This document shows positions 1 to 64,000 of a DNA stretch of 64,000 nucleotides, one piece after another. The position numbers were made by a program, and so were the translations under genes. Positions within the stretch are counted from its first letter, which is position 1. Each line of letters starts with the position of its first letter. Source of the DNA: Hyphomicrobiales bacterium (lineage in GTDB: Bacteria > Pseudomonadota > Alphaproteobacteria > Rhizobiales > Rhizobiaceae); assembly GCA_900469475.1 (NCBI GenBank), contig UBXG01000005.1, positions 558,001 to 622,000 of the forward strand. The letters run 5' to 3'. The notes beneath the pieces were generated by a model that was not told where the DNA came from, did not search any database, and saw nothing but the letters and a program-made list of their open reading frames with translations.

Positions 1-97
1 TGGCGTTATCCAGTACTTCAACGACGTCTACGATCGTGACGCCGCCACGCAGAAGGCGCTCGATGCGACCTCGAAGGCACGCACTGCTCAGATCTAA
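1..97 (+). CDS. C-terminal end of an unidentified protein (partial)
   Basis: The window opens inside a reading frame whose last 31 codons end at a TAA at 95-97. The visible tail is hydrophilic and probably helical (ending KARTAQI) and shows no recognisable motif. A strong hairpin terminator follows 20 bases later, which supports this as a genuine gene end. The function cannot be named from this fragment; the upstream sequence is needed. Confidence 0.6.
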   Translation, partial: GVIQYFNDVYDRDAATQKALDATSKARTAQI

Positions 98-117
98 AGT
101 CTGTTCAGCGGCGAAAA

Positions 118-156
118 CGAATAAGGGCGGCCCATTGGTCGCCCTTATTCGTTTAA
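118..156. terminator. Bidirectional intrinsic terminator
   Basis: A perfect 12-bp inverted repeat (CGAATAAGGGCG at 118-129, CGCCCTTATTCG at 140-151) with a 10-base loop lies between the converging partial gene and gph. The arms end in T-rich or A-rich sequence on both strands, so it can end transcripts from both sides. Confidence 0.8.
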
Positions 157-187
157 GGGCTGATGCGCCTCAGGCCGCCAGCAAGCC

Positions 188-862
188 TTAAGCGGCCAGC
201 AATCCCTCGACCAGCTCGGGCGTCAGTTCGTCGTAGTGGTAGATGATGCGGTTCGGTCCGAGCGTTTCGATGCCGACATCGGAGTAACCGAAAGGGACGG
301 CGATCGAGGGGACGCCGGCGTTGCGGGCGACGAGGATGTCGTTGATGCTGTCGCCGATCATGATCGTACGGGCGATGTCGCCGCCGGCGCGTTCGACCGT
401 GCCGATCAGGTGCTCGGCATTCGGCTTGCGGACGGTGAAGGTGTCACCGCCGGTAATGGCCTCGAAGTAATGGGTCAACTTCAGCCGGTCGAGCAAGGTG
501 CGCGCCAGCGATTCCATCTTGTTGGTGCAGACGGCGAGCTTATAGCCTTGGCTCTTCAGCGTATCGAGAGCTGCAAGCAGCCCCGGGTAAGGCTGCGTTA
601 CGCCCGGCATGGTTTCGGAATAATGAGTGATAAAGCGCTGCAGAAGGGCGGGCAATTCTTCAGATGTCAGCATATAGCCGTGCAGTTTGCAGGCTCGCTC
701 GATCATGACCTGCGCGCCGTTGCCGACGAGATGTGTCACGTCGTCGTAGCTGACCGGGGGAAGTTCGAGCGCCGCGATCGTATGGTTCAGGCTGACGATC
801 AGGTCCGCATGCGTGTCCAGCAGCGTGCCGTCGAGATCGAATACGACAAGGGGGGATTTCAC
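188..862 (-). CDS. gph: Phosphoglycolate phosphatase (HAD superfamily)
   Basis: The 224-residue protein is a HAD-like hydrolase of the phosphoglycolate phosphatase type, which dephosphorylates 2-phosphoglycolate in the cytoplasm. Motif I, DLDGTLLDT, is at residues 9-17, with Asp9 as the expected nucleophile and Asp11 as acid/base. The CTNK segment near residue 113 is motif II, the conserved Lys is in VRKPNAEHL, and the metal-binding Asp pair is in MIGDSINDI near residue 170. The length is normal for the family. It is transcribed away from rpiA across a 195-bp divergent region. HAD specificity is hard to read from sequence, so another small phosphoester remains possible. Confidence 0.88.
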   Translation of the reverse strand: MKSPLVVFDLDGTLLDTHADLIVSLNHTIAALELPPVSYDDVTHLVGNGAQVMIERACKLHGYMLTSEELPALLQRFITHYSETMPGVTQPYPGLLAALDTLKSQGYKLAVCTNKMESLARTLLDRLKLTHYFEAITGGDTFTVRKPNAEHLIGTVERAGGDIARTIMIGDSINDILVARNAGVPSIAVPFGYSDVGIETLGPNRIIYHYDELTPELVEGLLAA

Positions 863-1057
863 TAGGAATCGGCCTTTGCAGAGAAAAGAGTGCGTCTTTT
901 GGAGTTAAAAGATCGCGTGGGCAATTGCAACTGAAGTGCCGGAATGCCTTGGCGGGAAGGGGCCGGGGATTTCTATATCATGCCGTTATTTTGGCTTTCG
1001 TTTGGCTGGAGAGCCGTGTAAACAGCAGACCAACGTAACAATGGGAGCAGGTGGCGC

Positions 1058-1759
1058 ATGGACGCCCGCCAGATGAAGATTGAGGCTGCGAGAGCCGCGC
1101 TCGCTCATGTCGAGAGCGGCATGCGGCTCGGGATCGGCACCGGCACCACGGCGGAGGAATTCGTTCGCCTGCTCGCCGAAAAGGTTGCTGCCGGCCTCTC
1201 GATCCAAGGCGTTCCGACGTCCGAAAGGACGGCCAAGCTTTGCAATGAGCTCGGCGTCCCGTTGAAATCCCTGGACGAGCTTCCCGAACTTGACCTTACC
1301 ATCGATGGAGCCGATGAGCTGGATGGCGCGTTGACGCTGATCAAGGGGGGCGGCGGCGCGCTGTTGCGCGAGAAGATCGTTGCGGCATCGTCAGCTCGCT
1401 TGATCGTCATTGCGGATCAAAGCAAGGTCGTCGAGACGCTCGGCGCATATCCATTGCCTATCGAGGTCAATCCGTTCGGGCTCGTTTCCACCCGCATCCT
1501 CATCGAGAAGGCGGCGTCACGCATCGGTCTTTCCGGCGCACTGAACATGCGCCGCTCCGGTGACAGCCTCTTTGTCACCGACGGGGGGCATTACATCGTC
1601 GATGCATCTTTCGGCCGCATTCCTGATGCAGAGGCGCTGTCGAACGAGCTCTATTCGATTCCCGGCGTTATCGAACACGGGCTCTTTATCCATATGGCGA
1701 CATTAGCGATCATTGCCGGCCCTGCCGGTGCGCGCACGTTGCAGGCCAACAATACATAG
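1058..1759 (+). CDS. rpiA: Ribose-5-phosphate isomerase A
   Basis: The 233-residue protein interconverts ribose-5-phosphate and ribulose-5-phosphate in the pentose phosphate pathway. Family signatures are the phosphate-binding GTGTTAEEF loop near residue 29, the DGADELDG motif that carries catalytic acidic residues, and [14 protein letters not shown], which contains the catalytic Lys. The length is typical. The DUF2059 gene follows after 13 bases with its ribosome-binding site overlapping the rpiA stop, so the two are probably co-transcribed and end at the terminator near 2407. Confidence 0.95.
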
Positions 1760-1772
1760 GAGCACTCATCTC

Positions 1773-2327
1773 ATGATCAAATTTGCGGGTCTTGGCCGTC
1801 TTGCCGCTGCAACCGTTCTTCTTTCCGGCATTGCCTTCGGTTCGGTCAACGCTCAGGAGGTTTCCGAGGATCAGATCAAGGCTGCCCGCGCCGCGATCAA
1901 TGCTCTCGGCATTACCAACCAGTTCGACAATATTCTGCCTAATCTCGCCGAGCAGCTGAAGAGCACGATGATCCAGGCAAACCCGAATTTCGGCGATGCG
2001 ATCAATTCGACCGTCGATGCCACCGCGCTCGCGCTCGCACCACGTCGTGCCGATCTTGAGCGTGAAGCTGCCATCACCTATGCCAAGGCTTTCTCGGCTG
2101 ACGAACTCAAGGCGATCGCCGATTTCTACGGTTCGCCGGCAGGCAAGAAGCTTCTCAAGGATGGTCCGCTCGCCACCCGCGAACTCTACAAGGCTGCCGA
2201 TATCTGGAGCCAGGGCATTTCGCGCGATCTCGCAAAGCAGAGTAACAATGCCCTGCAGAAGGTCGTCAAGCAGCCGGTCGTTACGCCGGATGCCGGTGCG
2301 GCCGCTCAGCCGGCGCCGAAGCAGTAA
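1773..2327 (+). CDS. Secreted DUF2059 protein
   Basis: A 184-residue exported protein with a signal peptide (hydrophobic run LAAATVLLSGIAFG, cleavage probably after VNA near residue 29). The mature part is helical and contains the DUF2059 pattern (TYAKAFSADELKAIADFYGSPAGKKLL), found in many alphaproteobacterial periplasmic proteins of unknown role. The ATG at 1773 is chosen because it gives a proper signal peptide and follows TAGGAG; an in-frame start 60 bases upstream would put charged residues before the signal and overlap rpiA. The C-terminus is rich in Pro and Ala. No enzymatic function can be assigned. Confidence 0.85.
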   Translation: MIKFAGLGRLAAATVLLSGIAFGSVNAQEVSEDQIKAARAAINALGITNQFDNILPNLAEQLKSTMIQANPNFGDAINSTVDATALALAPRRADLEREAAITYAKAFSADELKAIADFYGSPAGKKLLKDGPLATRELYKAADIWSQGISRDLAKQSNNALQKVVKQPVVTPDAGAAAQPAPKQ

Positions 2328-2406
2328 GCGACGCGTCGTTGCTGCATTCGTTCCGAAAGAGATGTTTCGTCTTTTTGGTGCGTACGGCAGGCAGTTGAAA
2401 TTCGAG

Positions 2407-2436
2407 GCCCGGATCGATTCCGGGCTTTTCTTTTTA
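2407..2436 (+). terminator. Intrinsic terminator after rpiA-DUF2059
   Basis: The stem GCCCGG (2407-2412) pairs with CCGGGC (2420-2425) across a 7-base loop and is followed by a long T-rich run (TTTTCTTTTT). It separates the rpiA unit from gor. Confidence 0.8.
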
Positions 2437-2508
2437 TGTCCCGGCTCCCTATATGAGGGCGACCCCCATTGGCGCTTCGCGCGCGTCTGACGTCTACAGG
2501 AGCGATCC

Positions 2509-3894
2509 ATGCCTTCGTTTGATTTCGACCTTTTCGTGATTGGCGGCGGCTCCGGCGGCGTGCGTAGCGCACGCGTGGCCGCATCGCTCGGCAAGAAGGT
2601 CGGCATCGCCGAGGAGTATCGCTATGGCGGCACCTGCGTCATTCGCGGTTGCGTGCCGAAGAAGCTGTTTGTCTATGCCTCGCAGTATAGCGAGCACTTC
2701 GAGGATGCGGCCGGTTTCGGCTGGACGGTCGGCGAGAGCAGCTTCGACTGGAAAAAGCTGATCGAGGCAAAGGACAAGGAAATCGCCCGGCTGGAGGGCC
2801 TCTATCGCAAAGGGCTCGACAACGCCAAGGCCGAGATCTTCGATACTCGCGCCGAGCTGGTGGATGCCCATACGATCAAGCTGCTGAAGACCGGGCAGAC
2901 CGTGACCGCCGAGACGATCGTCATTGCGACCGGCGGCAGGCCGAACCTGCATACGGCGCTGCCCGGCCATGAGCTCTGCATCTCCTCGAACGAGGCCTTC
3001 CACCTGAAGGAACTGCCGAAATCGATCCTGATCGCCGGCGGCGGATATATTGCCGTCGAGTTCGCCAATATCTTCCACGGGCTCGGAGTCGAGACGACGC
3101 TGATCTATCGTGGTGCCGAGATCCTGTCACGCTTCGATCACGACCTGCGCAAAGGCCTGCATGAGGCCATGGAGGAGAAAGGCATCCGTATTCTCTGCCA
3201 TGACATCATCGAGCACGTCGAGAAGGCAGAGGGCAGGCTCAGCGTTCGGACGAAGAACGACAAGGCGCTGACGGTCGATACCGTCATGCTGGCGCTCGGC
3301 CGTACGCCGAATACAGAAAATCTCGGGCTTCAGGCCGCTGGCGTCGCGATCAACGAGCAGGGCGCCATTATCGTCGACGAATATTCGCGCACTTCCGTTC
3401 CGAATATCTTCGCTCTCGGCGACGTCACCGACCGGATACAGCTGACGCCCGTCGCGATCCACGAGGCCATGTGCTTCATCGAAACCGTCTACAAGGACAA
3501 TCCGACCCGGCCGGACCACGAACTCATCCCGACGGCCGTCTTCTCGCAGCCGGAGATCGGTACCGTCGGCCTGACCGAGGAGGACGCGGCCAAGCGCTAT
3601 CCTGAACTGGAGGTCTATCGCGCCCAGTTCCGGCCGATGAAGGCGACGCTTTCGGGCCGAGCCGAGAAGATGATCATGAAGCTGATCGTCAATGCCGCGG
3701 ACCGCAAAGTCATCGGCGCGCATATTCTCGGCCACGATGCCGGCGAAATGGCGCAGTTACTCGGCATCACGCTGAAGGCCGGCTGCACCAAAGACGACTT
3801 CGACCGCACCATGGCCGTCCATCCGACGGCTGCGGAAGAATTAGTGACAATGTATTCGCCAAGCTACCGCATCCGCAATGGCGAGCGCGTGTAA
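2509..3894 (+). CDS. gor: Glutathione-disulfide reductase
   Basis: The 461-residue flavoprotein reduces glutathione disulfide with NADPH and maintains the cytoplasmic thiol pool. The FAD-binding GGGSGGVRSAR is at residues 12-22. The redox-active disulfide CVIRGC has cysteines at 43 and 48. A second dinucleotide fold occurs at IAGGGYIAVEFA, the FAD-contacting IFALGDV motif follows, and the C-terminal VHPTAAEE supplies the catalytic His at the dimer interface. Length and motif order match glutathione reductase better than lipoamide dehydrogenase or mercuric reductase. It has its own ribosome-binding site (AGGAG) and appears monocistronic. Confidence 0.95.
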   Translation: MPSFDFDLFVIGGGSGGVRSARVAASLGKKVGIAEEYRYGGTCVIRGCVPKKLFVYASQYSEHFEDAAGFGWTVGESSFDWKKLIEAKDKEIARLEGLYRKGLDNAKAEIFDTRAELVDAHTIKLLKTGQTVTAETIVIATGGRPNLHTALPGHELCISSNEAFHLKELPKSILIAGGGYIAVEFANIFHGLGVETTLIYRGAEILSRFDHDLRKGLHEAMEEKGIRILCHDIIEHVEKAEGRLSVRTKNDKALTVDTVMLALGRTPNTENLGLQAAGVAINEQGAIIVDEYSRTSVPNIFALGDVTDRIQLTPVAIHEAMCFIETVYKDNPTRPDHELIPTAVFSQPEIGTVGLTEEDAAKRYPELEVYRAQFRPMKATLSGRAEKMIMKLIVNAADRKVIGAHILGHDAGEMAQLLGITLKAGCTKDDFDRTMAVHPTAAEELVTMYSPSYRIRNGERV

Positions 3895-3958
3895 CGCCCC
3901 CGCTTTCACGCAAATATCGGCTGCACCATAAAAGATTCGCACAGTAGTTTGCCCGCCT

Positions 3959-3986
3959 TTGCAAGCGGGCGGCAAAGGTTTATAAG
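3959..3986 (+). promoter_or_regulatory. Candidate promoter for DAHP synthase
   Basis: TTGCAA (3959-3964) and TATAAG (3981-3986) are separated by 16 bases and resemble a housekeeping promoter. Transcription would start near 3993, just before a small upstream reading frame at 4002-4043. The prediction is by eye and moderately weak. Confidence 0.4.
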
Positions 3987-4001
3987 CGCGCGTTATTTAC
4001 G

Positions 4002-4043
4002 ATGATGGGCCGCCCGAGAAAGATCGGGCGCACAAGCAGGTGA
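4002..4043 (+). other. Upstream mini-ORF and hairpin in the DAHP synthase leader
   Basis: A 13-codon frame ([13 protein letters not shown]) runs from 4002 and stops five bases before the DAHP synthase ATG. It contains a GC-rich hairpin (CGCCCGA 4011-4017 with TCGGGCG 4024-4030). There are no Phe, Tyr or Trp codons, so it is not an aromatic amino-acid attenuator of the usual kind. It could couple translation to the main gene or be fortuitous. Confidence 0.3.
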
Positions 4044-4048
4044 GTGAG

Positions 4049-5422
4049 ATGGCACAGAATTGGACACCGAGCAGTTGGCGGCAGAAACCGATCCAGCAGG
4101 TGCCGGATTTTCCGGACAAGGCAGCGCTGGCAGAGACCGAAGCTCAGCTTGCAAGCTATCCTCCGCTCGTTTTTGCTGGTGAAGCCCGTCGTCTGAAGGC
4201 GCATCTTGCCAATGTTGCCGAAGGCAATGGCTTCCTGCTTCAGGGCGGCGATTGTGCCGAAAGCTTCGCCGAGCATGGCGCCGATACGATCCGCGACTTC
4301 TTCCGCGCCTTCCTGCAGATGGCTGTCGTTCTGACCTTCGGTGCGCAGCTGCCGGTCGTCAAGGTTGGCCGTATTGCCGGTCAGTTCGCCAAGCCGCGCT
4401 CGTCGAACATCGAAACGCAGAACGGTATCTCGCTGCCGAGCTATCGCGGCGACATCATCAACGGCATCGATTTCACCGAAGACGCACGCATCCCCAATCC
4501 GGAACGTCAGCTGATGGCTTACCGCCAGTCCGCTGCGACGCTCAATCTGCTGCGCGCCTTTGCCATGGGCGGCTATGCCAACCTTGAAAACGTGCAGAAG
4601 TGGATGCTCGGCTTCGTCAAGGATAGCCCGCAGGGCGAACGCTACCGCAAGCTTGCCGATCGCATCGGCGAGACGATGGATTTCATGCGCGCGATCGGCA
4701 TTACCGCCGAGAGCAATGCGAGCCTGCGCGAAACCGATTTCTTCACCAGCCACGAAGCGCTGTTGCTTGGCTATGAAGAAGCCTTCACCCGCGTCGATTC
4801 CACGACCGGCGACTGGTACGCGACCTCGGGCCACATGCTCTGGATCGGCGACCGCACGCGCCAGGCCGATCATGCCCATGTCGAGTATTTCCGCGGCATT
4901 AAGAACCCGATCGGTCTGAAGTGCGGGCCTTCGCTGCAGGCGGACGATCTGCTTAATCTGATCGATATTCTGAACCCGCAGAACGAAGCCGGCCGCCTGA
5001 CGCTGATCTGCCGTTTCGGGCACGACAAGGTTGCCGACAACCTGCCGCGCCTCATCCGCGCCGTCGAGAAGGAAGGTCGCAAGGTTGTCTGGTCCTGCGA
5101 TCCGATGCACGGCAACACGATCACGCTCAACAACTACAAGACGCGTCCGTTCGAGCGCATCCTGTCGGAAGTCGAGAGCTTCTTCCAGATCCACCGTGCC
5201 GAAGGCACGCATCCGGGCGGCATCCACATCGAGATGACCGGCAAGGATGTGACCGAATGCACGGGTGGTGCCCGCGCCGTTGGTGCCGAGGATCTTCAGG
5301 ATCGCTATCACACGCATTGCGACCCGCGCCTCAATGCCGACCAGGCGCTCGAGCTCGCCTTCCTGCTCGCCGAGCGTATGAAGGGCGGCCGTGACGAGAA
5401 GCGTATGCGCGCACATGGCTGA
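4049..5422 (+). CDS. aroG: Class II 3-deoxy-7-phosphoheptulonate (DAHP) synthase
   Basis: The 457-residue enzyme condenses phosphoenolpyruvate and erythrose-4-phosphate, the first step of the shikimate pathway. It is the plant-like class II (AroA-II) type, recognised by [10 protein letters not shown], by [11 protein letters not shown], by the metal-ligand segments [10 protein letters not shown] and GGIHIEMTG, and by the C-terminal [19 protein letters not shown]. The ATG at 4049 follows AGGTGAG; an in-frame GTG nine bases upstream is possible. The gene ends in a clear terminator and stands alone. Class II is the normal form in Rhizobiaceae. The symbol is by analogy; aroF is also used. Confidence 0.93.
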
Positions 5423-5447
5423 GTGAAACCGCATCCAAGACCTATCG

Positions 5448-5480
5448 AACGGGCCGGCGAAAACCGGCCCGTTTGCTTTT
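5448..5480 (+). terminator. Intrinsic terminator after DAHP synthase
   Basis: The inverted repeat AACGGGCCGG (5448-5457) and CCGGCCCGTT (5464-5473) has a 6-base loop and is followed by TTGCTTTT. Confidence 0.85.
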
Positions 5481-5576
5481 GGGCTGGACCGATCAGCGCG
5501 GCTGAAAGACGCTTCATTTCTTTGAAATTGACCCGAGTGCCGTTCTCGGGAAGGCTGCCCTGAAATAAAGGGAGCA

Positions 5577-6005
5577 ATGATGAGCGACGAACACACGGGA
5601 GCCTGCCTTTGCGGCAGCGTAGGTTTCAGGACACGCGGCAAATTGCGCGAGGTCGTCGCCTGCCATTGTTCGCAGTGCCGCAAGCAGACCGGTCTCTATT
5701 ATGCAGCAACCAACGTTGCGCGCGAAAATCTCGTTATCGAGGGAGAAGAGGCGATTACCTGGTATCGTGCCAGCACATTCGCTCGGCGCGGTTTTTGCAA
5801 GACTTGCGGCTCGGCCCTGTTTTGGGTGGCCGACAGCGCCGATGAAATATCGATCATGGCCGGTCTGTTCGACCAGCCGAGCGGTCTCAAGATAGCCTAT
5901 CACATCTATTGTGCCGACAAGGGCGACTATTACGAGATCAGCGACGGACTGCCGCAATATCGGCAGGGGCGACCGGGATTGCTGACGGCCGGCCCCTTCG
6001 ATTGA
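5577..6005 (+). CDS. GFA family zinc-binding protein
   Basis: The 142-residue protein belongs to the glutathione-dependent formaldehyde-activating enzyme (Gfa/CENP-V) family. Its zinc-ligand cysteines are visible as CLC near residues 10-12, CHCSQC near 30, and CKTC near 75. The family fold binds two structural or catalytic zinc ions. Most members have no proven formaldehyde activity, so the substrate is left open. The ATG at 5577 is followed immediately by another ATG, and GGGAGC precedes both. It converges on the DUF1003 gene with a 3-bp gap. Confidence 0.85.
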   Translation: MMSDEHTGACLCGSVGFRTRGKLREVVACHCSQCRKQTGLYYAATNVARENLVIEGEEAITWYRASTFARRGFCKTCGSALFWVADSADEISIMAGLFDQPSGLKIAYHIYCADKGDYYEISDGLPQYRQGRPGLLTAGPFD

Positions 6006-6008
6006 CCC

Positions 6009-6545
6009 TCAGATACTGCCTTTTTCGATAACGAGCTTGCTGAGCTTGGCGAGCTCCTCACGCACCACTGCGAGCTCGGTCAACACCTGCATATCAATCT
6101 TCTGGTGCAGCGATAGCACTTCCAGCTCGGATTTGAGATTGACCTCGTAATCTTTGGCCGCCTCGAAGCGGTCCCTTTCTGCCTGCCGGTTCTGGGACAT
6201 CATGATGATCGGCGCCTGGATCGCGGCGAGCATGGAGAGGACGAGGTTCAAAAAGATGAAAGGATAGGGGTCGAAGGCGTTCGTGCTGAGAAGGATCGTG
6301 TTGACGATGCACCAGAAGACCAGAAACAGCAGGAAGGCAGTGATGAAGGACCAGGAGCCGCCAACGCGGGCAATGCCATCAGCCAGACGCTCTCCTCTGG
6401 ACGATTCCGCCGAGATAGCTGCATTGACATCGGTGGAGATGACTTTCCGCTCGTGCGCCTTTTTGAGAACGCGCTTTTCGATATCGCCGAGCTGATCGGC
6501 TGTCTTGTCAAAATGCAGATGAACGAAGTTGGGAGGATTATGCAT
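6009..6545 (-). CDS. DUF1003 inner-membrane protein
   Basis: The 178-residue protein has the DUF1003 layout: a charged N-terminal half, two closely spaced transmembrane helices (FITAFLLFLVFWCIVN and FIFLNLVLSMLAAIQAPIIMM) and a charged helical C-terminus beginning SQNRQAERDR. The Q-A-P-I-I-M-M-S-Q-N-R-Q segment is the best conserved part of the family. The start at 6545 (MHNPPNF) is preceded by GGAG at 8 bases; a longer frame upstream lacks such a site. The function is unknown; membership in a channel-like family has been suggested only by topology. Confidence 0.82.
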   Translation of the reverse strand: MHNPPNFVHLHFDKTADQLGDIEKRVLKKAHERKVISTDVNAAISAESSRGERLADGIARVGGSWSFITAFLLFLVFWCIVNTILLSTNAFDPYPFIFLNLVLSMLAAIQAPIIMMSQNRQAERDRFEAAKDYEVNLKSELEVLSLHQKIDMQVLTELAVVREELAKLSKLVIEKGSI

Positions 6546-6667
6546 TGGGAGGGCTCCGAGATCCAAGTGGCGTTGAATGCAACTATTCGACCAACGGGCA
6601 AAAATGCAACGAGAGAAGGGTATCAAACATCACGAGGCGGTTTGCCGCTGTGCGGCCAGAGCGCATG

Positions 6668-6832
6668 CTAGCCACTCCGAGGTTCGGAGCATCCGGCCTG
6701 CCGCACCCAGTCATTCGCGCCGTCCATGATAATGTCGAAGATCGCGTCCTTTATGTCGTAATAGGCATCGGCATTCATGGCATCGATGAAGGGAGCGTCT
6801 GCCAGCGCGGATTCGATGATCAATGCGATCAA
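6668..6832 (-). CDS. Possible short gene or gene remnant, 54 codons, non-ATG start
   Basis: A minus-strand frame opens just after a TAA and runs to a TAG at 6668-6670. It reads as protein-like sequence (for example DAPFIDAMNADAYYDIKDAI and NDWVRQAGC). It uses normal G+C-rich codons with acidic and aromatic residues in plausible positions, but has no ATG or GTG. A TTG at 6832 is the only reasonable start, with a weak AAGAAG before it. It may be a small protein with a TTG start or the 3' part of a decayed gene. No family is recognised. Confidence 0.35.
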   Translation of the reverse strand: MIALIIESALADAPFIDAMNADAYYDIKDAIFDIIMDGANDWVRQAGCSEPRSG

Positions 6833-6953
6833 AGTCTTCTTTGTAAGGCTGACTTAGTATTTTTCCGGGCAAAAATACCGCCATGCGGGTGGCGTGGTCT
6901 TTGATGCGTGTGCGGGAAGGAAGGCGGTTGCGGAAGGAAGATGGCATCGCTAG

Positions 6954-8642
6954 ATGTATGGCATGACAGAGCAAAGCCAGATTACCAACACCATTCGCAT
7001 CGCCGTCGCGCAGCTCAATCCGACGGTCGGCGATGTCTCCGGCAATCTCGCCAAGGCGCGTGACGCCCGCGCCGAAGCCGCGCGCGAAGGCGCGCAGCTC
7101 GTATTGCTGACGGAATTGTTCATTTCCGGCTATCCGCCGGAAGATCTCGTGCTGAAGCCGGCCTTCATCCGCGCCTGCTGGAAAGCGGTCGAGGCTCTAG
7201 CCGCGGATACGGCCGATGGCGGCCCCGGCGTCATCATCGGCTTTCCCCGACAGGATGAAACTGGCCGCTATAATTCGATTGCCGTGCTTGATGGGGGCAA
7301 GGTGATCGCCGTCCGTGACAAGGTAGACCTGCCGAACTACGGCGAGTTCGACGAGAAGCGAGTGTTCGATCAGGGCGCCATGCCCGGTCCGGTCAATTTT
7401 CGCGGCGTTAGGTTGGGTATTCCGATCTGCGAGGACATCTGGGGTGAACTCGGCGTTTGCGAAACGCTGGCTGAGAGTGGCGCTGAAATCCTGCTGTCGC
7501 CGAATGGTTCGCCCTATTATCGCGGCAAGGTGGATATCCGCCATCAGGTCGTGCTGAAGCAGGTTCTCGAAACCGGCCTACCGATGATCTATGCCGCTCA
7601 GCTCGGCGGCCAGGACGAACTGGTTTTCGACGGTGCCAGCTTCGGCTTCAACGCAGACAAGACGCTGGCCTTCCAGATGAGTCAGTTCGAGACCGCGCTT
7701 GCCGTGACGACCTGGAAGAAGAACGGCGATGGCTGGCACTGTGCCGAAGGCCCGATGGCCCATATTCCGGAAGGCGAGGAGGCGGATTATCGCGCCTGCC
7801 TGCTGGGCTTCCGCGACTATGTCAACAAGAACGGCTTCAAGTCGGTCGTGCTTGGCCTCTCCGGCGGCATCGACTCGGCGATCTGTGCGGCGATTGCCGT
7901 CGATGCGCTCGGCGAAGAACGCGTGCGCACCGTCATGCTACCATATCGCTATACCTCGCAGGATTCATTGAAGGATGCGGCCGATTGCGCCAAGGCGCTC
8001 GGCTGCCGCTATGATATCGTGCCGATCGAAGATCCGGTGACGGGCTTCACTTCGGCCTTGTCCGATCTCTTTGAAGGTACCGAAAGCGGCATTACCGAGG
8101 AAAACCTTCAGAGCCGCGCGCGCGGCACCATTCTGATGGCGATCTCCAACAAGTTCGGCTCGATGGTGGTGACGACGGGTAACAAGTCGGAGATGTCTGT
8201 CGGTTACGCCACGCTTTATGGCGATATGAACGGCGGCTTCAACCCGATCAAGGATCTCTACAAGATGCAGGTCTATGCGCTGTCGCGCTGGCGCAACCTG
8301 CATGTGCCCCCCGGTGCGCTCGGCCCCTCGGGTGAGGTCATTCCCCATAACATCATCGACAAGGCGCCTTCGGCGGAATTGAGGCCTAACCAGACGGACC
8401 AGGATTCGCTGCCGCCCTATCCGGTGCTTGACGATATCCTCGAATGCCTGGTGGAGAAGGAGATGTCGGTGGAGGAGATCGTGGCCCGGGGCCATGATGT
8501 CGCGACCGTACATCGTATCGAACACCTGCTTTATCTTGCAGAATACAAGCGCCGCCAGTCGGCACCGGGTGTGAAGATCACCAAGAAGAATTTCGGTCGC
8601 GACCGTCGCTATCCGATCACCAACCGATTCCGCGATCGCTGA
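6954..8642 (+). CDS. nadE: Glutamine-dependent NAD+ synthetase
   Basis: The 562-residue two-domain enzyme makes NAD+ from deamido-NAD, ATP and glutamine in the cytoplasm. The N-terminal carbon-nitrogen hydrolase domain (about residues 10-265) has the Glu of LLTELFISGYPPEDL, the Lys of RDKVDLPNYGEFDE and the Cys of GIPICEDIWGE, which form the glutaminase triad. The C-terminal synthetase domain begins near residue 285 and has the ATP-binding SGGIDSA motif near residue 303 and TTGNKSEMSVGYATLYGDM. The length fits bacterial Gln-dependent NadE. A start at the ATG at 6963 (MTEQSQI) is equally likely. Confidence 0.94.
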   Translation: MYGMTEQSQITNTIRIAVAQLNPTVGDVSGNLAKARDARAEAAREGAQLVLLTELFISGYPPEDLVLKPAFIRACWKAVEALAADTADGGPGVIIGFPRQDETGRYNSIAVLDGGKVIAVRDKVDLPNYGEFDEKRVFDQGAMPGPVNFRGVRLGIPICEDIWGELGVCETLAESGAEILLSPNGSPYYRGKVDIRHQVVLKQVLETGLPMIYAAQLGGQDELVFDGASFGFNADKTLAFQMSQFETALAVTTWKKNGDGWHCAEGPMAHIPEGEEADYRACLLGFRDYVNKNGFKSVVLGLSGGIDSAICAAIAVDALGEERVRTVMLPYRYTSQDSLKDAADCAKALGCRYDIVPIEDPVTGFTSALSDLFEGTESGITEENLQSRARGTILMAISNKFGSMVVTTGNKSEMSVGYATLYGDMNGGFNPIKDLYKMQVYALSRWRNLHVPPGALGPSGEVIPHNIIDKAPSAELRPNQTDQDSLPPYPVLDDILECLVEKEMSVEEIVARGHDVATVHRIEHLLYLAEYKRRQSAPGVKITKKNFGRDRRYPITNRFRDR

Positions 8643-8673
8643 TCGCGATATCCAGCGGCAAGGGAGAGGAAGA

Positions 8674-9498
8674 ATGCGCAGCTCGGTCGAGATCTATAAT
8701 ATCCGTACGGGTGCAAACCGGATCGTCTGGCAAACGGACCAGCTGATCGAAGCGCCGAACTATTCGCCTGACGGCCGATATCTGCTGCTGAATGGCGACG
8801 GCCTACTTTACCGGCTGCCGCTGGATGGCAGCGGCATCGCCCAGGTCGATACCGGCTTTGCGACCCAGTGCAACAACGATCACGGCATTTCCCCGGATGG
8901 TTCGCTGATCGCGATTTCCGACAAGACGCAGCATGGTAAATCCTGCATCTATGTTCTACCCGCAGAGGGCGGCACACCAAGGCAGGTGACGACCAATCTG
9001 CCGTCCTATTGGCACGGTTGGTCGCCGGACGGGAAGCGCTTCTCCTATTGCGGCATCCGCAACGACGTTTTCGATATCTATACGATCTCGATCGATGGTG
9101 GCGAAGAGACCCGACTGACGCATGGCGAGGGCCGTAATGACGGACCTGACTATTCGGCCGACGGGCAATGGATCTATTTCAATTCGAGCCGCACCGGCCT
9201 CATGCAGATCTGGCGCATCCGTCCCGACGGCACCGGCTTGCAGCAACTGACCGACGACAATTACGGCAATTGGTTCGCGCATCCGTCGCCAAAAAACGAC
9301 AAGGTCGTCCTGATCTCCTACGATCCCGACGTCTTCGATCATCCGCGCGATCTCAATGTGCGGATGCGGCTGATGGACATGGATGGCGGCAATCTCACGA
9401 CGCTGTTCGAGCTCTTCGGCGGGCAGGGATCAATCAATGTGCCGAACTGGTCACCGGATGGGGACGAGTTCGCCTATGTCCGCTATGAGCCGGCCTGA
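8674..9498 (+). CDS. TolB-like beta-propeller protein
   Basis: The 274-residue protein is built from repeated WD40-like PD40 blades, seen as YSPDGRYLLLN, ISPDGSLIAIS, WSPDGKRFSYC, YSADGQWIYFN and WSPDGDEFAYV at roughly 40-50-residue spacing. It has no signal peptide, so unlike periplasmic TolB it is probably cytoplasmic. It follows nadE by 31 bases with an AGGGAGAGG site and may be co-transcribed with it. The family is common in rhizobia and its ligand is unknown; a carbohydrate or protein scaffold role is only a guess. Confidence 0.75.
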   Translation: MRSSVEIYNIRTGANRIVWQTDQLIEAPNYSPDGRYLLLNGDGLLYRLPLDGSGIAQVDTGFATQCNNDHGISPDGSLIAISDKTQHGKSCIYVLPAEGGTPRQVTTNLPSYWHGWSPDGKRFSYCGIRNDVFDIYTISIDGGEETRLTHGEGRNDGPDYSADGQWIYFNSSRTGLMQIWRIRPDGTGLQQLTDDNYGNWFAHPSPKNDKVVLISYDPDVFDHPRDLNVRMRLMDMDGGNLTTLFELFGGQGSINVPNWSPDGDEFAYVRYEPA

Positions 9499-9662
9499 GC
9501 TCTGGACAGACCGCAACTGCCGCGATAGATCTGGATGCGTTCTCAGGGCGCATCCGATCCGCGGGAAGGGCTAGGCCCACCTGATGCATATGAAGTGAGA
9601 CTGCCACACCTCTTTTCAGTCTGTGGGCGCGGATACCGGACGTAAATGGAAGGAGGTCTATC

Positions 9663-11408
9663 GTGACCACGCGCTCTTTGGCTGTCGACGCCACTCTCGA
9701 TTCCCTGAAAAAACAGGCCAAGTCTTTCCTCAAGGCCCTTCAAGCCGGCGATGCTTCGGCGCGCAGCCGCGTTGCGCCCTATTTTACCGACGTCGCAGAT
9801 GTGGGATTGCAGGACATTCAGCTTGTTCTTGCCCGCGAATTCGGCTTTTCCAGCTGGGCGAAGCTCAAGGCGCATCTGGAAAGCGACGATCGTAAGCATG
9901 TTCCACGGGACCAGCTCGCCAACCGTTTCCTGTCACTGGCGACGGTTTCTTACTTTGCCAATATTCCCGCCGATCCCGCGCGCTTCGATGAGGCGCTGCG
10001 ACTGCTGGAGGCTCATCCGGAGATTGCCGATGAAAGCATTCACGTCGCTGCTGCGCTTGGCGATGCCGACCGTGTAAGTCGCTGGCTCGATCGTCAGCCA
10101 CAGCTTCTCGATCGCAGGGGCGGCCCGCATGATCTCACTCCGCTGATGTGCGCGGCCTATGCTCGCGTGCCGGGTCGTTCCAGCCTGCCGGCAGCCCGCG
10201 AGTTGGTCAGGCGTGGGGCCGACGTCAACGCCTTCTTCCTCGATGCCGGCCAATATCGCTTCACCGTTTTGACTGGCGTCTTCGGTGAAGGCGAGGCGGG
10301 GAAGGAGCGTCAGCCTCAGCATCCGGAATGCGAGGCATTCGCGCGATTGCTGCTCGACGCTGGCGCAAAGGCGAATGACAGTCAGGCGCTCTACAACCGC
10401 ATGTTCGAACCCGACAATACATGCCTGAAATTGCTGATCGAATATGGCTTGTCCGCCGGGGATAAGAACAATTGGCTCGTGCGCGAGGATGGCAAGTTCG
10501 TCGAGAACTCGCAGACCGTTTTTGACTATCAGCTTGCCTGGGCGCTGGAACATCGCATGGGTGAGCGCGTGCGCCTACTGGTAGAACATGGCGCTGATGT
10601 CCAAATGCCCGTTAGCGGCAGGACTCCCTATGAATGGGCTCGCCTAAGTGGCGATAGCAAACTGGCGGCATACCTTGTTCAGAAGGGTGCCGTCGCGGTT
10701 CGCCTGAAGCCGGAGGATTGGGCCTATATTCAGATTAAAACAAGTGCCGTCGACGTCGAGCAGATCATAAAGATTTTCAAGCAGATGCAGGGCGGAAGCA
10801 ATCTTAATATCGTAGCTGCGATGCAGCGGGCTCATCCGGCCATGCTCCACGACGCTGCCGGGGAAAACGACTTGGAGGCCGTGCGCCGCATGCTGGCTTT
10901 GGGCTTCGACGTCAACGCCATGACGACCCGCACACCGCTGCATGAGGCGGCGTTGCATGGCCATATGGAAATGGCGAAACTGCTGATCGCGCATGGAGCC
11001 GATACCACCGTTCGCGATCCGAATTTTCATGCGCCGCCAATCGGTTGGGCCGAATATAACGGCAAGGATGAGATGGTCGAGTTTCTGAAAGCCCATCCGC
11101 TCGATATTTTCGCGGCGGCCGCTTTCGGCACAATCGATCAGCTGGCTGCCATTCTCGATAAGCATCCCGAGCAGGTGAATATCCGCTTCGGGGACTTCCG
11201 CTCGCATGGGCAGCCTACCGATCGCGATTGGATGACGCCGCTCGGCTTCGCCATTGCCAATCGACGCGGCGAGGCGGTGCGCTTCCTGCTGACGAAGGGG
11301 GCGGATCGCTCGGTGAGGGATGCTTCCGGACGGTCCTATCGCGATCTTGCGCTGGAGGCGGGCGATGAGGCCATCATCTCCCTGTTGCGCCAGTCCGCAT
11401 CGGCATAA
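9663..11408 (+). CDS. Ankyrin repeat protein
   Basis: The 581-residue protein has no signal peptide or membrane segment. An N-terminal helical part (residues 1-75; QAKSFLKALQAGDASARSRV, then LAREFGFSSWAKLKAHLE) is typical of bacterial ankyrin proteins that start with this module. It is followed by ankyrin repeats such as LTPLMCAAYARV, RTPLHEAALHGHMEMAKLLIAHGADTTV and MTPLGFAIANRRGEAVRFLLTKGADRSV. It probably mediates protein-protein contacts in the cytoplasm. A GGAGG ribosome-binding site precedes the ATG. The gene stands alone between a TolB-like gene and a convergent secreted-protein gene. No partner can be inferred. Confidence 0.82.
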   Translation: MTTRSLAVDATLDSLKKQAKSFLKALQAGDASARSRVAPYFTDVADVGLQDIQLVLAREFGFSSWAKLKAHLESDDRKHVPRDQLANRFLSLATVSYFANIPADPARFDEALRLLEAHPEIADESIHVAAALGDADRVSRWLDRQPQLLDRRGGPHDLTPLMCAAYARVPGRSSLPAARELVRRGADVNAFFLDAGQYRFTVLTGVFGEGEAGKERQPQHPECEAFARLLLDAGAKANDSQALYNRMFEPDNTCLKLLIEYGLSAGDKNNWLVREDGKFVENSQTVFDYQLAWALEHRMGERVRLLVEHGADVQMPVSGRTPYEWARLSGDSKLAAYLVQKGAVAVRLKPEDWAYIQIKTSAVDVEQIIKIFKQMQGGSNLNIVAAMQRAHPAMLHDAAGENDLEAVRRMLALGFDVNAMTTRTPLHEAALHGHMEMAKLLIAHGADTTVRDPNFHAPPIGWAEYNGKDEMVEFLKAHPLDIFAAAAFGTIDQLAAILDKHPEQVNIRFGDFRSHGQPTDRDWMTPLGFAIANRRGEAVRFLLTKGADRSVRDASGRSYRDLALEAGDEAIISLLRQSASA

Positions 11409-11460
11409 AACCTTGGAAGCAAGGCGGGTCAGGCGAAAATGAGAAACGGCTGGCCGCGCA

Positions 11461-12213
11461 TTATTGCGTCGGCTGCGGCCCGGCTTCTTTCGGGTGCTTG
11501 AGGTCAATGCTGCCCTGGTCGGTCGCGAGGAATTCCGGGCCGACCTGGCGCACCTTATGGGCTGAGGGATCGTATGGCCGATCCGGCGGAAATTGCTGCG
11601 GCTGCGCCTGTGTTATCTTGGGCGCCGGCGTCGGCGGTGCCTGTTTCTGTTCCAGGCTGGAATTCTTCTGGAGCCGTGGCGTTTCGATGACGGTAATGGA
11701 GCTATCAGGCTTGGCCAGGGACTGCTCCTGCGGCGCATAGGCATCCATCTTCGTGTGGGTGTCGATCACGATATCCGGGGTGGCCGAAGCCGGCAGGCTG
11801 CAGCCGTTACGCTGCATCGTATCCAGCAACTGCCGCCGCTGCATGGCTACGGCATCGACGCGGCCGACGCTTTCCTCACGCTGATCCATCAGCAGGGAGA
11901 GATCCTGCCGCATCTGATCGATCGATTGCCTGATGTCATCGCAGACGCCCTGATTGTCCTGGCCGCCAAATACGCCATCGTCGCCTTCGGCGCAGCCCTG
12001 GTTGCGCAGATCGCTCATCGTCCGGCGGATCATCAGGTTCTGCTGCACGATGGCGCGCGAGAGCTGGCGTGTTTCCTGGCTGGCGCCGACCACCTCATTG
12101 ATGTCGACATAGCGGCCGCGCAGCTCGTCGCAGAGATCGGTCTGTGCAAGGGCCGGCGTGGCCGTCAGCAGGGAAAAGAGGGCAATGGAAGTGTGTTTTA
12201 TGCCGCGGTTCAC
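11461..12213 (-). CDS. Secreted hypothetical protein with four cysteines
   Basis: The 250-residue protein begins at a GTG and has a signal peptide cleaved probably after ALA (residue 23). The mature part has a helical region (residues 30-130) with Cys in TDLCDEL, QGCAEG, GVCDDI and NGCSL, suggesting two disulfides in the periplasm. It is followed by a low-complexity C-terminal third rich in Pro, Gln and Lys. I do not recognise the family. It has a 52-bp convergent gap to the ankyrin gene and lies downstream of maeB in the same orientation, 195 bp away. Confidence 0.68.
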   Translation of the reverse strand: MNRGIKHTSIALFSLLTATPALAQTDLCDELRGRYVDINEVVGASQETRQLSRAIVQQNLMIRRTMSDLRNQGCAEGDDGVFGGQDNQGVCDDIRQSIDQMRQDLSLLMDQREESVGRVDAVAMQRRQLLDTMQRNGCSLPASATPDIVIDTHTKMDAYAPQEQSLAKPDSSITVIETPRLQKNSSLEQKQAPPTPAPKITQAQPQQFPPDRPYDPSAHKVRQVGPEFLATDQGSIDLKHPKEAGPQPTQ

Positions 12214-12350
12214 GGTGCTGCTCTCGAAAGCGGTTTTAACTCGCTGAAGACTACACGCTGCAGCTTAACAACGTATCCATGAAAAAGCACGGATTTCGAG
12301 AGGATTTTCGTGAAATTGCAGCTCGCAGCCGCCAATAGCCAGGAGATGGG

Positions 12351-12381
12351 CGGCACCGCGATTGCATGAAGCGCGGTGCCG
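12351..12381 (-). terminator. Hairpin 3' of the malic enzyme gene
   Basis: A perfect 10-bp inverted repeat (CGGCACCGCG 12351-12360, CGCGGTGCCG 12372-12381) lies 27 bases beyond the maeB stop. No T-run follows on the minus strand, so it may act as a weak terminator or as a 3'-end stabiliser. Confidence 0.45.
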
Positions 12382-12408
12382 TTCTGACGGCGGCTGCGAG
12401 GCGCAGTA

Positions 12409-14721
12409 TCAGGCGATCTGCGAGGCCTCGACGACGGCGAGCGCCGCCATGTTGACCACGCCGCGGGAAGTGACCGACGGCGAGAGAATATGGGCCGGAA
12501 GCGCCGTCCCAAGCAGGATGGGACCGACATGCAGACCATCGGTCATCGTCTTGACTACGCCGAGCGTGATATTGGCCGCATCGAGATTGGGGAAGACCAG
12601 TAGATTGGCTTCGCCGGAAAGCGCGCTGTCCGGCATAACGTGGCGGCGCAGGCTCTCGGAAATGGCGCTATCTCCATGCATTTCGCCATCGACTTCCAGA
12701 TCCGGCGCTGCCTTGCGAATGAGAGCCAGCGCTTCGCGCATTTTCGTAGCGCTTTCCGACTCCCGTGAGCCGAAGTTGGAATGCGAGACGAGGGCGGCGC
12801 GCGGCTCGATGCCGAAACGCTTGATTTCCTCGGCAGCTAGCCACGTGGATTCCGCGATTTCCTCGGCGGACGGGTTAAATGTCACATAGGTATCGGTGTA
12901 GAAGGTCGCGCCGCGCTGCGAAATGAGCAGGCTCAATGCCGAGAAATCACGAACGTCCGGCCGCTTGCCGATGACCTGGCGGACGATGCGCAAATGACGC
13001 TCATAACGGCCTTCGAGGCCGCAGATGAGCGCATCGGCTTCGCCGCGCTTCAGGGCGAGTGCGCCGATGACAGTCGTGTTGGTGCGAACGATGGTGCGCG
13101 CTGCTTCGGGGATAACGCCCGCGCGGCCGACCAGCGAGAAATAAAGCTCGACATATTCGCGGAAGCGGGGATCGTCTTCCGGATTGATGACGGCAAAATC
13201 GGTATTCGGACGGATCTTCAGGCCGTAGCGCTTCAGGCGCGTCTCGATGACGGAAGGACGGCCAATCAGGATCGGGACGGCCGTGCCTTCTTCAAGAAGA
13301 ACCTGGGCGGCGCGCAGCACGCGTTCGTCCTCGCCTTCGGAAAAGACGACGCGCTTGCGCTCGGCAATCTTCGCGGCTGCAAAGATAGGCTTCATGACGA
13401 AGCCCGAACGGAAGACGAAGCGGTTGAGCTCGTCCATATAGGCGTCGAAATCGGTAATCGGGCGTAGCGCGACGCCGCTGTCTGCGGCTGCCTTTGCCAC
13501 GGCCGGCGCAATGCGCAGGATCAGGCGCGGGTCGAAGGGTGAGGGGATCAGGTAATTCGGCCCGAAGACCGGAGTTTCACCGGTATAGGCCCGAGCCGCA
13601 ACATCGGAAGGCTCCTCGCGCGCAAGCGCGGCGATGGCGCGCACGGCGGCCATCTTCATCTCTTCGTTGATCGTCTTGGCGCCGCAATCGAGCGCACCGC
13701 GGAAGATATAGGGGAAGCAGAGGACGTTGTTGACTTGGTTCGGGAAGTCCGAGCGGCCGGTGCAGATCATCGCGTCGGGGCGGGCGGCGCGGGCGAGGTC
13801 CGGCATGATTTCCGGCGTCGGGTTGGCGAGCGCCATGATCAGCGGTTTTTCGGCCATCTGCGCCAGCAGTTCGGGCTTCAGCACGCCGGCGGCGGAGAGG
13901 CCGAGGAAGACGTCGGCGCCCGGAATGGATTCGGCCAGCACACGCTTGTCGCTATCCTGAGCGTAGACGGATTTCCACTCGTCCATCAGGACGTTGCGGT
14001 CCTTGTAGACCAGGCCTTCGATATCATGGACCCAGATGTTCTCGCGCCTGGCGCCGAGAATGACGAGCAGGTTGAGGCAGGCCAACGCCGCCGCGCCCGC
14101 GCCGGAGGCGACGATCTTGACCTCTTCGATTTTCTTGCCGGCCAGTTCCAGTCCGTTGAGGATGGCGGCGGCGACGATGATGGCGGTGCCGTGCTGATCG
14201 TCGTGGAAGACCGGAATTTCCATTTTCTCGCGCAGGCGGCGCTCGACGTCGAAGCATTCCGGCGCCTTGATGTCTTCGAGATTGATACCGCCGAAGGTCG
14301 GTTCGAGCGCCGAGACGGTGTTGACCATCTCATCGACCGTCGGGGCTGCGATTTCAATGTCGAAGACATCGATGCCGGCGAATTTCTTGAAGAGAACGGC
14401 CTTGCCTTCCATGACTGGCTTGGAAGCGAGCGGGCCGATATTGCCGAGGCCGAGCACCGCCGAACCGTTGGAAATCACCGCTACGAGATTGGCGCGGGAC
14501 GTGTAATAAGCGGCCGTTTCCGGGTTGTCGCGAATGGCAAGACAGGGCGCGGCGACGCCGGGCGAATAGGCAAGCGCCAGATCGCGCTGGTTGCCGAGCG
14601 GCTTGGTGGCCTGGATTTCAAGCTTGCCGGGGCGGGGATAGCGATGGAAATAGAGCGCCTGTTCGTCGAAATCGCCACTCGCCATGTTTTCGGCTTTTTT
14701 CGAAGTGTCGTGCGTATCCAT
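12409..14721 (-). CDS. maeB: Malic enzyme with phosphotransacetylase-like domain (MaeB type)
   Basis: The 770-residue protein oxidatively decarboxylates malate to pyruvate, feeding acetyl-CoA synthesis during growth on C4-dicarboxylates. The N-terminal malic enzyme domain (about 1-440) contains [18 protein letters not shown] (metal binding), the dinucleotide fold [12 protein letters not shown] and ALANPTPEI. The C-terminal 320 residues are phosphotransacetylase-like ([24 protein letters not shown]), usually catalytically silent and regulatory. The start at 14721 (MDTHD) follows GGAG at 8 bases and gives the length of the Sinorhizobium DME/TME enzymes. Sequence alone does not settle NAD versus NADP preference; gene context favours the Dme form weakly. 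Confidence 0.9.
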
Positions 14722-14984
14722 CTCTCGGTCTCCATTCCTGCCTGCGCTTTGAGTCTTCTGCATACATCAATCGGTTCGCCTTCACAGTATGCAATTGAGG
14801 TCACAAAGCGTTTTTGTCGTGACAAAACTGAATTGCCTTTTTTGCAAGAATTGAGCGGCGCGCGTCCCTTGGATCGAACGCTGCGCTCGTGGCTGAGCCG
14901 TCAAGCACAGGGATTGTCATCTTCCTGAAACACGAGTCTGGTTTTGGAATAGCCAACGTAGGATAGGGCACGGACATATAGTTC

Positions 14985-15803
14985 GTGAATGAAAACATGG
15001 ACCCCCGGCATTTCCGAACGCTATTCATTTCTGACGTGCACCTCGGCTCGAAGGCCGCCAAGGCGGACTACCTGCTCGACTTTCTCCGTCATCACGAAGC
15101 CGATACCATCTTTCTGGTCGGTGACATCGTGGATGGCTGGAGACTGAAGCGAAACTGGTATTGGCCTCAGCACTGCAACGACGTAGTCCAGAAGCTCCTG
15201 CGCAAGGCGCGCAAGGGCACGCGCATCGTCTATATCCCCGGCAATCACGACGAATTCCTGCGTGACTTCCCCGGCATGCATTTCGGCGGCATCGAGGTGG
15301 CGCAGCGCGCCATGCATGAAACGGCCGACGGCAAGAAATATCTCGTGCTGCATGGCGATGAATTCGATGTGGTCGTCCGTAACGCCCGCCTGCTCGCCTA
15401 TCTCGGCGATTGGGCCTATGACATGGCAATCCTGATCAATATCGGCCTTGCAGCGGTACGCCGCCGCCTGAACATGCCATACTGGTCCTTCTCGGCCTGG
15501 GCGAAGCTGCAGGTAAAGCACGCCGTCAATTTCATCGGCGAATTTCAGCGTGTCGTCGCCGAAGAGGCCAAGCGCAACGATGCCGATGGCGTCATCTGCG
15601 GCCATATCCACCATGCGGTGATCGAGGATCTTGATGGGATCCGTTACATCAACACGGGCGACTGGGTGGAAAGCTGCACGGCGATTGCCGAACACGAAGA
15701 CGGCACGTTCGAGCTGATTACCTGGCAGAATATTCTCGAGACGGAACCGGTTGGCTCGCCTGTCGAGGAAATGCCGCGGGCACTCGGGGCACAGGCAGCA
15801 TAA
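14985..15803 (+). CDS. LpxH-like metallophosphoesterase (UDP-2,3-diacylglucosamine diphosphatase family)
   Basis: The 272-residue calcineurin-like phosphoesterase carries the full dimetal site: DVHLG, GDIVDGW, GNHDE, HGDEFD and GHIHH. The order and spacing match the LpxH/YbbF family, which cleaves UDP-2,3-diacylglucosamine in lipid A synthesis. Alphaproteobacteria usually use LpxI for that step, so this rhizobial protein may act on another phospho-substrate. A hydrophobic insert (MAILINIGLAAVRRRLNM) may form a membrane-contacting cap. The frame opens with GTG at 14985; ATG at 14997 is an alternative. It is divergent from maeB. Confidence 0.78.
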   Translation: MNENMDPRHFRTLFISDVHLGSKAAKADYLLDFLRHHEADTIFLVGDIVDGWRLKRNWYWPQHCNDVVQKLLRKARKGTRIVYIPGNHDEFLRDFPGMHFGGIEVAQRAMHETADGKKYLVLHGDEFDVVVRNARLLAYLGDWAYDMAILINIGLAAVRRRLNMPYWSFSAWAKLQVKHAVNFIGEFQRVVAEEAKRNDADGVICGHIHHAVIEDLDGIRYINTGDWVESCTAIAEHEDGTFELITWQNILETEPVGSPVEEMPRALGAQAA

Positions 15804-15957
15804 TTCTGCGCCTGTTCACATGCTTGCTAATAGCTTGTCATAATTATTGAACGCCTACAGCTTCGGTTTTTCCGAAACGGTACGGTTTGGCCATTTCTCG
15901 CCATAGTCGTATTCTCGATAGCGTGATAGGGACGGATAAGTTCCCTTCAGGTCTGTC

Positions 15958-17175
15958 ATGATTCCCGCGATCAAGTCCTTCCAGGGCGAGGGTGCGCCTC
16001 CATATTTCCGCTTGCGCACTGCCTTGTCCTACTGCGCTCCGTTGTTCGTCAACGGAATTGCCCTGCCGTTTTTCCCCGTCTGGCTGGCGGGGCTGAATTT
16101 CAATGACCATGAGATCGGCCTGGTGCTCGCCATTCCCATGGTCGTGCGGGTGCTCGTGACTCCCATCATCGCGGTGCTTGCCGATCATATGACGGAGCGG
16201 GCGGATGTGTTGCTATGGTCGGGTGCACTGTCGCTGTTGACGGCTGTCGCGCTCTATTGGACGAGCGACTTCTGGCCGGTGCTTCTGGTCTACGGCATTC
16301 AGGGGGCCACCTACGCGCCCTACGTGCCGGTGGTTGAGTCGATCGCCATGTCGGGCGTGCGCCGCTGGGGCTTCGACTATGGCTCCATGCGGGTCTGGGG
16401 ATCGATCACATTCATCCTGTCGACCCTTCTCGGCGGCCAGCTGATCGGCATATGGGGCGGCACCACTGTCTTGCCCGTAATGGTGGCCGGATTCATTCTG
16501 ACGACACTGATGGGGTTTTTCGCCCCGCGCATCGGGCCGACGCGCCGGCGCAACCTGCCTATCAATCTGCAATCTCCGACCGGAAATCTGCGCTCGCCGC
16601 ACTTGCTCATCACCATGATCGGCGTGTCGATCCAGCAATCGAGCCATGCGATGCTCTATACGTTTGCATCGATCTATTGGCATAGGCTTGGCTTTTCCGG
16701 CGCGCAAATTGCTGTCCTATGGAGCATCGGCGTTGCGGCTGAGGTGATGGTTTTCTTCCTGTCGAAGAAGCTTAGTCGGCGGTTCAGCGCTTGGACATTG
16801 ATCTTTTTCGGCGCGACCATGTGTATTCTGCGCTGGATCCTATTTCCGATCAATTTCGGCTTCTTCGGCTATTTCGTCCTGCAGTGTTTTCATTCCTGTA
16901 CCTATGCCTGCGTCCACACAGGCATTCAGCGTCGCATAGTGGCCTCAGTGCACGAAACGCAGGAATCATCGGCCCAGGGGGCGTATTATTTTTACAACGG
17001 CATGTTCTTAGGGTTGATGACCCTTGCATCCGGCTATCTCTATGCGTGGCTTGACCTCGCCAGCTATTATGTCATGGCGGGCATTGCAGCTTTCGGGCTG
17101 GTCATGGTCATTTTCGCCTACGGGCTGCAGGCCAGGACGCCGGCAATCGGCGGCGGCGCTCACGGCGTATCCTGA
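15958..17175 (+). CDS. Major facilitator superfamily transporter (MFS_1-like)
   Basis: The 405-residue membrane protein has 12 predicted transmembrane helices. It resembles the LacY/NupG/HcaT-type MFS group: a conserved first helix (YCAPLFVNGIALPFFPVWLA), the loop 2-3 signature LADHMTERADVLLW, and the short central loop with RRRNLPINLQ. Substrates of relatives include phenylpropionate and nucleosides, but no specificity can be read here. The gene is flanked by its own leader and is probably monocistronic; the Mla operon follows after 150 bp. Confidence 0.8.
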   Translation: MIPAIKSFQGEGAPPYFRLRTALSYCAPLFVNGIALPFFPVWLAGLNFNDHEIGLVLAIPMVVRVLVTPIIAVLADHMTERADVLLWSGALSLLTAVALYWTSDFWPVLLVYGIQGATYAPYVPVVESIAMSGVRRWGFDYGSMRVWGSITFILSTLLGGQLIGIWGGTTVLPVMVAGFILTTLMGFFAPRIGPTRRRNLPINLQSPTGNLRSPHLLITMIGVSIQQSSHAMLYTFASIYWHRLGFSGAQIAVLWSIGVAAEVMVFFLSKKLSRRFSAWTLIFFGATMCILRWILFPINFGFFGYFVLQCFHSCTYACVHTGIQRRIVASVHETQESSAQGAYYFYNGMFLGLMTLASGYLYAWLDLASYYVMAGIAAFGLVMVIFAYGLQARTPAIGGGAHGVS

Positions 17176-17325
17176 TGCGGTGCAACAAATTCATTTGGAT
17201 ATCAAAAAGCCGTGACATAAGTTGGCGTCGGCGCGAGATGGAAATTCCACGCGTAGTCGGTGTATTAAGCATTGACCAAGCGGGCTCACCGAGTCGGCGT
17301 ATGTTGTGCCAGATTTGAAAGACGC

Positions 17326-18486
17326 ATGAGTTTGAAAGCAGCCGAGCAAAGGTCCGACGCACCCAAGATCGATGATGCGCCCGAAGGCGCAGGCCATCGC
17401 TATCGGCTGCAAGGCAATTGGCGCAGCGCCAATGTGCATGGCGTGCTGCGACAGATCGAGCAGCTGTCCAAGCGCAGTTCCGGCGGCGACGTGGTGATCG
17501 ATCTTTCCGGTCTTTCGGATGTGGATACGGCGGGTGCGCTGCTGATCCGCCGGCTGAAGGAAAGCCAGGAAGCGCACAAGGCTCACGTTACGATCGAGGG
17601 TTCCAATCCGCATATCGACGAATTGCTGACGACTTTCGACGCGCATCCGGACGATGAGGCAGCAGCGGCGAAGCCGAGGAAATCATGGGCAGAGCGTGTC
17701 TTCGCGCCTATCGGCGAAAGCGTCTACGATATCTGGGGCAATCTCATTGCCGCCATGTATATACTGGGTTCGGCCGTGCGCGGGGGGCAGCTCAAGTTTG
17801 GCCGCGGCAGCGGCGTTTCGCCAGCCTCGATCGTCAATCAGATCGATCATATGGCGGTGCGCGCCGTTCCGATCATCCTGCTGATGTCGTCGCTGATCGG
17901 CGCGATCATCGCCCAGCAAGGCGCTTTCCAGCTGCGTTATTTCGGCGCGGAAATCTTCGTGGTCGATCTGGTCGGCATCCTGCAACTGCGCGAAATCGGC
18001 GTGCTTCTGACCGCGATTATGATTGCCGGCCGTTCCGGCAGCGCGATTACCGCCGAAATCGGCTCCATGAAGATGCGCGAGGAAGTCGACGCGCTGAAGG
18101 TTATGGGCCTGAACCCCGTCGGCGTGCTCATCTTTCCCCGGCTGGTGGCGCTGACGGTGGCCTTGCCGCTGCTGACGGTTATTGCCAACTTTGCCGCGCT
18201 CTTTGGCGCTGCATTGGTGTCCTGGGCCTATTCCGGCATCACGTTTGCGACATTCATCTCGCGCCTTCATGAGGCGGTTAGCCTTTCGACGATCATTTCA
18301 GGCATGATCAAGGCGCCGTTCATGGCGCTGGTCATCGGCATCGTCGCTGCGGTTGAAGGATTGAAGGTGGGAGGCAGTGCCGAATCTCTCGGTCAGCACG
18401 TGACGTCATCGGTGGTGAAGTCGATCTTCGTCGTTATCCTCATGGACGGGCTTTTCGCCATGTTCTATGCGGCAATCGATTTCTGA
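17326..18486 (+). CDS. mlaE: MlaE-type lipid ABC permease with N-terminal STAS domain
   Basis: The 386-residue permease belongs to the MlaE/YrbE family, which forms the membrane part of MCE phospholipid transporters. Residues about 20-110 are a STAS domain (VVIDLSGLSDVDTAGALLIRRL), equivalent to the separate MlaB subunit of Escherichia coli. The rest is the five- to six-helix MlaE domain (LREIGVLLTAIMIAGRSGSAITAEIGSMKMREEVDALKVMG is the hallmark stretch, beginning near 17983). The ATG at 17326 is chosen for its position after the intergenic region; an upstream frame reaches 17272. The first gene of a four-gene operon, with 12 bp to mlaF. Confidence 0.9.
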   Translation: MSLKAAEQRSDAPKIDDAPEGAGHRYRLQGNWRSANVHGVLRQIEQLSKRSSGGDVVIDLSGLSDVDTAGALLIRRLKESQEAHKAHVTIEGSNPHIDELLTTFDAHPDDEAAAAKPRKSWAERVFAPIGESVYDIWGNLIAAMYILGSAVRGGQLKFGRGSGVSPASIVNQIDHMAVRAVPIILLMSSLIGAIIAQQGAFQLRYFGAEIFVVDLVGILQLREIGVLLTAIMIAGRSGSAITAEIGSMKMREEVDALKVMGLNPVGVLIFPRLVALTVALPLLTVIANFAALFGAALVSWAYSGITFATFISRLHEAVSLSTIISGMIKAPFMALVIGIVAAVEGLKVGGSAESLGQHVTSSVVKSIFVVILMDGLFAMFYAAIDF

Positions 18487-18498
18487 GGGACGATAACG

Positions 18499-19362
18499 AT
18501 GAGCGCGCTTCACTCGGAAATTCCGTTGGAAAAGGATGAGCAGGGCAGGGACATCGTGCTGTCGGCACGGGATGTCACCGTGGCTTTCGGCTCGAAAGTG
18601 GTTCTAGATAAGCTGAACCTCAATATCTATCGCGGCGAAATTCTCGGTTTCGTTGGCGCTTCCGGCGCGGGTAAGTCCGTGCTGCTGCGCACTGTGCTGC
18701 GGCTCCTGCCGCGCCGATCGGGCAAGATCGAGATCCTCGGCGAAGATTACGATAAGCTCGACGAAGAGGATCGCAATCGGCTCGACATGCGGCTCGGCGT
18801 GCTCTTTCAGCAAGGTGCACTGTTTTCCTCGCTGACGGTCAAGGAAAACATCCAGGTACCGATGCGGGAATATCTGGACCTGCCGAAAGAGATGATGGAC
18901 GAGCTTGCGCTGATGAAGATCCGCATGGTGGGTCTCGCCGCTGATGCCGCCGACAAATATCCTTCCGAGCTCTCGGGCGGCATGATCAAGCGCGCGGCGC
19001 TGGCCAGAGCCCTGGCGCTTGATCCCGACCTCGTTTTCCTCGATGAGCCGACCTCGGGCCTCGATCCGATCGGTGCGTCGGAGTTCGACGAATTGATTGC
19101 CAAGCTGCGCGACACGCTTGGCCTGACTGTTTATATGGTGACTCACGACCTCGACAGCCTGTTTTCCGTCTGTGACCGTATTGCTGTTCTCGGACAGAAG
19201 CGGGTATTGGTGGAAGGCACGGTTGAGGACATGCTCGCCTGTGATGACCCCTGGGTGCAATCCTACTTCAGGGGCAAGCGCGCACGCTCGATCGTGCCGC
19301 GCGAGGACATCAGAGGGCACAACGACGACAAAGGCGCAGGCGCCCACAGCCGCGAGAAGTGA
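18499..19362 (+). CDS. mlaF: MlaF-type ABC transporter ATP-binding protein
   Basis: The 287-residue ATPase energises the MCE lipid transporter from the cytoplasmic face. The Walker A is GASGAGKSV, the signature LSGGMIKRAALARAL is the MlaF variant (GMIKR rather than GQQQR), and Walker B is DLVFLDEPTSGLDP, followed by VTHDLDS. About 35 charged residues after residue 250 form a tail. Spacing of 12 bp to mlaE and 9 bp to mlaD shows one operon. Confidence 0.93.
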   Translation: MSALHSEIPLEKDEQGRDIVLSARDVTVAFGSKVVLDKLNLNIYRGEILGFVGASGAGKSVLLRTVLRLLPRRSGKIEILGEDYDKLDEEDRNRLDMRLGVLFQQGALFSSLTVKENIQVPMREYLDLPKEMMDELALMKIRMVGLAADAADKYPSELSGGMIKRAALARALALDPDLVFLDEPTSGLDPIGASEFDELIAKLRDTLGLTVYMVTHDLDSLFSVCDRIAVLGQKRVLVEGTVEDMLACDDPWVQSYFRGKRARSIVPREDIRGHNDDKGAGAHSREK

Positions 19363-19371
19363 CTGGAGACA

Positions 19372-20742
19372 ATGGAAACCAAAGCCAATTACACGATCGT
19401 CGGGTTCTTCACGCTGGTTGTCATCGCTGCCGCCTTCGGCTTCGTCTACTGGATGGCGGAATACGGCCGGGGCGGTCCGATGGTCGAGCTCGTCGTGCGC
19501 ATTCCGGGCTCGGCAAATGGTTTGAGCGTCGGCTCGCCGGTCCGCTTTAACGGTATTCAGGTCGGTTCGGTGCAGGGGCTTTCGATCGATGCCGACGACC
19601 CGAACTATTCTCTCGCCTTCACGCAGGTGCGCGCCGATGCGCCGGTCTACACCTCGACCAAGGCCATTCTTGAGATCCAGGGCCTGACGGGTGCGGCCTA
19701 TATCGAGCTTTCCGGCGGTCGCAACAGCGACGAAAATATCCTCAAGCGCTCGATCGACACGGGCAAGCGGGCGGTATTGCTCGCAGACCAGTCGAGCGTG
19801 ACTAATCTGTTGACGACGGCCGACAAGATCCTGAACCGCGCCAACGACACGATCGGCGACATCCAGGGCTTCGTCTCGGATTCGCGCGGGCCGCTGACGG
19901 ATACTGTGCGCAATGCGCAGAAATTCTCCAAGGCGATTGCTGACAATTCCGACAATATCGATAAGTTCCTGGCAAGCGTCGGCCAGCTTTCCGATACCTT
20001 CAAGACGGTCTCGGTCCGCGTCGACTCGACGTTGGATGCGATCGAAAAGCTGGTGCGCGCTGTCGATGCCCAGAAGGTCAACGACGTCATCGCCAATGCC
20101 GACAAGATCACGGCCAATGTCGCCGATGCGACGACCGACCTAAAGGCGACGATTGCAAGCTTCAAGCAGACGGCCGACACCTATACGACGTTTGGTCAGA
20201 ACGCTCAAAAGACCCTGGATCGGGTCGATGCGATCGTCGCGCAGATCGATCCTGCCAAGATCAAGGGATCGGTTGACGATATTGCCGATGTGACGAAACA
20301 GGCTCGTACCGCGGTCGCATCGATCCGGGATGTCGCCAACTCGGTTGCCTCGCATCAGCAGGATATCGATCAGACGATTGCCAATGCCCGCGAGATTTCG
20401 ACCAAGCTCAATGCGGCGTCCGGCAAGGTCGACGGCATCCTGACCAAGGTCAATTCCTTGCTCGGCGACGACAGCACCAAGTCGCTGTTTGCAGAAGCCA
20501 AGGACACGCTCGAATCCTTCAAGAAGATGGCGGACAATCTCAATTCCCGCATCGGGCCGATCGCCGACAATCTGCAGAAATTTTCCAGCAGCGGCTTGCG
20601 CGACGCCCAGACCCTCATCAACGACATGCGGGGCACGGTTGACAATCTGAATAGTACAATCACTAATTTCGATCGCAATCCGCAACGACTGATTTTCGGC
20701 GGGGATACGGTTAAGACTTACGACGGCCGCGCGCGGCATTGA
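19372..20742 (+). CDS. mlaD: MCE-domain substrate-binding protein (MlaD type)
   Basis: The 456-residue protein is anchored by one N-terminal helix (YTIVGFFTLVVIAAAFGFVYWMA) and exposes an MCE domain (about 40-120, with GLSVGSPVRFNGIQVGSV and ILEIQGLTGAAYIEL) to the periplasm. A long helical region (150-440) rich in Asp, Ala and Thr follows, predicted to form an extended coiled coil or tube toward the outer membrane. This makes it longer than E. coli MlaD and more like PqiB/LetB or Mce proteins in reach. The lipoprotein gene overlaps its stop by one base. Confidence 0.9.
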   Translation: METKANYTIVGFFTLVVIAAAFGFVYWMAEYGRGGPMVELVVRIPGSANGLSVGSPVRFNGIQVGSVQGLSIDADDPNYSLAFTQVRADAPVYTSTKAILEIQGLTGAAYIELSGGRNSDENILKRSIDTGKRAVLLADQSSVTNLLTTADKILNRANDTIGDIQGFVSDSRGPLTDTVRNAQKFSKAIADNSDNIDKFLASVGQLSDTFKTVSVRVDSTLDAIEKLVRAVDAQKVNDVIANADKITANVADATTDLKATIASFKQTADTYTTFGQNAQKTLDRVDAIVAQIDPAKIKGSVDDIADVTKQARTAVASIRDVANSVASHQQDIDQTIANAREISTKLNAASGKVDGILTKVNSLLGDDSTKSLFAEAKDTLESFKKMADNLNSRIGPIADNLQKFSSSGLRDAQTLINDMRGTVDNLNSTITNFDRNPQRLIFGGDTVKTYDGRARH

Positions 20743-21395
20743 TGAAGAGCGATATCTGGTCTCCAGGGGATAAGCGAAATATGGTCGGTTGCGTGTCGAG
20801 TGAGCGTCATCAGGTGTGGAAAGCTGTGATCGCGTTGCCGTTGCTCGCGGCCTTGCTGGGAGGCTGTGGAACCTCTTCCAGCAATGATACCTACGATCTT
20901 TCCGCGTCGGCGAAGACGAATGGACCTTCGGTCAAAAGCCGCCAGATCCTCATCCCGCCGCCGACCGCGCTGCAGGCTCTGGACAGCAATCAGATCGTCA
21001 TTCGCGTCTCGGGCTCGGAAATCCAATATCTCGGCAAATCGCAATGGAGCGACAAGCTGAGCAGAATGGTGCAATCGAAACTTGTCGAGGCTTTCGAGAA
21101 TACCGGCAAGCTCGGTGGCGTCGGCGTACCCGGGCAGGGGCTTGCGATCGACTATCAGATCGTCACCGATATCCGCTCCTTCGAGATCAATGCGTCCGGC
21201 GGCCACAAGACGGCAATCGTCGAAATCTCCGAAAAGATCCTGAACGATCGCACCGGTACGGTGAAGGCCCAGAACGTGTTCCGGAAGGTCGTGCCGGTCA
21301 GCGGTGGCAGCAATCCCGATTTCGTGCGGGCGCTCGATGCCGCATTTGCAGGTGTGACAGGCGAACTCGTCGACTGGACGTTGCGCTCGCTGTAA
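20742..21395 (+). CDS. ABC-type transport auxiliary lipoprotein (PqiC/LptE-like, MCE operon)
   Basis: The 217-residue protein has a signal peptide with lipobox LLGGC (Cys near residue 42), so it is a lipoprotein. The body resembles the ABC-transport auxiliary component family (PF03886 type) found next to MCE genes and related to PqiC, which sits in the outer membrane and receives the MCE tube. Its start overlaps the mlaD stop (TGATG). An internal start near 20781 would give a shorter, more typical signal sequence. The operon has no mlaA, mlaC or separate mlaB, so this lipoprotein may be the outer-membrane end of the pathway. Confidence 0.8.
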   Translation: MKSDIWSPGDKRNMVGCVSSERHQVWKAVIALPLLAALLGGCGTSSSNDTYDLSASAKTNGPSVKSRQILIPPPTALQALDSNQIVIRVSGSEIQYLGKSQWSDKLSRMVQSKLVEAFENTGKLGGVGVPGQGLAIDYQIVTDIRSFEINASGGHKTAIVEISEKILNDRTGTVKAQNVFRKVVPVSGGSNPDFVRALDAAFAGVTGELVDWTLRSL

Positions 21396-21401
21396 GGGCG
21401 G

Positions 21402-21800
21402 TCAGCGCTCCATCAACTCCTTCAGCGTCTTCAGATCCCGCATGACATGCGCGGCATCGGCCGCGAATTGCTCTGTCTCCATGCCCGGTAGCTGGAGCAG
21501 GGTGAACATGACCTCGCAACCATCGCCGTTCGGCACGATGCGCAAGGCATTGTAGACCTGCAGATCAGATTCCAGCGTTACCCAGTGGTCGATGACACCA
21601 AAGTCATTGCGAGGCGAGAACCGAACCCGGGCAGTGCCGAGCGTGCCTTCGGCGATCCAATCATTGCCATCCAGCGTCAGCCCGGATGCCAGACCTGAGG
21701 CCCAGAAAGGCATGTTTTCCGGACGACTGGCGTAGCTGTAGACCTCCCTCCAGTCGCGATCGATGGAGATATGTACGATCTTCGCATTCATGGTCGACAT
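21402..21800 (-). CDS. SRPBCC (START-like) family protein
   Basis: The 132-residue protein fits the polyketide-cyclase/SRPBCC fold: a beta strand with hydrophobic ligand cavity (VHISIDRDWREVYSYAS), the middle WVTLESDLQVYNALRIVPNGDGCEVMFTLLQL strand block, and a C-terminal helix (ADAAHVMRDLKTLKELME). It probably binds a small hydrophobic ligand in the cytoplasm; none can be named. The start at 21800 is preceded by AGGAGG. It converges on the Mla operon with a 6-bp gap. Confidence 0.75.
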   Translation of the reverse strand: MSTMNAKIVHISIDRDWREVYSYASRPENMPFWASGLASGLTLDGNDWIAEGTLGTARVRFSPRNDFGVIDHWVTLESDLQVYNALRIVPNGDGCEVMFTLLQLPGMETEQFAADAAHVMRDLKTLKELMER

Positions 21801-22084
21801 GGTGTTTTCCTCCTCTATATCACCATCAAGGGACTGAGACCTGCTGAACAAGCCAGGGTTCGCACGCGAATGAATCGCCAATTCGGCAACATTGTTGCAC
21901 AGTCCTGCAAAGGGAACGATTCACGGCTTTCGGTGGCTTGCCGTTTTCCGCCCGGAGTGCAACAACAGCCCCAACGCAGGGCTGCCGCCTGTCGCGCCAA
22001 GCGCCGGCGGCATTGCGTCACATCGGATGTTGCTGCGTCTTCAGGGTGGGCTGAGCGCAGTGAACGGTTCATTGGAGGATTGTC

Positions 22085-23512
22085 GTGGAAAAGGCAGAAA
22101 TCGGGCTGATCGGTCTCGCGGTAATGGGATCGAATCTGGCGCTCAACATCGCTGAAAAAGGCAACAAGATTGCAGTGTTCAACCGTACTCCTCAGGTAAC
22201 GGATGAATTCTACGCGAATGCGGGCGCACTCAAGGACAAGATCATTCCCTGCAAGACGATCGAGGAGTTCGTCGAGGCAATCCGTCCGCCACGGCCGATC
22301 ATCATCATGATCAAGGCCGGCGAGCCGGTCGACCAGCAGATGGCGGCGCTACAGCCCTATCTGGACAAGGGCGACATCATGATCGACGCCGGCAATGCTA
22401 ATTTCCGCGACACGATCGCCCGCTTCGACCGCCTCAAGGATACCGGCCTGACCTTCATCGGCATGGGCGTGTCCGGCGGCGAGGAAGGTGCGCGTCACGG
22501 CCCCTCCATCATGGTCGGCGGCACGGAAGAGTCCTACAAGCGCGTCGAAAAGGTGCTCACTTCGATTGCGGCGAAGTACAATAACGATCCGTGTGTTGCC
22601 TGGCTCGGCAATGACGGCGCCGGTCACTTCGTCAAGACGATCCACAACGGCATCGAATATGCCGATATGCAGATGATCGCCGAAATCTACGGCATTCTGC
22701 GCGATGGCCTCGGCAAGAGCGCCGCCGATATCAGCTCGATCTTCGGCGAATGGAACAAGGGTCGCCTCAACTCCTATCTCATCGAGATCACCGAGAAGGT
22801 TCTTGCCGCGAAGGATCCCGCAACCGGCAATGCCATGCCTGATATCATTCTCGACAAAGCCGGCCAGAAGGGCACAGGCAAGTGGTCGGTTATCGAAGCC
22901 CAGAACATGGGCATTCCTGCAACCGCCATCGAAGCCGCCGTTGCCGCCCGCAGCCTCTCTGCCATCAAGAGCCAGCGCGAGGCCGCCGAGAAGATCTTCG
23001 GCACGCCGGACTACAAGTTCCCGATCGCCTTCGGCCCCGACCTCTTGAAGGATCTGGAATTGGCGCTTTTTGCTGCCAAGATCGGCGCCTACGCGCAGGG
23101 CTTTGCCGTCATGGCCGAGGCTTCGAAGGAGTTCAACTGGTCGCTGCCGATGCCCGTCATCGCCAAGATCTGGCGTGCCGGCTGCATCATCCGCTCACAG
23201 TTCCTCGATGAGATCACCAGCGCTTTCACGAAGACGCCGGATGCGGCGAATCTGATCGTCACGCCCGCCTTTGCAGAAATGGTCAAGGAATCGATCCCGT
23301 CGCTGCGCCGCATCGTTTCGGCTGCGACTGCTGCCGGCCTGCCGGTTCCGGCGCTTGCTTCGGCTCTGACCTATTTCGACGCGTATCGCCAGGCGCGCGG
23401 CACCGCCAACCTGATCCAGGCTCAGCGCGACTTCTTCGGCGCTCACGGCTTCGACCGTGTCGACGGCAAGGATATTCACCACGGCCCATGGGGCAGTGGT
23501 GCTACAGCCTGA
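22085..23512 (+). CDS. gnd: 6-phosphogluconate dehydrogenase (decarboxylating)
   Basis: The 475-residue enzyme converts 6-phosphogluconate to ribulose-5-phosphate with NADP+ in the oxidative pentose phosphate pathway. The N-terminal Rossmann motif is GLAVMGSNLALNIAEKG, the substrate site is GVSGGEEGARHGPSIM, the catalytic Lys/Asn cluster is in HFVKTIHNGIEYADMQ, and the C-terminal part contains the all-helical dimer domain with QAQRDFFGAH. It starts at GTG with GGAGG upstream. It is monocistronic and ends in a bidirectional terminator. With rpiA at 1 kb it supplies pentose phosphates. Confidence 0.96.
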   Translation: MEKAEIGLIGLAVMGSNLALNIAEKGNKIAVFNRTPQVTDEFYANAGALKDKIIPCKTIEEFVEAIRPPRPIIIMIKAGEPVDQQMAALQPYLDKGDIMIDAGNANFRDTIARFDRLKDTGLTFIGMGVSGGEEGARHGPSIMVGGTEESYKRVEKVLTSIAAKYNNDPCVAWLGNDGAGHFVKTIHNGIEYADMQMIAEIYGILRDGLGKSAADISSIFGEWNKGRLNSYLIEITEKVLAAKDPATGNAMPDIILDKAGQKGTGKWSVIEAQNMGIPATAIEAAVAARSLSAIKSQREAAEKIFGTPDYKFPIAFGPDLLKDLELALFAAKIGAYAQGFAVMAEASKEFNWSLPMPVIAKIWRAGCIIRSQFLDEITSAFTKTPDAANLIVTPAFAEMVKESIPSLRRIVSAATAAGLPVPALASALTYFDAYRQARGTANLIQAQRDFFGAHGFDRVDGKDIHHGPWGSGATA

Positions 23513-23535
23513 TAGAGCAGTCGGATACGATGATC

Positions 23536-23573
23536 AAAAGGCCTGCTGGTGAAACCCTGCAGGCCTTTTCCTT
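23536..23573. terminator. Bidirectional terminator between gnd and the LacI gene
   Basis: A perfect 11-bp inverted repeat (AAAAGGCCTGC 23536-23546, GCAGGCCTTTT 23559-23569) with a 12-base loop supplies a T-run to both converging genes. Confidence 0.88.
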
Positions 23574-23574
23574 A

Positions 23575-24618
23575 TCAGCCGTTTGACCAGACGGGCGGGC
23601 TGATGCTTTGCAGAAGCTCGGGTTCCACGCCGTCGATGCGCGCGATAACCGCCTTGGCGAGCTCCCGGCCGGCATGGCGAAAGTCTTCCGACGCCGCAAT
23701 GATATCGGGCCTGATCCAGCTCAAGACATCGGTCGATTGCTTGGCGACCATGTCGATGTCACGCCCGAGACGAAAACCAGCGGCCTCGATTCCGGCATTG
23801 ACGGCAATAGCGCCGCCGCTGCTGGAGCAGATGAAACCATCGGGTGCATGTGGAGAGCGCATCAGTGCTTCGACCGTGTCCTTGATATCGGCAAGGGTGT
23901 TGTCCGTAGTAATCCCGAGCGAAATCTCTTCCGCACCATATTGACGCAAACCCGCCTGGAAGCCGATGCGGGTATGCGAATAGTAGGTCAGCTTGCTGGA
24001 GGGCTGCAGAAGCGCCAAGCGACGCCGTCCTTTGGCGACTAGCGCCTGCACGGCTTCGTGCGTGAAGGCTTCGTTGTCGAAATCATGGAAGGGATGCACG
24101 ATGCCCATATCCGTCCGTCCATGCGTGGAAAAAGGCATGCCACGATCATGCATGAGCGCGACGCGCGGATCGTTGGGTTCGGTGCGCGATATGATGACGC
24201 CGTCAGCCGAGCCAGTATCCAGGATGTAGCGGATCGGAACCAGTGAGTCCTTGCTAAGCGAATGCGGCGTGATGACCAGATGATATTGAGTACCGGCCAG
24301 AACCTCGGAAATGCCGAAGACGATCTGGCTGGTAAAGCCCATGATGTCTTCGTGCATGCTTAGGACCAGGGCGATAACATTGGTCTTTCCGGTCCTGAGA
24401 CGTACGCCGGCGCGATTGGGATGATATCCCAATTGCCGCGCGACCATGCGCACCCGCTGCTTGGTCTCGGTGCCGATGTCAGGAGCATCTTTCAAGGCGC
24501 GAGAGACGGTGGTTATCCCAAGCCCGGTCATAAAGGCGATCGTCTTGAGCGTCGGCCGTTCATGTGTAGACTGCGCTGTGCTGCTGCCGGAAATCTTCTT
24601 ACTGTCCATATCCTGCAA
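23575..24618 (-). CDS. LacI-family transcriptional regulator of the sugar cluster
   Basis: The 347-residue regulator has an N-terminal helix-turn-helix (LKTIAFMTGLGITTVSRALKD, beginning at residue 24) followed by the hinge GYHPNRAGVRLRTGKTN and a periplasmic-binding-protein-like sugar domain. It is divergent from the ABC transporter operon, which it most likely represses until a sugar binds. The frame can open at a TTG at 24618, well placed after GGAGG, or at an ATG nine bases later. The hinge sequence RLRTGKTN is slightly unlike the common L-K-x-G-K form. A candidate operator lies at 24709-24722. Confidence 0.88.
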   Translation of the reverse strand: MQDMDSKKISGSSTAQSTHERPTLKTIAFMTGLGITTVSRALKDAPDIGTETKQRVRMVARQLGYHPNRAGVRLRTGKTNVIALVLSMHEDIMGFTSQIVFGISEVLAGTQYHLVITPHSLSKDSLVPIRYILDTGSADGVIISRTEPNDPRVALMHDRGMPFSTHGRTDMGIVHPFHDFDNEAFTHEAVQALVAKGRRRLALLQPSSKLTYYSHTRIGFQAGLRQYGAEEISLGITTDNTLADIKDTVEALMRSPHAPDGFICSSSGGAIAVNAGIEAAGFRLGRDIDMVAKQSTDVLSWIRPDIIAASEDFRHAGRELAKAVIARIDGVEPELLQSISPPVWSNG

Positions 24619-24708
24619 TGCTGCCTCCCGCGACCGACCGCTTATAGTGCCCGCAGCAGCGCCGCAAGCATATTTGTGATGTGGTCACTCCTTCCTCGTC
24701 TCGAAAAT

Positions 24709-24722
24709 CTGTAACGATACAG
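24709..24722. promoter_or_regulatory. Candidate LacI-family operator
   Basis: CTGTAACGATACAG is an inverted repeat with 5-bp arms (CTGTA, TACAG) and the central CG typical of LacI-family operators. It lies about 90 bases upstream of the regulator start, on the side that could control the regulator and, by looping, the transporter. Confidence 0.45.
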
Positions 24723-24917
24723 TGGAAAAGTCGAGCACTTTTTCTCATGTCGAGAAAACTAATATATGCGACGGTTTAATCCGCATCCTTTTTCCAAAAT
24801 TTGCAGATACTCGAGAAGGTTTTAGGTGTTCGGCTGATGATGTCAAAAATAGATAAATGTAATCAGCAACTTAAATTTTCCAGATCCTTGCGAATGGTGG
24901 GATGAATGGTAGGCGTT

Positions 24918-24945
24918 TTGGCTTATTCGAAAGAAGGTATATAAT
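24918..24945 (+). promoter_or_regulatory. Candidate promoter of the sugar ABC operon
   Basis: TTGGCT (24918-24923) and TATAAT (24940-24945) are 16 bases apart and point toward the binding-protein gene, giving a leader of about 100 bases. The -10 is perfect and the -35 is weak, which fits a regulated promoter. Confidence 0.45.
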
Positions 24946-25055
24946 TCGAGGTGCTATATTTGAGCCTGCTGAAAAAATTTGTGAGCGAGCGGTTGCGCGT
25001 TGAAAATGATTCGACTACGTTTTTCCGGCAACGTTTCAGTGAGGGAGGAGAACTC

Positions 25056-26291
25056 ATGAATATTCGTTTGATGGCCGCTGTGCTGGCCGCTTCAGTTGCA
25101 TTGCCGCTTGGTGCGGCCAAGGCAACTGATCTTGAGGTAACGCATTGGTGGACTTCCGGTGGTGAAGCTGCCGCCGTGGCGGAATTGGCAAAGGCGTTCG
25201 ACGCGACCGGTAATCATTGGGTCGATGGTGCGATCGCCGGCTCGGGCGGCACTGCTCGTCCGATCATGATCAGCCGCATCACCGGCGGCGATCCCATGGG
25301 TGCCACCCAGTTCAACCACGGTCGTCAGGCCGAGGAGTTGGTGCAGGCCGGCCTGATGCGCGATCTGACCGACGTCGCGACGCAGGAGCATTGGAAGGAC
25401 ATCATTCGTCCGTCGAGCCTGCTTGATTCCTGCACGATCAACGGCAAGATCTATTGCGCGCCGGTTAATATCCATTCCTGGCAGTGGCTCTGGCTTTCGA
25501 ATGCTGCTTTCAAGAAGGCCGGTGTTCCGGTTCCGAAGAATTGGGATGAATTCGTTGCCGCCGCTCCTGCGCTGGAAAAGGCAGGCATCGTTCCGCTCGC
25601 TGTCGGTGGCCAGCCATGGCAGGCGGCAGGTGCTTTTGACGTTTTGATGGTCGCCATCGCCGGCAAGGATAACTTCGAGAAAGTGTTCAAGGACAAGGAT
25701 GCGAAAGTCGCTGCCGGACCGGAGATTGCCAAGGTCTTCAAGGCTGCCGATGACGCACGCAAGATGTCCAAAGGCTCCAACGTTCAGGATTGGAACCAGG
25801 CCACGAACTTGGTCATCACCGGCAAGGCCGGCGGCCAGATCATGGGAGACTGGGCACAGGGTGAGTTCGCCTTGGCAGGCCAGAAGGCCGGCACGGACTA
25901 TACCTGCCTTCCCGGCCTCGGTGTCAATGAAGTCATTTCCACAGGCGGCGACGCATTCTACTTCCCGCTGCTGAAGGATGAGGCCAAGTCGAAGGCTCAG
26001 GATGCGCTCGCGAAGACGCTTCTCGATCCGAAGACCCAGGTTGCCTTCAACCTGAAGAAGGGTTCGCTGCCGGTGCGCGGCGACGTGGACCTCACAGCAG
26101 CCAACGACTGCATGAAGAAGGGCCTGGAAATTCTGAAGAAGGGTAACGTGATCCAGGGCACGGACCAGCTTCTTTCTGCCGACAGCCAGAAGCAGAAAGA
26201 AGATCTGTTCTCCGAGTTCTTCGCCAATCCGTCAATGACGCCGGAAGCGGCCCAGAAGCGCTTCGTCGAGATCATCGCTGCTGCTGATTGA
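25056..26291 (+). CDS. Sugar ABC transporter substrate-binding protein (GtsA-like)
   Basis: The 411-residue periplasmic binding protein has a signal peptide ending in AAKA (cleavage about residue 23), then an EVTHWWTSGGEAAAVAELAK start typical of the COG1653 group that binds glucose or mannose (Pseudomonas GtsA and thermophile relatives). The ligand pocket should include the Trp pair in SWQWLW and WWT. The ATG at 25056 follows GGGAGGAG. It is the first gene of the transporter operon. A hairpin after the gene may raise its mRNA level above that of the permeases, as is common. Confidence 0.9.
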   Translation: MNIRLMAAVLAASVALPLGAAKATDLEVTHWWTSGGEAAAVAELAKAFDATGNHWVDGAIAGSGGTARPIMISRITGGDPMGATQFNHGRQAEELVQAGLMRDLTDVATQEHWKDIIRPSSLLDSCTINGKIYCAPVNIHSWQWLWLSNAAFKKAGVPVPKNWDEFVAAAPALEKAGIVPLAVGGQPWQAAGAFDVLMVAIAGKDNFEKVFKDKDAKVAAGPEIAKVFKAADDARKMSKGSNVQDWNQATNLVITGKAGGQIMGDWAQGEFALAGQKAGTDYTCLPGLGVNEVISTGGDAFYFPLLKDEAKSKAQDALAKTLLDPKTQVAFNLKKGSLPVRGDVDLTAANDCMKKGLEILKKGNVIQGTDQLLSADSQKQKEDLFSEFFANPSMTPEAAQKRFVEIIAAAD

Positions 26292-26310
26292 TCTCTATCT
26301 TCTCGCTGTA

Positions 26311-26344
26311 GTGATACCGGCCTCGCGTTGCGGGTCGGCATCAC
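26311..26344 (+). promoter_or_regulatory. Intercistronic hairpin after the binding-protein gene
   Basis: GTGATACCGGCC (26311-26322) pairs with GGTCGGCATCAC (26333-26344), with one mismatch and one G-U, across a 10-base loop. It lies 20 bases after the binding-protein stop and has no T-run. It is placed to protect the 3' end of the binding-protein message and to set its excess over the permeases. Confidence 0.55.
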
Positions 26345-26510
26345 GGCCGGGACATGTCCTGTGATCTGGCTGGCTACGGCGCCTTTAGGCGGCGGACCCA
26401 CAGGGATGTGACGTTCGGCCGTGGATGAGGAGGGAGCGACAGGAACCGAGATCGGGTCATGGCCCAGAGTTCCTGATCGTCGAAGCAATCGCGCGTTAGA
26501 AGGAGCTACA

Positions 26511-27416
26511 ATGACGGGTCATGCGAAAGCCGGCCGGCCAAATCAATTTCTGCGCAATCTGAATTCGAAGATTGCATCCATTCCAATGATCCTGACGGCC
26601 GTCGTCATCTTCCTCGGCGGCACGATCTGGACAGTGGTTTATTCCTTCACCAATTCAAAGCTGCTGCCACGTCTCAGCTTCGTCGGGCTGGACCAATACC
26701 ACCGTTTGTGGGCGGCGCCGCGCTGGGTCCTGTCCATTGAGAATCTTGCCGTTTACGGCATTCTTTCCATGATCTTCAGTCTCGTCATCGGCTTCGTGCT
26801 GGCTGCGCTGATGGACCAGAAGATCCGGTTCGAAAACACCTTCCGCACGATTTTTCTTTATCCCTTCGCTCTCTCCTTCATCGTCACTGGCCTCGTCTGG
26901 CAGTGGCTACTTAACCCCGAATTCGGCATTCAGTCCGTGGTGCGTTCGCTCGGCTGGACAAGCTTCACGTTCGATCCGCTCTATACGCCGAGCATCGTTA
27001 TTTACGGTGTGCTGATTGCAGCCCTTTGGCAGGGTACGGGGCTCGTGATGTGCCTGATGCTCGCAGGCCTGCGCGGCATTGATGAAGATATCTGGAAAGC
27101 GGCGCGCGTGGACGGGATTCCGATGTGGCGGACCTATCTTTTCATCGTTATTCCGATGATGCGCCCCGTCTTCATCACCACATTGGTCATCATCGCCAGC
27201 GGTATCGTCAAGGTGTACGACCTCGTCGTCGCGCAAACGAGCGGCGGACCTGGCATCGCGTCGGAAGTCCCGGCGAAATACGTCTACGACTACATGTTCC
27301 AGGCGCAGAACCTCGGTCAAGGGTTTGCCGCTTCCACCATGATGCTGGTGACCGTCGCGATCATCGTCATCCCCTGGGCTTATCTGGAATTCGGCGGAGG
27401 GCGCAAGCGTGTCTAA
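26511..27416 (+). CDS. Sugar ABC transporter permease 1
   Basis: The 301-residue inner-membrane protein has six transmembrane helices and the MalF-type EAA loop (AARVDGIPMWRTYLFIVIPMM), where the ATPase docks. The start at 26511 is preceded by AAGGAG; an in-frame upstream extension to 26421 lacks a good site and would precede the hydrophobic start. It overlaps the next permease gene by 8 bases, which indicates translational coupling. Confidence 0.9.
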   Translation: MTGHAKAGRPNQFLRNLNSKIASIPMILTAVVIFLGGTIWTVVYSFTNSKLLPRLSFVGLDQYHRLWAAPRWVLSIENLAVYGILSMIFSLVIGFVLAALMDQKIRFENTFRTIFLYPFALSFIVTGLVWQWLLNPEFGIQSVVRSLGWTSFTFDPLYTPSIVIYGVLIAALWQGTGLVMCLMLAGLRGIDEDIWKAARVDGIPMWRTYLFIVIPMMRPVFITTLVIIASGIVKVYDLVVAQTSGGPGIASEVPAKYVYDYMFQAQNLGQGFAASTMMLVTVAIIVIPWAYLEFGGGRKRV

Positions 27417-28350
27417 TCCTGTTACTCTCAAGAACGTGAACGGCGGTGCCGCCTTGACGGAGAAGACGCTCTCCGGACCGAGTGGCCGCAAGCCGCGCCG
27501 GGTGATTTCCGGCCGCAATATCATGCTCTACGGTACGCTCTTCGTCGCCGCGGCCTATTACCTGTTGCCGCTATATGTGATGATCGTCACGTCGCTGAAA
27601 GGGATGCCTGAAATCCGGCTCGGCAACATCTTTTCGCCGCCGCTCGAAATCACTTTCGAACCATGGGTGAAGGCCTGGGCAACGGCTTGTACGGGCCTCA
27701 ATTGTGACGGCCTTTCCCGCGGTTTCTGGAATTCCGTGCGCATCACCGTGCCGTCGACGATCCTGTCGATCGCGATTGCCTCGGTCAACGGCTATGCGCT
27801 TGCCAATTGGCGCTTCAAGGGAGCCGATCTGTTCTTTTCGATCCTGGTGATCGGGGCGTTCATACCGTATCAGGTGATGATCTATCCGATCGTCATCGTG
27901 CTACGCGAAATCGGCATCTACGGTACGCTGACCGGACTTATCCTCGTGCACAGCATTTTCGGTATGCCGATTCTGACGCTGTTGTTCCGGAATTACTTCG
28001 CATCGTTGCCGGTGGAGCTTTTCAAGGCCGCGCGCATCGATGGCGCCGGCTTCTGGCAGATTTTCCTGCGCATCATGCTGCCCATGTCATTGCCGATCTT
28101 CGTCGTTGCCATGATCCTGCAGGTCACAGGCATCTGGAACGACTTCCTATTCGGCGTCGTCTTCACCAGGCCCGAATATTATCCGATGACCGTCCAGCTC
28201 AACAATATCGTCAATTCCGTCCAGGGCGTGAAGGAATACAACGTCAACATGGCGGCAACGATCCTCACCGGTCTTGTTCCACTTATCGTCTATTTCGTGT
28301 CGGGGCGACTCTTCGTCCGCGGCATCGCCGCCGGCGCAGTGAAGGGGTGA
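27409..28350 (+). CDS. Sugar ABC transporter permease 2
   Basis: The 313-residue MalG-type permease has six predicted transmembrane helices and the EAA loop AARIDGAGFWQIFLRIMLPMS near residue 220. About 35 basic residues precede helix 1. It begins at GTG inside the end of permease 1 and ends 3 bases before the ATPase gene, so the import complex is encoded as one block. Confidence 0.9.
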   Translation: MSNPVTLKNVNGGAALTEKTLSGPSGRKPRRVISGRNIMLYGTLFVAAAYYLLPLYVMIVTSLKGMPEIRLGNIFSPPLEITFEPWVKAWATACTGLNCDGLSRGFWNSVRITVPSTILSIAIASVNGYALANWRFKGADLFFSILVIGAFIPYQVMIYPIVIVLREIGIYGTLTGLILVHSIFGMPILTLLFRNYFASLPVELFKAARIDGAGFWQIFLRIMLPMSLPIFVVAMILQVTGIWNDFLFGVVFTRPEYYPMTVQLNNIVNSVQGVKEYNVNMAATILTGLVPLIVYFVSGRLFVRGIAAGAVKG

Positions 28351-28353
28351 TCC

Positions 28354-29445
28354 ATGAACAGTAGCGTTTCCATCAAAGACCTCTCGCTCGATTTCGGCGC
28401 GGTCACCGTTCTGAAGAACCTCAACCTCGAGATCAATGACGGTGAATTCCTGGTGCTTCTCGGTTCGTCGGGCTGTGGCAAATCGACTTTGTTGAATTGC
28501 ATTGCCGGCCTGCTCGATATCACCGAGGGGCAGATCTTCATCAAGAGCAAGAACGTCACCTGGGAAGAACCCAAGGATCGCGGCATCGGCATGGTGTTCC
28601 AGTCCTATGCCCTCTATCCGCAGATGACGGTCGAGAAGAACCTGTCCTTCGGCCTGCGCGTTGCCAAGGTGCCGCAGGACGAGATCAACAAGCGCATCGC
28701 GCGGGCTGCCGAGATCCTGCAGATCCAGCCGCTTCTGAAGCGCAAGCCGGCCGAGCTTTCGGGCGGTCAGCGCCAGCGCGTCGCGATCGGCCGCGCCTTG
28801 GTGCGCGACGTCGATGTGTTCTTGTTCGACGAGCCGCTCTCGAACCTCGATGCTAAGCTGCGCTCGGAGCTGCGCGTCGAAATCAAGCGGCTGCATCAGT
28901 CGCTGAAGAATACCATGATCTACGTGACCCATGATCAGATCGAGGCGCTGACGCTCGCCGATCGCATCGCGATCATGAAGAACGGCGTCATCATGCAGCT
29001 CGATGATCCCACGACGATCTACAATGAGCCGCGCAATCTCTTCGTCGCAGGTTTCATCGGCTCGCCGTCGATGAATTTCCTCAAGGGTGAATTGGTAAAC
29101 CGCGAAGGCAAGGTCGTGTTCGCGACCAATGACGTGCTGTTTTCTCTTGACGGCTACAAGGCCGGCGAGGCTCTGGAGGTCGGCCGCAAGGTTGTGCTGG
29201 GAGTTCGTCCCGAGCATATCAAGGTCAATGAAGCGACCGCGTTAGGTGCCGAAATTCACGATGCCACGGTCGATATCGAAGAGCCGATGGGTGCCGATAA
29301 TCTGCTCTGGTTGAAGCATGCCGGTCATACCATGTCGGTTCGCGTCAATGGCGCGAGGCGCTTTGGCCCCGGTTCGGCCGTAAAGCTTGGCTTCGATATG
29401 TCTGTCGCATCGCTCTTCGATGCGCAGACAGAACTCAGAATATGA
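28354..29445 (+). CDS. Sugar ABC transporter ATP-binding protein (UgpC/MalK type)
   Basis: The 363-residue ATPase has Walker A GSSGCGKST, signature LSGGQRQRVAIGRAL, Walker B VFLFDEPLSNLDAKLR and the switch His in VTHDQIEA. Residues 240-363 form the C-terminal OB-fold regulatory domain of the MalK group. It powers the importer encoded just upstream. The family often serves several sugar importers. Confidence 0.93.
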   Translation: MNSSVSIKDLSLDFGAVTVLKNLNLEINDGEFLVLLGSSGCGKSTLLNCIAGLLDITEGQIFIKSKNVTWEEPKDRGIGMVFQSYALYPQMTVEKNLSFGLRVAKVPQDEINKRIARAAEILQIQPLLKRKPAELSGGQRQRVAIGRALVRDVDVFLFDEPLSNLDAKLRSELRVEIKRLHQSLKNTMIYVTHDQIEALTLADRIAIMKNGVIMQLDDPTTIYNEPRNLFVAGFIGSPSMNFLKGELVNREGKVVFATNDVLFSLDGYKAGEALEVGRKVVLGVRPEHIKVNEATALGAEIHDATVDIEEPMGADNLLWLKHAGHTMSVRVNGARRFGPGSAVKLGFDMSVASLFDAQTELRI

Positions 29446-29503
29446 TCCCATGCCCGGAGGCGGCCCGGCCGCCTCCTTCTTTGCAGCGGTCCGAGGAGGT
29501 CCG

Positions 29504-31969
29504 ATGTCTTCTTCCATCAATGATAGCCTCACCGTCGATCTGGCGGGATCGTGGAGGCTGACGTCCCCCGACAGCGATCATTCTCTGTCTATATCTCTGC
29601 CCGGTGATGTCCATTCCGCGCTCTATGCGGGGGGGCTTATTCCCGATCCTTATTTTGCGCGGAACGAAGAGGTCGTGCAGTGGGTCGCCAAGCAGGACTG
29701 GGAGCTGACGCGCAGCTTCGCGCTCGATGATGCCGGCGGAGACTGGTATCTCGATATCGATTATCTCGACACAGTCGCCAGCGTCTACGTCAATGATGCG
29801 TTGGTGCTGGAGGGCAATAACTGTTTTCAGCGTTATCGCTCCGACGTCTCGAAAGTGCTGAAGACGGGTACGAACACCGTTCGCATCGTCCTGCATTCGA
29901 GCATTTCGGCTGGTGCTGCCTTGCAGGCGAAACAGCCTTTCTACATTCCCTACAGCACCGGCAATTCGCCGATCCCGAACGGTAACATGCTGCGCAAGCC
30001 GCAATGCCATTTCGGCTGGGATTGGAACATTGCGATCGCGCCGCTTGGCCTCTATGGCACCATCGCGCTGAAGAAGCTCGAAATAGCCCGCATCGAAAAT
30101 GTCGTCACCCAGCAGATTCATAATGACGACGGCTCGGTCGATCTCAAGGTGACGGTGGCGCTATTTGCCAAGGGAACGGGGATCGCACAGCTTTATTTCT
30201 CGCTTGATGACGAGCGGGTTCGCCTCGATGTCGGCGTCAACGCCGGCGAGACGTCGATCACCCATTTCTTCCATATCGACAAGCCTAAGCTTTGGTGGCC
30301 GGCAGGCAATGGCGAGCAGGCACTCTATGCTTTGTCGGTGGAAACCAATTTCGAAACCGTCACGCGGCAGATCGGCCTGCGCACGGTCGAGTTGATTACC
30401 GACGAGGACGAGGCTGGCAGCCGTTTCGCGTTGAAGATCAACGGTCGCGAGATATTTGCCCGTGGGGCCAATTGGATCCCGGCCGATGCCCTGTTCTCAC
30501 GCTCCAATCCGGCCGCGACCGAGGATCTGCTGCAATCGGCCGTCGATGCCAATATGAATGCGATCCGTGTATGGGGCGGCGGCTTCTATGAGCATGACTG
30601 GTTCTACGACACCTGCGATCGCCTGGGTCTGATGGTGTGGCAGGACTTCATGTTTGCCTGCAATCTCTATCCCTCGACGAGCGACTTCCTGGAGAATGTC
30701 GAGGAGGAGGTGGGCTATCAGGTGCGCCGGCTTGCGACGCATCCCTCCATCGTTCTCTGGTGCGGCGACAATGAGCTGGTGGGTGCGCTCACCTGGTTCG
30801 AGGAATCCCGCAAAGATCGGGACCGTTATCTCGTCTCCTACGATCGCCTGAACAGGACGATCGAGACGGCGATGAAGAAGGCGCTGCCGGATGCGATCTG
30901 GTGGCCGTCGAGCCCGGCTTCGGGCTATCTCAATTTCGGCGACGCCTGGCATGCAGATGGTTCCGGCGACATGCATTACTGGTCCGTCTGGCACGAGAAC
31001 AAGTCTTTCGACAATTACCGCACCGTGCGCCCGCGCTTCTGCTCGGAATTCGGCTTCCAGTCCTATACTTCGCTGCCCGTCATCAAGACCTATGCCGAGG
31101 CGAAGGATATGAACATCGCCTCTCCGGTCATGGAACTGCACCAGAAGAATGCCGGCGGCAACGAGCGCATTGCCGGCACGATGTTCCGCTACTTCCGCTT
31201 TCCCAAGGATTTCCCGAATTTCGTCTATCTGAGCCAGGTCCAGCAGGGCCTCGCCATCAAGACGGCAGTGGAATATTGGCGATCGCTGAAGCCGCATTGC
31301 ATGGGCACCATCTACTGGCAGCTCAACGACACCTGGCCGGTGGCCTCCTGGTCGAGCCTGGATTACGGCGGCCGATGGAAGGTGATGCATTATCTGGTCC
31401 GGCGCTTCTTTCAGCCTGTATCCGTTGCGGCAATTCCTTCGGACGACAATAAGACGATCCGCTTCTCTCTGGTCAACGACACCAATGCCGATGTGGTGGT
31501 CGATATTTCCGTATCGCTGCTCAAGCTTGACGGTGAGCGCGTGCCGCTGACGACGGCGCACGCCGTCTGCACGCCGGATGCCGCCGTCACGGCGTTGTCG
31601 ATCGATGCGGATCAGGTTCCCACCGATTGTCTGCTGGCGTGGCGCTTCACCGCATCGAACGGCATGGGCGGCGAGGGGCATTATATTCACGGCACCTACA
31701 AGGCGCTTGAGCTTCAGCCCGCCGGCCTGACGGTGCTGCGGGAGGAGAAAGAGGAAAATGGGACCGTGGAACTCACCGTCACCGCAAGGGGACTTGCGCT
31801 GTTCGTGATGATCGAGAGCGAGGCGGAAGGGCGTTATTCCGACAACGCCTTCGATCTTGCCGCCGGCGAAAGCCGCCGCGTCGTGTTCACGCCCACCAAA
31901 CCGCTCGCAAGCGGCGTGCCCGAATTCCGCATCTACGATCTGCAATCCAGCCAGTCGGTGGACAGCTAA
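29504..31969 (+). CDS. Glycoside hydrolase family 2 beta-mannosidase
   Basis: The 821-residue enzyme has the beta-mannosidase layout: an N-terminal jelly roll (LAGSWRLTSPDSDHSLSISLPGDVHSALY), immunoglobulin-like domains, a TIM barrel and a C-terminal beta domain. The WGGGFYEHDWFYDTCDRLGLMVWQDF stretch (near 30577) is characteristic. The acid/base Glu is in WCGDNELVG and the nucleophile in FCSEFGFQS. It lacks a signal peptide, so it cleaves imported beta-mannosides in the cytoplasm. The start at 29504 follows GAGGAGG. Relatives act on mannooligosaccharides or on Man-beta-GlcNAc, and the exact substrate is open. Confidence 0.9.
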   Translation: MSSSINDSLTVDLAGSWRLTSPDSDHSLSISLPGDVHSALYAGGLIPDPYFARNEEVVQWVAKQDWELTRSFALDDAGGDWYLDIDYLDTVASVYVNDALVLEGNNCFQRYRSDVSKVLKTGTNTVRIVLHSSISAGAALQAKQPFYIPYSTGNSPIPNGNMLRKPQCHFGWDWNIAIAPLGLYGTIALKKLEIARIENVVTQQIHNDDGSVDLKVTVALFAKGTGIAQLYFSLDDERVRLDVGVNAGETSITHFFHIDKPKLWWPAGNGEQALYALSVETNFETVTRQIGLRTVELITDEDEAGSRFALKINGREIFARGANWIPADALFSRSNPAATEDLLQSAVDANMNAIRVWGGGFYEHDWFYDTCDRLGLMVWQDFMFACNLYPSTSDFLENVEEEVGYQVRRLATHPSIVLWCGDNELVGALTWFEESRKDRDRYLVSYDRLNRTIETAMKKALPDAIWWPSSPASGYLNFGDAWHADGSGDMHYWSVWHENKSFDNYRTVRPRFCSEFGFQSYTSLPVIKTYAEAKDMNIASPVMELHQKNAGGNERIAGTMFRYFRFPKDFPNFVYLSQVQQGLAIKTAVEYWRSLKPHCMGTIYWQLNDTWPVASWSSLDYGGRWKVMHYLVRRFFQPVSVAAIPSDDNKTIRFSLVNDTNADVVVDISVSLLKLDGERVPLTTAHAVCTPDAAVTALSIDADQVPTDCLLAWRFTASNGMGGEGHYIHGTYKALELQPAGLTVLREEKEENGTVELTVTARGLALFVMIESEAEGRYSDNAFDLAAGESRRVVFTPTKPLASGVPEFRIYDLQSSQSVDS

Positions 31970-32075
31970 GCGGCGAACGGCCGGCTGATGGATTGAGCTA
32001 TTGCGCCGCAGTGGTGGCGCTTTCGGGGCCCCAAGCCCCAAAACAGACGGCCCGAAGGCCATTGGAGGACTATTG

Positions 32076-32837
32076 ATGACGAAACTTGGATTTCAGCTTT
32101 ATAGCGCCCGCAATTTCCAGCCCTATTCGGAGATATTCGTAAAGCTCGGCAAGGCCGGCTATGCCGAAGTCGAAGGCTTCGGCGGTATCTATGCCGATCT
32201 TGATGAGACCGGCCTCAAGAACCTGCGCGCCGAACTCGACAAGAACGGCCTGCGGATGGCAAGCGGCCATTTCAGCCCGGATTTCCTCGACGGCGAGGTG
32301 CAGAAGTCGCTCGCGATCGCCAAGACCCTGGGCATGGATTCGATCTATGCGCCGCATATCGGCGCCGATCAGCGCCCGAAGGATGCCGCCGGCTGGCTCG
32401 CCTTCGGCAAGCGCCTGCATGAGATGAGCAAGCCTTACAAGGATGCAGGCTTCGAATTCGGCTGGCACAACCATGATTTCGAATTCGTCAAGCAGGCTGA
32501 TGGCTCGCTGCCGATCGAGCAGATTTTCGAAGGCGCTCCGGATATTTCCTGGGAAGCCGATATCGCCTGGGTCATCCGCGGCGGCGGCGATCCTTTCGCC
32601 TGGATCGAAAAGCTCGGTCCGCGCATCACGGCCGTTCACGTCAAGGACATTGCGCCGGCCGGCGAGAACAAGAATGAAGACGGCTGGGCCGATGTCGGGC
32701 ACGGCACCGTTCCGTGGGCAAAGCTGCTCAAGGCGCTCGCCGGTACCAAGGTCAAGCACTTCGTCGTCGAACATGACAATCCGAGCGACGTCGATCGCCT
32801 GATCACGCGTTCCATCGCATCCTTCAAGAGCTTTTGA
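32076..32837 (+). CDS. Sugar phosphate isomerase/epimerase (TIM barrel)
   Basis: The 253-residue protein belongs to the xylose-isomerase-like TIM-barrel family (YcjR/IolE-like). Metal ligands are expected among the Glu and His of YAEVEGFG, FGWHNHDFEF, SWEADIAWV and AVHVKD. Such enzymes in sugar clusters isomerise or epimerise keto-sugars, often working with a Gfo/Idh dehydrogenase, as here with the next gene 11 bases downstream. The ATG at 32076 follows GGAGG. The substrate is not determined. Confidence 0.85.
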   Translation: MTKLGFQLYSARNFQPYSEIFVKLGKAGYAEVEGFGGIYADLDETGLKNLRAELDKNGLRMASGHFSPDFLDGEVQKSLAIAKTLGMDSIYAPHIGADQRPKDAAGWLAFGKRLHEMSKPYKDAGFEFGWHNHDFEFVKQADGSLPIEQIFEGAPDISWEADIAWVIRGGGDPFAWIEKLGPRITAVHVKDIAPAGENKNEDGWADVGHGTVPWAKLLKALAGTKVKHFVVEHDNPSDVDRLITRSIASFKSF

Positions 32838-32848
32838 GGCACTTCCAC

Positions 32849-33982
32849 ATGGCTAAGGAACTTGGCGTCGGCATCATCGGATGCGGCAACATCTCAACCA
32901 CCTATTTCTCGCTCGCACCGCTCTTCAAGGGCCTGAAGGTGCTGGCCTGCGCGGATATCAACATGGAAGCGGCGCGTGCGCGCGCCGAAGAATACAAGGT
33001 CAGGGCCCAGACGATAGACGAACTGCTCGCCAATGACGAGCTCGATGTCATCGTCAACCTGACCATCCCGGACGCGCATTTCCCGGTTTCCAAGCGCATC
33101 CTCGAAGCCGGCAAGCACGTCTACTCCGAAAAGCCGCTCGTGCTGACGCTGGAGCAGGGTGAGGAGCTCCGTCGCATCGCCAAGGAAAAGGGGCTGGCGG
33201 TCGGCTGCGCTCCGGACACCTTCCTCGGTGGTGCGCATCAGCTCGCCCGCAAATTCATCGATGACGGCGGTATCGGGCGCGTCACCTCGGGCGCATGCTA
33301 TGTGATGAGCCCGGGCATGGAAATGTGGCATCCGAACCCGGATTTCTTCTTCCTGCCTGGCGGCGGCCCGATCCTCGATCTCGGTCCTTACTATATCGCC
33401 AATCTGATCAATCTGATCGGTCCGGTGAAGCGTGTTGGCGCGATGACCTCCATGGCATCGCCGACCCGCACCATCACCAGCCAGCCGCGCAATGGCGAGA
33501 TCATTCCCGTGAAGACCCCGACGACGATCCAGGCGCTGCTGGAATTCGTCAGCGGCGCCCGGATCACGCTGACGGCGAGCTGGGATGTGTGGTCGCACCG
33601 CCATGCCAATATGGAGCTCTACGGCACCGAAGGCTCGCTCTACGTGCCCGATCCGAACTTTTTCGGCGGAACCGTCGAGGCGAGCGGCCGCGACAAGGAC
33701 ATCAAGCCGTTGGAAAACTGGGCGCATCCTTTCGGTATCGTCAATCAGGAAAGCCCGAACGGTGCCCGCGCCAACTATCGCACGGCCGGGCTTGCCGACA
33801 TGGCGGCCTCGCTGATCGACGGCCGCGATGCCCGTTGCTCGCTCGACCGCACCTTGCATGGCGTCGATGTCATGACCTCGATCCTGAAATCCGGTGAAGA
33901 AGGCCGTTTCATCGATCTCAGCACGACCTGCACGCAGCCCGCGGCGCTTGGCATCGAAGAGGCTCAGGCGCTCTTGAAGTAG
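32849..33982 (+). CDS. Gfo/Idh/MocA family oxidoreductase
   Basis: The 377-residue NAD(P)-dependent dehydrogenase has the N-terminal Rossmann motif GIIGCGNISTTYF and the EKPLVLT segment, where the catalytic Lys sits. The C-terminal alpha/beta domain carries DLGPYYIANLINLIGP. These enzymes oxidise or reduce hydroxyl groups of sugars or inositols. With the adjacent isomerase it probably converts the monosaccharide freed by the beta-mannosidase into a keto intermediate. The ATG at 32849 has GAGG upstream; an earlier TTG overlaps the preceding stop. Confidence 0.87.
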   Translation: MAKELGVGIIGCGNISTTYFSLAPLFKGLKVLACADINMEAARARAEEYKVRAQTIDELLANDELDVIVNLTIPDAHFPVSKRILEAGKHVYSEKPLVLTLEQGEELRRIAKEKGLAVGCAPDTFLGGAHQLARKFIDDGGIGRVTSGACYVMSPGMEMWHPNPDFFFLPGGGPILDLGPYYIANLINLIGPVKRVGAMTSMASPTRTITSQPRNGEIIPVKTPTTIQALLEFVSGARITLTASWDVWSHRHANMELYGTEGSLYVPDPNFFGGTVEASGRDKDIKPLENWAHPFGIVNQESPNGARANYRTAGLADMAASLIDGRDARCSLDRTLHGVDVMTSILKSGEEGRFIDLSTTCTQPAALGIEEAQALLK

Positions 33983-34001
33983 GCGTAGGAAGAGCTAGTT
34001 T

Positions 34002-34031
34002 GCGCGCGGGTAACCAACCCGCGCGCTTTTT
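34002..34031 (+). terminator. Strong intrinsic terminator inside the sugar cluster
   Basis: GCGCGCGGG (34002-34010) pairs perfectly with CCCGCGCGC (34018-34026) over a 7-base loop and is followed by a T-run. It separates the dehydrogenase from the aldo/keto reductase 21 bases later. Confidence 0.85.
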
Positions 34032-34051
34032 CATCTCGAAGGAATTCCACT

Positions 34052-35083
34052 ATGGCCTGGCAACCGGCATCCGATCGCTATTCAAAAATGAAATACAACA
34101 GGACCGGCCGTTCCGGTCTGAAGCTGCCGGCGGTCTCGCTGGGGCTTTGGCACAATTTCGGCGGCGACACGCCGCATGACCGCAAGGTCGACATGTGCCG
34201 CACGGCCTTCGACCTCGGTATCACCCATTTCGACCTCGCCAACAATTACGGACCGCCTCCGGGCAGCGCCGAGACCGCGTTCGGCGAGATCCTGCGCACC
34301 GATTTTGCCGGCTTGCGCGACGAGCTTATCATCTCCTCCAAGGCCGGCTACGATATGTGGCCGGGTCCCTATGGCGAGTGGGGCAGCCGCAAATATCTGA
34401 TCGCTTCTTGCGACCAGAGCCTGAAGCGCATGGGCCTCGACTATGTCGACATCTTCTATTCCCACCGCTTCGACCCGGATACGCCGCTGGAGGAAACCTG
34501 CGGCGCGCTCGATCATATCGTCCGCTCGGGCAGGGCACTTTATGTCGGTATTTCCTCATACAACGCGCAGCGCACGCGCGAGGCTGCGGCTATCCTCAAG
34601 GACCTCGGCACGCCATGCCTGATCCATCAGCCGAGCTATTCCATGCTCAACCGCTGGGTCGAGGATGACGGTCTGGTTGATACGCTCGAAGACCTCGGCA
34701 TCGGATCAATCGTCTTCTCGCCGCTCGCTCAGGGCATGCTCTCGACCAAGTATCTCGGCGGTATTCCGGAAGACAGCCGTGCCGCACAGAACCACTTCCT
34801 GAAGCGCGACTTCATCCGCCCGCCGATCATCGACAACATCAGAAAGCTGAACGAGATCGCCGAAAAGCGCGGCCAGACGCTGGCGCAAATGGCGATCGCC
34901 TGGGTTCTGCGCGGCGGCCGCATCACGTCCGCCCTGATCGGCGCCAGCCGTTCGTCGCAGATCGTCGATTGCGTCAAGGCGCTCGATAATCTCGACTTCA
35001 CCGCCGAAGAGCTGAAGCAGATCGATGTCTATGCCAAGGAGGCTGATATCAATCTCTGGGCAAAGTCGGCCGAACGCGATTGA
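34052..35083 (+). CDS. Aldo/keto reductase (YghZ/L-glyceraldehyde-3-phosphate reductase type)
   Basis: The 343-residue NADPH-dependent reductase has the AKR tetrad: Asp in FDLANNYGPPPGSAE (Asp and Tyr), Lys in LIISSKAG, and His in FYSHRFDP. The segment KYNRTGRSGLKLPAVSLGLW and the length place it in the YghZ/AKR14 group, which reduces L-glyceraldehyde 3-phosphate and other aldehydes. It lies after a terminator and so may have a separate promoter or be expressed by read-through. Its role in sugar catabolism is inferred only from position. Confidence 0.85.
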   Translation: MAWQPASDRYSKMKYNRTGRSGLKLPAVSLGLWHNFGGDTPHDRKVDMCRTAFDLGITHFDLANNYGPPPGSAETAFGEILRTDFAGLRDELIISSKAGYDMWPGPYGEWGSRKYLIASCDQSLKRMGLDYVDIFYSHRFDPDTPLEETCGALDHIVRSGRALYVGISSYNAQRTREAAAILKDLGTPCLIHQPSYSMLNRWVEDDGLVDTLEDLGIGSIVFSPLAQGMLSTKYLGGIPEDSRAAQNHFLKRDFIRPPIIDNIRKLNEIAEKRGQTLAQMAIAWVLRGGRITSALIGASRSSQIVDCVKALDNLDFTAEELKQIDVYAKEADINLWAKSAERD

Positions 35084-35090
35084 TCATCCT

Positions 35091-35122
35091 AAAACGCCTG
35101 GAACTGGTTTCCGGGCGTTTTA
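35091..35122 (+). terminator. Intrinsic terminator after the aldo/keto reductase
   Basis: AAAACGCCTGG (35091-35101) pairs with CCGGGCGTTTT (35111-35121), with one G-U, leaving a T-run at the 3' side. It lies 40 bases before the GH43 start. Confidence 0.75.
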
Positions 35123-35161
35123 CCTTATTGCCGCTTGCCATGGTTCCGGAGGAGAGAGTTC

Positions 35162-36772
35162 ATGATCCGCAATCCGATTCTGCCGGGGTTCAATCCCGAT
35201 CCATCCATCTGCCGCGTGGGCGAAGACTACTATATCGCCACCTCGACATTCGAATGGTATCCGGGCGTGCAGATCCATCATTCGCGCGATCTCGTGAACT
35301 GGACCTTGGTCCGACGGCCGCTGGAGCGGGCTTCACAGCTCGACATGCGCGGCGAGCCCGACAGCTGTGGCATCTGGGCGCCTTGCCTCTCCTATGCGGA
35401 TGGGCTGTTCTGGCTCGTCTATACCGACGTTAAGCGCTATGACGGCAACTTCAAGGACGCCCATAACTACATCGTGACCTCGCCAACCATCGAAGGCGAA
35501 TGGTCCGAGCCGGCCTATGTCAATTCCTCCGGTTTCGATCCATCCCTGTTCCACGACGATGACGGCCGCAAGTGGTTCGTCAACATGCAATGGAACCATC
35601 GCACCGAGAGCTATGGCGGCTCGCCGAAGACGCCGGCTTTCGACGGTATCCTGCTGCAGGAATGGGATCCGGCGACGAAATCGTTGAAGGGGCCGATCAG
35701 GAACATTTTTGCCGGCACCGAGCTGGGGCTGGTCGAAGGGCCGCATCTCTTCAAGCGGAACGGTTGGTACTATCTGACCACGGCTGAAGGCGGCACGGGT
35801 TACGATCATGCCGTGACTATGGCGCGATCCCGCGACATTGCTGGGCCGTACGAACTGCATCCGAACAAGCATCTGATCAGCTCGAAGGATCATCCGGAAG
35901 CGGCGCTGCAACGTGCGGGCCATGGCCAGTATGTCGAGACGCATGATGGCCAGTTCTACCATACGCATCTTTGTGGGCGGCCTTTGCCTCCGCATCGTCG
36001 CTGTACGCTCGGTCGGGAAACGGCCCTGCAGAAATGTGTTTGGAAAGAGGATGGCTGGCTCTATCTCGAAAACGGCACCAGTGTTCCCGATGTCAATGTC
36101 GTAGGCTTGAACGGTGCCGTACCGGTGGATAGGCCGCGCCGTAGCGGTTATAATTTCGACGAAGGCAGACTGCCGATGGATTTTCAGTGGCTGCGGACGC
36201 CGCAACCGGAACGCATCTTCAGCGTGATGGAGCGACCCGGCCATTTGCGGCTTATCGCCCGCGAGAGCATCGGTTCCTGGTTCGAGCAATCGCTCGTTGC
36301 CCGCCGCCAGGAACATCACAGTTTCCGCGCTGAAACGGTCGTCGATTTCGAGCCCGACACCTATCAGCAGGTTGCGGGCCTGACGCACTACTACAATCGC
36401 TTCAAACTGCATGCTATTGCCGTGACCCTGCACGAGAAGCTCGGCCGCTGCGTCACTATCATGACCTGCCCGGGCGATTATCCGAATGGCCGCCTGAGTT
36501 TTCCGATCGAGGGCGGCGTCGCAGTGCCGGACGGGCGGATCCAGCTTGCCATGGAGGTGCGGAACAACGACCTGCAGTTCTTCTGGCAAGCGGAAGGCAT
36601 GGGCGCATGGCAGGCGATTGGGCCAGTACTCGATGCCGGCGTCATCTCGGATGAGGGCGGGCGTGGCGAGCACGGTTCCTTCACCGGTGCCTTCGTGGGC
36701 ATGTTTGCCTTCGACCTCTCAGGCCGGGCAAAGACAGCGGATTTCGACTGGTTCAACTACGATGAACTGTGA
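35162..36772 (+). CDS. Glycoside hydrolase family 43 beta-xylosidase/arabinofuranosidase
   Basis: The 536-residue enzyme has a five-bladed GH43 propeller and the C-terminal beta-sandwich of the XynB-type beta-xylosidases. The general base Asp is in LPGFNPDPSI, the pKa-modulating Asp in SSGFDPSLFHDD and the catalytic acid Glu in GLVEGPHLF. It lacks a signal peptide and works in the cytoplasm on imported xylo- or arabino-oligosaccharides. It closes the sugar cluster and has its own ribosome-binding site (GGAGAG). Beta-xylosidase is the most likely activity; arabinofuranosidase is the alternative. Confidence 0.88.
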   Translation: MIRNPILPGFNPDPSICRVGEDYYIATSTFEWYPGVQIHHSRDLVNWTLVRRPLERASQLDMRGEPDSCGIWAPCLSYADGLFWLVYTDVKRYDGNFKDAHNYIVTSPTIEGEWSEPAYVNSSGFDPSLFHDDDGRKWFVNMQWNHRTESYGGSPKTPAFDGILLQEWDPATKSLKGPIRNIFAGTELGLVEGPHLFKRNGWYYLTTAEGGTGYDHAVTMARSRDIAGPYELHPNKHLISSKDHPEAALQRAGHGQYVETHDGQFYHTHLCGRPLPPHRRCTLGRETALQKCVWKEDGWLYLENGTSVPDVNVVGLNGAVPVDRPRRSGYNFDEGRLPMDFQWLRTPQPERIFSVMERPGHLRLIARESIGSWFEQSLVARRQEHHSFRAETVVDFEPDTYQQVAGLTHYYNRFKLHAIAVTLHEKLGRCVTIMTCPGDYPNGRLSFPIEGGVAVPDGRIQLAMEVRNNDLQFFWQAEGMGAWQAIGPVLDAGVISDEGGRGEHGSFTGAFVGMFAFDLSGRAKTADFDWFNYDEL

Positions 36773-36911
36773 GGGGTGATGACTTCCGGCGATGGGCTGT
36801 AAAGCCGGCCGCTGTTCTCACTCTATTACGGAATTGTAATTCGACTGTCAGATGCGTTTCATGTCTGTCACGGTAAGTTCGCGTGCAGATTCTGAAATGA
36901 GGAAACAACCA

Positions 36912-37238
36912 ATGAGAAAAATCTTCACTGTCCTTCTTGCTGCATCCGTCCTCGGTATGCCGCTGGCTGCGACAGCGCAGGTCAAGCCGGCTCCCGCCGG
37001 CAAGCAGGCCGTTGTTCAAAAAGAGGCGGTGAAGAAGAAGGTCGTTATCCGCAAGGGCGGATGGGTCAAGGGGCGCCGCCTGTCGGCCTCCGACCGCCGC
37101 CGCGCCACGGAAATCGACTATCGCGCCTTTCAGCTATCCACGCCTCCGCGCGGCTATCACTGGGTTCGCCTCAAGAACAGCTTTCTCCTCGTCGGCATTA
37201 CCAGCGGTTTGATTTCGAAGGTGCATGAAGCCAGGTAG
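36912..37238 (+). CDS. Small secreted RcnB-like protein
   Basis: The 108-residue exported protein has a signal peptide (MRKIFTVLLAASVLGMPLAATA) and a Lys-rich, basic mature part. Its end, RAFQLSTPPRGYHWVRLKNSFLLVGITSGLI, is the RcnB/DUF family pattern seen in many proteobacterial periplasmic proteins. RcnB itself modulates nickel/cobalt sensitivity in E. coli, but that role is not implied here. The ATG at 36912 gives a clean signal peptide; longer frames upstream would not. It is followed by a terminator. Confidence 0.82.
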   Translation: MRKIFTVLLAASVLGMPLAATAQVKPAPAGKQAVVQKEAVKKKVVIRKGGWVKGRRLSASDRRRATEIDYRAFQLSTPPRGYHWVRLKNSFLLVGITSGLISKVHEAR

Positions 37239-37268
37239 GCCGGATGGAGTTACCACCAAGCAAACCAA

Positions 37269-37292
37269 GGGCGGCCGAGAGCCGCCCTTTTC
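37269..37292 (+). terminator. Intrinsic terminator after the RcnB-like gene
   Basis: GGGCGGC (37269-37275) pairs with GCCGCCC (37281-37287) across 5 bases and is followed by TTTT. Confidence 0.8.
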
Positions 37293-37320
37293 GTGCCCAA
37301 AACTTATGGAGCAGCTTGAA

Positions 37321-37350
37321 TCAAAAATCCCCGGCATCTCTGCCGGGGAT
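37321..37350 (-). terminator. Intrinsic terminator of the giant polar-growth gene
   Basis: ATCCCCGGCA (37327-37336) and TGCCGGGGAT (37341-37350) form a perfect 10-bp stem with a 4-base loop. On the minus strand it is followed by TTTTT, 28 bases after the stop codon. Confidence 0.85.
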
Positions 37351-37377
37351 CGAGCGTTCGTCTCTTATCTATCAATC

Positions 37378-40300
37378 TCAGTTCAGGCGGCCGGCTGCGT
37401 GGGCCAGCATGGTGTAGACCTTGCCGGTATCGGAGGTGAGATAGGATTGTGTGACGGTGCGATCGCGATCGGTGCGCGCGACATCGGCGAGCAGCTTTTC
37501 GAAATCGGCGATGTAGCGATCGACTGCGGTGCGGAATTCCGGCTCACGGTCGTATTTGCGCTTGATCTCGTCGAAAGTCTGCTGACCCTTGAGCGTATAG
37601 AGCCGGCGGGTGAACACGTCACGTTCGCCGCGCTGGTAACGGCGCCAGAGATCGACCGAGGCGTCATGATCGATGGCGCGGGCGATATCGACCGAAAGCG
37701 AGTTCAGCGACTCTACGACATGGCGTGGGTTGCGTGCGGCGGGAGCAGGAGCCTGTTCCGCCGGGGCTTTTGGTGCCGGTTGGCGGGCCGGCTGCAGACC
37801 GGCATTTTCATCGCGCGACGCGCCACGCAGCAGATCGCTGATCCAGCCGCCACCGGCCGCTTCCTGGCGAGCAGGGGTTGCTGTTTCCGCCGGACGCTGC
37901 GGCTGTGCTGCCGGTCGCTCGGCAGGGAGTGATCCACGCAAGCCTAGGGACTCGATCGAAGGCTGCTGCAGCTGTGGTGCCGGGCGCTGTACGGGCTGCT
38001 GGGCGACCGGCGGCTGTGGCGCCGGTTGCTGCGGAGCAGGTTGTTGCGGCCGCGGGGCGGCGGCCGCCGGGGCAGGTGCGGCGGGCTGCGGCCGTGGAGC
38101 AGGCTGTGCTTCGGCCAGCGCGCGAGCTGTCGGCTCGGAAATCTCCAGCTGCTGCGTCGAGCGGCCGACAATCTGCGAGATGTCCTGCAGGGCCTTGATC
38201 TGTTCGGCAACGGCGCGACGCATAGCTGCAGCGCTCTCCTTTGCTTCTTCCGGAAGATCGAAGGCACCGCGCTTCAGTTCGTTGCGGGTGAGGTCAAGCT
38301 CGCGGCGGATATCGCCGGCGGAGCGGCGGATTTCGTCCGTCGCGCCGGCGAAGCGGCCGATCGCGTCATCGACCGCAACGCGCAGAGTTTCACGCAGCTG
38401 CAGGGCAGCCGTATCGGAGGTCTTGCCGGCGTCGGCGAGCATCTGCTCGACCTCGGACAGCGAGGCTGTGAGGCCGCCGCGCAGTCGATTGGTGAGATCG
38501 CTGGAGCGGCGCTCGGCATTGGCGAATGTGTTTTCGACAGCCTGGCTCGCTTCCTCTCCGGCCTTCTGCAAGGCGGTGCGCATGTTTTCCGCCGCATCTT
38601 CGGCGCGCTTCTCGGCATCGGAGAGAACGCGGCCGATATCGCCGAAGGAAGACTGCACGCTCTGGCGGAGATTGCCGGTCACCTGGTTCGACCGCTGTTC
38701 CGCCCGGTCGAAGGCCGTTTCCACCATCGAGCCGAGGGCGCGCATGGTGTTCTCGATCTCTTCCGAGCGCTGAACGAGACCGACGGCCAAGTTCTGCAGT
38801 GCCGTTTCGCGCTCTTCCAGCGTCGATACGAGGTTCGACTGGGCAGCGCCAAGGAGCTGGGATGCTTGCGTCAGCACCTTGGAGTGATCGTCGAAACGAC
38901 CGACGATGCTGCCGACCTGCGACAAGGTCTGGCCGGTAATCTCAGACAGCTTGTCGACCTTGCCTTCGAGAAGGCGGCTGGAGGCCGAGACCATCTCGCC
39001 GGCCTTAGCGGCGGATTCGGCGAAGCGTGACGAGGTTGCCATGAGGCGGTCATCGACGTTTGCGAATTCGCTTGCGGCATTGGACAGCAGTCCGGCGATC
39101 GCCGAGTTGTTGTCCGCCAGGCGGGCGATAATGCCGTTGACGCTCGCAAGCAGGTTGTTTTCGAGTGTGCTGACCGTGTTGACGGCATGTTCCGTGCGCG
39201 ACGAGATCGCGTTGATGAGCGCGGCGTTTTCGGCCCGCAGGCGTTCCGTGCTTTCCTGAGCTGCCGCCGTGATGAGAGCGGCCGCCTCCTGACCCGTTGC
39301 GGCATAGCGATCGACGATCGGGCGAGCCTTTTCGTCGATGAGGCGCGAGAGTTCGGTGGAGCGCCCAGCCAGCATCGAATTCAGCTCGCGCGTGCGCTCG
39401 TCGAGCGAAGTGCGGATGGAGGAGCCACGGGCCTCCAGGGCCTTGTCAACATCGGCAAGCGTGGTGTCGATTTCGCGGGCGCGTTCCTCCAGAGAGCTGC
39501 GGATCGCGGTGCTGCGCTCGTCGAGCGCGCGCTCGACCTGCGCCATGGTGGAGGCGATTTGCTCGCTGCCGCCGGTAAGCGTGTTGCGGATCGCCGCGCC
39601 GCGGGCTTCCAGCGACTGTTCGGCCGAAGAGAGCGCCTGCGAGATCGTATTGACCTGGTTGCTGACGAGGCCTTCGGCTTCGGCAACCTTGTTGACGATC
39701 GCATTGCCGGCTTCCGAGAAGGTCTGGGCGACGGCCGCAGCCTGGCTTGCCAGCCGGTTCTGCGTTTCCGAGACGCGGTTGACGAGCTCATCGGAGCGCT
39801 CGCTCATGGCACGCGTAAAGGCATCGCTATGGCTGCCGAGGTTCTCGGCGAATTGCTGGCCGGTATTGGCGAGCAATTCGGCCGTGCGGGTTGCTTCCGT
39901 GTCCATGCCCTGCGCGGCGTCGGCAACGGCCGTGCGCAGCGTCGTTGCAAGATTGGCAGCCTTGCCTTCGATCGTGCGGTTGACCGCTTCGAGGCCGAGA
40001 TTGAGAGCGCGATCCATGGTCGAAAGGCGCTCTTCGATGCGAGCGGCTGCCTGGCTGCCGCTGTCGTCGATCTTTGCCGCGCCACTCGCCAGGGTATCGG
40101 AGAGGCGGTTGCCGGCGATATCGACCTGGGCGGCAACGCCGGTGACGCCTTCGTTGATGCGATTTTCGAGCGCCGAAAGGCTCGCTTCGACGCGCGAACC
40201 GGTCTCGGCAAAGCGGTTCGTCATGCCGTCGATCGACTGGTTGAGGTTGGATGAGAAGGTTTCGGCTGAGCGTGCGATGTCGCCGGCGGCCTGCTGGATA

Positions 40301-43300
40301 CGGCCGGCAATGTCGCCCGCACCGCTGTTCAGGCGCTCTTCCAACGTTCTCGCGCTGGCGTCGATGGTCTGGCGCAGCGAAGCCTCACGGTCCTCGAGCG
40401 ACATTTCCAGCATGCTGGCGCTGGTGGCAATCGAGGTGCCGATGGCGGTCGTCTGTTCCATCAGCGTGTTGTCGATCTGAGTATGGGCATCGCGCAGGGC
40501 AAGGTTGATCGCATTGCTGCGGTCTTCCAGCGTGGAACGCATACGCTCATAGGCCGAGGCGAGGTTCTGATCCATCTGCGACAGACCGGCGCCGAGCGTG
40601 TTCTCCAGCTGACGGGTCGTCGTGCCGAGAACGGTTTCGACGCGATCGCTGTTGGCGCCGAGCATTTCGGAGAGAGTGTCCGTATGGGCGGTGAGCGAGC
40701 GGTCGAGGCGTTCCTGGTTTTCGCTATAGGCAGCACGGATGGCTTCCGCCTTGTCGCCAAAGGCTCCGGCAACGCGGGACTCTGCACCGGAGACGCTGTC
40801 GAGAAGCGCGTTGGCGCGTTCCTCCAGAGCGCTTTCGAAGCGGTTCTGGTTTTCTGCAAGCGAGATTGCGAAGGCCATGCTCTTGTCGTCGAGCGTGTTG
40901 GTCAGCGCCTCGTGGCCGCTGGTGACGGTATGGGCAATGGCCTTGGCGCTGTGAGAAAGAGTGTCTTCCAGTTTCGCATGGCCTTCCGAAAGAGCAACGG
41001 CGAGCGCCATCGTCCGGTCGTCTAGGCTGTTGACGATTTTGTCGTGAGTGCCGGCGACAGTGTCGGAGAGGGCGTCTATACGGCTGGATACTGCATCCTC
41101 GAGGCGTGACTGGGTGTCCGAAAGCGAAATGGCAAGAGCCATCGCCTTGTCGTCCAGTGCGTCGGCCAGCGCATTGTGGTTGCTGGTGAACGCATTCGTG
41201 ATCGCCTCGGCGCGATTGGCAAGCGTCGCTTCGAGACGCGACTGGCCTGAAGTCAGCGCATCGGAAAGCGCCCGTGTCTTGCCATCCAGCGTGTCGGCAA
41301 CGCGATCGGCATGGCCGGAGACGGTATCCTCGAGGCGGGCCTGGGCTTCCGACAATGCGATGGCGAGCGCCATAGCTCTGTCGTCCAGTGCTTCGGCCAA
41401 GGCATTATGATTGCCCGCAAATGCCTTGATGATGGCCTCGGCGCGGTTCGCGAGAGTTTCTTCAAGACGAGTCTGTCCGGAGGTCAGCGCGGCGGCGAGG
41501 GCGCTGGCCTTGCCTTCGAACGTGTCAGCGACACGGTCTGCGTGACCGGAGACGGTTTCCTCCAGCCGAGCCTGGCTTTCGGAAAGTGCGATGGCGAGCG
41601 CCATCGTCCTGTCGTCGAGGGCATTGGTGACGCTTTCGGCGTGACCTGAGACCGTGCTTTCGAGACGAGCCTGACCCTCGGCCAGCGCGCGTGCAAGTTC
41701 CGTCGTCTTGGCGTCCAGCGTGCCGGCGACGTGTTCGGCATGGCCGGAAACCGTGTCTTCCAGCCGGGCTTGGCTTTCGGAGAGCGCGATAGCAAGCGCC
41801 ATCGTCTTGTCGTCGAGCGTGTCGGCCAGCTTGCTGTGAGTATCGGCCATGACGCCGGTGATCGCGTCGGCGCGGCTCGCAAGCGTGTTTTCGAGGCGCA
41901 GCTGGCTTTCGGCCAGCGAAATGGCCAGCATCGAAGTGCGTTCGTCCAGGGCGGCGGTCAAATGTTCGTGGGAACCGCTGACGGCGCTGGCAATTGCTTC
42001 CGAACGCTCGGCAAGGGTCTGCTCGAAACGGGACTGGTTATCGGCCAGTGCGCCGAACAAGGCGTTGCTGCGGGCCGCCATGACGGCATCGACCCGTTCA
42101 TGGGCAGAGCTCAAAGCCTGCGTGATCTCGTTGGTGCGAGCAGAGAGGGTGTTGTTGATGTCGTTGGCCCGGCCGGTGAAGGCCGAGGTGAGTTCTTCCG
42201 TGCCGCTTTGCAGCGCGGCGGAGACATCGCGCGTGACACCCTGCACGGCGGATGTGAAGGCACCGGCATGCGAGGCGAGCGTGGTATTGAGTTCGCTCGT
42301 GCCCGAGGTCAGGGCGGAAGAAATGCCTGTCGTGGCGTTCTGCAGCGCGGAGGTGATCTCGTTCGCCTTCGAGCCGATCGCGCTTTCCAACACTTCCTGG
42401 CCGGTTGCAAGCGTCGTTGCGAGAGCGAAGGACTGGTCGGTGAGATGCGAACCCAGGCGCTCGATGCTGGAGGTCAGGATGCCTTCCAGCGCATCCGAAT
42501 TGCTGCCGAGCGACTGATTGATGCGGGCAAGGCTTTCCGAGAGCTTGGTGTCCAGGGAGCCGGCGCGCTTGTCGAAGGCGGAGGTGAATTCCGACACGCG
42601 GTCATCGAAGGTCGTCGAAAGCTGGGCGATCGTCGACTGGAAGCGCTCTTCGAAGAAGCCGGAGCGCAGGTCGAGATCCATGATGGTGTCATCGGCTGTC
42701 GACTGTAGGCTTTGACGGAAGCTCGCGCCTTTTTCGTCGAGTGCCGTGTTGAGGCGGGACAGAACATTGTCCAGCGTGCCCGTGATGGACCGCTCGCCGC
42801 CGCTGAGGCTTTCGCTGATCTCCTTCGTGCGGGCAAGCAGCGTTTCGTTGAGCTGGCGTGCACGTTCGTTCAATGCGGAATTCAGCTTTTCGGTGTTTGC
42901 ATCGAGCGTCGAGGCGCGCGTTTCGAACTGGCCAAGCAGGTCCTTGCCGCGGTCGGCAAGAGTCGACGACAGAGATTCAAGACGGGTATCGAACTCGTGG
43001 CTGAGAGCGAGGCCTGAAGCGTTGAGGTTCTGCAGCAGGCTGTCGGTCTTGGCGGAAAGCAGGGTGCCGAGGGCCTGGACCGCGGAATCCGACTTCTCCA
43101 TCAGGGCGGCTGCTCGCGTATCGATCATCGATGCGAAAGCTTCGCCAGAAGTAGAGAGCCGCACGGCGATTTCTTCGGTCGCCAGCGACAGGTCTTCCTT
43201 GATCTGATCGTGCACGCCCGAGATCGAGGAGCGGATACGCTCGGCGTGATTGACGATGGCGTCGCGCTCTGCGCCGAGTTCGTGGACCAAGCCGCGGACG

Positions 43301-44073
43301 CGCAATTCATTGTCGGCGTAGCTGCGCTCCAGCGCATTGACCTCGGAATGGACGAGGGTTTCGAGTTCCGTCGCACGTGCAATGGTGCGCTCGATGCCTT
43401 CGTTCATCGCCGAGACTTCGCGGCGAACGGCCTGACCGACCGTCATTATGCGCTCGGAGGCGATAGTTTCCGGCTCGACGAGACGCAGGGCGACTTCCGC
43501 CATGGAGCGCGCTGCATTGCGCATGTCGTGCGCACGCGAGATCATCATGCCGAAAGCATAGAAGAGCAGCACCGGAACGATAATGCCGACGATGCAGGCG
43601 ATGACGCCCGGAAGGGCGGCAAGATCCGCGATGGAATGAATGTTCCTGATCTGGGTGCCGTAAAGCATGAACGCGAGGCCGGCGCCGCCGATGATCCAGA
43701 ACAGCGAGAAGATCGTGGCGTTTCGCACTGCACGGCTCTGCGAGGCTCCGTCGAGCGCTCTCAATATGCTTGCGGAACTTGCCCTGTTGCCGTCATTGGC
43801 GGCAGCGAGGTTCGGATTCTTCGGCGCCTCGGCAGGGCGGGGCGGAGTGGCAGGGGCTGCGGTGCTGCGCGCTCCGCCATTCTTGCGGGCGGCATCATCC
43901 TTGGTCTGCTTTATCGGCTGTTTCGGCGGCTCAGACACATTTTGCTCCGGGATATCGGGCGTAGTTCCGCTGCGAGACTCCAAGCTCTCGTCACTGAAAT
44001 CGATCTGCAAAGCTTCGTCCAATGCCTGAAAGGCCTTGTCCTCGACCGACTCGATGTACTTTTTGTTCGCCAT
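37378..44073 (-). CDS. rgsE: Giant polar-growth organiser, GPR/RgsE-like
   Basis: The 2231-residue protein has an acidic, Pro-rich N-terminus, two transmembrane helices (about 119-138 and 154-176), then some 1700 residues of helical repeats, a Pro/Gln/Ala-rich linker (about 1990-2110) and a conserved basic C-terminal block (from about 2135, VESLNSLSVDIARAIDHDAS). This size and architecture match GPR of Agrobacterium, a membrane protein that forms a ring at the growing pole, and its Sinorhizobium counterpart RgsE. Residues about 709-1105 keep an exact 11-residue phase, as in apolipoproteins. It should scaffold unipolar growth at the inner membrane. Identity rests on length, layout and repeats, not on alignment; older annotations call such proteins kinesin-like. 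Confidence 0.85.
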   Translation of the reverse strand: MANKKYIESVEDKAFQALDEALQIDFSDESLESRSGTTPDIPEQNVSEPPKQPIKQTKDDAARKNGGARSTAAPATPPRPAEAPKNPNLAAANDGNRASSASILRALDGASQSRAVRNATIFSLFWIIGGAGLAFMLYGTQIRNIHSIADLAALPGVIACIVGIIVPVLLFYAFGMMISRAHDMRNAARSMAEVALRLVEPETIASERIMTVGQAVRREVSAMNEGIERTIARATELETLVHSEVNALERSYADNELRVRGLVHELGAERDAIVNHAERIRSSISGVHDQIKEDLSLATEEIAVRLSTSGEAFASMIDTRAAALMEKSDSAVQALGTLLSAKTDSLLQNLNASGLALSHEFDTRLESLSSTLADRGKDLLGQFETRASTLDANTEKLNSALNERARQLNETLLARTKEISESLSGGERSITGTLDNVLSRLNTALDEKGASFRQSLQSTADDTIMDLDLRSGFFEERFQSTIAQLSTTFDDRVSEFTSAFDKRAGSLDTKLSESLARINQSLGSNSDALEGILTSSIERLGSHLTDQSFALATTLATGQEVLESAIGSKANEITSALQNATTGISSALTSGTSELNTTLASHAGAFTSAVQGVTRDVSAALQSGTEELTSAFTGRANDINNTLSARTNEITQALSSAHERVDAVMAARSNALFGALADNQSRFEQTLAERSEAIASAVSGSHEHLTAALDERTSMLAISLAESQLRLENTLASRADAITGVMADTHSKLADTLDDKTMALAIALSESQARLEDTVSGHAEHVAGTLDAKTTELARALAEGQARLESTVSGHAESVTNALDDRTMALAIALSESQARLEETVSGHADRVADTFEGKASALAAALTSGQTRLEETLANRAEAIIKAFAGNHNALAEALDDRAMALAIALSEAQARLEDTVSGHADRVADTLDGKTRALSDALTSGQSRLEATLANRAEAITNAFTSNHNALADALDDKAMALAISLSDTQSRLEDAVSSRIDALSDTVAGTHDKIVNSLDDRTMALAVALSEGHAKLEDTLSHSAKAIAHTVTSGHEALTNTLDDKSMAFAISLAENQNRFESALEERANALLDSVSGAESRVAGAFGDKAEAIRAAYSENQERLDRSLTAHTDTLSEMLGANSDRVETVLGTTTRQLENTLGAGLSQMDQNLASAYERMRSTLEDRSNAINLALRDAHTQIDNTLMEQTTAIGTSIATSASMLEMSLEDREASLRQTIDASARTLEERLNSGAGDIAGRIQQAAGDIARSAETFSSNLNQSIDGMTNRFAETGSRVEASLSALENRINEGVTGVAAQVDIAGNRLSDTLASGAAKIDDSGSQAAARIEERLSTMDRALNLGLEAVNRTIEGKAANLATTLRTAVADAAQGMDTEATRTAELLANTGQQFAENLGSHSDAFTRAMSERSDELVNRVSETQNRLASQAAAVAQTFSEAGNAIVNKVAEAEGLVSNQVNTISQALSSAEQSLEARGAAIRNTLTGGSEQIASTMAQVERALDERSTAIRSSLEERAREIDTTLADVDKALEARGSSIRTSLDERTRELNSMLAGRSTELSRLIDEKARPIVDRYAATGQEAAALITAAAQESTERLRAENAALINAISSRTEHAVNTVSTLENNLLASVNGIIARLADNNSAIAGLLSNAASEFANVDDRLMATSSRFAESAAKAGEMVSASSRLLEGKVDKLSEITGQTLSQVGSIVGRFDDHSKVLTQASQLLGAAQSNLVSTLEERETALQNLAVGLVQRSEEIENTMRALGSMVETAFDRAEQRSNQVTGNLRQSVQSSFGDIGRVLSDAEKRAEDAAENMRTALQKAGEEASQAVENTFANAERRSSDLTNRLRGGLTASLSEVEQMLADAGKTSDTAALQLRETLRVAVDDAIGRFAGATDEIRRSAGDIRRELDLTRNELKRGAFDLPEEAKESAAAMRRAVAEQIKALQDISQIVGRSTQQLEISEPTARALAEAQPAPRPQPAAPAPAAAAPRPQQPAPQQPAPQPPVAQQPVQRPAPQLQQPSIESLGLRGSLPAERPAAQPQRPAETATPARQEAAGGGWISDLLRGASRDENAGLQPARQPAPKAPAEQAPAPAARNPRHVVESLNSLSVDIARAIDHDASVDLWRRYQRGERDVFTRRLYTLKGQQTFDEIKRKYDREPEFRTAVDRYIADFEKLLADVARTDRDRTVTQSYLTSDTGKVYTMLAHAAGRLN
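40759..41949 (-). repeat. Degenerate tandem repeats of 99 and 132 bp inside rgsE
   Basis: The coding sequence repeats units that start LDD(K/R)xMALAI or a variant. Unit starts fall at residues 709, 753, 786, 819, 852, 896, 929, 973, 1017 and 1061. The steps are 44, 33, 33, 33, 44, 33, 44, 44 and 44 residues, all multiples of 11. Two successive 77-residue super-units (819-895 and 896-972) are very similar. The repeats encode a continuous 11-residue helical pattern and could recombine to change length. Confidence 0.85.
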
Positions 44074-44370
44074 GCGGTTACGCCTCGTTACAACTCACTC
44101 GGGCTTGCCGTGCCTTTTCCGGTAATTCCGCCGCGTCCGGAAAAGACGAACCCTGCCTCCCGTGGGGTCTTCCGCCTTCGATCAACACCGAGCTTGGATT
44201 TCCCATTACATTCAGAGTGGATAACTGGTTTTTCAAACGGATGTTATGAAAACATTACCATCATCCACTTCCGGGGCAAAGGCATGTGCCATCCACCCAA
44301 TTTACCAGTATCGTAGTGACACATTCCCCCAGTCATGACAATTAATTCCACCTTAAAGCCAGTGGATCAT

Positions 44371-44387
44371 TAAGTGGCCATTAACCC
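44371..44387. promoter_or_regulatory. CtrA box, full consensus
   Basis: TTAAGTGGCCATTAACC matches the alphaproteobacterial CtrA consensus TTAA-N7-TTAAC exactly. It is 179 bases upstream of the Hpt start and 298 bases upstream of the rgsE-like start. Confidence 0.6.
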
Positions 44388-44432
44388 TGTTTGACTGTTC
44401 AATGCGATGAAAACCCAAGATTTTGAGCATGT

Positions 44433-44448
44433 TTAACGCACGTTAACC
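44433..44448. promoter_or_regulatory. Second CtrA-like site (spacing 6)
   Basis: TTAACGCACGTTAACC has the two TTAA half-sites with a 6-base spacer and the trailing CC. It lies 118 bases upstream of the Hpt start. The spacing is one base short of the classical form. Confidence 0.45.
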
Positions 44449-44565
44449 ATGTCCCGAGTTTTCAGCCCTTAATGTGCCAAAATTTAACTCGATGGCCATG
44501 TCCGGGCCGCAACTATGCGGCAGGTCTATAAAACAGACACAGATAAAAGACTGGAGCATTGGCAC

Positions 44566-44934
44566 ATGGCAGCTTTGAACATCGCATTTGAATCTCCGGA
44601 CAATTCGCGAGGCGCGACTCCGTCGCGGGAGCGGGCGATCGATCTTGTCCATCTCGGAAAGCAGACGATGGGTGATAAGGCGCTGGAAGTCGAGGTGCTG
44701 CAGATGTTCGCAAGGCAGGCTCGTTCCTGCCTGCAGGAGATTGGCAGCGGCGATTTGAAACGCGTGGAAGCTGCATCGCACAAGCTTAAGGGGGCTGCCA
44801 GCGCCATTGGCGCCTTCCGCGTGGCGGATGCGGCCGGAGCGCTCGAAAGCAACGTCGGCGACGCTGCTCGTATGGCAGCGGTTACAGCCAGCGTTATCGA
44901 GGCCGAGAACTTCATTTTGAAGCTCTCGCGCTAG
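44566..44934 (+). CDS. Hpt-domain histidine phosphotransfer protein
   Basis: The 122-residue protein is a stand-alone Hpt domain with the phospho-acceptor motif ASHKLKGAASAIGAF (the His is in HKLKG). The helices before and after (VLQMFARQARSCLQEI, ADAAGALESNVGDAARM) complete the four-helix bundle. It should shuttle phosphate between a hybrid kinase and a response regulator in the cytoplasm. It has no kinase or REC partner next door, but shares a CtrA-box-bearing divergent region with the polar-growth gene. The ATG at 44566 follows GGAG; an upstream frame from 44515 is less likely. Confidence 0.85.
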   Translation: MAALNIAFESPDNSRGATPSRERAIDLVHLGKQTMGDKALEVEVLQMFARQARSCLQEIGSGDLKRVEAASHKLKGAASAIGAFRVADAAGALESNVGDAARMAAVTASVIEAENFILKLSR

Positions 44935-44967
44935 GCCGAGCGTTCGAACAGCAAATCTCATGTATTC

Positions 44968-45006
44968 TTGCGCCGCCAGACGGGATAATCCGTTTCGGCG
45001 GCGCAA
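44968..45006 (+). terminator. Hairpin after the Hpt gene
   Basis: TTGCGCCGCC (44968-44977) pairs with GGCGGCGCAA (44997-45006), with a smaller internal helix (CGGGAT/CCG region) in the loop. There is no T-run, so it may be a weak terminator or a structured spacer before the ferredoxin gene. Confidence 0.5.
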
Positions 45007-45082
45007 ATGTTGACTGCTCCAGCGAATTGTTGGAAGTAAAATTCCGATCGTCCTTCATTCAAGCAATTCGGAATTCACCCAC

Positions 45083-45403
45083 ATGACCAAATTGACCATC
45101 GTCGCCTTCGACGGCACGCGCTTTGACCTCAATGTCGACGAGGGCTCCACCGTGATGGAAAATGCAGTGCGCAACTCCGTTCCGGGTATTGAAGCGGAAT
45201 GCGGCGGCGCCTGTGCCTGTGCCACCTGTCATGTCTATGTCGATGAGGAATGGACCGAAAAGGTCGGCGGCCCGGAAGCCATGGAAGAAGACATGCTCGA
45301 TTTTGCATTCGACGTCCGTCCGAACTCGCGGCTTTCCTGTCAGATCAAGATGAAGGGCGCGCTTGACGGGCTTGTGGTGCATGTGCCGGAGCGCCAGGCC
45401 TGA
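45083..45403 (+). CDS. [2Fe-2S] ferredoxin
   Basis: The 106-residue ferredoxin is of the adrenodoxin/FdxB-like (thioredoxin-independent, ISC-type) class. Cluster ligands are visible in [14 protein letters not shown] (three Cys in the CxxxxxCxxC pattern) and in the C-terminal RLSCQIKM. It transfers electrons in the cytoplasm, probably to a monooxygenase or to Fe-S assembly; no partner is adjacent. The ATG at 45083 follows a short leader with no strong ribosome-binding site. Confidence 0.9.
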
Positions 45404-45843
45404 GGCAGCGCTCCAACGCGCCTTGCGCGATTCCTCGGTCGGATCTCCTGTAGGCGCTCGTCACGCAAAAAGATGCCCCGCTCAGCCGGTGCAGCGAGCG
45501 AGGCGAGGCGGGCGCATCACCACAGGCAAGGGAGGAAACACCTGCGGCTTCAGGACGCGCCAGGAGAACACTTAGCGCATGCTTTGAAAATCAAACCCCG
45601 ACTGCGCCGAAGAGCGAATAGACCCGCCGACGCAGGCACTCGAAATCGATCCTTACGAGACAACCGCCCGGCCTTTTTCGAATCAACCAGTGCGTTTGTT
45701 TCTGTAATTGATAGGAAAAACCTATTTCAGATTCTCGTAAAGTTCAAAGAGCAGCGAGATCGTACGATTCACAGGATATAGTGACCTATTTCCCACAGCC
45801 GTCGTTACTCGATCGCTTTTTGCGCTGAGAGCAGCTCTTCGGA
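45404..45843. other. Intergenic region with a minus-strand terminator; possible RNA
   Basis: These 440 bases lie between the ferredoxin gene and the convergent DUF922 gene. A plus-strand frame at 45473-45781 has no ribosome-binding site and an unnatural composition, so I do not call it. A structured G+C-rich block (45404-45620) with an intrinsic terminator on the minus strand could be the 3' end of a long DUF922 transcript or of an independent RNA. The rest is A+T-rich and unremarkable. Confidence 0.4.
45467..45518 (-). terminator. Minus-strand intrinsic terminator
   Basis: GATGCCCCGC (45472-45481) pairs with GCGGGCGCATC (45508-45518), with one bulged base, and is preceded on the plus strand by AAAAA (45467-45471), which is a T-run in the minus-strand transcript. 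Confidence 0.6.
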
Positions 45844-46482
45844 CTACTGCGAATTGCCTTGTCGGCTGCGATAGTAGAGCAGCCTCTGCATGCGGCTCGA
45901 AAAATTGAGCGCTTCTATGCGGTCGAAGCGCGCCTGATCGGCGTCGTGCCGTTCGGTTTCGCGCGATGTCACCGCGTTTGCCCGTTCCTGCAGCGTATCG
46001 CAATTGCTGGCGGGTGGCAGAGCCAGGATCTGCTTTTCCATCTGCCGCGCATGCTGGCGGGCGATTTCGACATGCCGGTCTTCGTGGCGCCGGATATCGC
46101 CGGCCAGGGTATCCCAGATCACGGAAAGCTGCTTGCTGGCGCCCCGCCGGTCCCGCCAGCGCGGCAGGATGATTTCCGTATCGACCGTTACCTTGACGCT
46201 GGAGATATGGCAGCGGCCGTTTGATTCGCTGTAGGTTGCACTGCCGCCGAAGCGGATCTTCGTCGCGCCGGGATGGTGGCTGCTAGAGCCTATCGCCAAT
46301 GGCCCGCGCTGATTCAAGGCTGCATCGAGCTCGTCGGCGGTGCTTCCCTTGATGTCGAAATAGGAAATTGACTTGCGGGCGATGACTTCCGCACCGGCCC
46401 CACCGGGTATGCAGACTGCAAGCAGCAATGCACACGAAAGACTGAACTTATGGGACGTAAGCGGCATTCGTGTCGCTACCAT
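45844..46482 (-). CDS. Secreted DUF922 protein, probable zinc-dependent protease fold
   Basis: The 212-residue exported protein has a signal peptide (LSCALLLAVCIPGGAGA) and the DUF922 domain with its HEDRHVEIARQH metal-site-like motif near residue 140. Pfam describes the family as putative secreted zinc proteases, but activity is unproven. The start is uncertain: ATG at 46482 is used; ATG 46467 and GTG 46515 are in frame. It is divergent from folP with an 88-bp gap. Confidence 0.78.
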   Translation of the reverse strand: MVATRMPLTSHKFSLSCALLLAVCIPGGAGAEVIARKSISYFDIKGSTADELDAALNQRGPLAIGSSSHHPGATKIRFGGSATYSESNGRCHISSVKVTVDTEIILPRWRDRRGASKQLSVIWDTLAGDIRRHEDRHVEIARQHARQMEKQILALPPASNCDTLQERANAVTSRETERHDADQARFDRIEALNFSSRMQRLLYYRSRQGNSQ

Positions 46483-46570
46483 GTTGAACTTCTGTGAACC
46501 TTGCGGCATAGCCACTGTGAGCGCAATATCAAGCGCAAGGTTTTTTCCTTTTCAATGGGATGGACAGTTC

Positions 46571-47428
46571 GTGACGGAGCTTCACAGCCAAAGCTGGCAT
46601 GTCGCGCATGGCCGCAGCATCGATGTCGGCGGGCAGAGCGTCATCATGGCTATCGTCAATGTGACGCCGGATTCCTTTTCCGACGGCGGTCATTATGAGG
46701 CCGTCGATGCGGCCGTTGCCCATGCGCTGGCTTGCGTCGAGGACGGGGCCGCCATCATCGATATCGGCGGCGAATCGACCAAGCCGGGTGCTGTCGCCGT
46801 CAATGCCACCGAGGAGCAGGGACGGGTACTGCCTGTCATCGAAGCCCTGCGCGGGAGGACCGATGCCCTGATTTCGGTCGATACCTACCGCGCCGATACG
46901 GCGCGGCTGGCGATCGGAGCGGGTGCCCATATCGTCAATGATATCTTCGGCCTGCAGCGCGAGCCTGACATCGCCTCTGTGGCCGCACAAACGGGCGCCG
47001 GTCTCTGCATCATGCACACGGGCCGCAATCGGCAGAAGCTGCCTGATGTCATCGATGACCAGCTTTTCTTTCTCAATCGCTCGCTGGAGATCGCAGCCGC
47101 CGCAGGCGTAGACAGACGGACGATCGTGCTCGATCCTGGTTTCGGCTTCGCCAAGGAAAATGCCGAGGAAAATCTGGAGCTCATAGCGCGTTTCAACGCT
47201 CTGCTGCGCTTCGAACTGCCCCTGTTGGTCGGCACTTCACGAAAGCGGTTCATTGGCACTATAACGGGTCGCGAAGCAGCTGGTCGCGATATCGGCACCG
47301 CTGCAACCAGCGCAATCTTGCGATTGCAGGGAGCTGCGATATTCCGCGTACACAATGTCGCAATCAATAGGGACGCGTTGGCCATTGCGGATGCTATTCT
47401 CGCGACGCGGGCGAGACTTAAAACATGA
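46571..47428 (+). CDS. folP: Dihydropteroate synthase
   Basis: The 285-residue enzyme joins 6-hydroxymethyl-dihydropterin pyrophosphate and p-aminobenzoate in folate synthesis and is the sulfonamide target. Signatures are MAIVNVTPDSFSDGGHY, the pterin-site DIGGESTKPGA, and FGFAKENAEENLELIARF, with the SRKRFIG phosphate loop. It starts at GTG 46571; longer in-frame extensions upstream run through the divergent promoter. It is the first of a folP-folB-folK operon, 61 bp before folB. Confidence 0.95.
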   Translation: MTELHSQSWHVAHGRSIDVGGQSVIMAIVNVTPDSFSDGGHYEAVDAAVAHALACVEDGAAIIDIGGESTKPGAVAVNATEEQGRVLPVIEALRGRTDALISVDTYRADTARLAIGAGAHIVNDIFGLQREPDIASVAAQTGAGLCIMHTGRNRQKLPDVIDDQLFFLNRSLEIAAAAGVDRRTIVLDPGFGFAKENAEENLELIARFNALLRFELPLLVGTSRKRFIGTITGREAAGRDIGTAATSAILRLQGAAIFRVHNVAINRDALAIADAILATRARLKT

Positions 47429-47489
47429 TGCTCGGATCCAAGGAGCGGTTTTCGGACGCGATCGCGCCTGTTCGAAACGGAGATACGCC

Positions 47490-47861
47490 ATGAGCGCTGT
47501 GACATACACCATTACTCTACAGAATTGCGCCTTCTTTGCCCGGCACGGCGTCCATGACGAGGAGGAATTCCTCGGCCAGCGCTTCTTCGTCGATGCCGAA
47601 CTCGATGTTGAAGCCGGCGATGCGCTGGAGCGCGATTCGATCGACGATACCGTCAATTACGGCGTCGCCTTCAGCGTCATCGAGGAAATCGTGACAGGTC
47701 GCCGGCGTTATCTGATCGAGGCGCTGGCGCTCGATGTGGCCAAGGAGCTATGCCGTCGTTTTCCGAGTATCCGCCGGGCCAAAATCACGGTACGCAAGCC
47801 CAATGCCCCGGTTCCGGGCGTTCTCGATTACGTACAGGTGAGCATTGAGCATTTTGCCTGA
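47490..47861 (+). CDS. folB: Dihydroneopterin aldolase
   Basis: The 123-residue enzyme cleaves dihydroneopterin to 6-hydroxymethyl-dihydropterin in folate synthesis. Family features include FARHGVHDEEEFLGQRFFVDAEL (the active-site Glu and surrounding loop), NYGVAFSVIEEIV, and the basic KITVRKPNAPVPG near the end, with the catalytic Lys. The ATG at 47490 has GGAG upstream. The stop overlaps the folK start. Confidence 0.94.
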   Translation: MSAVTYTITLQNCAFFARHGVHDEEEFLGQRFFVDAELDVEAGDALERDSIDDTVNYGVAFSVIEEIVTGRRRYLIEALALDVAKELCRRFPSIRRAKITVRKPNAPVPGVLDYVQVSIEHFA

Positions 47862-48372
47862 GGGTGCAGCCGCGCGGACGACGCTCGGTTTGGGCGGCAA
47901 TCTGGATAACCCCGTCCACGCCATGGCGCTCGCCTTGCGTACGTTGGACGCGCGCGCCGATTGCCGGGTGGTTTCGGTGTCGCGACTTTACCGCACGCCG
48001 CCCTGGGGCAAGACGGACCAATCCTTTTTCTACAATTCCTGTGCTGCCGTCGATACGACACTTTCGCCGGAAGCTCTGCTCGACGTCTGCCTGGACATAG
48101 AGCGGCAGATGAAGCGGGTGCGGATCGAGCGCTGGGGACCACGCACGATCGATATCGACGTGCTGACCTATGGAGATTTGGAAAAGGCCGAGCCGTTGCT
48201 CACCATTCCACATCCGCGAATGGTCGAGCGTGGTTTCGTGCTGATGCCGCTTGCTGATTTTGCCGCCGATCTCGTGGTGAAGGGCCGCACGATCACCGCC
48301 TGGCTGCAGGATGTTGATATCGAAGGTATCGAGGTCGCGGACGAAAGTGGTGATTGGTGGCGGACAGCCTGA
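47845..48372 (+). CDS. folK: 6-hydroxymethyl-7,8-dihydropterin pyrophosphokinase
   Basis: The 175-residue kinase transfers pyrophosphate from ATP to the pterin, giving the FolP substrate. It shows LGLGGNLDNP, SRLYRTPPWG and the magnesium-binding RWGPRTIDIDVLTYG, and PHPRMVERGFVLMPLADFA. It begins at a TTG (47845) inside the end of folB, a 17-bp overlap, which suggests translational coupling. A perfect 18-bp hairpin terminator follows. Confidence 0.94.
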   Translation: MSILPEGAAARTTLGLGGNLDNPVHAMALALRTLDARADCRVVSVSRLYRTPPWGKTDQSFFYNSCAAVDTTLSPEALLDVCLDIERQMKRVRIERWGPRTIDIDVLTYGDLEKAEPLLTIPHPRMVERGFVLMPLADFAADLVVKGRTITAWLQDVDIEGIEVADESGDWWRTA

Positions 48373-48392
48373 ACTGGACCCCATGGATATAT

Positions 48393-48430
48393 AAAGACAA
48401 AGGCCGGCAAATTGCCGGCCTTTGTCTTTA
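48393..48430. terminator. Bidirectional terminator, folK and secreted-protein gene
   Basis: An 18-bp perfect inverted repeat (arms about 48393-48410 and 48412-48429; core AAAGGCCGGCAA) with a one-base nominal loop lies between converging genes. T-runs exist on both strands. Confidence 0.9.
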
Positions 48431-48447
48431 TGAATTCTCGCTCAATG

Positions 48448-49005
48448 CTATTGGATCGACCCGACCGCCATCTGGTCGACGTCTGCACGCTTCAGCGTGA
48501 CGCCGATAACCGGTACCATCTGATCGCCGACCTTCACCGAGATTGTGACATTCATCGACTTGTTGTCCGCAATGCGGGCGATCATGGCGCCGTTGAGCTT
48601 CTGGCGGATCAATCCGAGAACGACGGTGTTATCGTTGACCGCGCCTGATGTCACGTCGAGGCCCTTGCCGGCTGCGCCGTCCAGGAACTTTCCGCTGTAG
48701 GAACCGCCGTTCTGCGTGATCTCGGCCGACATCGGCTGCTGGAAGACGCCGACGCGGCAGGTGCCGTCGAGCTTGACGCCGGCGCTGCCGCCATCGGATG
48801 GCTTGCCCGTGAGATTGCAGGTGAACTTCGTGCCCTTGTACTTGCCGGCGACGATTTCGCCGGGGCCGCTCCAGGTACCGGAGATCGACTGGAAGAAGGC
48901 CTTGTCGCGGGGCGCCGCGTCGGCCGACTGCACCCAGGCGCCGGTGGAGATGGCAGCGGCTGCAAGGCTGCTTACAAGAAGAAATCGACGCGAAAACATG
49001 GACAT
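48448..49005 (-). CDS. Secreted hypothetical protein
   Basis: The 185-residue protein has a Tat-like or Sec signal (SRRFLLVSSLAAAAISTG, with a twin-arginine) and a probable cleavage after ADA near residue 30. The mature part is Gly- and Thr-rich beta sequence with two cysteines (FTCNLTG, GTCRVGV) that can form a disulfide. Similar proteins are common in Rhizobiales and have no known role. The ATG at 49005 or 48999 can start it. No partner is adjacent. Confidence 0.65.
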   Translation of the reverse strand: MSMFSRRFLLVSSLAAAAISTGAWVQSADAAPRDKAFFQSISGTWSGPGEIVAGKYKGTKFTCNLTGKPSDGGSAGVKLDGTCRVGVFQQPMSAEITQNGGSYSGKFLDGAAGKGLDVTSGAVNDNTVVLGLIRQKLNGAMIARIADNKSMNVTISVKVGDQMVPVIGVTLKRADVDQMAVGSIQ

Positions 49006-49103
49006 TCCCTAGCGAGGCGGAACCGTGAAACTGATTGTCACTTTTGCCGCAGAATGGTTAATGCTTGGTTTCCTGAATGCCAAAGCGCCTGATTTTCAGG
49101 TCC

Positions 49104-50183
49104 TCATGCAGGATTGCGGCCGCCTACGCTCGGCGTGAGGTCGCCGGCAAAATCGGCAATGCCGGGACGCTTGAGCGCCTTGAAGGGGAGCGGCCGGCAG
49201 AGGTCCATGGCGGCGATGCCGATTCTTGCGGTCATCATGCCGTTGACGACGCCCTCTCCAAGACGCGCCGACAGTTTCGACGCCAGGCCGTGGCCGATCA
49301 GTTGCTGGACGATGCTGTCGCCGACTGCGATGGAGCCGGTGACGGCCAGGTGGGCGATCACATCGCGCATCAGCCTGACCATGCCGAGCGTTCCGGGTCT
49401 ACCGCCATAAAGCTCGGCCATGGCGCGGACGAGTCTCGCCGCTTCGTAGAGAACGTAGAGAATATCGACGAGGGCACGGGGACTGACGGCGGTTACCACC
49501 GATACCCGTTTCGAGGCACCGAGAATCAGCGCGCGGGCGCGGCGGTCGAGCGGGCCGAGCAGCTCGCGTTCGGCGAGGTCGATCAGTTGCGGCGCATCGA
49601 TGATATCGTCTTCTGCCGCCTTCAGGGTCGCGCGGCCTCTTGCCGTGTCCGGATTGGCTTCCAGAATGGCGCAGAGTCGCTTGACCAACGCTTTGGCGCG
49701 CGCCGGCCGGGTTTCGACGATGGCGGCGTCCGCCTCTGCCTTGATGCTCTGCACAGCAGCGAGCCGCATCATTCCGGCCGTCTCGCGAATGACGATGGCA
49801 AACACGGCCAGGATGCCGACGGCCACAACTGCAAGGGCAGTATAGCCGAGCCAATCGGCCCGGCTGAACAGGTCGCGGATGAGCTGATCCGTCCAGAGGC
49901 CGAAAGCGAGCGATACCAGAATGCCGAGCGCGCTGAGTGCCACCTTGCCGAAGGAAAATCCTTTGCGGCGTGGCTTTGCAATGGCAGTTGCATCCGCATC
50001 GGCACCGAGGGCCGGATTGATGAACGGATCTTCCGCATCGGGCGTCAGCACGATATCGGTATCGAAGGTCTGCGGCTTGCGAACCGCTGGCGCAGTTGCC
50101 TCTTTTTTGGAGGTTTCCGGTTCCACCGCGAAGGCGCCGGGACGACGATTACCGTTCGGCTCGTTTTCGGTCGATTTCGTCAT
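49104..50183 (-). CDS. YcjF-type DUF697 membrane protein (TIGR01620)
   Basis: The 359-residue protein has a long hydrophilic N-terminus and two transmembrane helices (FGKVALSALGILVSLAFGLW and LGYTALAVVAVGILAVFAIVI). The conserved C-terminal domain has SPRALVDILYVLYEAARLVRAMAELYGGRPGTLGM. It matches the YcjF family, nearly always paired with the YcjX NTPase, as here, where its start overlaps the ycjX stop by 4 bases. The pair responds to stress in some bacteria; the mechanism is unknown. Confidence 0.85.
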   Translation of the reverse strand: MTKSTENEPNGNRRPGAFAVEPETSKKEATAPAVRKPQTFDTDIVLTPDAEDPFINPALGADADATAIAKPRRKGFSFGKVALSALGILVSLAFGLWTDQLIRDLFSRADWLGYTALAVVAVGILAVFAIVIRETAGMMRLAAVQSIKAEADAAIVETRPARAKALVKRLCAILEANPDTARGRATLKAAEDDIIDAPQLIDLAERELLGPLDRRARALILGASKRVSVVTAVSPRALVDILYVLYEAARLVRAMAELYGGRPGTLGMVRLMRDVIAHLAVTGSIAVGDSIVQQLIGHGLASKLSARLGEGVVNGMMTARIGIAAMDLCRPLPFKALKRPGIADFAGDLTPSVGGRNPA

Positions 50184-51655
50184 GCGAGGCGGTCTCCGAA
50201 CAGGAACTGCATGGCGCGGTCGAGGCGGATATGCGGCACCGAAAGCTTGATGCCTTCCCCGGTTTTTTCCAGCTCCGGAGGGCGAAACCGTACGACATTC
50301 ACTTCGGGCAGATGGACCTTTGCCCCATTGGCTTCAAGGGCTTCGAACAGCCAGCGGGGATTTTCCGGGAGATCGCCGGGGAAGACCGCCGTCTTGCGAT
50401 TGCCGTCGAAGGTCTCGCCGGCGATGGTTTCGCCGTCCATCGGCGTGCCGACGATGACGGGAAGCGTTTGCCCATCGCGGGTCACGGTTGCCTCGCGGGT
50501 CGCCCGCACCGAAGCTATGGCCATCACATCGATGCCGGCCCCGGCCATGCCGATGCGCTCAATGGCGCGGTCGACGAGACGGCGCGTCAACGCCTCCAGC
50601 CGATCATGACTTTCATGATGGAGATGGTCGGCCTTGGTCGCGGCCACCAGCACACGGTCGATGCGCCGGCCGAGCAACGAGGACAGGAGGGAGTTGGTGC
50701 CCGGACGGAAGCAGGCGAGCACATCCGTCAGGGCCCGTTCGAGATCCTGCACCGCTTCCGGGCCGCGGTTGATGGCCTGCAGGGCGTCGACCAGAACGAT
50801 TTGGCGGTCAAGCCGGGCGAAATGTTCGCGGAAGAAGGGTTTGACGACAACGGCCTTGTAGGACTCGTAGCGCCTCTCCATCATCGCCCATAGCGATCCC
50901 TTCGGCGCATTGCCCTCGGAAGGCAGCTTCAGCGGTGCGAAGGTGAGGGCAGGCGAACCGTCGAGATCGCCGGGCAGAAGGAAACGGCCGGGGGGCAATG
51001 TGGAAAGCGAACGTTCGTCGGATTTGCAGGCTTTCAGGTAGTCGGCGAAAGCCGTGGCCAGATCGCGCGCCTTCATTTCATCCGCGGGTTCAGCGATATC
51101 TGCCGCTTCCGTCATGCCAAGCCAATGACGTGACAGTTCGGCACGAATGCCGGTCTTCGCCAGCGCCAGCGTCTCCTCGCTGAAGGTACGGAAATCCTTG
51201 GCGAGCAATGGCAGGTCCAGCAGCCATTCACCCGGATAATCGACGATATCGATCGAGAGGCGGCCGGGCGAGAACAGGCGGTTCCAGCCGCTGGCGCTTT
51301 GGTAATCCAGCGTGAGGCGCAGCTCGGAGATCGCCCTTGTCGAATCCGGCCAGACGCGGTCTTTCACGAGCGCGCGGATATGATCCTCATACTGAAAGCG
51401 CGGCACGGCGTCATCGGGCTGCGGTTCGAGACGAACGGCGGAGACACGGCCGGATTGCACCGGCTCGAACAACGGCAGGCGTCCGCCATTCAGGAGATTA
51501 TGTACCAGCGAGGAGATGAAGACGGTCTTGCCCGAACGGGAGAGGCCCGTGACGCCCAGACGAATTGTCGGATTGACGAGACCGGCGGCTCGATCGGCCA
51601 GATTATCGAAGGCGATGAGGGCGTCGTCGGTAAAAGAGGTCAGGCTTGGGGGCAA
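50180..51655 (-). CDS. YcjX-type NTP-binding protein (DUF463)
   Basis: The 491-residue protein has the Walker A loop GLSRSGKTVF near residue 37 and belongs to the YcjX/DUF463 family of GTPase-like proteins. Conserved segments include IDIVDYPGEWLLDLPL, FVNGLGR-like ALQAINRGPEA, and KADHLHHESH (nucleotide specificity motif). It starts at a TTG. With the overlapping DUF697 gene it forms a two-gene unit at the membrane. Biochemical role unproven in rhizobia. Confidence 0.85.
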   Translation of the reverse strand: MPPSLTSFTDDALIAFDNLADRAAGLVNPTIRLGVTGLSRSGKTVFISSLVHNLLNGGRLPLFEPVQSGRVSAVRLEPQPDDAVPRFQYEDHIRALVKDRVWPDSTRAISELRLTLDYQSASGWNRLFSPGRLSIDIVDYPGEWLLDLPLLAKDFRTFSEETLALAKTGIRAELSRHWLGMTEAADIAEPADEMKARDLATAFADYLKACKSDERSLSTLPPGRFLLPGDLDGSPALTFAPLKLPSEGNAPKGSLWAMMERRYESYKAVVVKPFFREHFARLDRQIVLVDALQAINRGPEAVQDLERALTDVLACFRPGTNSLLSSLLGRRIDRVLVAATKADHLHHESHDRLEALTRRLVDRAIERIGMAGAGIDVMAIASVRATREATVTRDGQTLPVIVGTPMDGETIAGETFDGNRKTAVFPGDLPENPRWLFEALEANGAKVHLPEVNVVRFRPPELEKTGEGIKLSVPHIRLDRAMQFLFGDRLA

Positions 51656-51777
51656 GACGGGATCCCTGGATGACAGCGTGACCGTGAATATAGGGATGGA
51701 AACTTGCGCCGAAAAGATGAGCGGATATGTGTCTGCAATCAGCGGCGCCGCCGTTGCGGCCCATATCGCCGAAGTCT

Positions 51778-52299
51778 CTATTCGGTGACAAAGTCGAGCA
51801 GTACCCAGCCCGATGGCGTCGAATCGACAACGGCAAGACCGGCTGTCGGAAATCCGCGTGGAAGAGCGCTGGCCAGAGCATCGCGTCCAATCAGGGCCGC
51901 AAGCGTCAGTTCGATGACCGGGTTATGCGCGACCAGCATGACCGACTCCTGATCGGTCTGCGCAGCGATGAGTGACAGATAGACATCCGGTGAGCCGTTA
52001 TAGAGTTCGTCGACAAAGCGGAACTCCGTCGACGGCGTGACGACGCGGCGTATAGCCTCGGCGGTCTGGCGGCAGCGCAGGGCGGTGGAGGAAATGACGA
52101 GGTCGGGCTTGTAGCCTTTATCAGCCGCCTCGTCGGCGACAATCTCGGCCGCGGCGTAGCCGTTGTCGCTCAAGGGACGGTCGAAATCTTTTTGGCCGGG
52201 TGCAGCCTGCATGGCCTCGGCGTGGCGTAGAAGATAGATCCGGGAGGGCGGCGGCGAAATGCTGATCATGGCAAGATCTCGAGGCTCGATTTCACTCAT
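51778..52299 (-). CDS. SixA-like histidine phosphatase
   Basis: The 173-residue protein belongs to the phosphoglycerate mutase-like histidine phosphatases. LLRHAEA carries the catalytic RH, and SSTALRCRQTAEA and VAHNPVIE supply the second Arg and His. The size and DFDRPLSDNG block match SixA, which dephosphorylates Hpt domains in E. coli. That is notable here because an Hpt protein and CckA are nearby, but the substrate is not shown. The start at 52299 is preferred over 52329. Confidence 0.8.
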   Translation of the reverse strand: MSEIEPRDLAMISISPPPSRIYLLRHAEAMQAAPGQKDFDRPLSDNGYAAAEIVADEAADKGYKPDLVISSTALRCRQTAEAIRRVVTPSTEFRFVDELYNGSPDVYLSLIAAQTDQESVMLVAHNPVIELTLAALIGRDALASALPRGFPTAGLAVVDSTPSGWVLLDFVTE

Positions 52300-52465
52300 G
52301 AGGTAACGTCTCTTCATTGGTGCCGTCAACTGCTGCGCGATCTGTCAGAAGGCGAAATGCTCCATCATCACGGGAAGGTTACGAAAGACGCGAATCTGGC
52401 TCGATGAGAAGAAGTGATGAAAAAATAGACCCTTAGCTGAATTTTATGACAAATTTAAAAATCAG

Positions 52466-52471
52466 TTGACA
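52466..52471 (+). promoter_or_regulatory. TTGACA element upstream of dksA
   Basis: TTGACA lies 80 bases before the dksA start in an A+T-rich stretch. No good -10 is seen at 17 bases, so the promoter is uncertain. Confidence 0.25.
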
Positions 52472-52550
52472 GCATCTATTTGGCTTGAATCGGCACTATC
52501 GGTTGGGATATACAGCCCAGCCATATGAGATGTTCTTCAGGAGAATCGCG

Positions 52551-52970
52551 TTGAGTGAGAAGATCGATCTTAGCAATTATGTGCCCTCGGAAGACGAGGA
52601 GTTCATGAATCTGAATCAGCGAGCTTATTTTCGAGCGAAGCTGGTGGCATGGAAAAACGACATCCTTAGAGAAGCGCGCGAAACCCTGGATCATCTGGCG
52701 GAAGAAAGCGCAAATCATCCTGACCTGGCCGATCGTGCCTCTTCTGAAACAGATAGAGCCATCGAGCTTCGGGCTCGCGACCGCCAACGTAAACTCATTT
52801 CCAAGATAGATGCCGCATTGCAGCGCATTGAGGATGGCACGTACGGCTATTGTGAAGAAACCGGCGAGCCGATCGGCCTGAAGCGTCTTGACGCTCGCCC
52901 GATCGCAACCTTGTCGATCGAGGCGCAGGAGCGTCACGAGCGCCGCGAAAAGGTTTATCGCGACGAGTAA
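52551..52970 (+). CDS. dksA: DksA-family RNA polymerase-binding protein
   Basis: The 139-residue protein is the rhizobial DksA, which binds the RNA polymerase secondary channel and, with ppGpp, adjusts transcription under starvation. The coiled-coil tip and the C-terminal helix (TLSIEAQERHERREKVYRDE) are present. The zinc finger keeps only one of four cysteines: YGYCEETGEPIGLKRLDARP and LSIEA. So it is of the zinc-independent type. The TTG at 52551 is chosen because AGGAG is 7 bases upstream and it gives the usual SEKIDLSNYVPSEDEEFM start. Confidence 0.9.
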   Translation: MSEKIDLSNYVPSEDEEFMNLNQRAYFRAKLVAWKNDILREARETLDHLAEESANHPDLADRASSETDRAIELRARDRQRKLISKIDAALQRIEDGTYGYCEETGEPIGLKRLDARPIATLSIEAQERHERREKVYRDE

Positions 52971-53004
52971 TGACAGCATCGGTTTCGACCGGCTTAAATA
53001 AAAC

Positions 53005-53038
53005 AAAGGCACGATGGAAATCTCCGTCGTGCCTTTTT
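53005..53038 (+). terminator. Intrinsic terminator after dksA
   Basis: AAAGGCACGATGG (53005-53017) pairs with CCGTCGTGCCTTT (53024-53036), with one G-U, over a 6-base loop and continues into T. It may also serve the converging FliO-like gene. Confidence 0.85.
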
Positions 53039-53067
53039 CGATTCCGGCGTTTCCGAGAGGCCGCACC

Positions 53068-53997
53068 TTATTTGTCGCGGCTGACGCTCATTTCCCCAAA
53101 GATGCGAGCGACTTCCTTCTGAAGAGCGCTGTCCGCTCCGGTCAGCGGAGCGAGTTCGGGTTCGACGCGTTTTGCCGGGCTTGGGATCGTGGATGGTTCA
53201 GCATTCGGTTGCTGCTGCACCTGTCGCGGTGCCGGCGCGTTTGGAATGATCCGTTCGGCGGTCAGGTTCTTCGACATTTCCGCTTCCAAAATACGCTGGA
53301 AATCATTGCCGGGTTCGACCGATGGCGTCGGTGCGGGGGTAGGCTCGACTGTTGCCGGGCGTGGGGGAGCCGGTTGTTGCTGTGGCAGGACGACATGTCG
53401 GGCAGCGTCCAGTATGTCGGCGGCTTCCGTCTCGCTAATAGTCGGCACAGGCTGGGGCGCCGGTTGCTGCGGCTTGACGGCGGCGGGTTGCGGGTGTTCG
53501 GCCACCTGCGGTACTGGAGTTGGTTGCGCCGTAGGCTCAAGGCGCGGCTCGTTGCGCAGATAGGCTTCGATCTTGTCCTCAGCGGTTTGCTGGGGCTGCG
53601 GAAGCGTTGCGGGAGGAGCTTCCACCGCAGCCGCCTTCTGCTGCTGCGGCCGCCTCTCTTCAAATGCCATGGGAATATCGACCGGCGTCGCGGAGGTTCC
53701 AGCGCGTGTGGCATCGGAAATGCCCGATTCGATGACGATGTCCGTCGGGCCGCCGATCATGATCAGATGCTCGATCCCATCGCGTCGCACGAGCACGAGA
53801 CGGCGGCGAGCATCGACGGCGGCGGCATCCAACACCTGCAGGCGAGGCTGACGGTTCTTGCCACCGCGCACGAAGGGAGAAGGCGCTCGGTTGCGCATGA
53901 TCCACAGAATGCCGATGAGCACGAGCAGGGCAATGCCAACTCCACCGGCTGCGAGAAAGAAACGGCTGCCATAGGCTCCGGCGATATCGTCCAACAT
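53068..53997 (-). CDS. FliO-domain membrane protein with Pro/Gln-rich tail
   Basis: The 309-residue protein has one transmembrane helix (FFLAAGGVGIALLVLIGILWIM) then a FliO-type beta domain (LQVLDAAAVDARRRLVLVRRDGIEHLIMIGGPTDIVIE). About 180 low-complexity Pro/Gln/Ala residues follow, and a short conserved C-terminal helix (LQKEVARIFGEMSVS). FliO helps assemble the flagellar export gate, but no flagellar gene is adjacent here. Instead it is divergent from cckA by 393 bp, an arrangement seen in related genomes. It may have a flagellar or a separate cell-cycle role. Confidence 0.75.
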   Translation of the reverse strand: MLDDIAGAYGSRFFLAAGGVGIALLVLIGILWIMRNRAPSPFVRGGKNRQPRLQVLDAAAVDARRRLVLVRRDGIEHLIMIGGPTDIVIESGISDATRAGTSATPVDIPMAFEERRPQQQKAAAVEAPPATLPQPQQTAEDKIEAYLRNEPRLEPTAQPTPVPQVAEHPQPAAVKPQQPAPQPVPTISETEAADILDAARHVVLPQQQPAPPRPATVEPTPAPTPSVEPGNDFQRILEAEMSKNLTAERIIPNAPAPRQVQQQPNAEPSTIPSPAKRVEPELAPLTGADSALQKEVARIFGEMSVSRDK

Positions 53998-54046
53998 GTC
54001 GAGATACTCCGTAATTGTCCCCGATGTTGCGGTTTACAGCGCCGCG

Positions 54047-54060
54047 CGTCACATGTGACG
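54047..54060. promoter_or_regulatory. 14-bp perfect palindrome, candidate operator
   Basis: CGTCACATGTGACG reads identically on both strands and is 50 bases upstream of the FliO-like start. Its size and position suit a dimeric regulator, but no family is implied. Confidence 0.45.
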
Positions 54061-54089
54061 TGCAAAGGTCGTTGTAGTACTTTAAATCC

Positions 54090-54139
54090 ACTGCATAATT
54101 TTATCCTTAAATTGGATCCTGTTTAAGGAATTATGCAGT
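54090..54139. repeat. 50-bp interrupted inverted repeat
   Basis: Left arm ACTGCATAATT (54090-54100) plus CCTTAAA (54105-54111) pairs with TTTAAGG (54122-54128) plus AATTATGCAGT (54129-54139): 18 bp matched with a 4-base bulge TTAT on the left. The 10-base centre contains GGATCC, itself a palindrome. It could form a hairpin or cruciform or be a composite protein site. Confidence 0.8.
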
Positions 54140-54390
54140 AGGCGCAACTGCCGCGGGTAATGCTTTGAGCGTGACCCTTCTATACGGCGATCATATGAAC
54201 AGGATTGCGCCGGAGACAAGATGCGATTGCAGGCTGTTGTCTTCTATTGCCTGTGAATTCAAGCCTTTCTGGCCCGGCAAAGCTTTTTGCCGATGACGCA
54301 ACTTGATAAAGAAGATTCGAAAGGTCCGACTCCGGCGACCCCTAAACGTGTATGACATGTCGCGAGGAGAACGGCCGATACGAGGGGTTC

Positions 54391-57009
54391 ATGACGAAGC
54401 AGCGTCCGTCCGACGAGTATAGCGTGCCGCTGGTGGATCGCGGGGTTCGTTCGGGAACCGTGCTGCGCATCATCCTGCTTGCGCTCGTTCTCGTGGCCGC
54501 GGCGGCGGCTTTCGTCGTCTTCAAGAACCAGCTCGACAACGAAGCGGTTCTCGGTGGCCTCGGCATTCTCGCCATGGTCGGCATCTTCTTCCTGGTTTCC
54601 TCGATTATCGGCTTTGTCGAGGTCATGCCGCAGCCTCAGTCCGACAGTCTGGCCCGGTCCTTCCTCAACAGTCATCCGGACGGAACGCTGATCACAGACG
54701 AGAAGGGGCGCATCGTCTATGCGAATGCCGCCTATGGCCGGCTGACCGGTGCGACGAAGGCGACGGAAGTGCAGTCGCTGGAGATGCTGCTGTCGCGAAA
54801 TCGCGAATCCAACGAGGCTCTCTATCGTCTCGCCAATGGCCTGCGCGATGGCAAGGAAGGATCGGAGGAGTTCCGCCTGCTGAAGCCGCTCGGGCCTGCG
54901 GATGGAAGCGGCAATGGGGCGCATTGGTACCGGCTGAAGGCGCGCGTGCTGCCGGCCGAACAAGGCGCCAACAAGGCACTGCATATCTGGCAGATTACCG
55001 ACATCACCTCCGAGCGTGACGACCAGGAACGTTTCTTCAAGGAATTGCAGAACGCAATAGACTATCTCGACCACGCGCCGGCCGGCTTCTTTTCCGCGGG
55101 GCGCAAGGGCGAGATCTTCTATCTCAATGCGACGCTCGCCGAATGGCTGGGCTTCGATCTGACGAAATTCGTGCCGGGCTCGATGACCATAGGCGATCTT
55201 GTGGCCGGCGAGGGGCTGGCGCTGATCCAATCGGTGCAGGCGGAACCGGGTCTCAAGAAGACGGTGACGCTCGATCTCGATCTGCGCCGGTCGAATGGCC
55301 AAAGCCTGCCAGTGCAGATCGTCCACAGCGTCACGTCGATGCGCGACGGCGCTCCCGGCGAGAGCCGCACCATCGTCCTGACCCGCCGGAACGGTGCGGA
55401 TACCGAGCAATCGGCCTCCGCCGCCGCGATGCGCTTCAGCCGCTTCTTCAACAATACGCCTATGGCAATCGCGTCCGTTGACGGCAACGGCCGCATTCTG
55501 CGGACGAACGCGCCTTTCCTGAAGCTTTTCTCGGATCTGGTTTCGCGTGATGATATCGAGCGCGGTGCCGCCCTGGAGAGTGTCGTCAACGACAGTGACC
55601 GGCCGCAGCTGCAGCAGGCGCTGGCGGCCGCCAAGGACCGGCAGGGCGACATTCCGCCGATCGATTCCCGCAATCCGAAAGACGAAACGCGGCATTTCCG
55701 CTTCTATATCAACGCCGTCATCGACCAGACAGACGAGGCGCCGGAAGAGGCTGCCATCGTCTATGCGGTCGAGGTGACCGAGCAGAAGGCGCTCGAGACC
55801 CAGATGGCGCAGACGCAGAAGCTCAATGCTGTCGGGACGCTTGCTGGCGGCATCGCGCATGACTTCAACAACGTTCTGACCGCAATCCTTCTGTCTTCCG
55901 ACCATCTCCTGCTGCAGGCGCGGCCTTCCGATGCCAGCTTTGCGGATCTGATGGAAATCAAGCGCAATGCCAATCGTGCGGCCGTGCTGGTGCGGCAGTT
56001 GCTTGCCTTCTCGCGCAAGCAGACCATGCGGCCGACGATCCTGAACCTGACGGACGTGATCGGCGATCTGCGCATGCTGGTGGACCGGCTGCTATCGGGC
56101 ACGCATGTCAAACTCGACGTCGATTACGGGCGCGATCTATGGCCCGTGAAAACCGATCTCTCACAGTTCGAGCAGGTGCTGATCAACCTCTGCGTCAATG
56201 CCCGCGATGCCATGCCGGGCGGCGGTACGCTGACGCTGCGCACCCGCAATCTGCGCGCGGCCGATGTCAGCGCCTTCAACTATCCATACCTTCCGCATGA
56301 GGACATGGTGCTCGTCGAGGTCAGCGATACCGGAACCGGTATCGCGCCTGAGATCATGGACAAGATTTTCGAGCCCTTCTTCACGACCAAGGAAGTGGGC
56401 AAGGGCACCGGCCTCGGCCTTGCCATGGTTTATGGCATCATCAAGCAATCCGGCGGCTACATCCAGCCGGAATCGGAAGTTGGCAAGGGAACGACCTTCC
56501 GCATTTTCCTGCCGCGGCACATCGTGGAAATGCCTTCGGTAACGGAAGCGAAAGTGTCGGAAAGCCGCGATATTACGGCCATGGACCAGGGTGCGGGTGT
56601 CGCCGCTTCTCCGGAAGAACCGGCCGATCTTACTGGTAAGTCCGCTGTCGTGCTGCTTGTCGAGGACGAAGAGGCGGTACGCCGCGGTGGCAAGCGCATG
56701 CTTGAGACGCGGGGTTATACCGTCCACGAGGCCGGCTCCGGCGTTGAGGCGCTCGACATCATGGAAGAGCTCGACGGACAGGTCGATGTCGTCGTCTCCG
56801 ACGTCGTCATGCCCGAGATGGACGGGCCGACGCTGCTGCGCGAATTGCGCAAGAAATATCCGGATCTGAAGTTCATCTTCGTTTCGGGGTATGCCGAGGA
56901 CGCGTTTGCCCGCAACCTGCCAGCGGACGCGCAATTCGGCTTCCTGCCGAAGCCATTCTCGCTGAAACAGCTTGCCGTCGTCGTACGCGAGACCCTGGAC
57001 AAGAATTAA
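54391..57009 (+). CDS. cckA: Cell-cycle hybrid histidine kinase CckA
   Basis: The 872-residue hybrid kinase sits atop the CckA-ChpT-CtrA phosphorelay that controls the alphaproteobacterial cell cycle. Two transmembrane helices (about 23-41 and 52-72) are followed by two PAS-type sensor regions. The dimerisation/phospho-acceptor domain has [13 protein letters not shown] with His490; the ATPase domain has [10 protein letters not shown] (N box), VSDTGTGIA and GKGTGLGLA (G boxes). The C-terminal receiver has Asp804 in [13 protein letters not shown]. The ATG at 54391 follows GAGG. Kinase/phosphatase balance is expected to be set by cell pole location. Confidence 0.94.
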
Positions 57010-57036
57010 GAAGGAGGCGTTTCGCGCCTCTCCATG

Positions 57037-57065
57037 TTGCCGATTGACGCGCAACGGTGTAATCA
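57037..57065 (+). promoter_or_regulatory. Candidate promoter of the trpS leader
   Basis: TTGCCG (57037-57042) and TAATCA (57060-57065) are separated by 17 bases. Transcription would begin about 57072-57073, at or just before the leader-peptide ATG. Both elements are imperfect. Read-through from cckA is also possible. Confidence 0.4.
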
Positions 57066-57072
57066 ACCGCCC

Positions 57073-57123
57073 ATGATCGACCTCGCCAAGCCCGTTTTCC
57101 AAATGTGGTGGCGCTCCTTCTAG
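57073..57123 (+). CDS. Tryptophan-rich leader peptide of the trpS attenuator
   Basis: A 16-residue frame, [16 protein letters not shown], ends at TAG 57121-57123. Two consecutive Trp codons (57106-57111) sit just before the first strand of a hairpin (57112-57128), as in classical trp attenuators. A second in-frame ATG at 57103 would give MWWRSF. No good ribosome-binding site precedes either ATG, so the ATG at 57073 is best explained by a leaderless message, as known for the trpE(G) leader of Sinorhizobium meliloti. It has no independent function in this model beyond sensing charged tRNA-Trp. Confidence 0.7.
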
Positions 57124-57195
57124 GAGCGGCAGTCGTCATGTCTTGAAATCGACCCTGCCGCCTCAATCCGGCAGGCATGGTCCATTTCCGTTTTT
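57112..57195 (+). promoter_or_regulatory. Transcription attenuator upstream of trpS
   Basis: Segment 1 CGCTCCT (57112-57118) pairs with segment 2 AGGAGCG (57122-57128). Segment 2 can instead pair, through GCGGCAG (57126-57132) and TCG, with segment 3 CTGCCGC (57155-57161) and CGA, the antiterminator. Segment 3 pairs with segment 4 as a terminator: GACCCTGCCG (57151-57160) with CGGCAG (57169-57174) and, after a 4-base bulge, GGTC (57179-57182). A T-rich tract (57184-57195) follows. Stalling at the Trp codons would mask segment 1 and favour the antiterminator. Confidence 0.65.
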
Positions 57196-57213
57196 CCCTT
57201 CCCGATTGCGGCG

Positions 57214-57229
57214 GCTCCTTTTACGGAGC
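57214..57229 (+). promoter_or_regulatory. Hairpin over the trpS ribosome-binding site
   Basis: GCTCC (57214-57218) pairs with GGAGC (57225-57229), which contains the trpS Shine-Dalgarno sequence. The same GCTCCT is complementary to the AGGAGC of attenuator segment 2, so translation could also be tied to the leader state. Confidence 0.4.
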
Positions 57230-57235
57230 AATGAA

Positions 57236-58255
57236 ATGTTTTCCCCTACCGATAATCGTCCCGTCATCCTGACGGGCGACCGGACCACGGGTCCACTCCA
57301 TCTCGGCCATTATGCCGGGTCGCTGAAAAGCCGCGTTGCACTTCAGCACAGCCATGAGCAATTCCTGCTCTTGGCGGATACGCAGGCACTGACGGACAAT
57401 GCGCATGATCCCCAGAAAGTGCAGCGCAACGTCCTTGAAGTCGCCACGGACTATCTTGCAGTCGGCATCGATCCGGCGCTGACAACGATCTGCGTTCAAT
57501 CCGCTTTACCCGCGCTCGCGGAATTGACACTACTCTATCTGAATTTCGTTACTGTCAGTCGCCTGGAGCGCAATCCGACGATCAAGACGGAGATCCAGCT
57601 GCGCGGTTTCGAACGCGATGTGCCGGCCGGCTTTCTCTGCTACCCGGTCGCGCAGGCCGCCGATATCACTGCCTTCAAGGCGACGGTCATTCCCGTCGGC
57701 GAGGATCAGGCGCCGTTGATCGAGCAGACAAACGAGATCGTTCGCCGTCTCAACCGGCAGATCGGGCGAGACGTTCTGGTGGAGGCTACAGCGATGGTGC
57801 CGGCTGTCGGGCGTCTGCCCGGCGTCGACGGCAAGGCGAAGATGAGCAAATCGCAGGGTAATGCGATCCCGCTTTCGGCATCGTCCGATGAGATCAGGGA
57901 TGCGGTGCGGCGCATGTATACCGATCCGGATCACCTGCGCGTCAGCGATCCCGGCAAGGTCGAGGGAAACATCGTCTTCACCTATTTCGATGCCTTTTGC
58001 GAGGATCGGCAATTCGTCGAAGAGATGAAAGAGCATTATCGCCGCGGCGGACTTGGAGACGTCACCTTGAAGAGACATCTCGAGGATGTCCTGCAGGCGC
58101 TGCTCGCGCCGATCCGCGAACGCCGCGCGCTTTATGCCGCTGAACCGGACTATGTGATGGAAGTCTTGCGGGAGGGGACGCGAAAGGCGAGGGAGCGGAC
58201 AGAGGCGACGCTTGCCGAATTAAGGTCTGCTCTGGGTCTGTTCTCTCTCACTTGA
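57236..58255 (+). CDS. trpS: Tryptophanyl-tRNA synthetase (Streptococcus/Lactobacillus-like type)
   Basis: The 339-residue class I synthetase charges tRNA-Trp. The HIGH motif is HLGH (residues 22-25, in [17 protein letters not shown]) and KMSKS begins at residue 202. Residues such as [46 protein letters not shown] and [18 protein letters not shown] are those of the Gram-positive (Streptococcus) type rather than of the usual proteobacterial TrpRS, which begins with FSGxQPTG. The start at 57236 follows GGAG. Upstream is a Trp-codon attenuator. A second, canonical trpS elsewhere in the genome is expected, which would make this copy auxiliary, perhaps protective against indolmycin-like inhibitors. 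Confidence 0.9.
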
Positions 58256-58264
58256 AAGAAAGAG

Positions 58265-58294
58265 AACGGCCGGGCGCTCGCACACCCGGCCGTT
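58265..58294. terminator. Terminator between trpS and psuG
   Basis: AACGGCCGGG (58265-58274) and CCCGGCCGTT (58285-58294) form a perfect 10-bp stem. On the minus strand it is followed by CTCTTTCTTTC, so it best serves psuG. Confidence 0.8.
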
Positions 58295-58313
58295 CCTGTG
58301 ACGAGGGTCTTGA

Positions 58314-59240
58314 TTAGTCCGCCAGAGCTACGGCGATTTCCGCGGCCAAACGCGCATTGTTTTCGACAAGCGCGATATTGGTCTTGAGGCTGCGGCCTTC
58401 GGTGATGTCGAAGATCGTGCTCAGCAGATAAGGCGTAACCGCCTTGCCGGTGATCTCGTCGCGCTCGGCGCTGTCGAGGGCGCGCTCGATATAGATTTCC
58501 ATCTCCTCGCGCGGGATCTCGTCGGCTTCTGAAACCGGATTGGCGATCAGCATGCCGCCATCGATGCCGAGCTGCTCGCGGGTCGTCTGGAAGTTGGCGA
58601 TCGCAGCCGGGCTGTTCAGCGTCAGCGGGCTCGTCAGGCCGGAGGAGCGCGACCAGAAGGCCGGGAACTCGGTGCTGTCGTAGGTGACGACCGGAACACC
58701 ACGGGTTTCGAGCACTTCGAGCGTCTTCGGAATATCGAGGATCGCCTTGGCGCCGGCGCAGACAACGATGACGCCGGTGCGGGACAGCTCTTCAAGATCG
58801 GCCGAAATATCGAAACTTTCTTCGGCGCCGCGATGCACGCCGCCGATGCCGCCGGTGGCGAAAACCTTGATGCCGGCGCGGGCAGCGGCAATCATCGTGG
58901 CGGCAACGGTGGTTGCGCCCGTGCGGCGTTCGGCGATCGCAAAGGCGATGTCGGCGCGCGAAACTTTCATCGCGCCTTCCGTCTTGGCCAATGCTTCCAG
59001 CTCTTGCGGCTCCAGGCCGATATGCAACGTGCCATGGATGACAGCGATGGTTGCGGGTACCGCGCCTTCCTGCCGGATGATCGCTTCGACGCTGCGGGCC
59101 ATCTCGATATTGCCAGGATAGGGCATGCCGTGGGTGATGATCGTCGATTCCAACGCAACGATCGGCGCACCGCGCAGCTTGGCGGCAGCGACTTCCTTCG
59201 AATAGGAGATCGGAAGCAGGGGCGAGATAGGCTGGGTCAT
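58314..59240 (-). CDS. psuG: Pseudouridine-5'-phosphate glycosidase
   Basis: The 308-residue enzyme splits pseudouridine 5'-phosphate into uracil and ribose 5-phosphate. Conserved segments are VALESTIITHGMPYPGN, GGIGGVHRGAEESFDISADL, the catalytic-Lys VCAGAKAILDIPKTLE and IANPVSEADEIP. The gene lies 46 bp downstream of the PfkB kinase gene on the same strand, so the pair forms the psuK-psuG pseudouridine degradation unit. The start at 59240 follows GGAA; longer frames cover the kinase terminus. Confidence 0.93.
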   Translation of the reverse strand: MTQPISPLLPISYSKEVAAAKLRGAPIVALESTIITHGMPYPGNIEMARSVEAIIRQEGAVPATIAVIHGTLHIGLEPQELEALAKTEGAMKVSRADIAFAIAERRTGATTVAATMIAAARAGIKVFATGGIGGVHRGAEESFDISADLEELSRTGVIVVCAGAKAILDIPKTLEVLETRGVPVVTYDSTEFPAFWSRSSGLTSPLTLNSPAAIANFQTTREQLGIDGGMLIANPVSEADEIPREEMEIYIERALDSAERDEITGKAVTPYLLSTIFDITEGRSLKTNIALVENNARLAAEIAVALAD

Positions 59241-59286
59241 TGTCGTTTCCAATTCACTGAAACAATATACGCGTTTTGAACAGGCT

Positions 59287-60231
59287 TCATGACAGAATAT
59301 CGGCCTCGGGAACAAGGGCCAGCACTGTCTTTAGCAGCTCGGGAGAGAGATTTTCTGCCGTCGCATAGGGGGACTGGACGGTGATTGCCGCCGCTGCCGC
59401 GCCATGACGGACGGCTTCTGCGAGATCGTGGCCGGCCATCAGCGCCGACAGAACGCCGGAAGCAAGCGAATCTCCCGCACCGGTGACATCTGCGACATCC
59501 TCAACAATGGGCGGCTGCAGGCCGACGATGACATCACGCGAGAATGCGATCAGGGGCCGTTTCCCGCGCGTGATCACGCCGTTGCGCAGGCCGAGCGCAC
59601 GCAAAGCGCTCACCCATTCGCGTGGGTCTTCCGGGCGCATTTCAGTCAACGCCGCGGCTTCGGCTTCGTTGAGGAACAAGTGGTCGATGCCGGCAAGGCT
59701 TGGCTTCAGCCGCACCACTTTTGCCGGCGAGATAGCGATAGCGGCGACCGGTTTGCCGCATAGGGCAGCTCTCGCCGCAATTGCGCCTAAGGTTTCGGCC
59801 GGCAGATTGGCGTCGCAGAGAATGAGGTCGGTTTCAACGAAGGCATCGCGAACGGCGCGAATCGCGAGGCGTCGCGGAACGAAGAGCTTGTAGAGCTCCA
59901 TATCGGCAAGCGCGATGACCAGATTGCCGTCATTCTCGAGGATCGCGGTATAGCTCGGCGTCTTGCGATCGAGGAAGACAAAGGGCTTGTCGTCGATGCC
60001 GGCGTGGCTTGCAGCCTCGGCCACCATTTCGCCGGAGGGGTCGCCGCCGCGCGGCGAGATCAGCTTTACGTCGAAGCCGAGACGGGCGAGATTTCGCGCC
60101 GCATTGAAGCCGCCGCCGCCGGGCTCCTCGAACCATGCGCCGGGGTTGCTGGCGCCGGGCGCCGTCTCGCCGAAGATGCGGCCACGCCGGTCTATATGGG
60201 CGCCGCCGAGAACGAGAATCTTTTTCGCCAT
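59287..60231 (-). CDS. psuK: Pseudouridine kinase (PfkB family)
   Basis: The 314-residue PfkB-type sugar kinase phosphorylates pseudouridine to its 5'-phosphate, judged mainly from the adjacent psuG. The substrate-binding GGGGFNAARNLARLG and the catalytic DVTGAGDSLASG (the Asp is the base) are clear, and the C-terminal ATP site is present. ATG at 60231 follows GAGG. The gene is divergent from recA with a 239-bp spacer. Alone, a PfkB protein could be ribokinase or adenosine kinase; the neighbour decides for PsuK. Confidence 0.85.
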   Translation of the reverse strand: MAKKILVLGGAHIDRRGRIFGETAPGASNPGAWFEEPGGGGFNAARNLARLGFDVKLISPRGGDPSGEMVAEAASHAGIDDKPFVFLDRKTPSYTAILENDGNLVIALADMELYKLFVPRRLAIRAVRDAFVETDLILCDANLPAETLGAIAARAALCGKPVAAIAISPAKVVRLKPSLAGIDHLFLNEAEAAALTEMRPEDPREWVSALRALGLRNGVITRGKRPLIAFSRDVIVGLQPPIVEDVADVTGAGDSLASGVLSALMAGHDLAEAVRHGAAAAAITVQSPYATAENLSPELLKTVLALVPEADILS

Positions 60232-60396
60232 AGGGTTATCCTCAGCAGTCGAAAAGACGAATCGAGCGGGGCGGCGACATGCGTGAATTGGCCGCTCCAT
60301 AACCGTAAGTATCTGGGAAGAAAGAAGAAAACAAAAGTAGAACGGAAATCATTTTATCTTTTTCTTTCAATTGCTTGTTGTGCTCTTGCGATAAGA

Positions 60397-60411
60397 GAAC
60401 AAATAGAGTAC
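60397..60411. promoter_or_regulatory. LexA-box-like site upstream of recA
   Basis: GAACAAATAGAGTAC (GAAC-N7-GTAC) differs by one base from the alphaproteobacterial LexA consensus GAAC-N7-GAAC. It is 60 bases upstream of the recA start, the expected place for an SOS operator. It could also affect psuK. Confidence 0.5.
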
Positions 60412-60470
60412 AGAATTCTCGTCGGCGGCGACATTGCTAGAGCGGCTTCAATAACCTAAAGGTGGATCGA

Positions 60471-61556
<1,086 letters not shown>

Positions 61557-61603
61557 AGGCTTCGGGAAGCAATTCCCGACCTAAGATCGAGACCCAAAAG
61601 TCG

Positions 61604-61643
61604 AAACCGGCCGTATTGTCCAAGGGATGTGCGGCCGGTTTTG
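61604..61643 (+). terminator. Intrinsic terminator after recA
   Basis: AAACCGGCCG (61604-61613) pairs with CGGCCGGTTT (61632-61641), followed by T's. A smaller hairpin (TCGGGAA/TTCCCGA, 61562-61579) precedes it. Confidence 0.8.
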
Positions 61644-61730
61644 TTCGTGCGGCTGGACAGCGCCGGGAGCGGACGATAAAAGCCACTGACTTTGATGCAA
61701 GTTGCTGAGCGCAGGACTGAAGGGCCCCAT

Positions 61731-64000
<2,270 letters not shown>

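Follow-up and report, generated by a model that had tools for sequence, protein, structure and literature searches.

In the window, i.e. the whole stretch of 64,000 nucleotides that was analysed, a gene for a tryptophanyl-tRNA synthetase (TrpRS) is preceded by a short leader frame with two adjacent Trp codons and by a set of alternative RNA helices extending to the ribosome-binding site of the gene. The following features were assigned:

57038..57065, plus strand: probable leader promoter (TTGCCG at 57038-57043, 16 nt, TAATCA at 57060-57065); the leader ATG follows 7 nt on
57073..57123, plus strand: leader ORF of 16 sense codons, TrpTrp at 57106-57111, stop codon TAG at 57121-57123
57112-57118 with 57122-57128, plus strand: hairpin 1:2, spanning the stop codon of the leader
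57126-57132 with 57155-57161, plus 57135-57137 with 57151-57153, plus strand: alternative helix 2:3, putative antiterminator
57145..57195, plus strand: hairpin 3:4, putative terminator (stem 57145-57188) with U-tract (TTTTT at 57191-57195)
57157-57168 (5' arm and loop of 3:4) with 57204-57215, plus strand: helix 3:5 with one mismatch, just upstream of the trpS2 ribosome-binding site
57214-57218 (GCTCC) with 57225-57229 (GGAGC), plus strand: helix 5:6, covering the trpS2 Shine-Dalgarno sequence GGAG
57236..58255, plus strand: trpS2, auxiliary tryptophanyl-tRNA synthetase of the TrpRS II type, 339 aa (TIGR00233, 235.5 bits), with its ATG at 57236 behind GGAG at 57225-57228

The original prediction had taken the gene behind the leader for the trpS of the cell. 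We found instead that it encodes a TrpRS II of the Deinococcus type: the trpS2 protein scored 398 bits against Deinococcus TrpRS II versus 129 bits against the B. stearothermophilus enzyme. The genome contains two TrpRS genes, the other one being located on another contig and 30% identical to the trpS2 product. Judging from these comparisons the window gene is an auxiliary TrpRS II and the housekeeping trpS lies elsewhere in the genome, on that other contig; on the same grounds we discarded the reading that the leader attenuates the housekeeping trpS. TrpRS II was present in 32 of 120 Rhizobium genomes and is therefore an accessory gene in this genus. In one Rhizobium locus (L032, G048:C1:1277977-1278987) trpS2 contains a single in-frame TAG while the leader is intact, reflecting either a recent pseudogene or an assembly error.

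All 110 TrpRS II loci that were read (107 by pattern, three by eye) carry a Gln where the housekeeping TrpRS of the own genome has a His, which we take to be the His43 of the B. stearothermophilus enzyme. The exchange H43N gives indolmycin resistance (PMC4899734). Streptomyces TrpRS1 is a known resistant spare (PMC9437257), and a distant trpS2 of Salmonella has been proposed to account for tolerated trpS insertions (PMC3487940). An indolmycin resistance of TrpRS II, derived from Gln versus His, is suggestive only.

Conservation and layout of the leader

Read directly from position 57073, the leader frame is ATG ATC GAC CTC GCC AAG CCC GTT TTC CAA ATG TGG TGG CGC TCC TTC TAG, so that the predicted 16-codon frame with its two adjacent Trp codons stands with its coordinates as claimed. 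We searched for such frames with a detector that accepts an ATG, 8-16 codons, TrpTrp and an early stop (WW leader). A WW leader was located before trpS2 in each of the 32 Rhizobium genomes bearing TrpRS II, out of 120 genomes searched. Thirty of these loci are L001 and L004-L032 (minus-strand loci turned first) and two are L168 and L169; L033, L034 and L042 look like repeats of L017, L019 and L015. In control stretches of the same loci the detector found a frame by chance in 9 of 2510 cases. In Microvirga, Bradyrhizobium, Mesorhizobium, Ruegeria, Burkholderia, Paraburkholderia and two species of Cupriavidus the TrpRS II gene likewise has a WW leader in front of it. WW leaders also turned up in the genomes drawn evenly from the phylum; the alpha-, beta- and gamma-proteobacteria are all represented, some genomes being counted as gamma by a leader-peptide match to the Vibrio and Klebsiella records. 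From a plasmid collection six of eight records were scanned (without L172 and L176), and all six contained a WW leader: Agrobacterium rubi, Rhizobium ruizarguesonis, E. coli, Klebsiella (a record of 5.4 Mb), Vibrio (1.7 Mb) and Deinococcus. The attenuator is not peculiar to Rhizobium. The original prediction had named the upstream regions of relatives as the place to look for support, and there the Trp-codon leader and the competing stems are indeed conserved.

A covariance model of the leader gave matches in 34 of the 120 Rhizobium genomes. Of these, 32 lie before trpS2, 30 of them being the model's own building set, one is a relic and one is chance-like. In the relic (L179, G090:C5:550633-550749) the attenuator is directly followed by the 3' end of trpS2, most of the gene having been deleted. 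When the model was applied to 24 chosen loci, clear matches were obtained for L116 and L038 only, and L090 and L081 scored at chance level. A search for hidden leaders detected no WW frame in Acinetobacter, Pandoraea and four Cupriavidus species.

Several plasmid records deserve mention. On the E. coli plasmid pB379_2 (L171) TrpRS II and its WW leader are located between IS26 and IS1 transposase genes, and the pair may travel. A plasmid of Deinococcus sp. KNUC1210 (L175), thus outside the Proteobacteria, carries, before TrpRS II, a WW leader that looks leaderless and a GC stem with T-run. In L172 (NZ_CP107771.1, named Streptomyces) TrpRS II lies beside an mdeA-like efflux gene, as it does in L176, an S. 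epidermidis plasmid; L172 is perhaps a mislabelled or contaminating plasmid.

For the layout of the leader we aligned 53 dereplicated leaders at their ATG; the filter for this set excluded the WW leaders L036, L103 and L109 as well as every leader with one Trp codon. A Shine-Dalgarno-like word was found before 4 of the 53 leader ATGs, as compared to 47 of the 53 trpS2 ATGs. Positions -36 to -34 are mostly TTG, with T at -35 in 43 of the 53, and an A/T-rich hexamer follows at -12 to -7, which reads TATACT in five leaders. The base before the leader ATG is C in 38. The window matches this arrangement (TTGCCG-N16-TAATCA-N7-ATG); the consensus scanner called no sigma-70 promoter in the window. Since ribosome-binding sites are rare and promoter elements are conserved some 35 and 10 bases ahead of the ATG, the leader looks leaderless and would be translated without a ribosome-binding site. 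The lack of such a site before the leader ATG, listed as a weak point of the original prediction, is real, and the leaderless layout would account for it.

The WW pair is nearly all that the lineages share in the leader peptide. It is followed by R in 38 and by L in 8 of the 53 leaders, and the stop codon starts 12 or 15 nt past the first Trp codon in 49. Typical leader peptides are MTVVITFANLWWRST, METRPASPNVHRWWRA, MQTNPTPSSFIIWWRSN and MKGKHAPCQAWWPGS.

Alternative helices and their covariation

Folding of the 183-nt stretch 57073-57255 gave a more favourable result than 199 of 200 shuffles (z -2.67). Hairpin 1:2 and helix 2:3, the latter including its additional TCG/CGA pairing, were recovered exactly as originally proposed, and the T-rich tract claimed to follow 3:4 corresponds to the TTTTT at 57191-57195, two bases past the stem. 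Stem 3:4 was recovered in substance, including GGTC at 57179-57182; it is longer than proposed, the partner of its inner part being shifted slightly downstream (57145-57149 with 57184-57188, 57151-57154 with 57179-57182, and 57156-57162 with 57170-57177 with one bulge). Helices 3:5 and 5:6 had not been part of the prediction and are additional to 1:2, 2:3 and 3:4.

The terminator is the weak part of the attenuator in this lineage. The consensus scanner called no intrinsic terminator on the plus strand of the window, and after 3:4 the U-tract is poor or missing in many relatives, including many alpha- and beta-type leaders. Among 51 leaders just 18 had a T4 run close to the 3:4 stem, too low a number wherever the stem, once extended, takes in the tract. 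Ruegeria-type leaders (L056, L078, L140) and L102, L123 and L141 have GC-rich stems with T-runs behind them, and the Burkholderia-type and enterobacterial leaders have shorter T stretches.

No Rfam family matched the leader at gathering score, and at E<=10 three unrelated weak families appeared; an assignment to Trp_leader or any other family was therefore dropped. The Rfam T-box covariance model did not match the leader either. The sole Rfam match of the window at gathering score is the sRNA Atu_C7 (RF02501, 64.3 bits) at 45470-45626 on the minus strand.

To assess the helices in relatives we compared how well a segment pairs with its own partner and how well with the partners of other species. 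This partner test was carried out with 51 divergent leaders and with subsets of 31 and of the 18 most divergent ones. L166 and L082, for which the hairpin finder chose another pairing, were dropped from the helix tests. Paired cells and two-sided changes were counted in an alignment of 43 leaders.

Hairpin 1:2 reached z -9.0 (n=51) and -5.8 (n=18); 100% of its cells are paired, and 4 of its 6 pairs never vary. For 3:4 we obtained z -15.2, a value biased by the fact that the stem limits were chosen by folding, with 88.2% of cells paired and two-sided changes in 5 of 11 counted pairs. Helix 2:3 behaved differently. Its z values (-2.3, -1.3 and -1.0 for n=51, 31 and 18) are about those of a meaningless control in which the reversed segment 3 was paired with the 5-region (-2.4, -1.9 and -0.9). 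In its 7-pair part 95.6% of cells are paired and no pair shows two-sided changes. The low z of 2:3 is due to the helix hardly varying, and 2:3 has no covariation support beyond an almost invariant complementarity. The covarying stems in relatives that the original prediction had named as support are found for 1:2 and, within limits set by folding, for 3:4, while 2:3 is nearly invariant.

Among the helices whose limits were not set by folding, 3:5 showed the strongest covariation. The partner test gave z -11.7, -8.5 and -7.4 (n=51, 31 and 18), as compared to +0.7, +0.9 and +1.8 when segment 3 was tested against the first trpS2 codons, and 95.6% of cells are paired, with two-sided changes in 4 of 12 pairs. 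For the structure composed of 1:2 and 3:5 none of 500 shuffles scored as high. Slides of this structure by -3 and +3 gave an equal count of two-sided pairs (5 for the whole structure) with 56% and 62% of cells paired, respectively, versus 97%. The 3' end of 3:5 is located at a median of 19 nt (quartiles 18-22) before the trpS2 ATG. An origin of 3:5 as a by-product of GC-rich repeats was rejected on the basis of these z values set against the other-species, reversed-segment and first-codon controls.

Helix 5:6 is moderately supported: 90.2% of cells are paired and 3 of 5 pairs show two-sided changes, and its z values fade with divergence (-4.6, -2.4 and -1.6 for n=51, 31 and 18). The structure of 1:2, 3:4 and 5:6 also retained 9 two-sided pairs when slid by +2, but with only 30% of cells paired versus 92%.

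Link between the leader and TrpRS copy number

TrpRS genes were counted with TIGR00233 and the presence of a WW leader was scored per genome; two genomes with partial or broken matches (G383, G478) were dropped. Among 53 evenly drawn genomes the leader was found in 21 of 23 with two TrpRS genes versus 2 of 30 with TrpRS II as the sole one (Fisher p 1.8e-10, kinship ignored). Many of the sole-copy genomes are small. Removing the 8 sole-copy genomes less than 90% complete, in which a second copy could be missed, gave p 1.6e-8. A set of 49 named genomes, in which L078 was left out of the copy count, showed the same tendency: 26 of 36 two-copy genomes had the leader as compared to 1 of 13 sole-copy genomes (Fisher p 6.8e-5, kinship ignored). 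The Fisher tests were carried out outside a group of 27 Rhizobium genomes, all 27 of which have the leader.

Ten two-copy loci of the named set have no WW leader. By eye five of them have a leader with one Trp codon (L063, L092, L098, L101, L106), and L038 is a degenerate leader copy still matched by the covariance model. No leader was found at L081, L086, L090 and L095, the last of these by script only. Of the evenly drawn two-copy loci, L116 has a one-Trp leader matched by the covariance model and at L124 no leader was detected. Counter-examples with a sole TrpRS and yet a WW frame are L109, L125 and L166. Within Cupriavidus the distribution follows copy number: four sole-copy species (L043, L044, L046, L049) are without the leader and two two-copy species (L048, L085) have it.

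Proposed mode of action and relation to known attenuators

We consider it highly probable that a ribosome-mediated Trp attenuator keeps the auxiliary TrpRS II in reserve. The start of transcription, the stalling, termination or antitermination and the order of these events are inferred by us as follows. Transcription would begin with the A of the leader's ATG, and a ribosome would load onto the bare 5' end. With ample Trp-tRNA it would proceed to the stop codon and cover segment 2, allowing 3:4 to form. Transcripts would then stop, or segment 5 would close the trpS2 Shine-Dalgarno sequence of read-through RNAs by pairing 5:6. If Trp-tRNA is scarce, either by Trp starvation or by inhibition of the housekeeping TrpRS, the ribosome would stall on the two Trp codons and segment 2 would take segment 3. 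Helix 2:3 would keep segment 3 out of the terminator until segment 5 is made, and RNA polymerase would read on. Emerging segment 5 would then take segment 3 and, by forming 3:5, be drawn off the Shine-Dalgarno sequence, so that TrpRS II would be made and charging restored. The spacing of WW pair, stop codon and stem suits the classical scheme, in which a stalled ribosome frees segment 2 and a ribosome at the stop codon covers it. The simplest reading is that of a backup woken by charging failure, be it via starvation or via an inhibitor.

The part of 3:5 and 5:6 in translation is proposed tentatively, at somewhat less than even confidence. Energies were computed for 49 leaders, without L048 and L094, for which another pairing was chosen and which were kept in the partner tests. 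Opening the Shine-Dalgarno sequence had a median cost of 2.7 kcal/mol with 3:5 formed, as compared to 6.7 for 3:4 and 6.1 for 2:3 with the ribosome stalled. Because opening is cheap with 3:5, segment 5 taking segment 3 is proposed to open the site. The cost changed from 7.2 to 3.7 for the window leader, from 6.7 to 6.0 for L019 and from 9.6 to 1.6 for L129, the effect often being smaller in Rhizobium leaders than in beta and gamma leaders. In the stalled state 3:5 was predicted to be more stable than 2:3 in 27 of the 49 leaders; it was more stable than 3:4 in 11, and 2:3 was so in 12. In these models thermodynamics alone does not settle the order 2:3 to 3:5. Alternatively, 3:5 could be the OFF state for translation. 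Such a state would agree better with how stalling should work, whereas the access to the Shine-Dalgarno sequence, as computed, argues against it.

Conservation in relatives refutes a chance origin of frame and stems in a GC-rich intergenic region, and the covariation and the association with a second TrpRS also speak against it; although the scanner reported neither promoter nor plus-strand terminator, we regard the probability of this explanation as practically nil. More weight has to be given to attenuators that use only a part of the helices. The poor or missing U-tract of many alpha- and beta-type leaders and the absent terminator call are in line with a purely translational attenuator in this lineage, in which 3:5 and 5:6 gate the ribosome-binding site and 3:4 is no working terminator, and so are the near-constant 19 nt between 3:5 and the ATG and the reduced opening cost. 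However, the window does have TTTTT behind its 3:4 stem, T-runs follow GC-rich stems in the Ruegeria-type leaders and in L102, L123 and L141, the Burkholderia-type and enterobacterial leaders have T stretches even if these are shorter, and the spacing of WW, stop and stem suits transcription attenuation. We therefore judge this explanation to be rather improbable. Classical transcription attenuation alone, with 3:5 and 5:6 having no regulatory role, would agree with the textbook spacing of 1:2, 2:3 and 3:4 and with the trpE(G) leader of the own genome, which resembles a simple attenuator of that kind. As 3:5 has the strongest covariation among helices not delimited by folding and keeps its position beside the ribosome-binding site, we consider it unlikely, albeit a serious alternative.

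A relative offers a precedent for yet another function: in S. meliloti a leaderless Trp leader yields the trans-acting sRNA rnTrpL and peptide peTrpL (PMC7298713). By analogy the terminated leader RNA or the peptide could act in trans, control of trpS2 being a side role. The N-terminal part of the peptide is, however, not conserved across lineages, the covariance model finds the element in 120 Rhizobium genomes only before trpS2 (apart from the relic and the chance match), and the link to a second TrpRS is explained by a role in cis, all of which makes a role in trans very improbable.

The preferred reading, an attenuator holding TrpRS II in reserve, has a number of known counterparts. The trp attenuator of E. 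coli has two adjacent Trp codons, a stop codon in stem 1:2 and the alternatives 2:3 and 3:4. In contrast to it (Rfam Trp_leader) the trpS2 leader appears leaderless, has the extra helices 3:5 and 5:6 and gives no Rfam match at gathering score. Vecchione and Sello (2010) reportedly described an attenuated auxiliary TrpRS of the S. coelicolor trpRS1 type; as in our genome with its two genes, there is a second, housekeeping TrpRS. Lopatovskaya (2010) is said to treat the attenuation of aminoacyl-tRNA operons in bacteria and could already predict a TrpRS II leader.

The original prediction called attenuation of a tRNA synthetase by its own amino acid uncommon in Gram-negative bacteria and knew of no description of this one. 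This has to be modified for Streptomyces. A Trp leader peptide and attenuator were predicted before trpS in some species (PMC1262725), and trpL2 (MMTRTCTQLWRAA*) precedes trpS in S. lividans (PMC8079986). These systems of Actinobacteria share with ours the Trp leader and attenuator before a trpS gene; trpL2 has one Trp codon versus two in the window leader, and no 3:5 helix is mentioned in the accessible parts of the two papers. For Proteobacteria no such attenuator was found among the literature matches listed, apart from a putative small leader CDS that ribosome profiling indicated for the trpS mRNA of Caulobacter crescentus (PMC4117421). The likeness to our leader is that of a small CDS on a trpS mRNA. 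Streptomyces is known to attenuate trpS genes, an auxiliary one among them; here the same principle would operate in other phyla, with a leaderless layout, two Trp codons and an extra conserved helix at the ribosome-binding site.

The trpE(G) leader of the own genome (G000:C36:113574-113591, L178) ends with IAVWWWAR* and is followed by a GC stem with T-run and by TrpE clade 3. It resembles the trpS2 leader, with its putative terminator, in having a Trp leader ORF and a terminator, and in S. meliloti the corresponding leader RNA (rnTrpL) starts at its own ATG (PMC7298713). Unlike the trpS2 leader it controls biosynthesis, has three Trp codons and another peptide, and its GC stem has a clear T-run. 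Deinococcus TrpRS II is the closest solved relative of the trpS2 protein and is known for working with nitric oxide synthase (PMC9437257); a WW leader also accompanies one copy on a Deinococcus plasmid.

In its fullest form our proposal is a two-lock attenuator, TrpRS II being made only if both read-through and release of the Shine-Dalgarno sequence via 3:5 follow a stall. Leader and TrpRS II would form a cassette on chromosomes and plasmids of Proteobacteria and on at least one Deinococcus plasmid, possibly directed against natural TrpRS inhibitors, the leader being absent in most sole-TrpRS II genomes examined. We advance this combined view as a working proposal which may well be right but which we hold slightly more doubtful than probable.

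Bacteria may keep the spare of an essential enzyme shut off until the main enzyme fails. A natural experiment for this idea lies in the genomes whose sole TrpRS is the spare: the leader is nearly absent from them. Helix 3:5 is a concrete route by which transcription and translation could both come under the control of one leader. That plasmid copies come with a leader of their own points to a backup of tRNA charging that is mobile and regulates itself, which bears on TrpRS inhibitors such as indolmycin.
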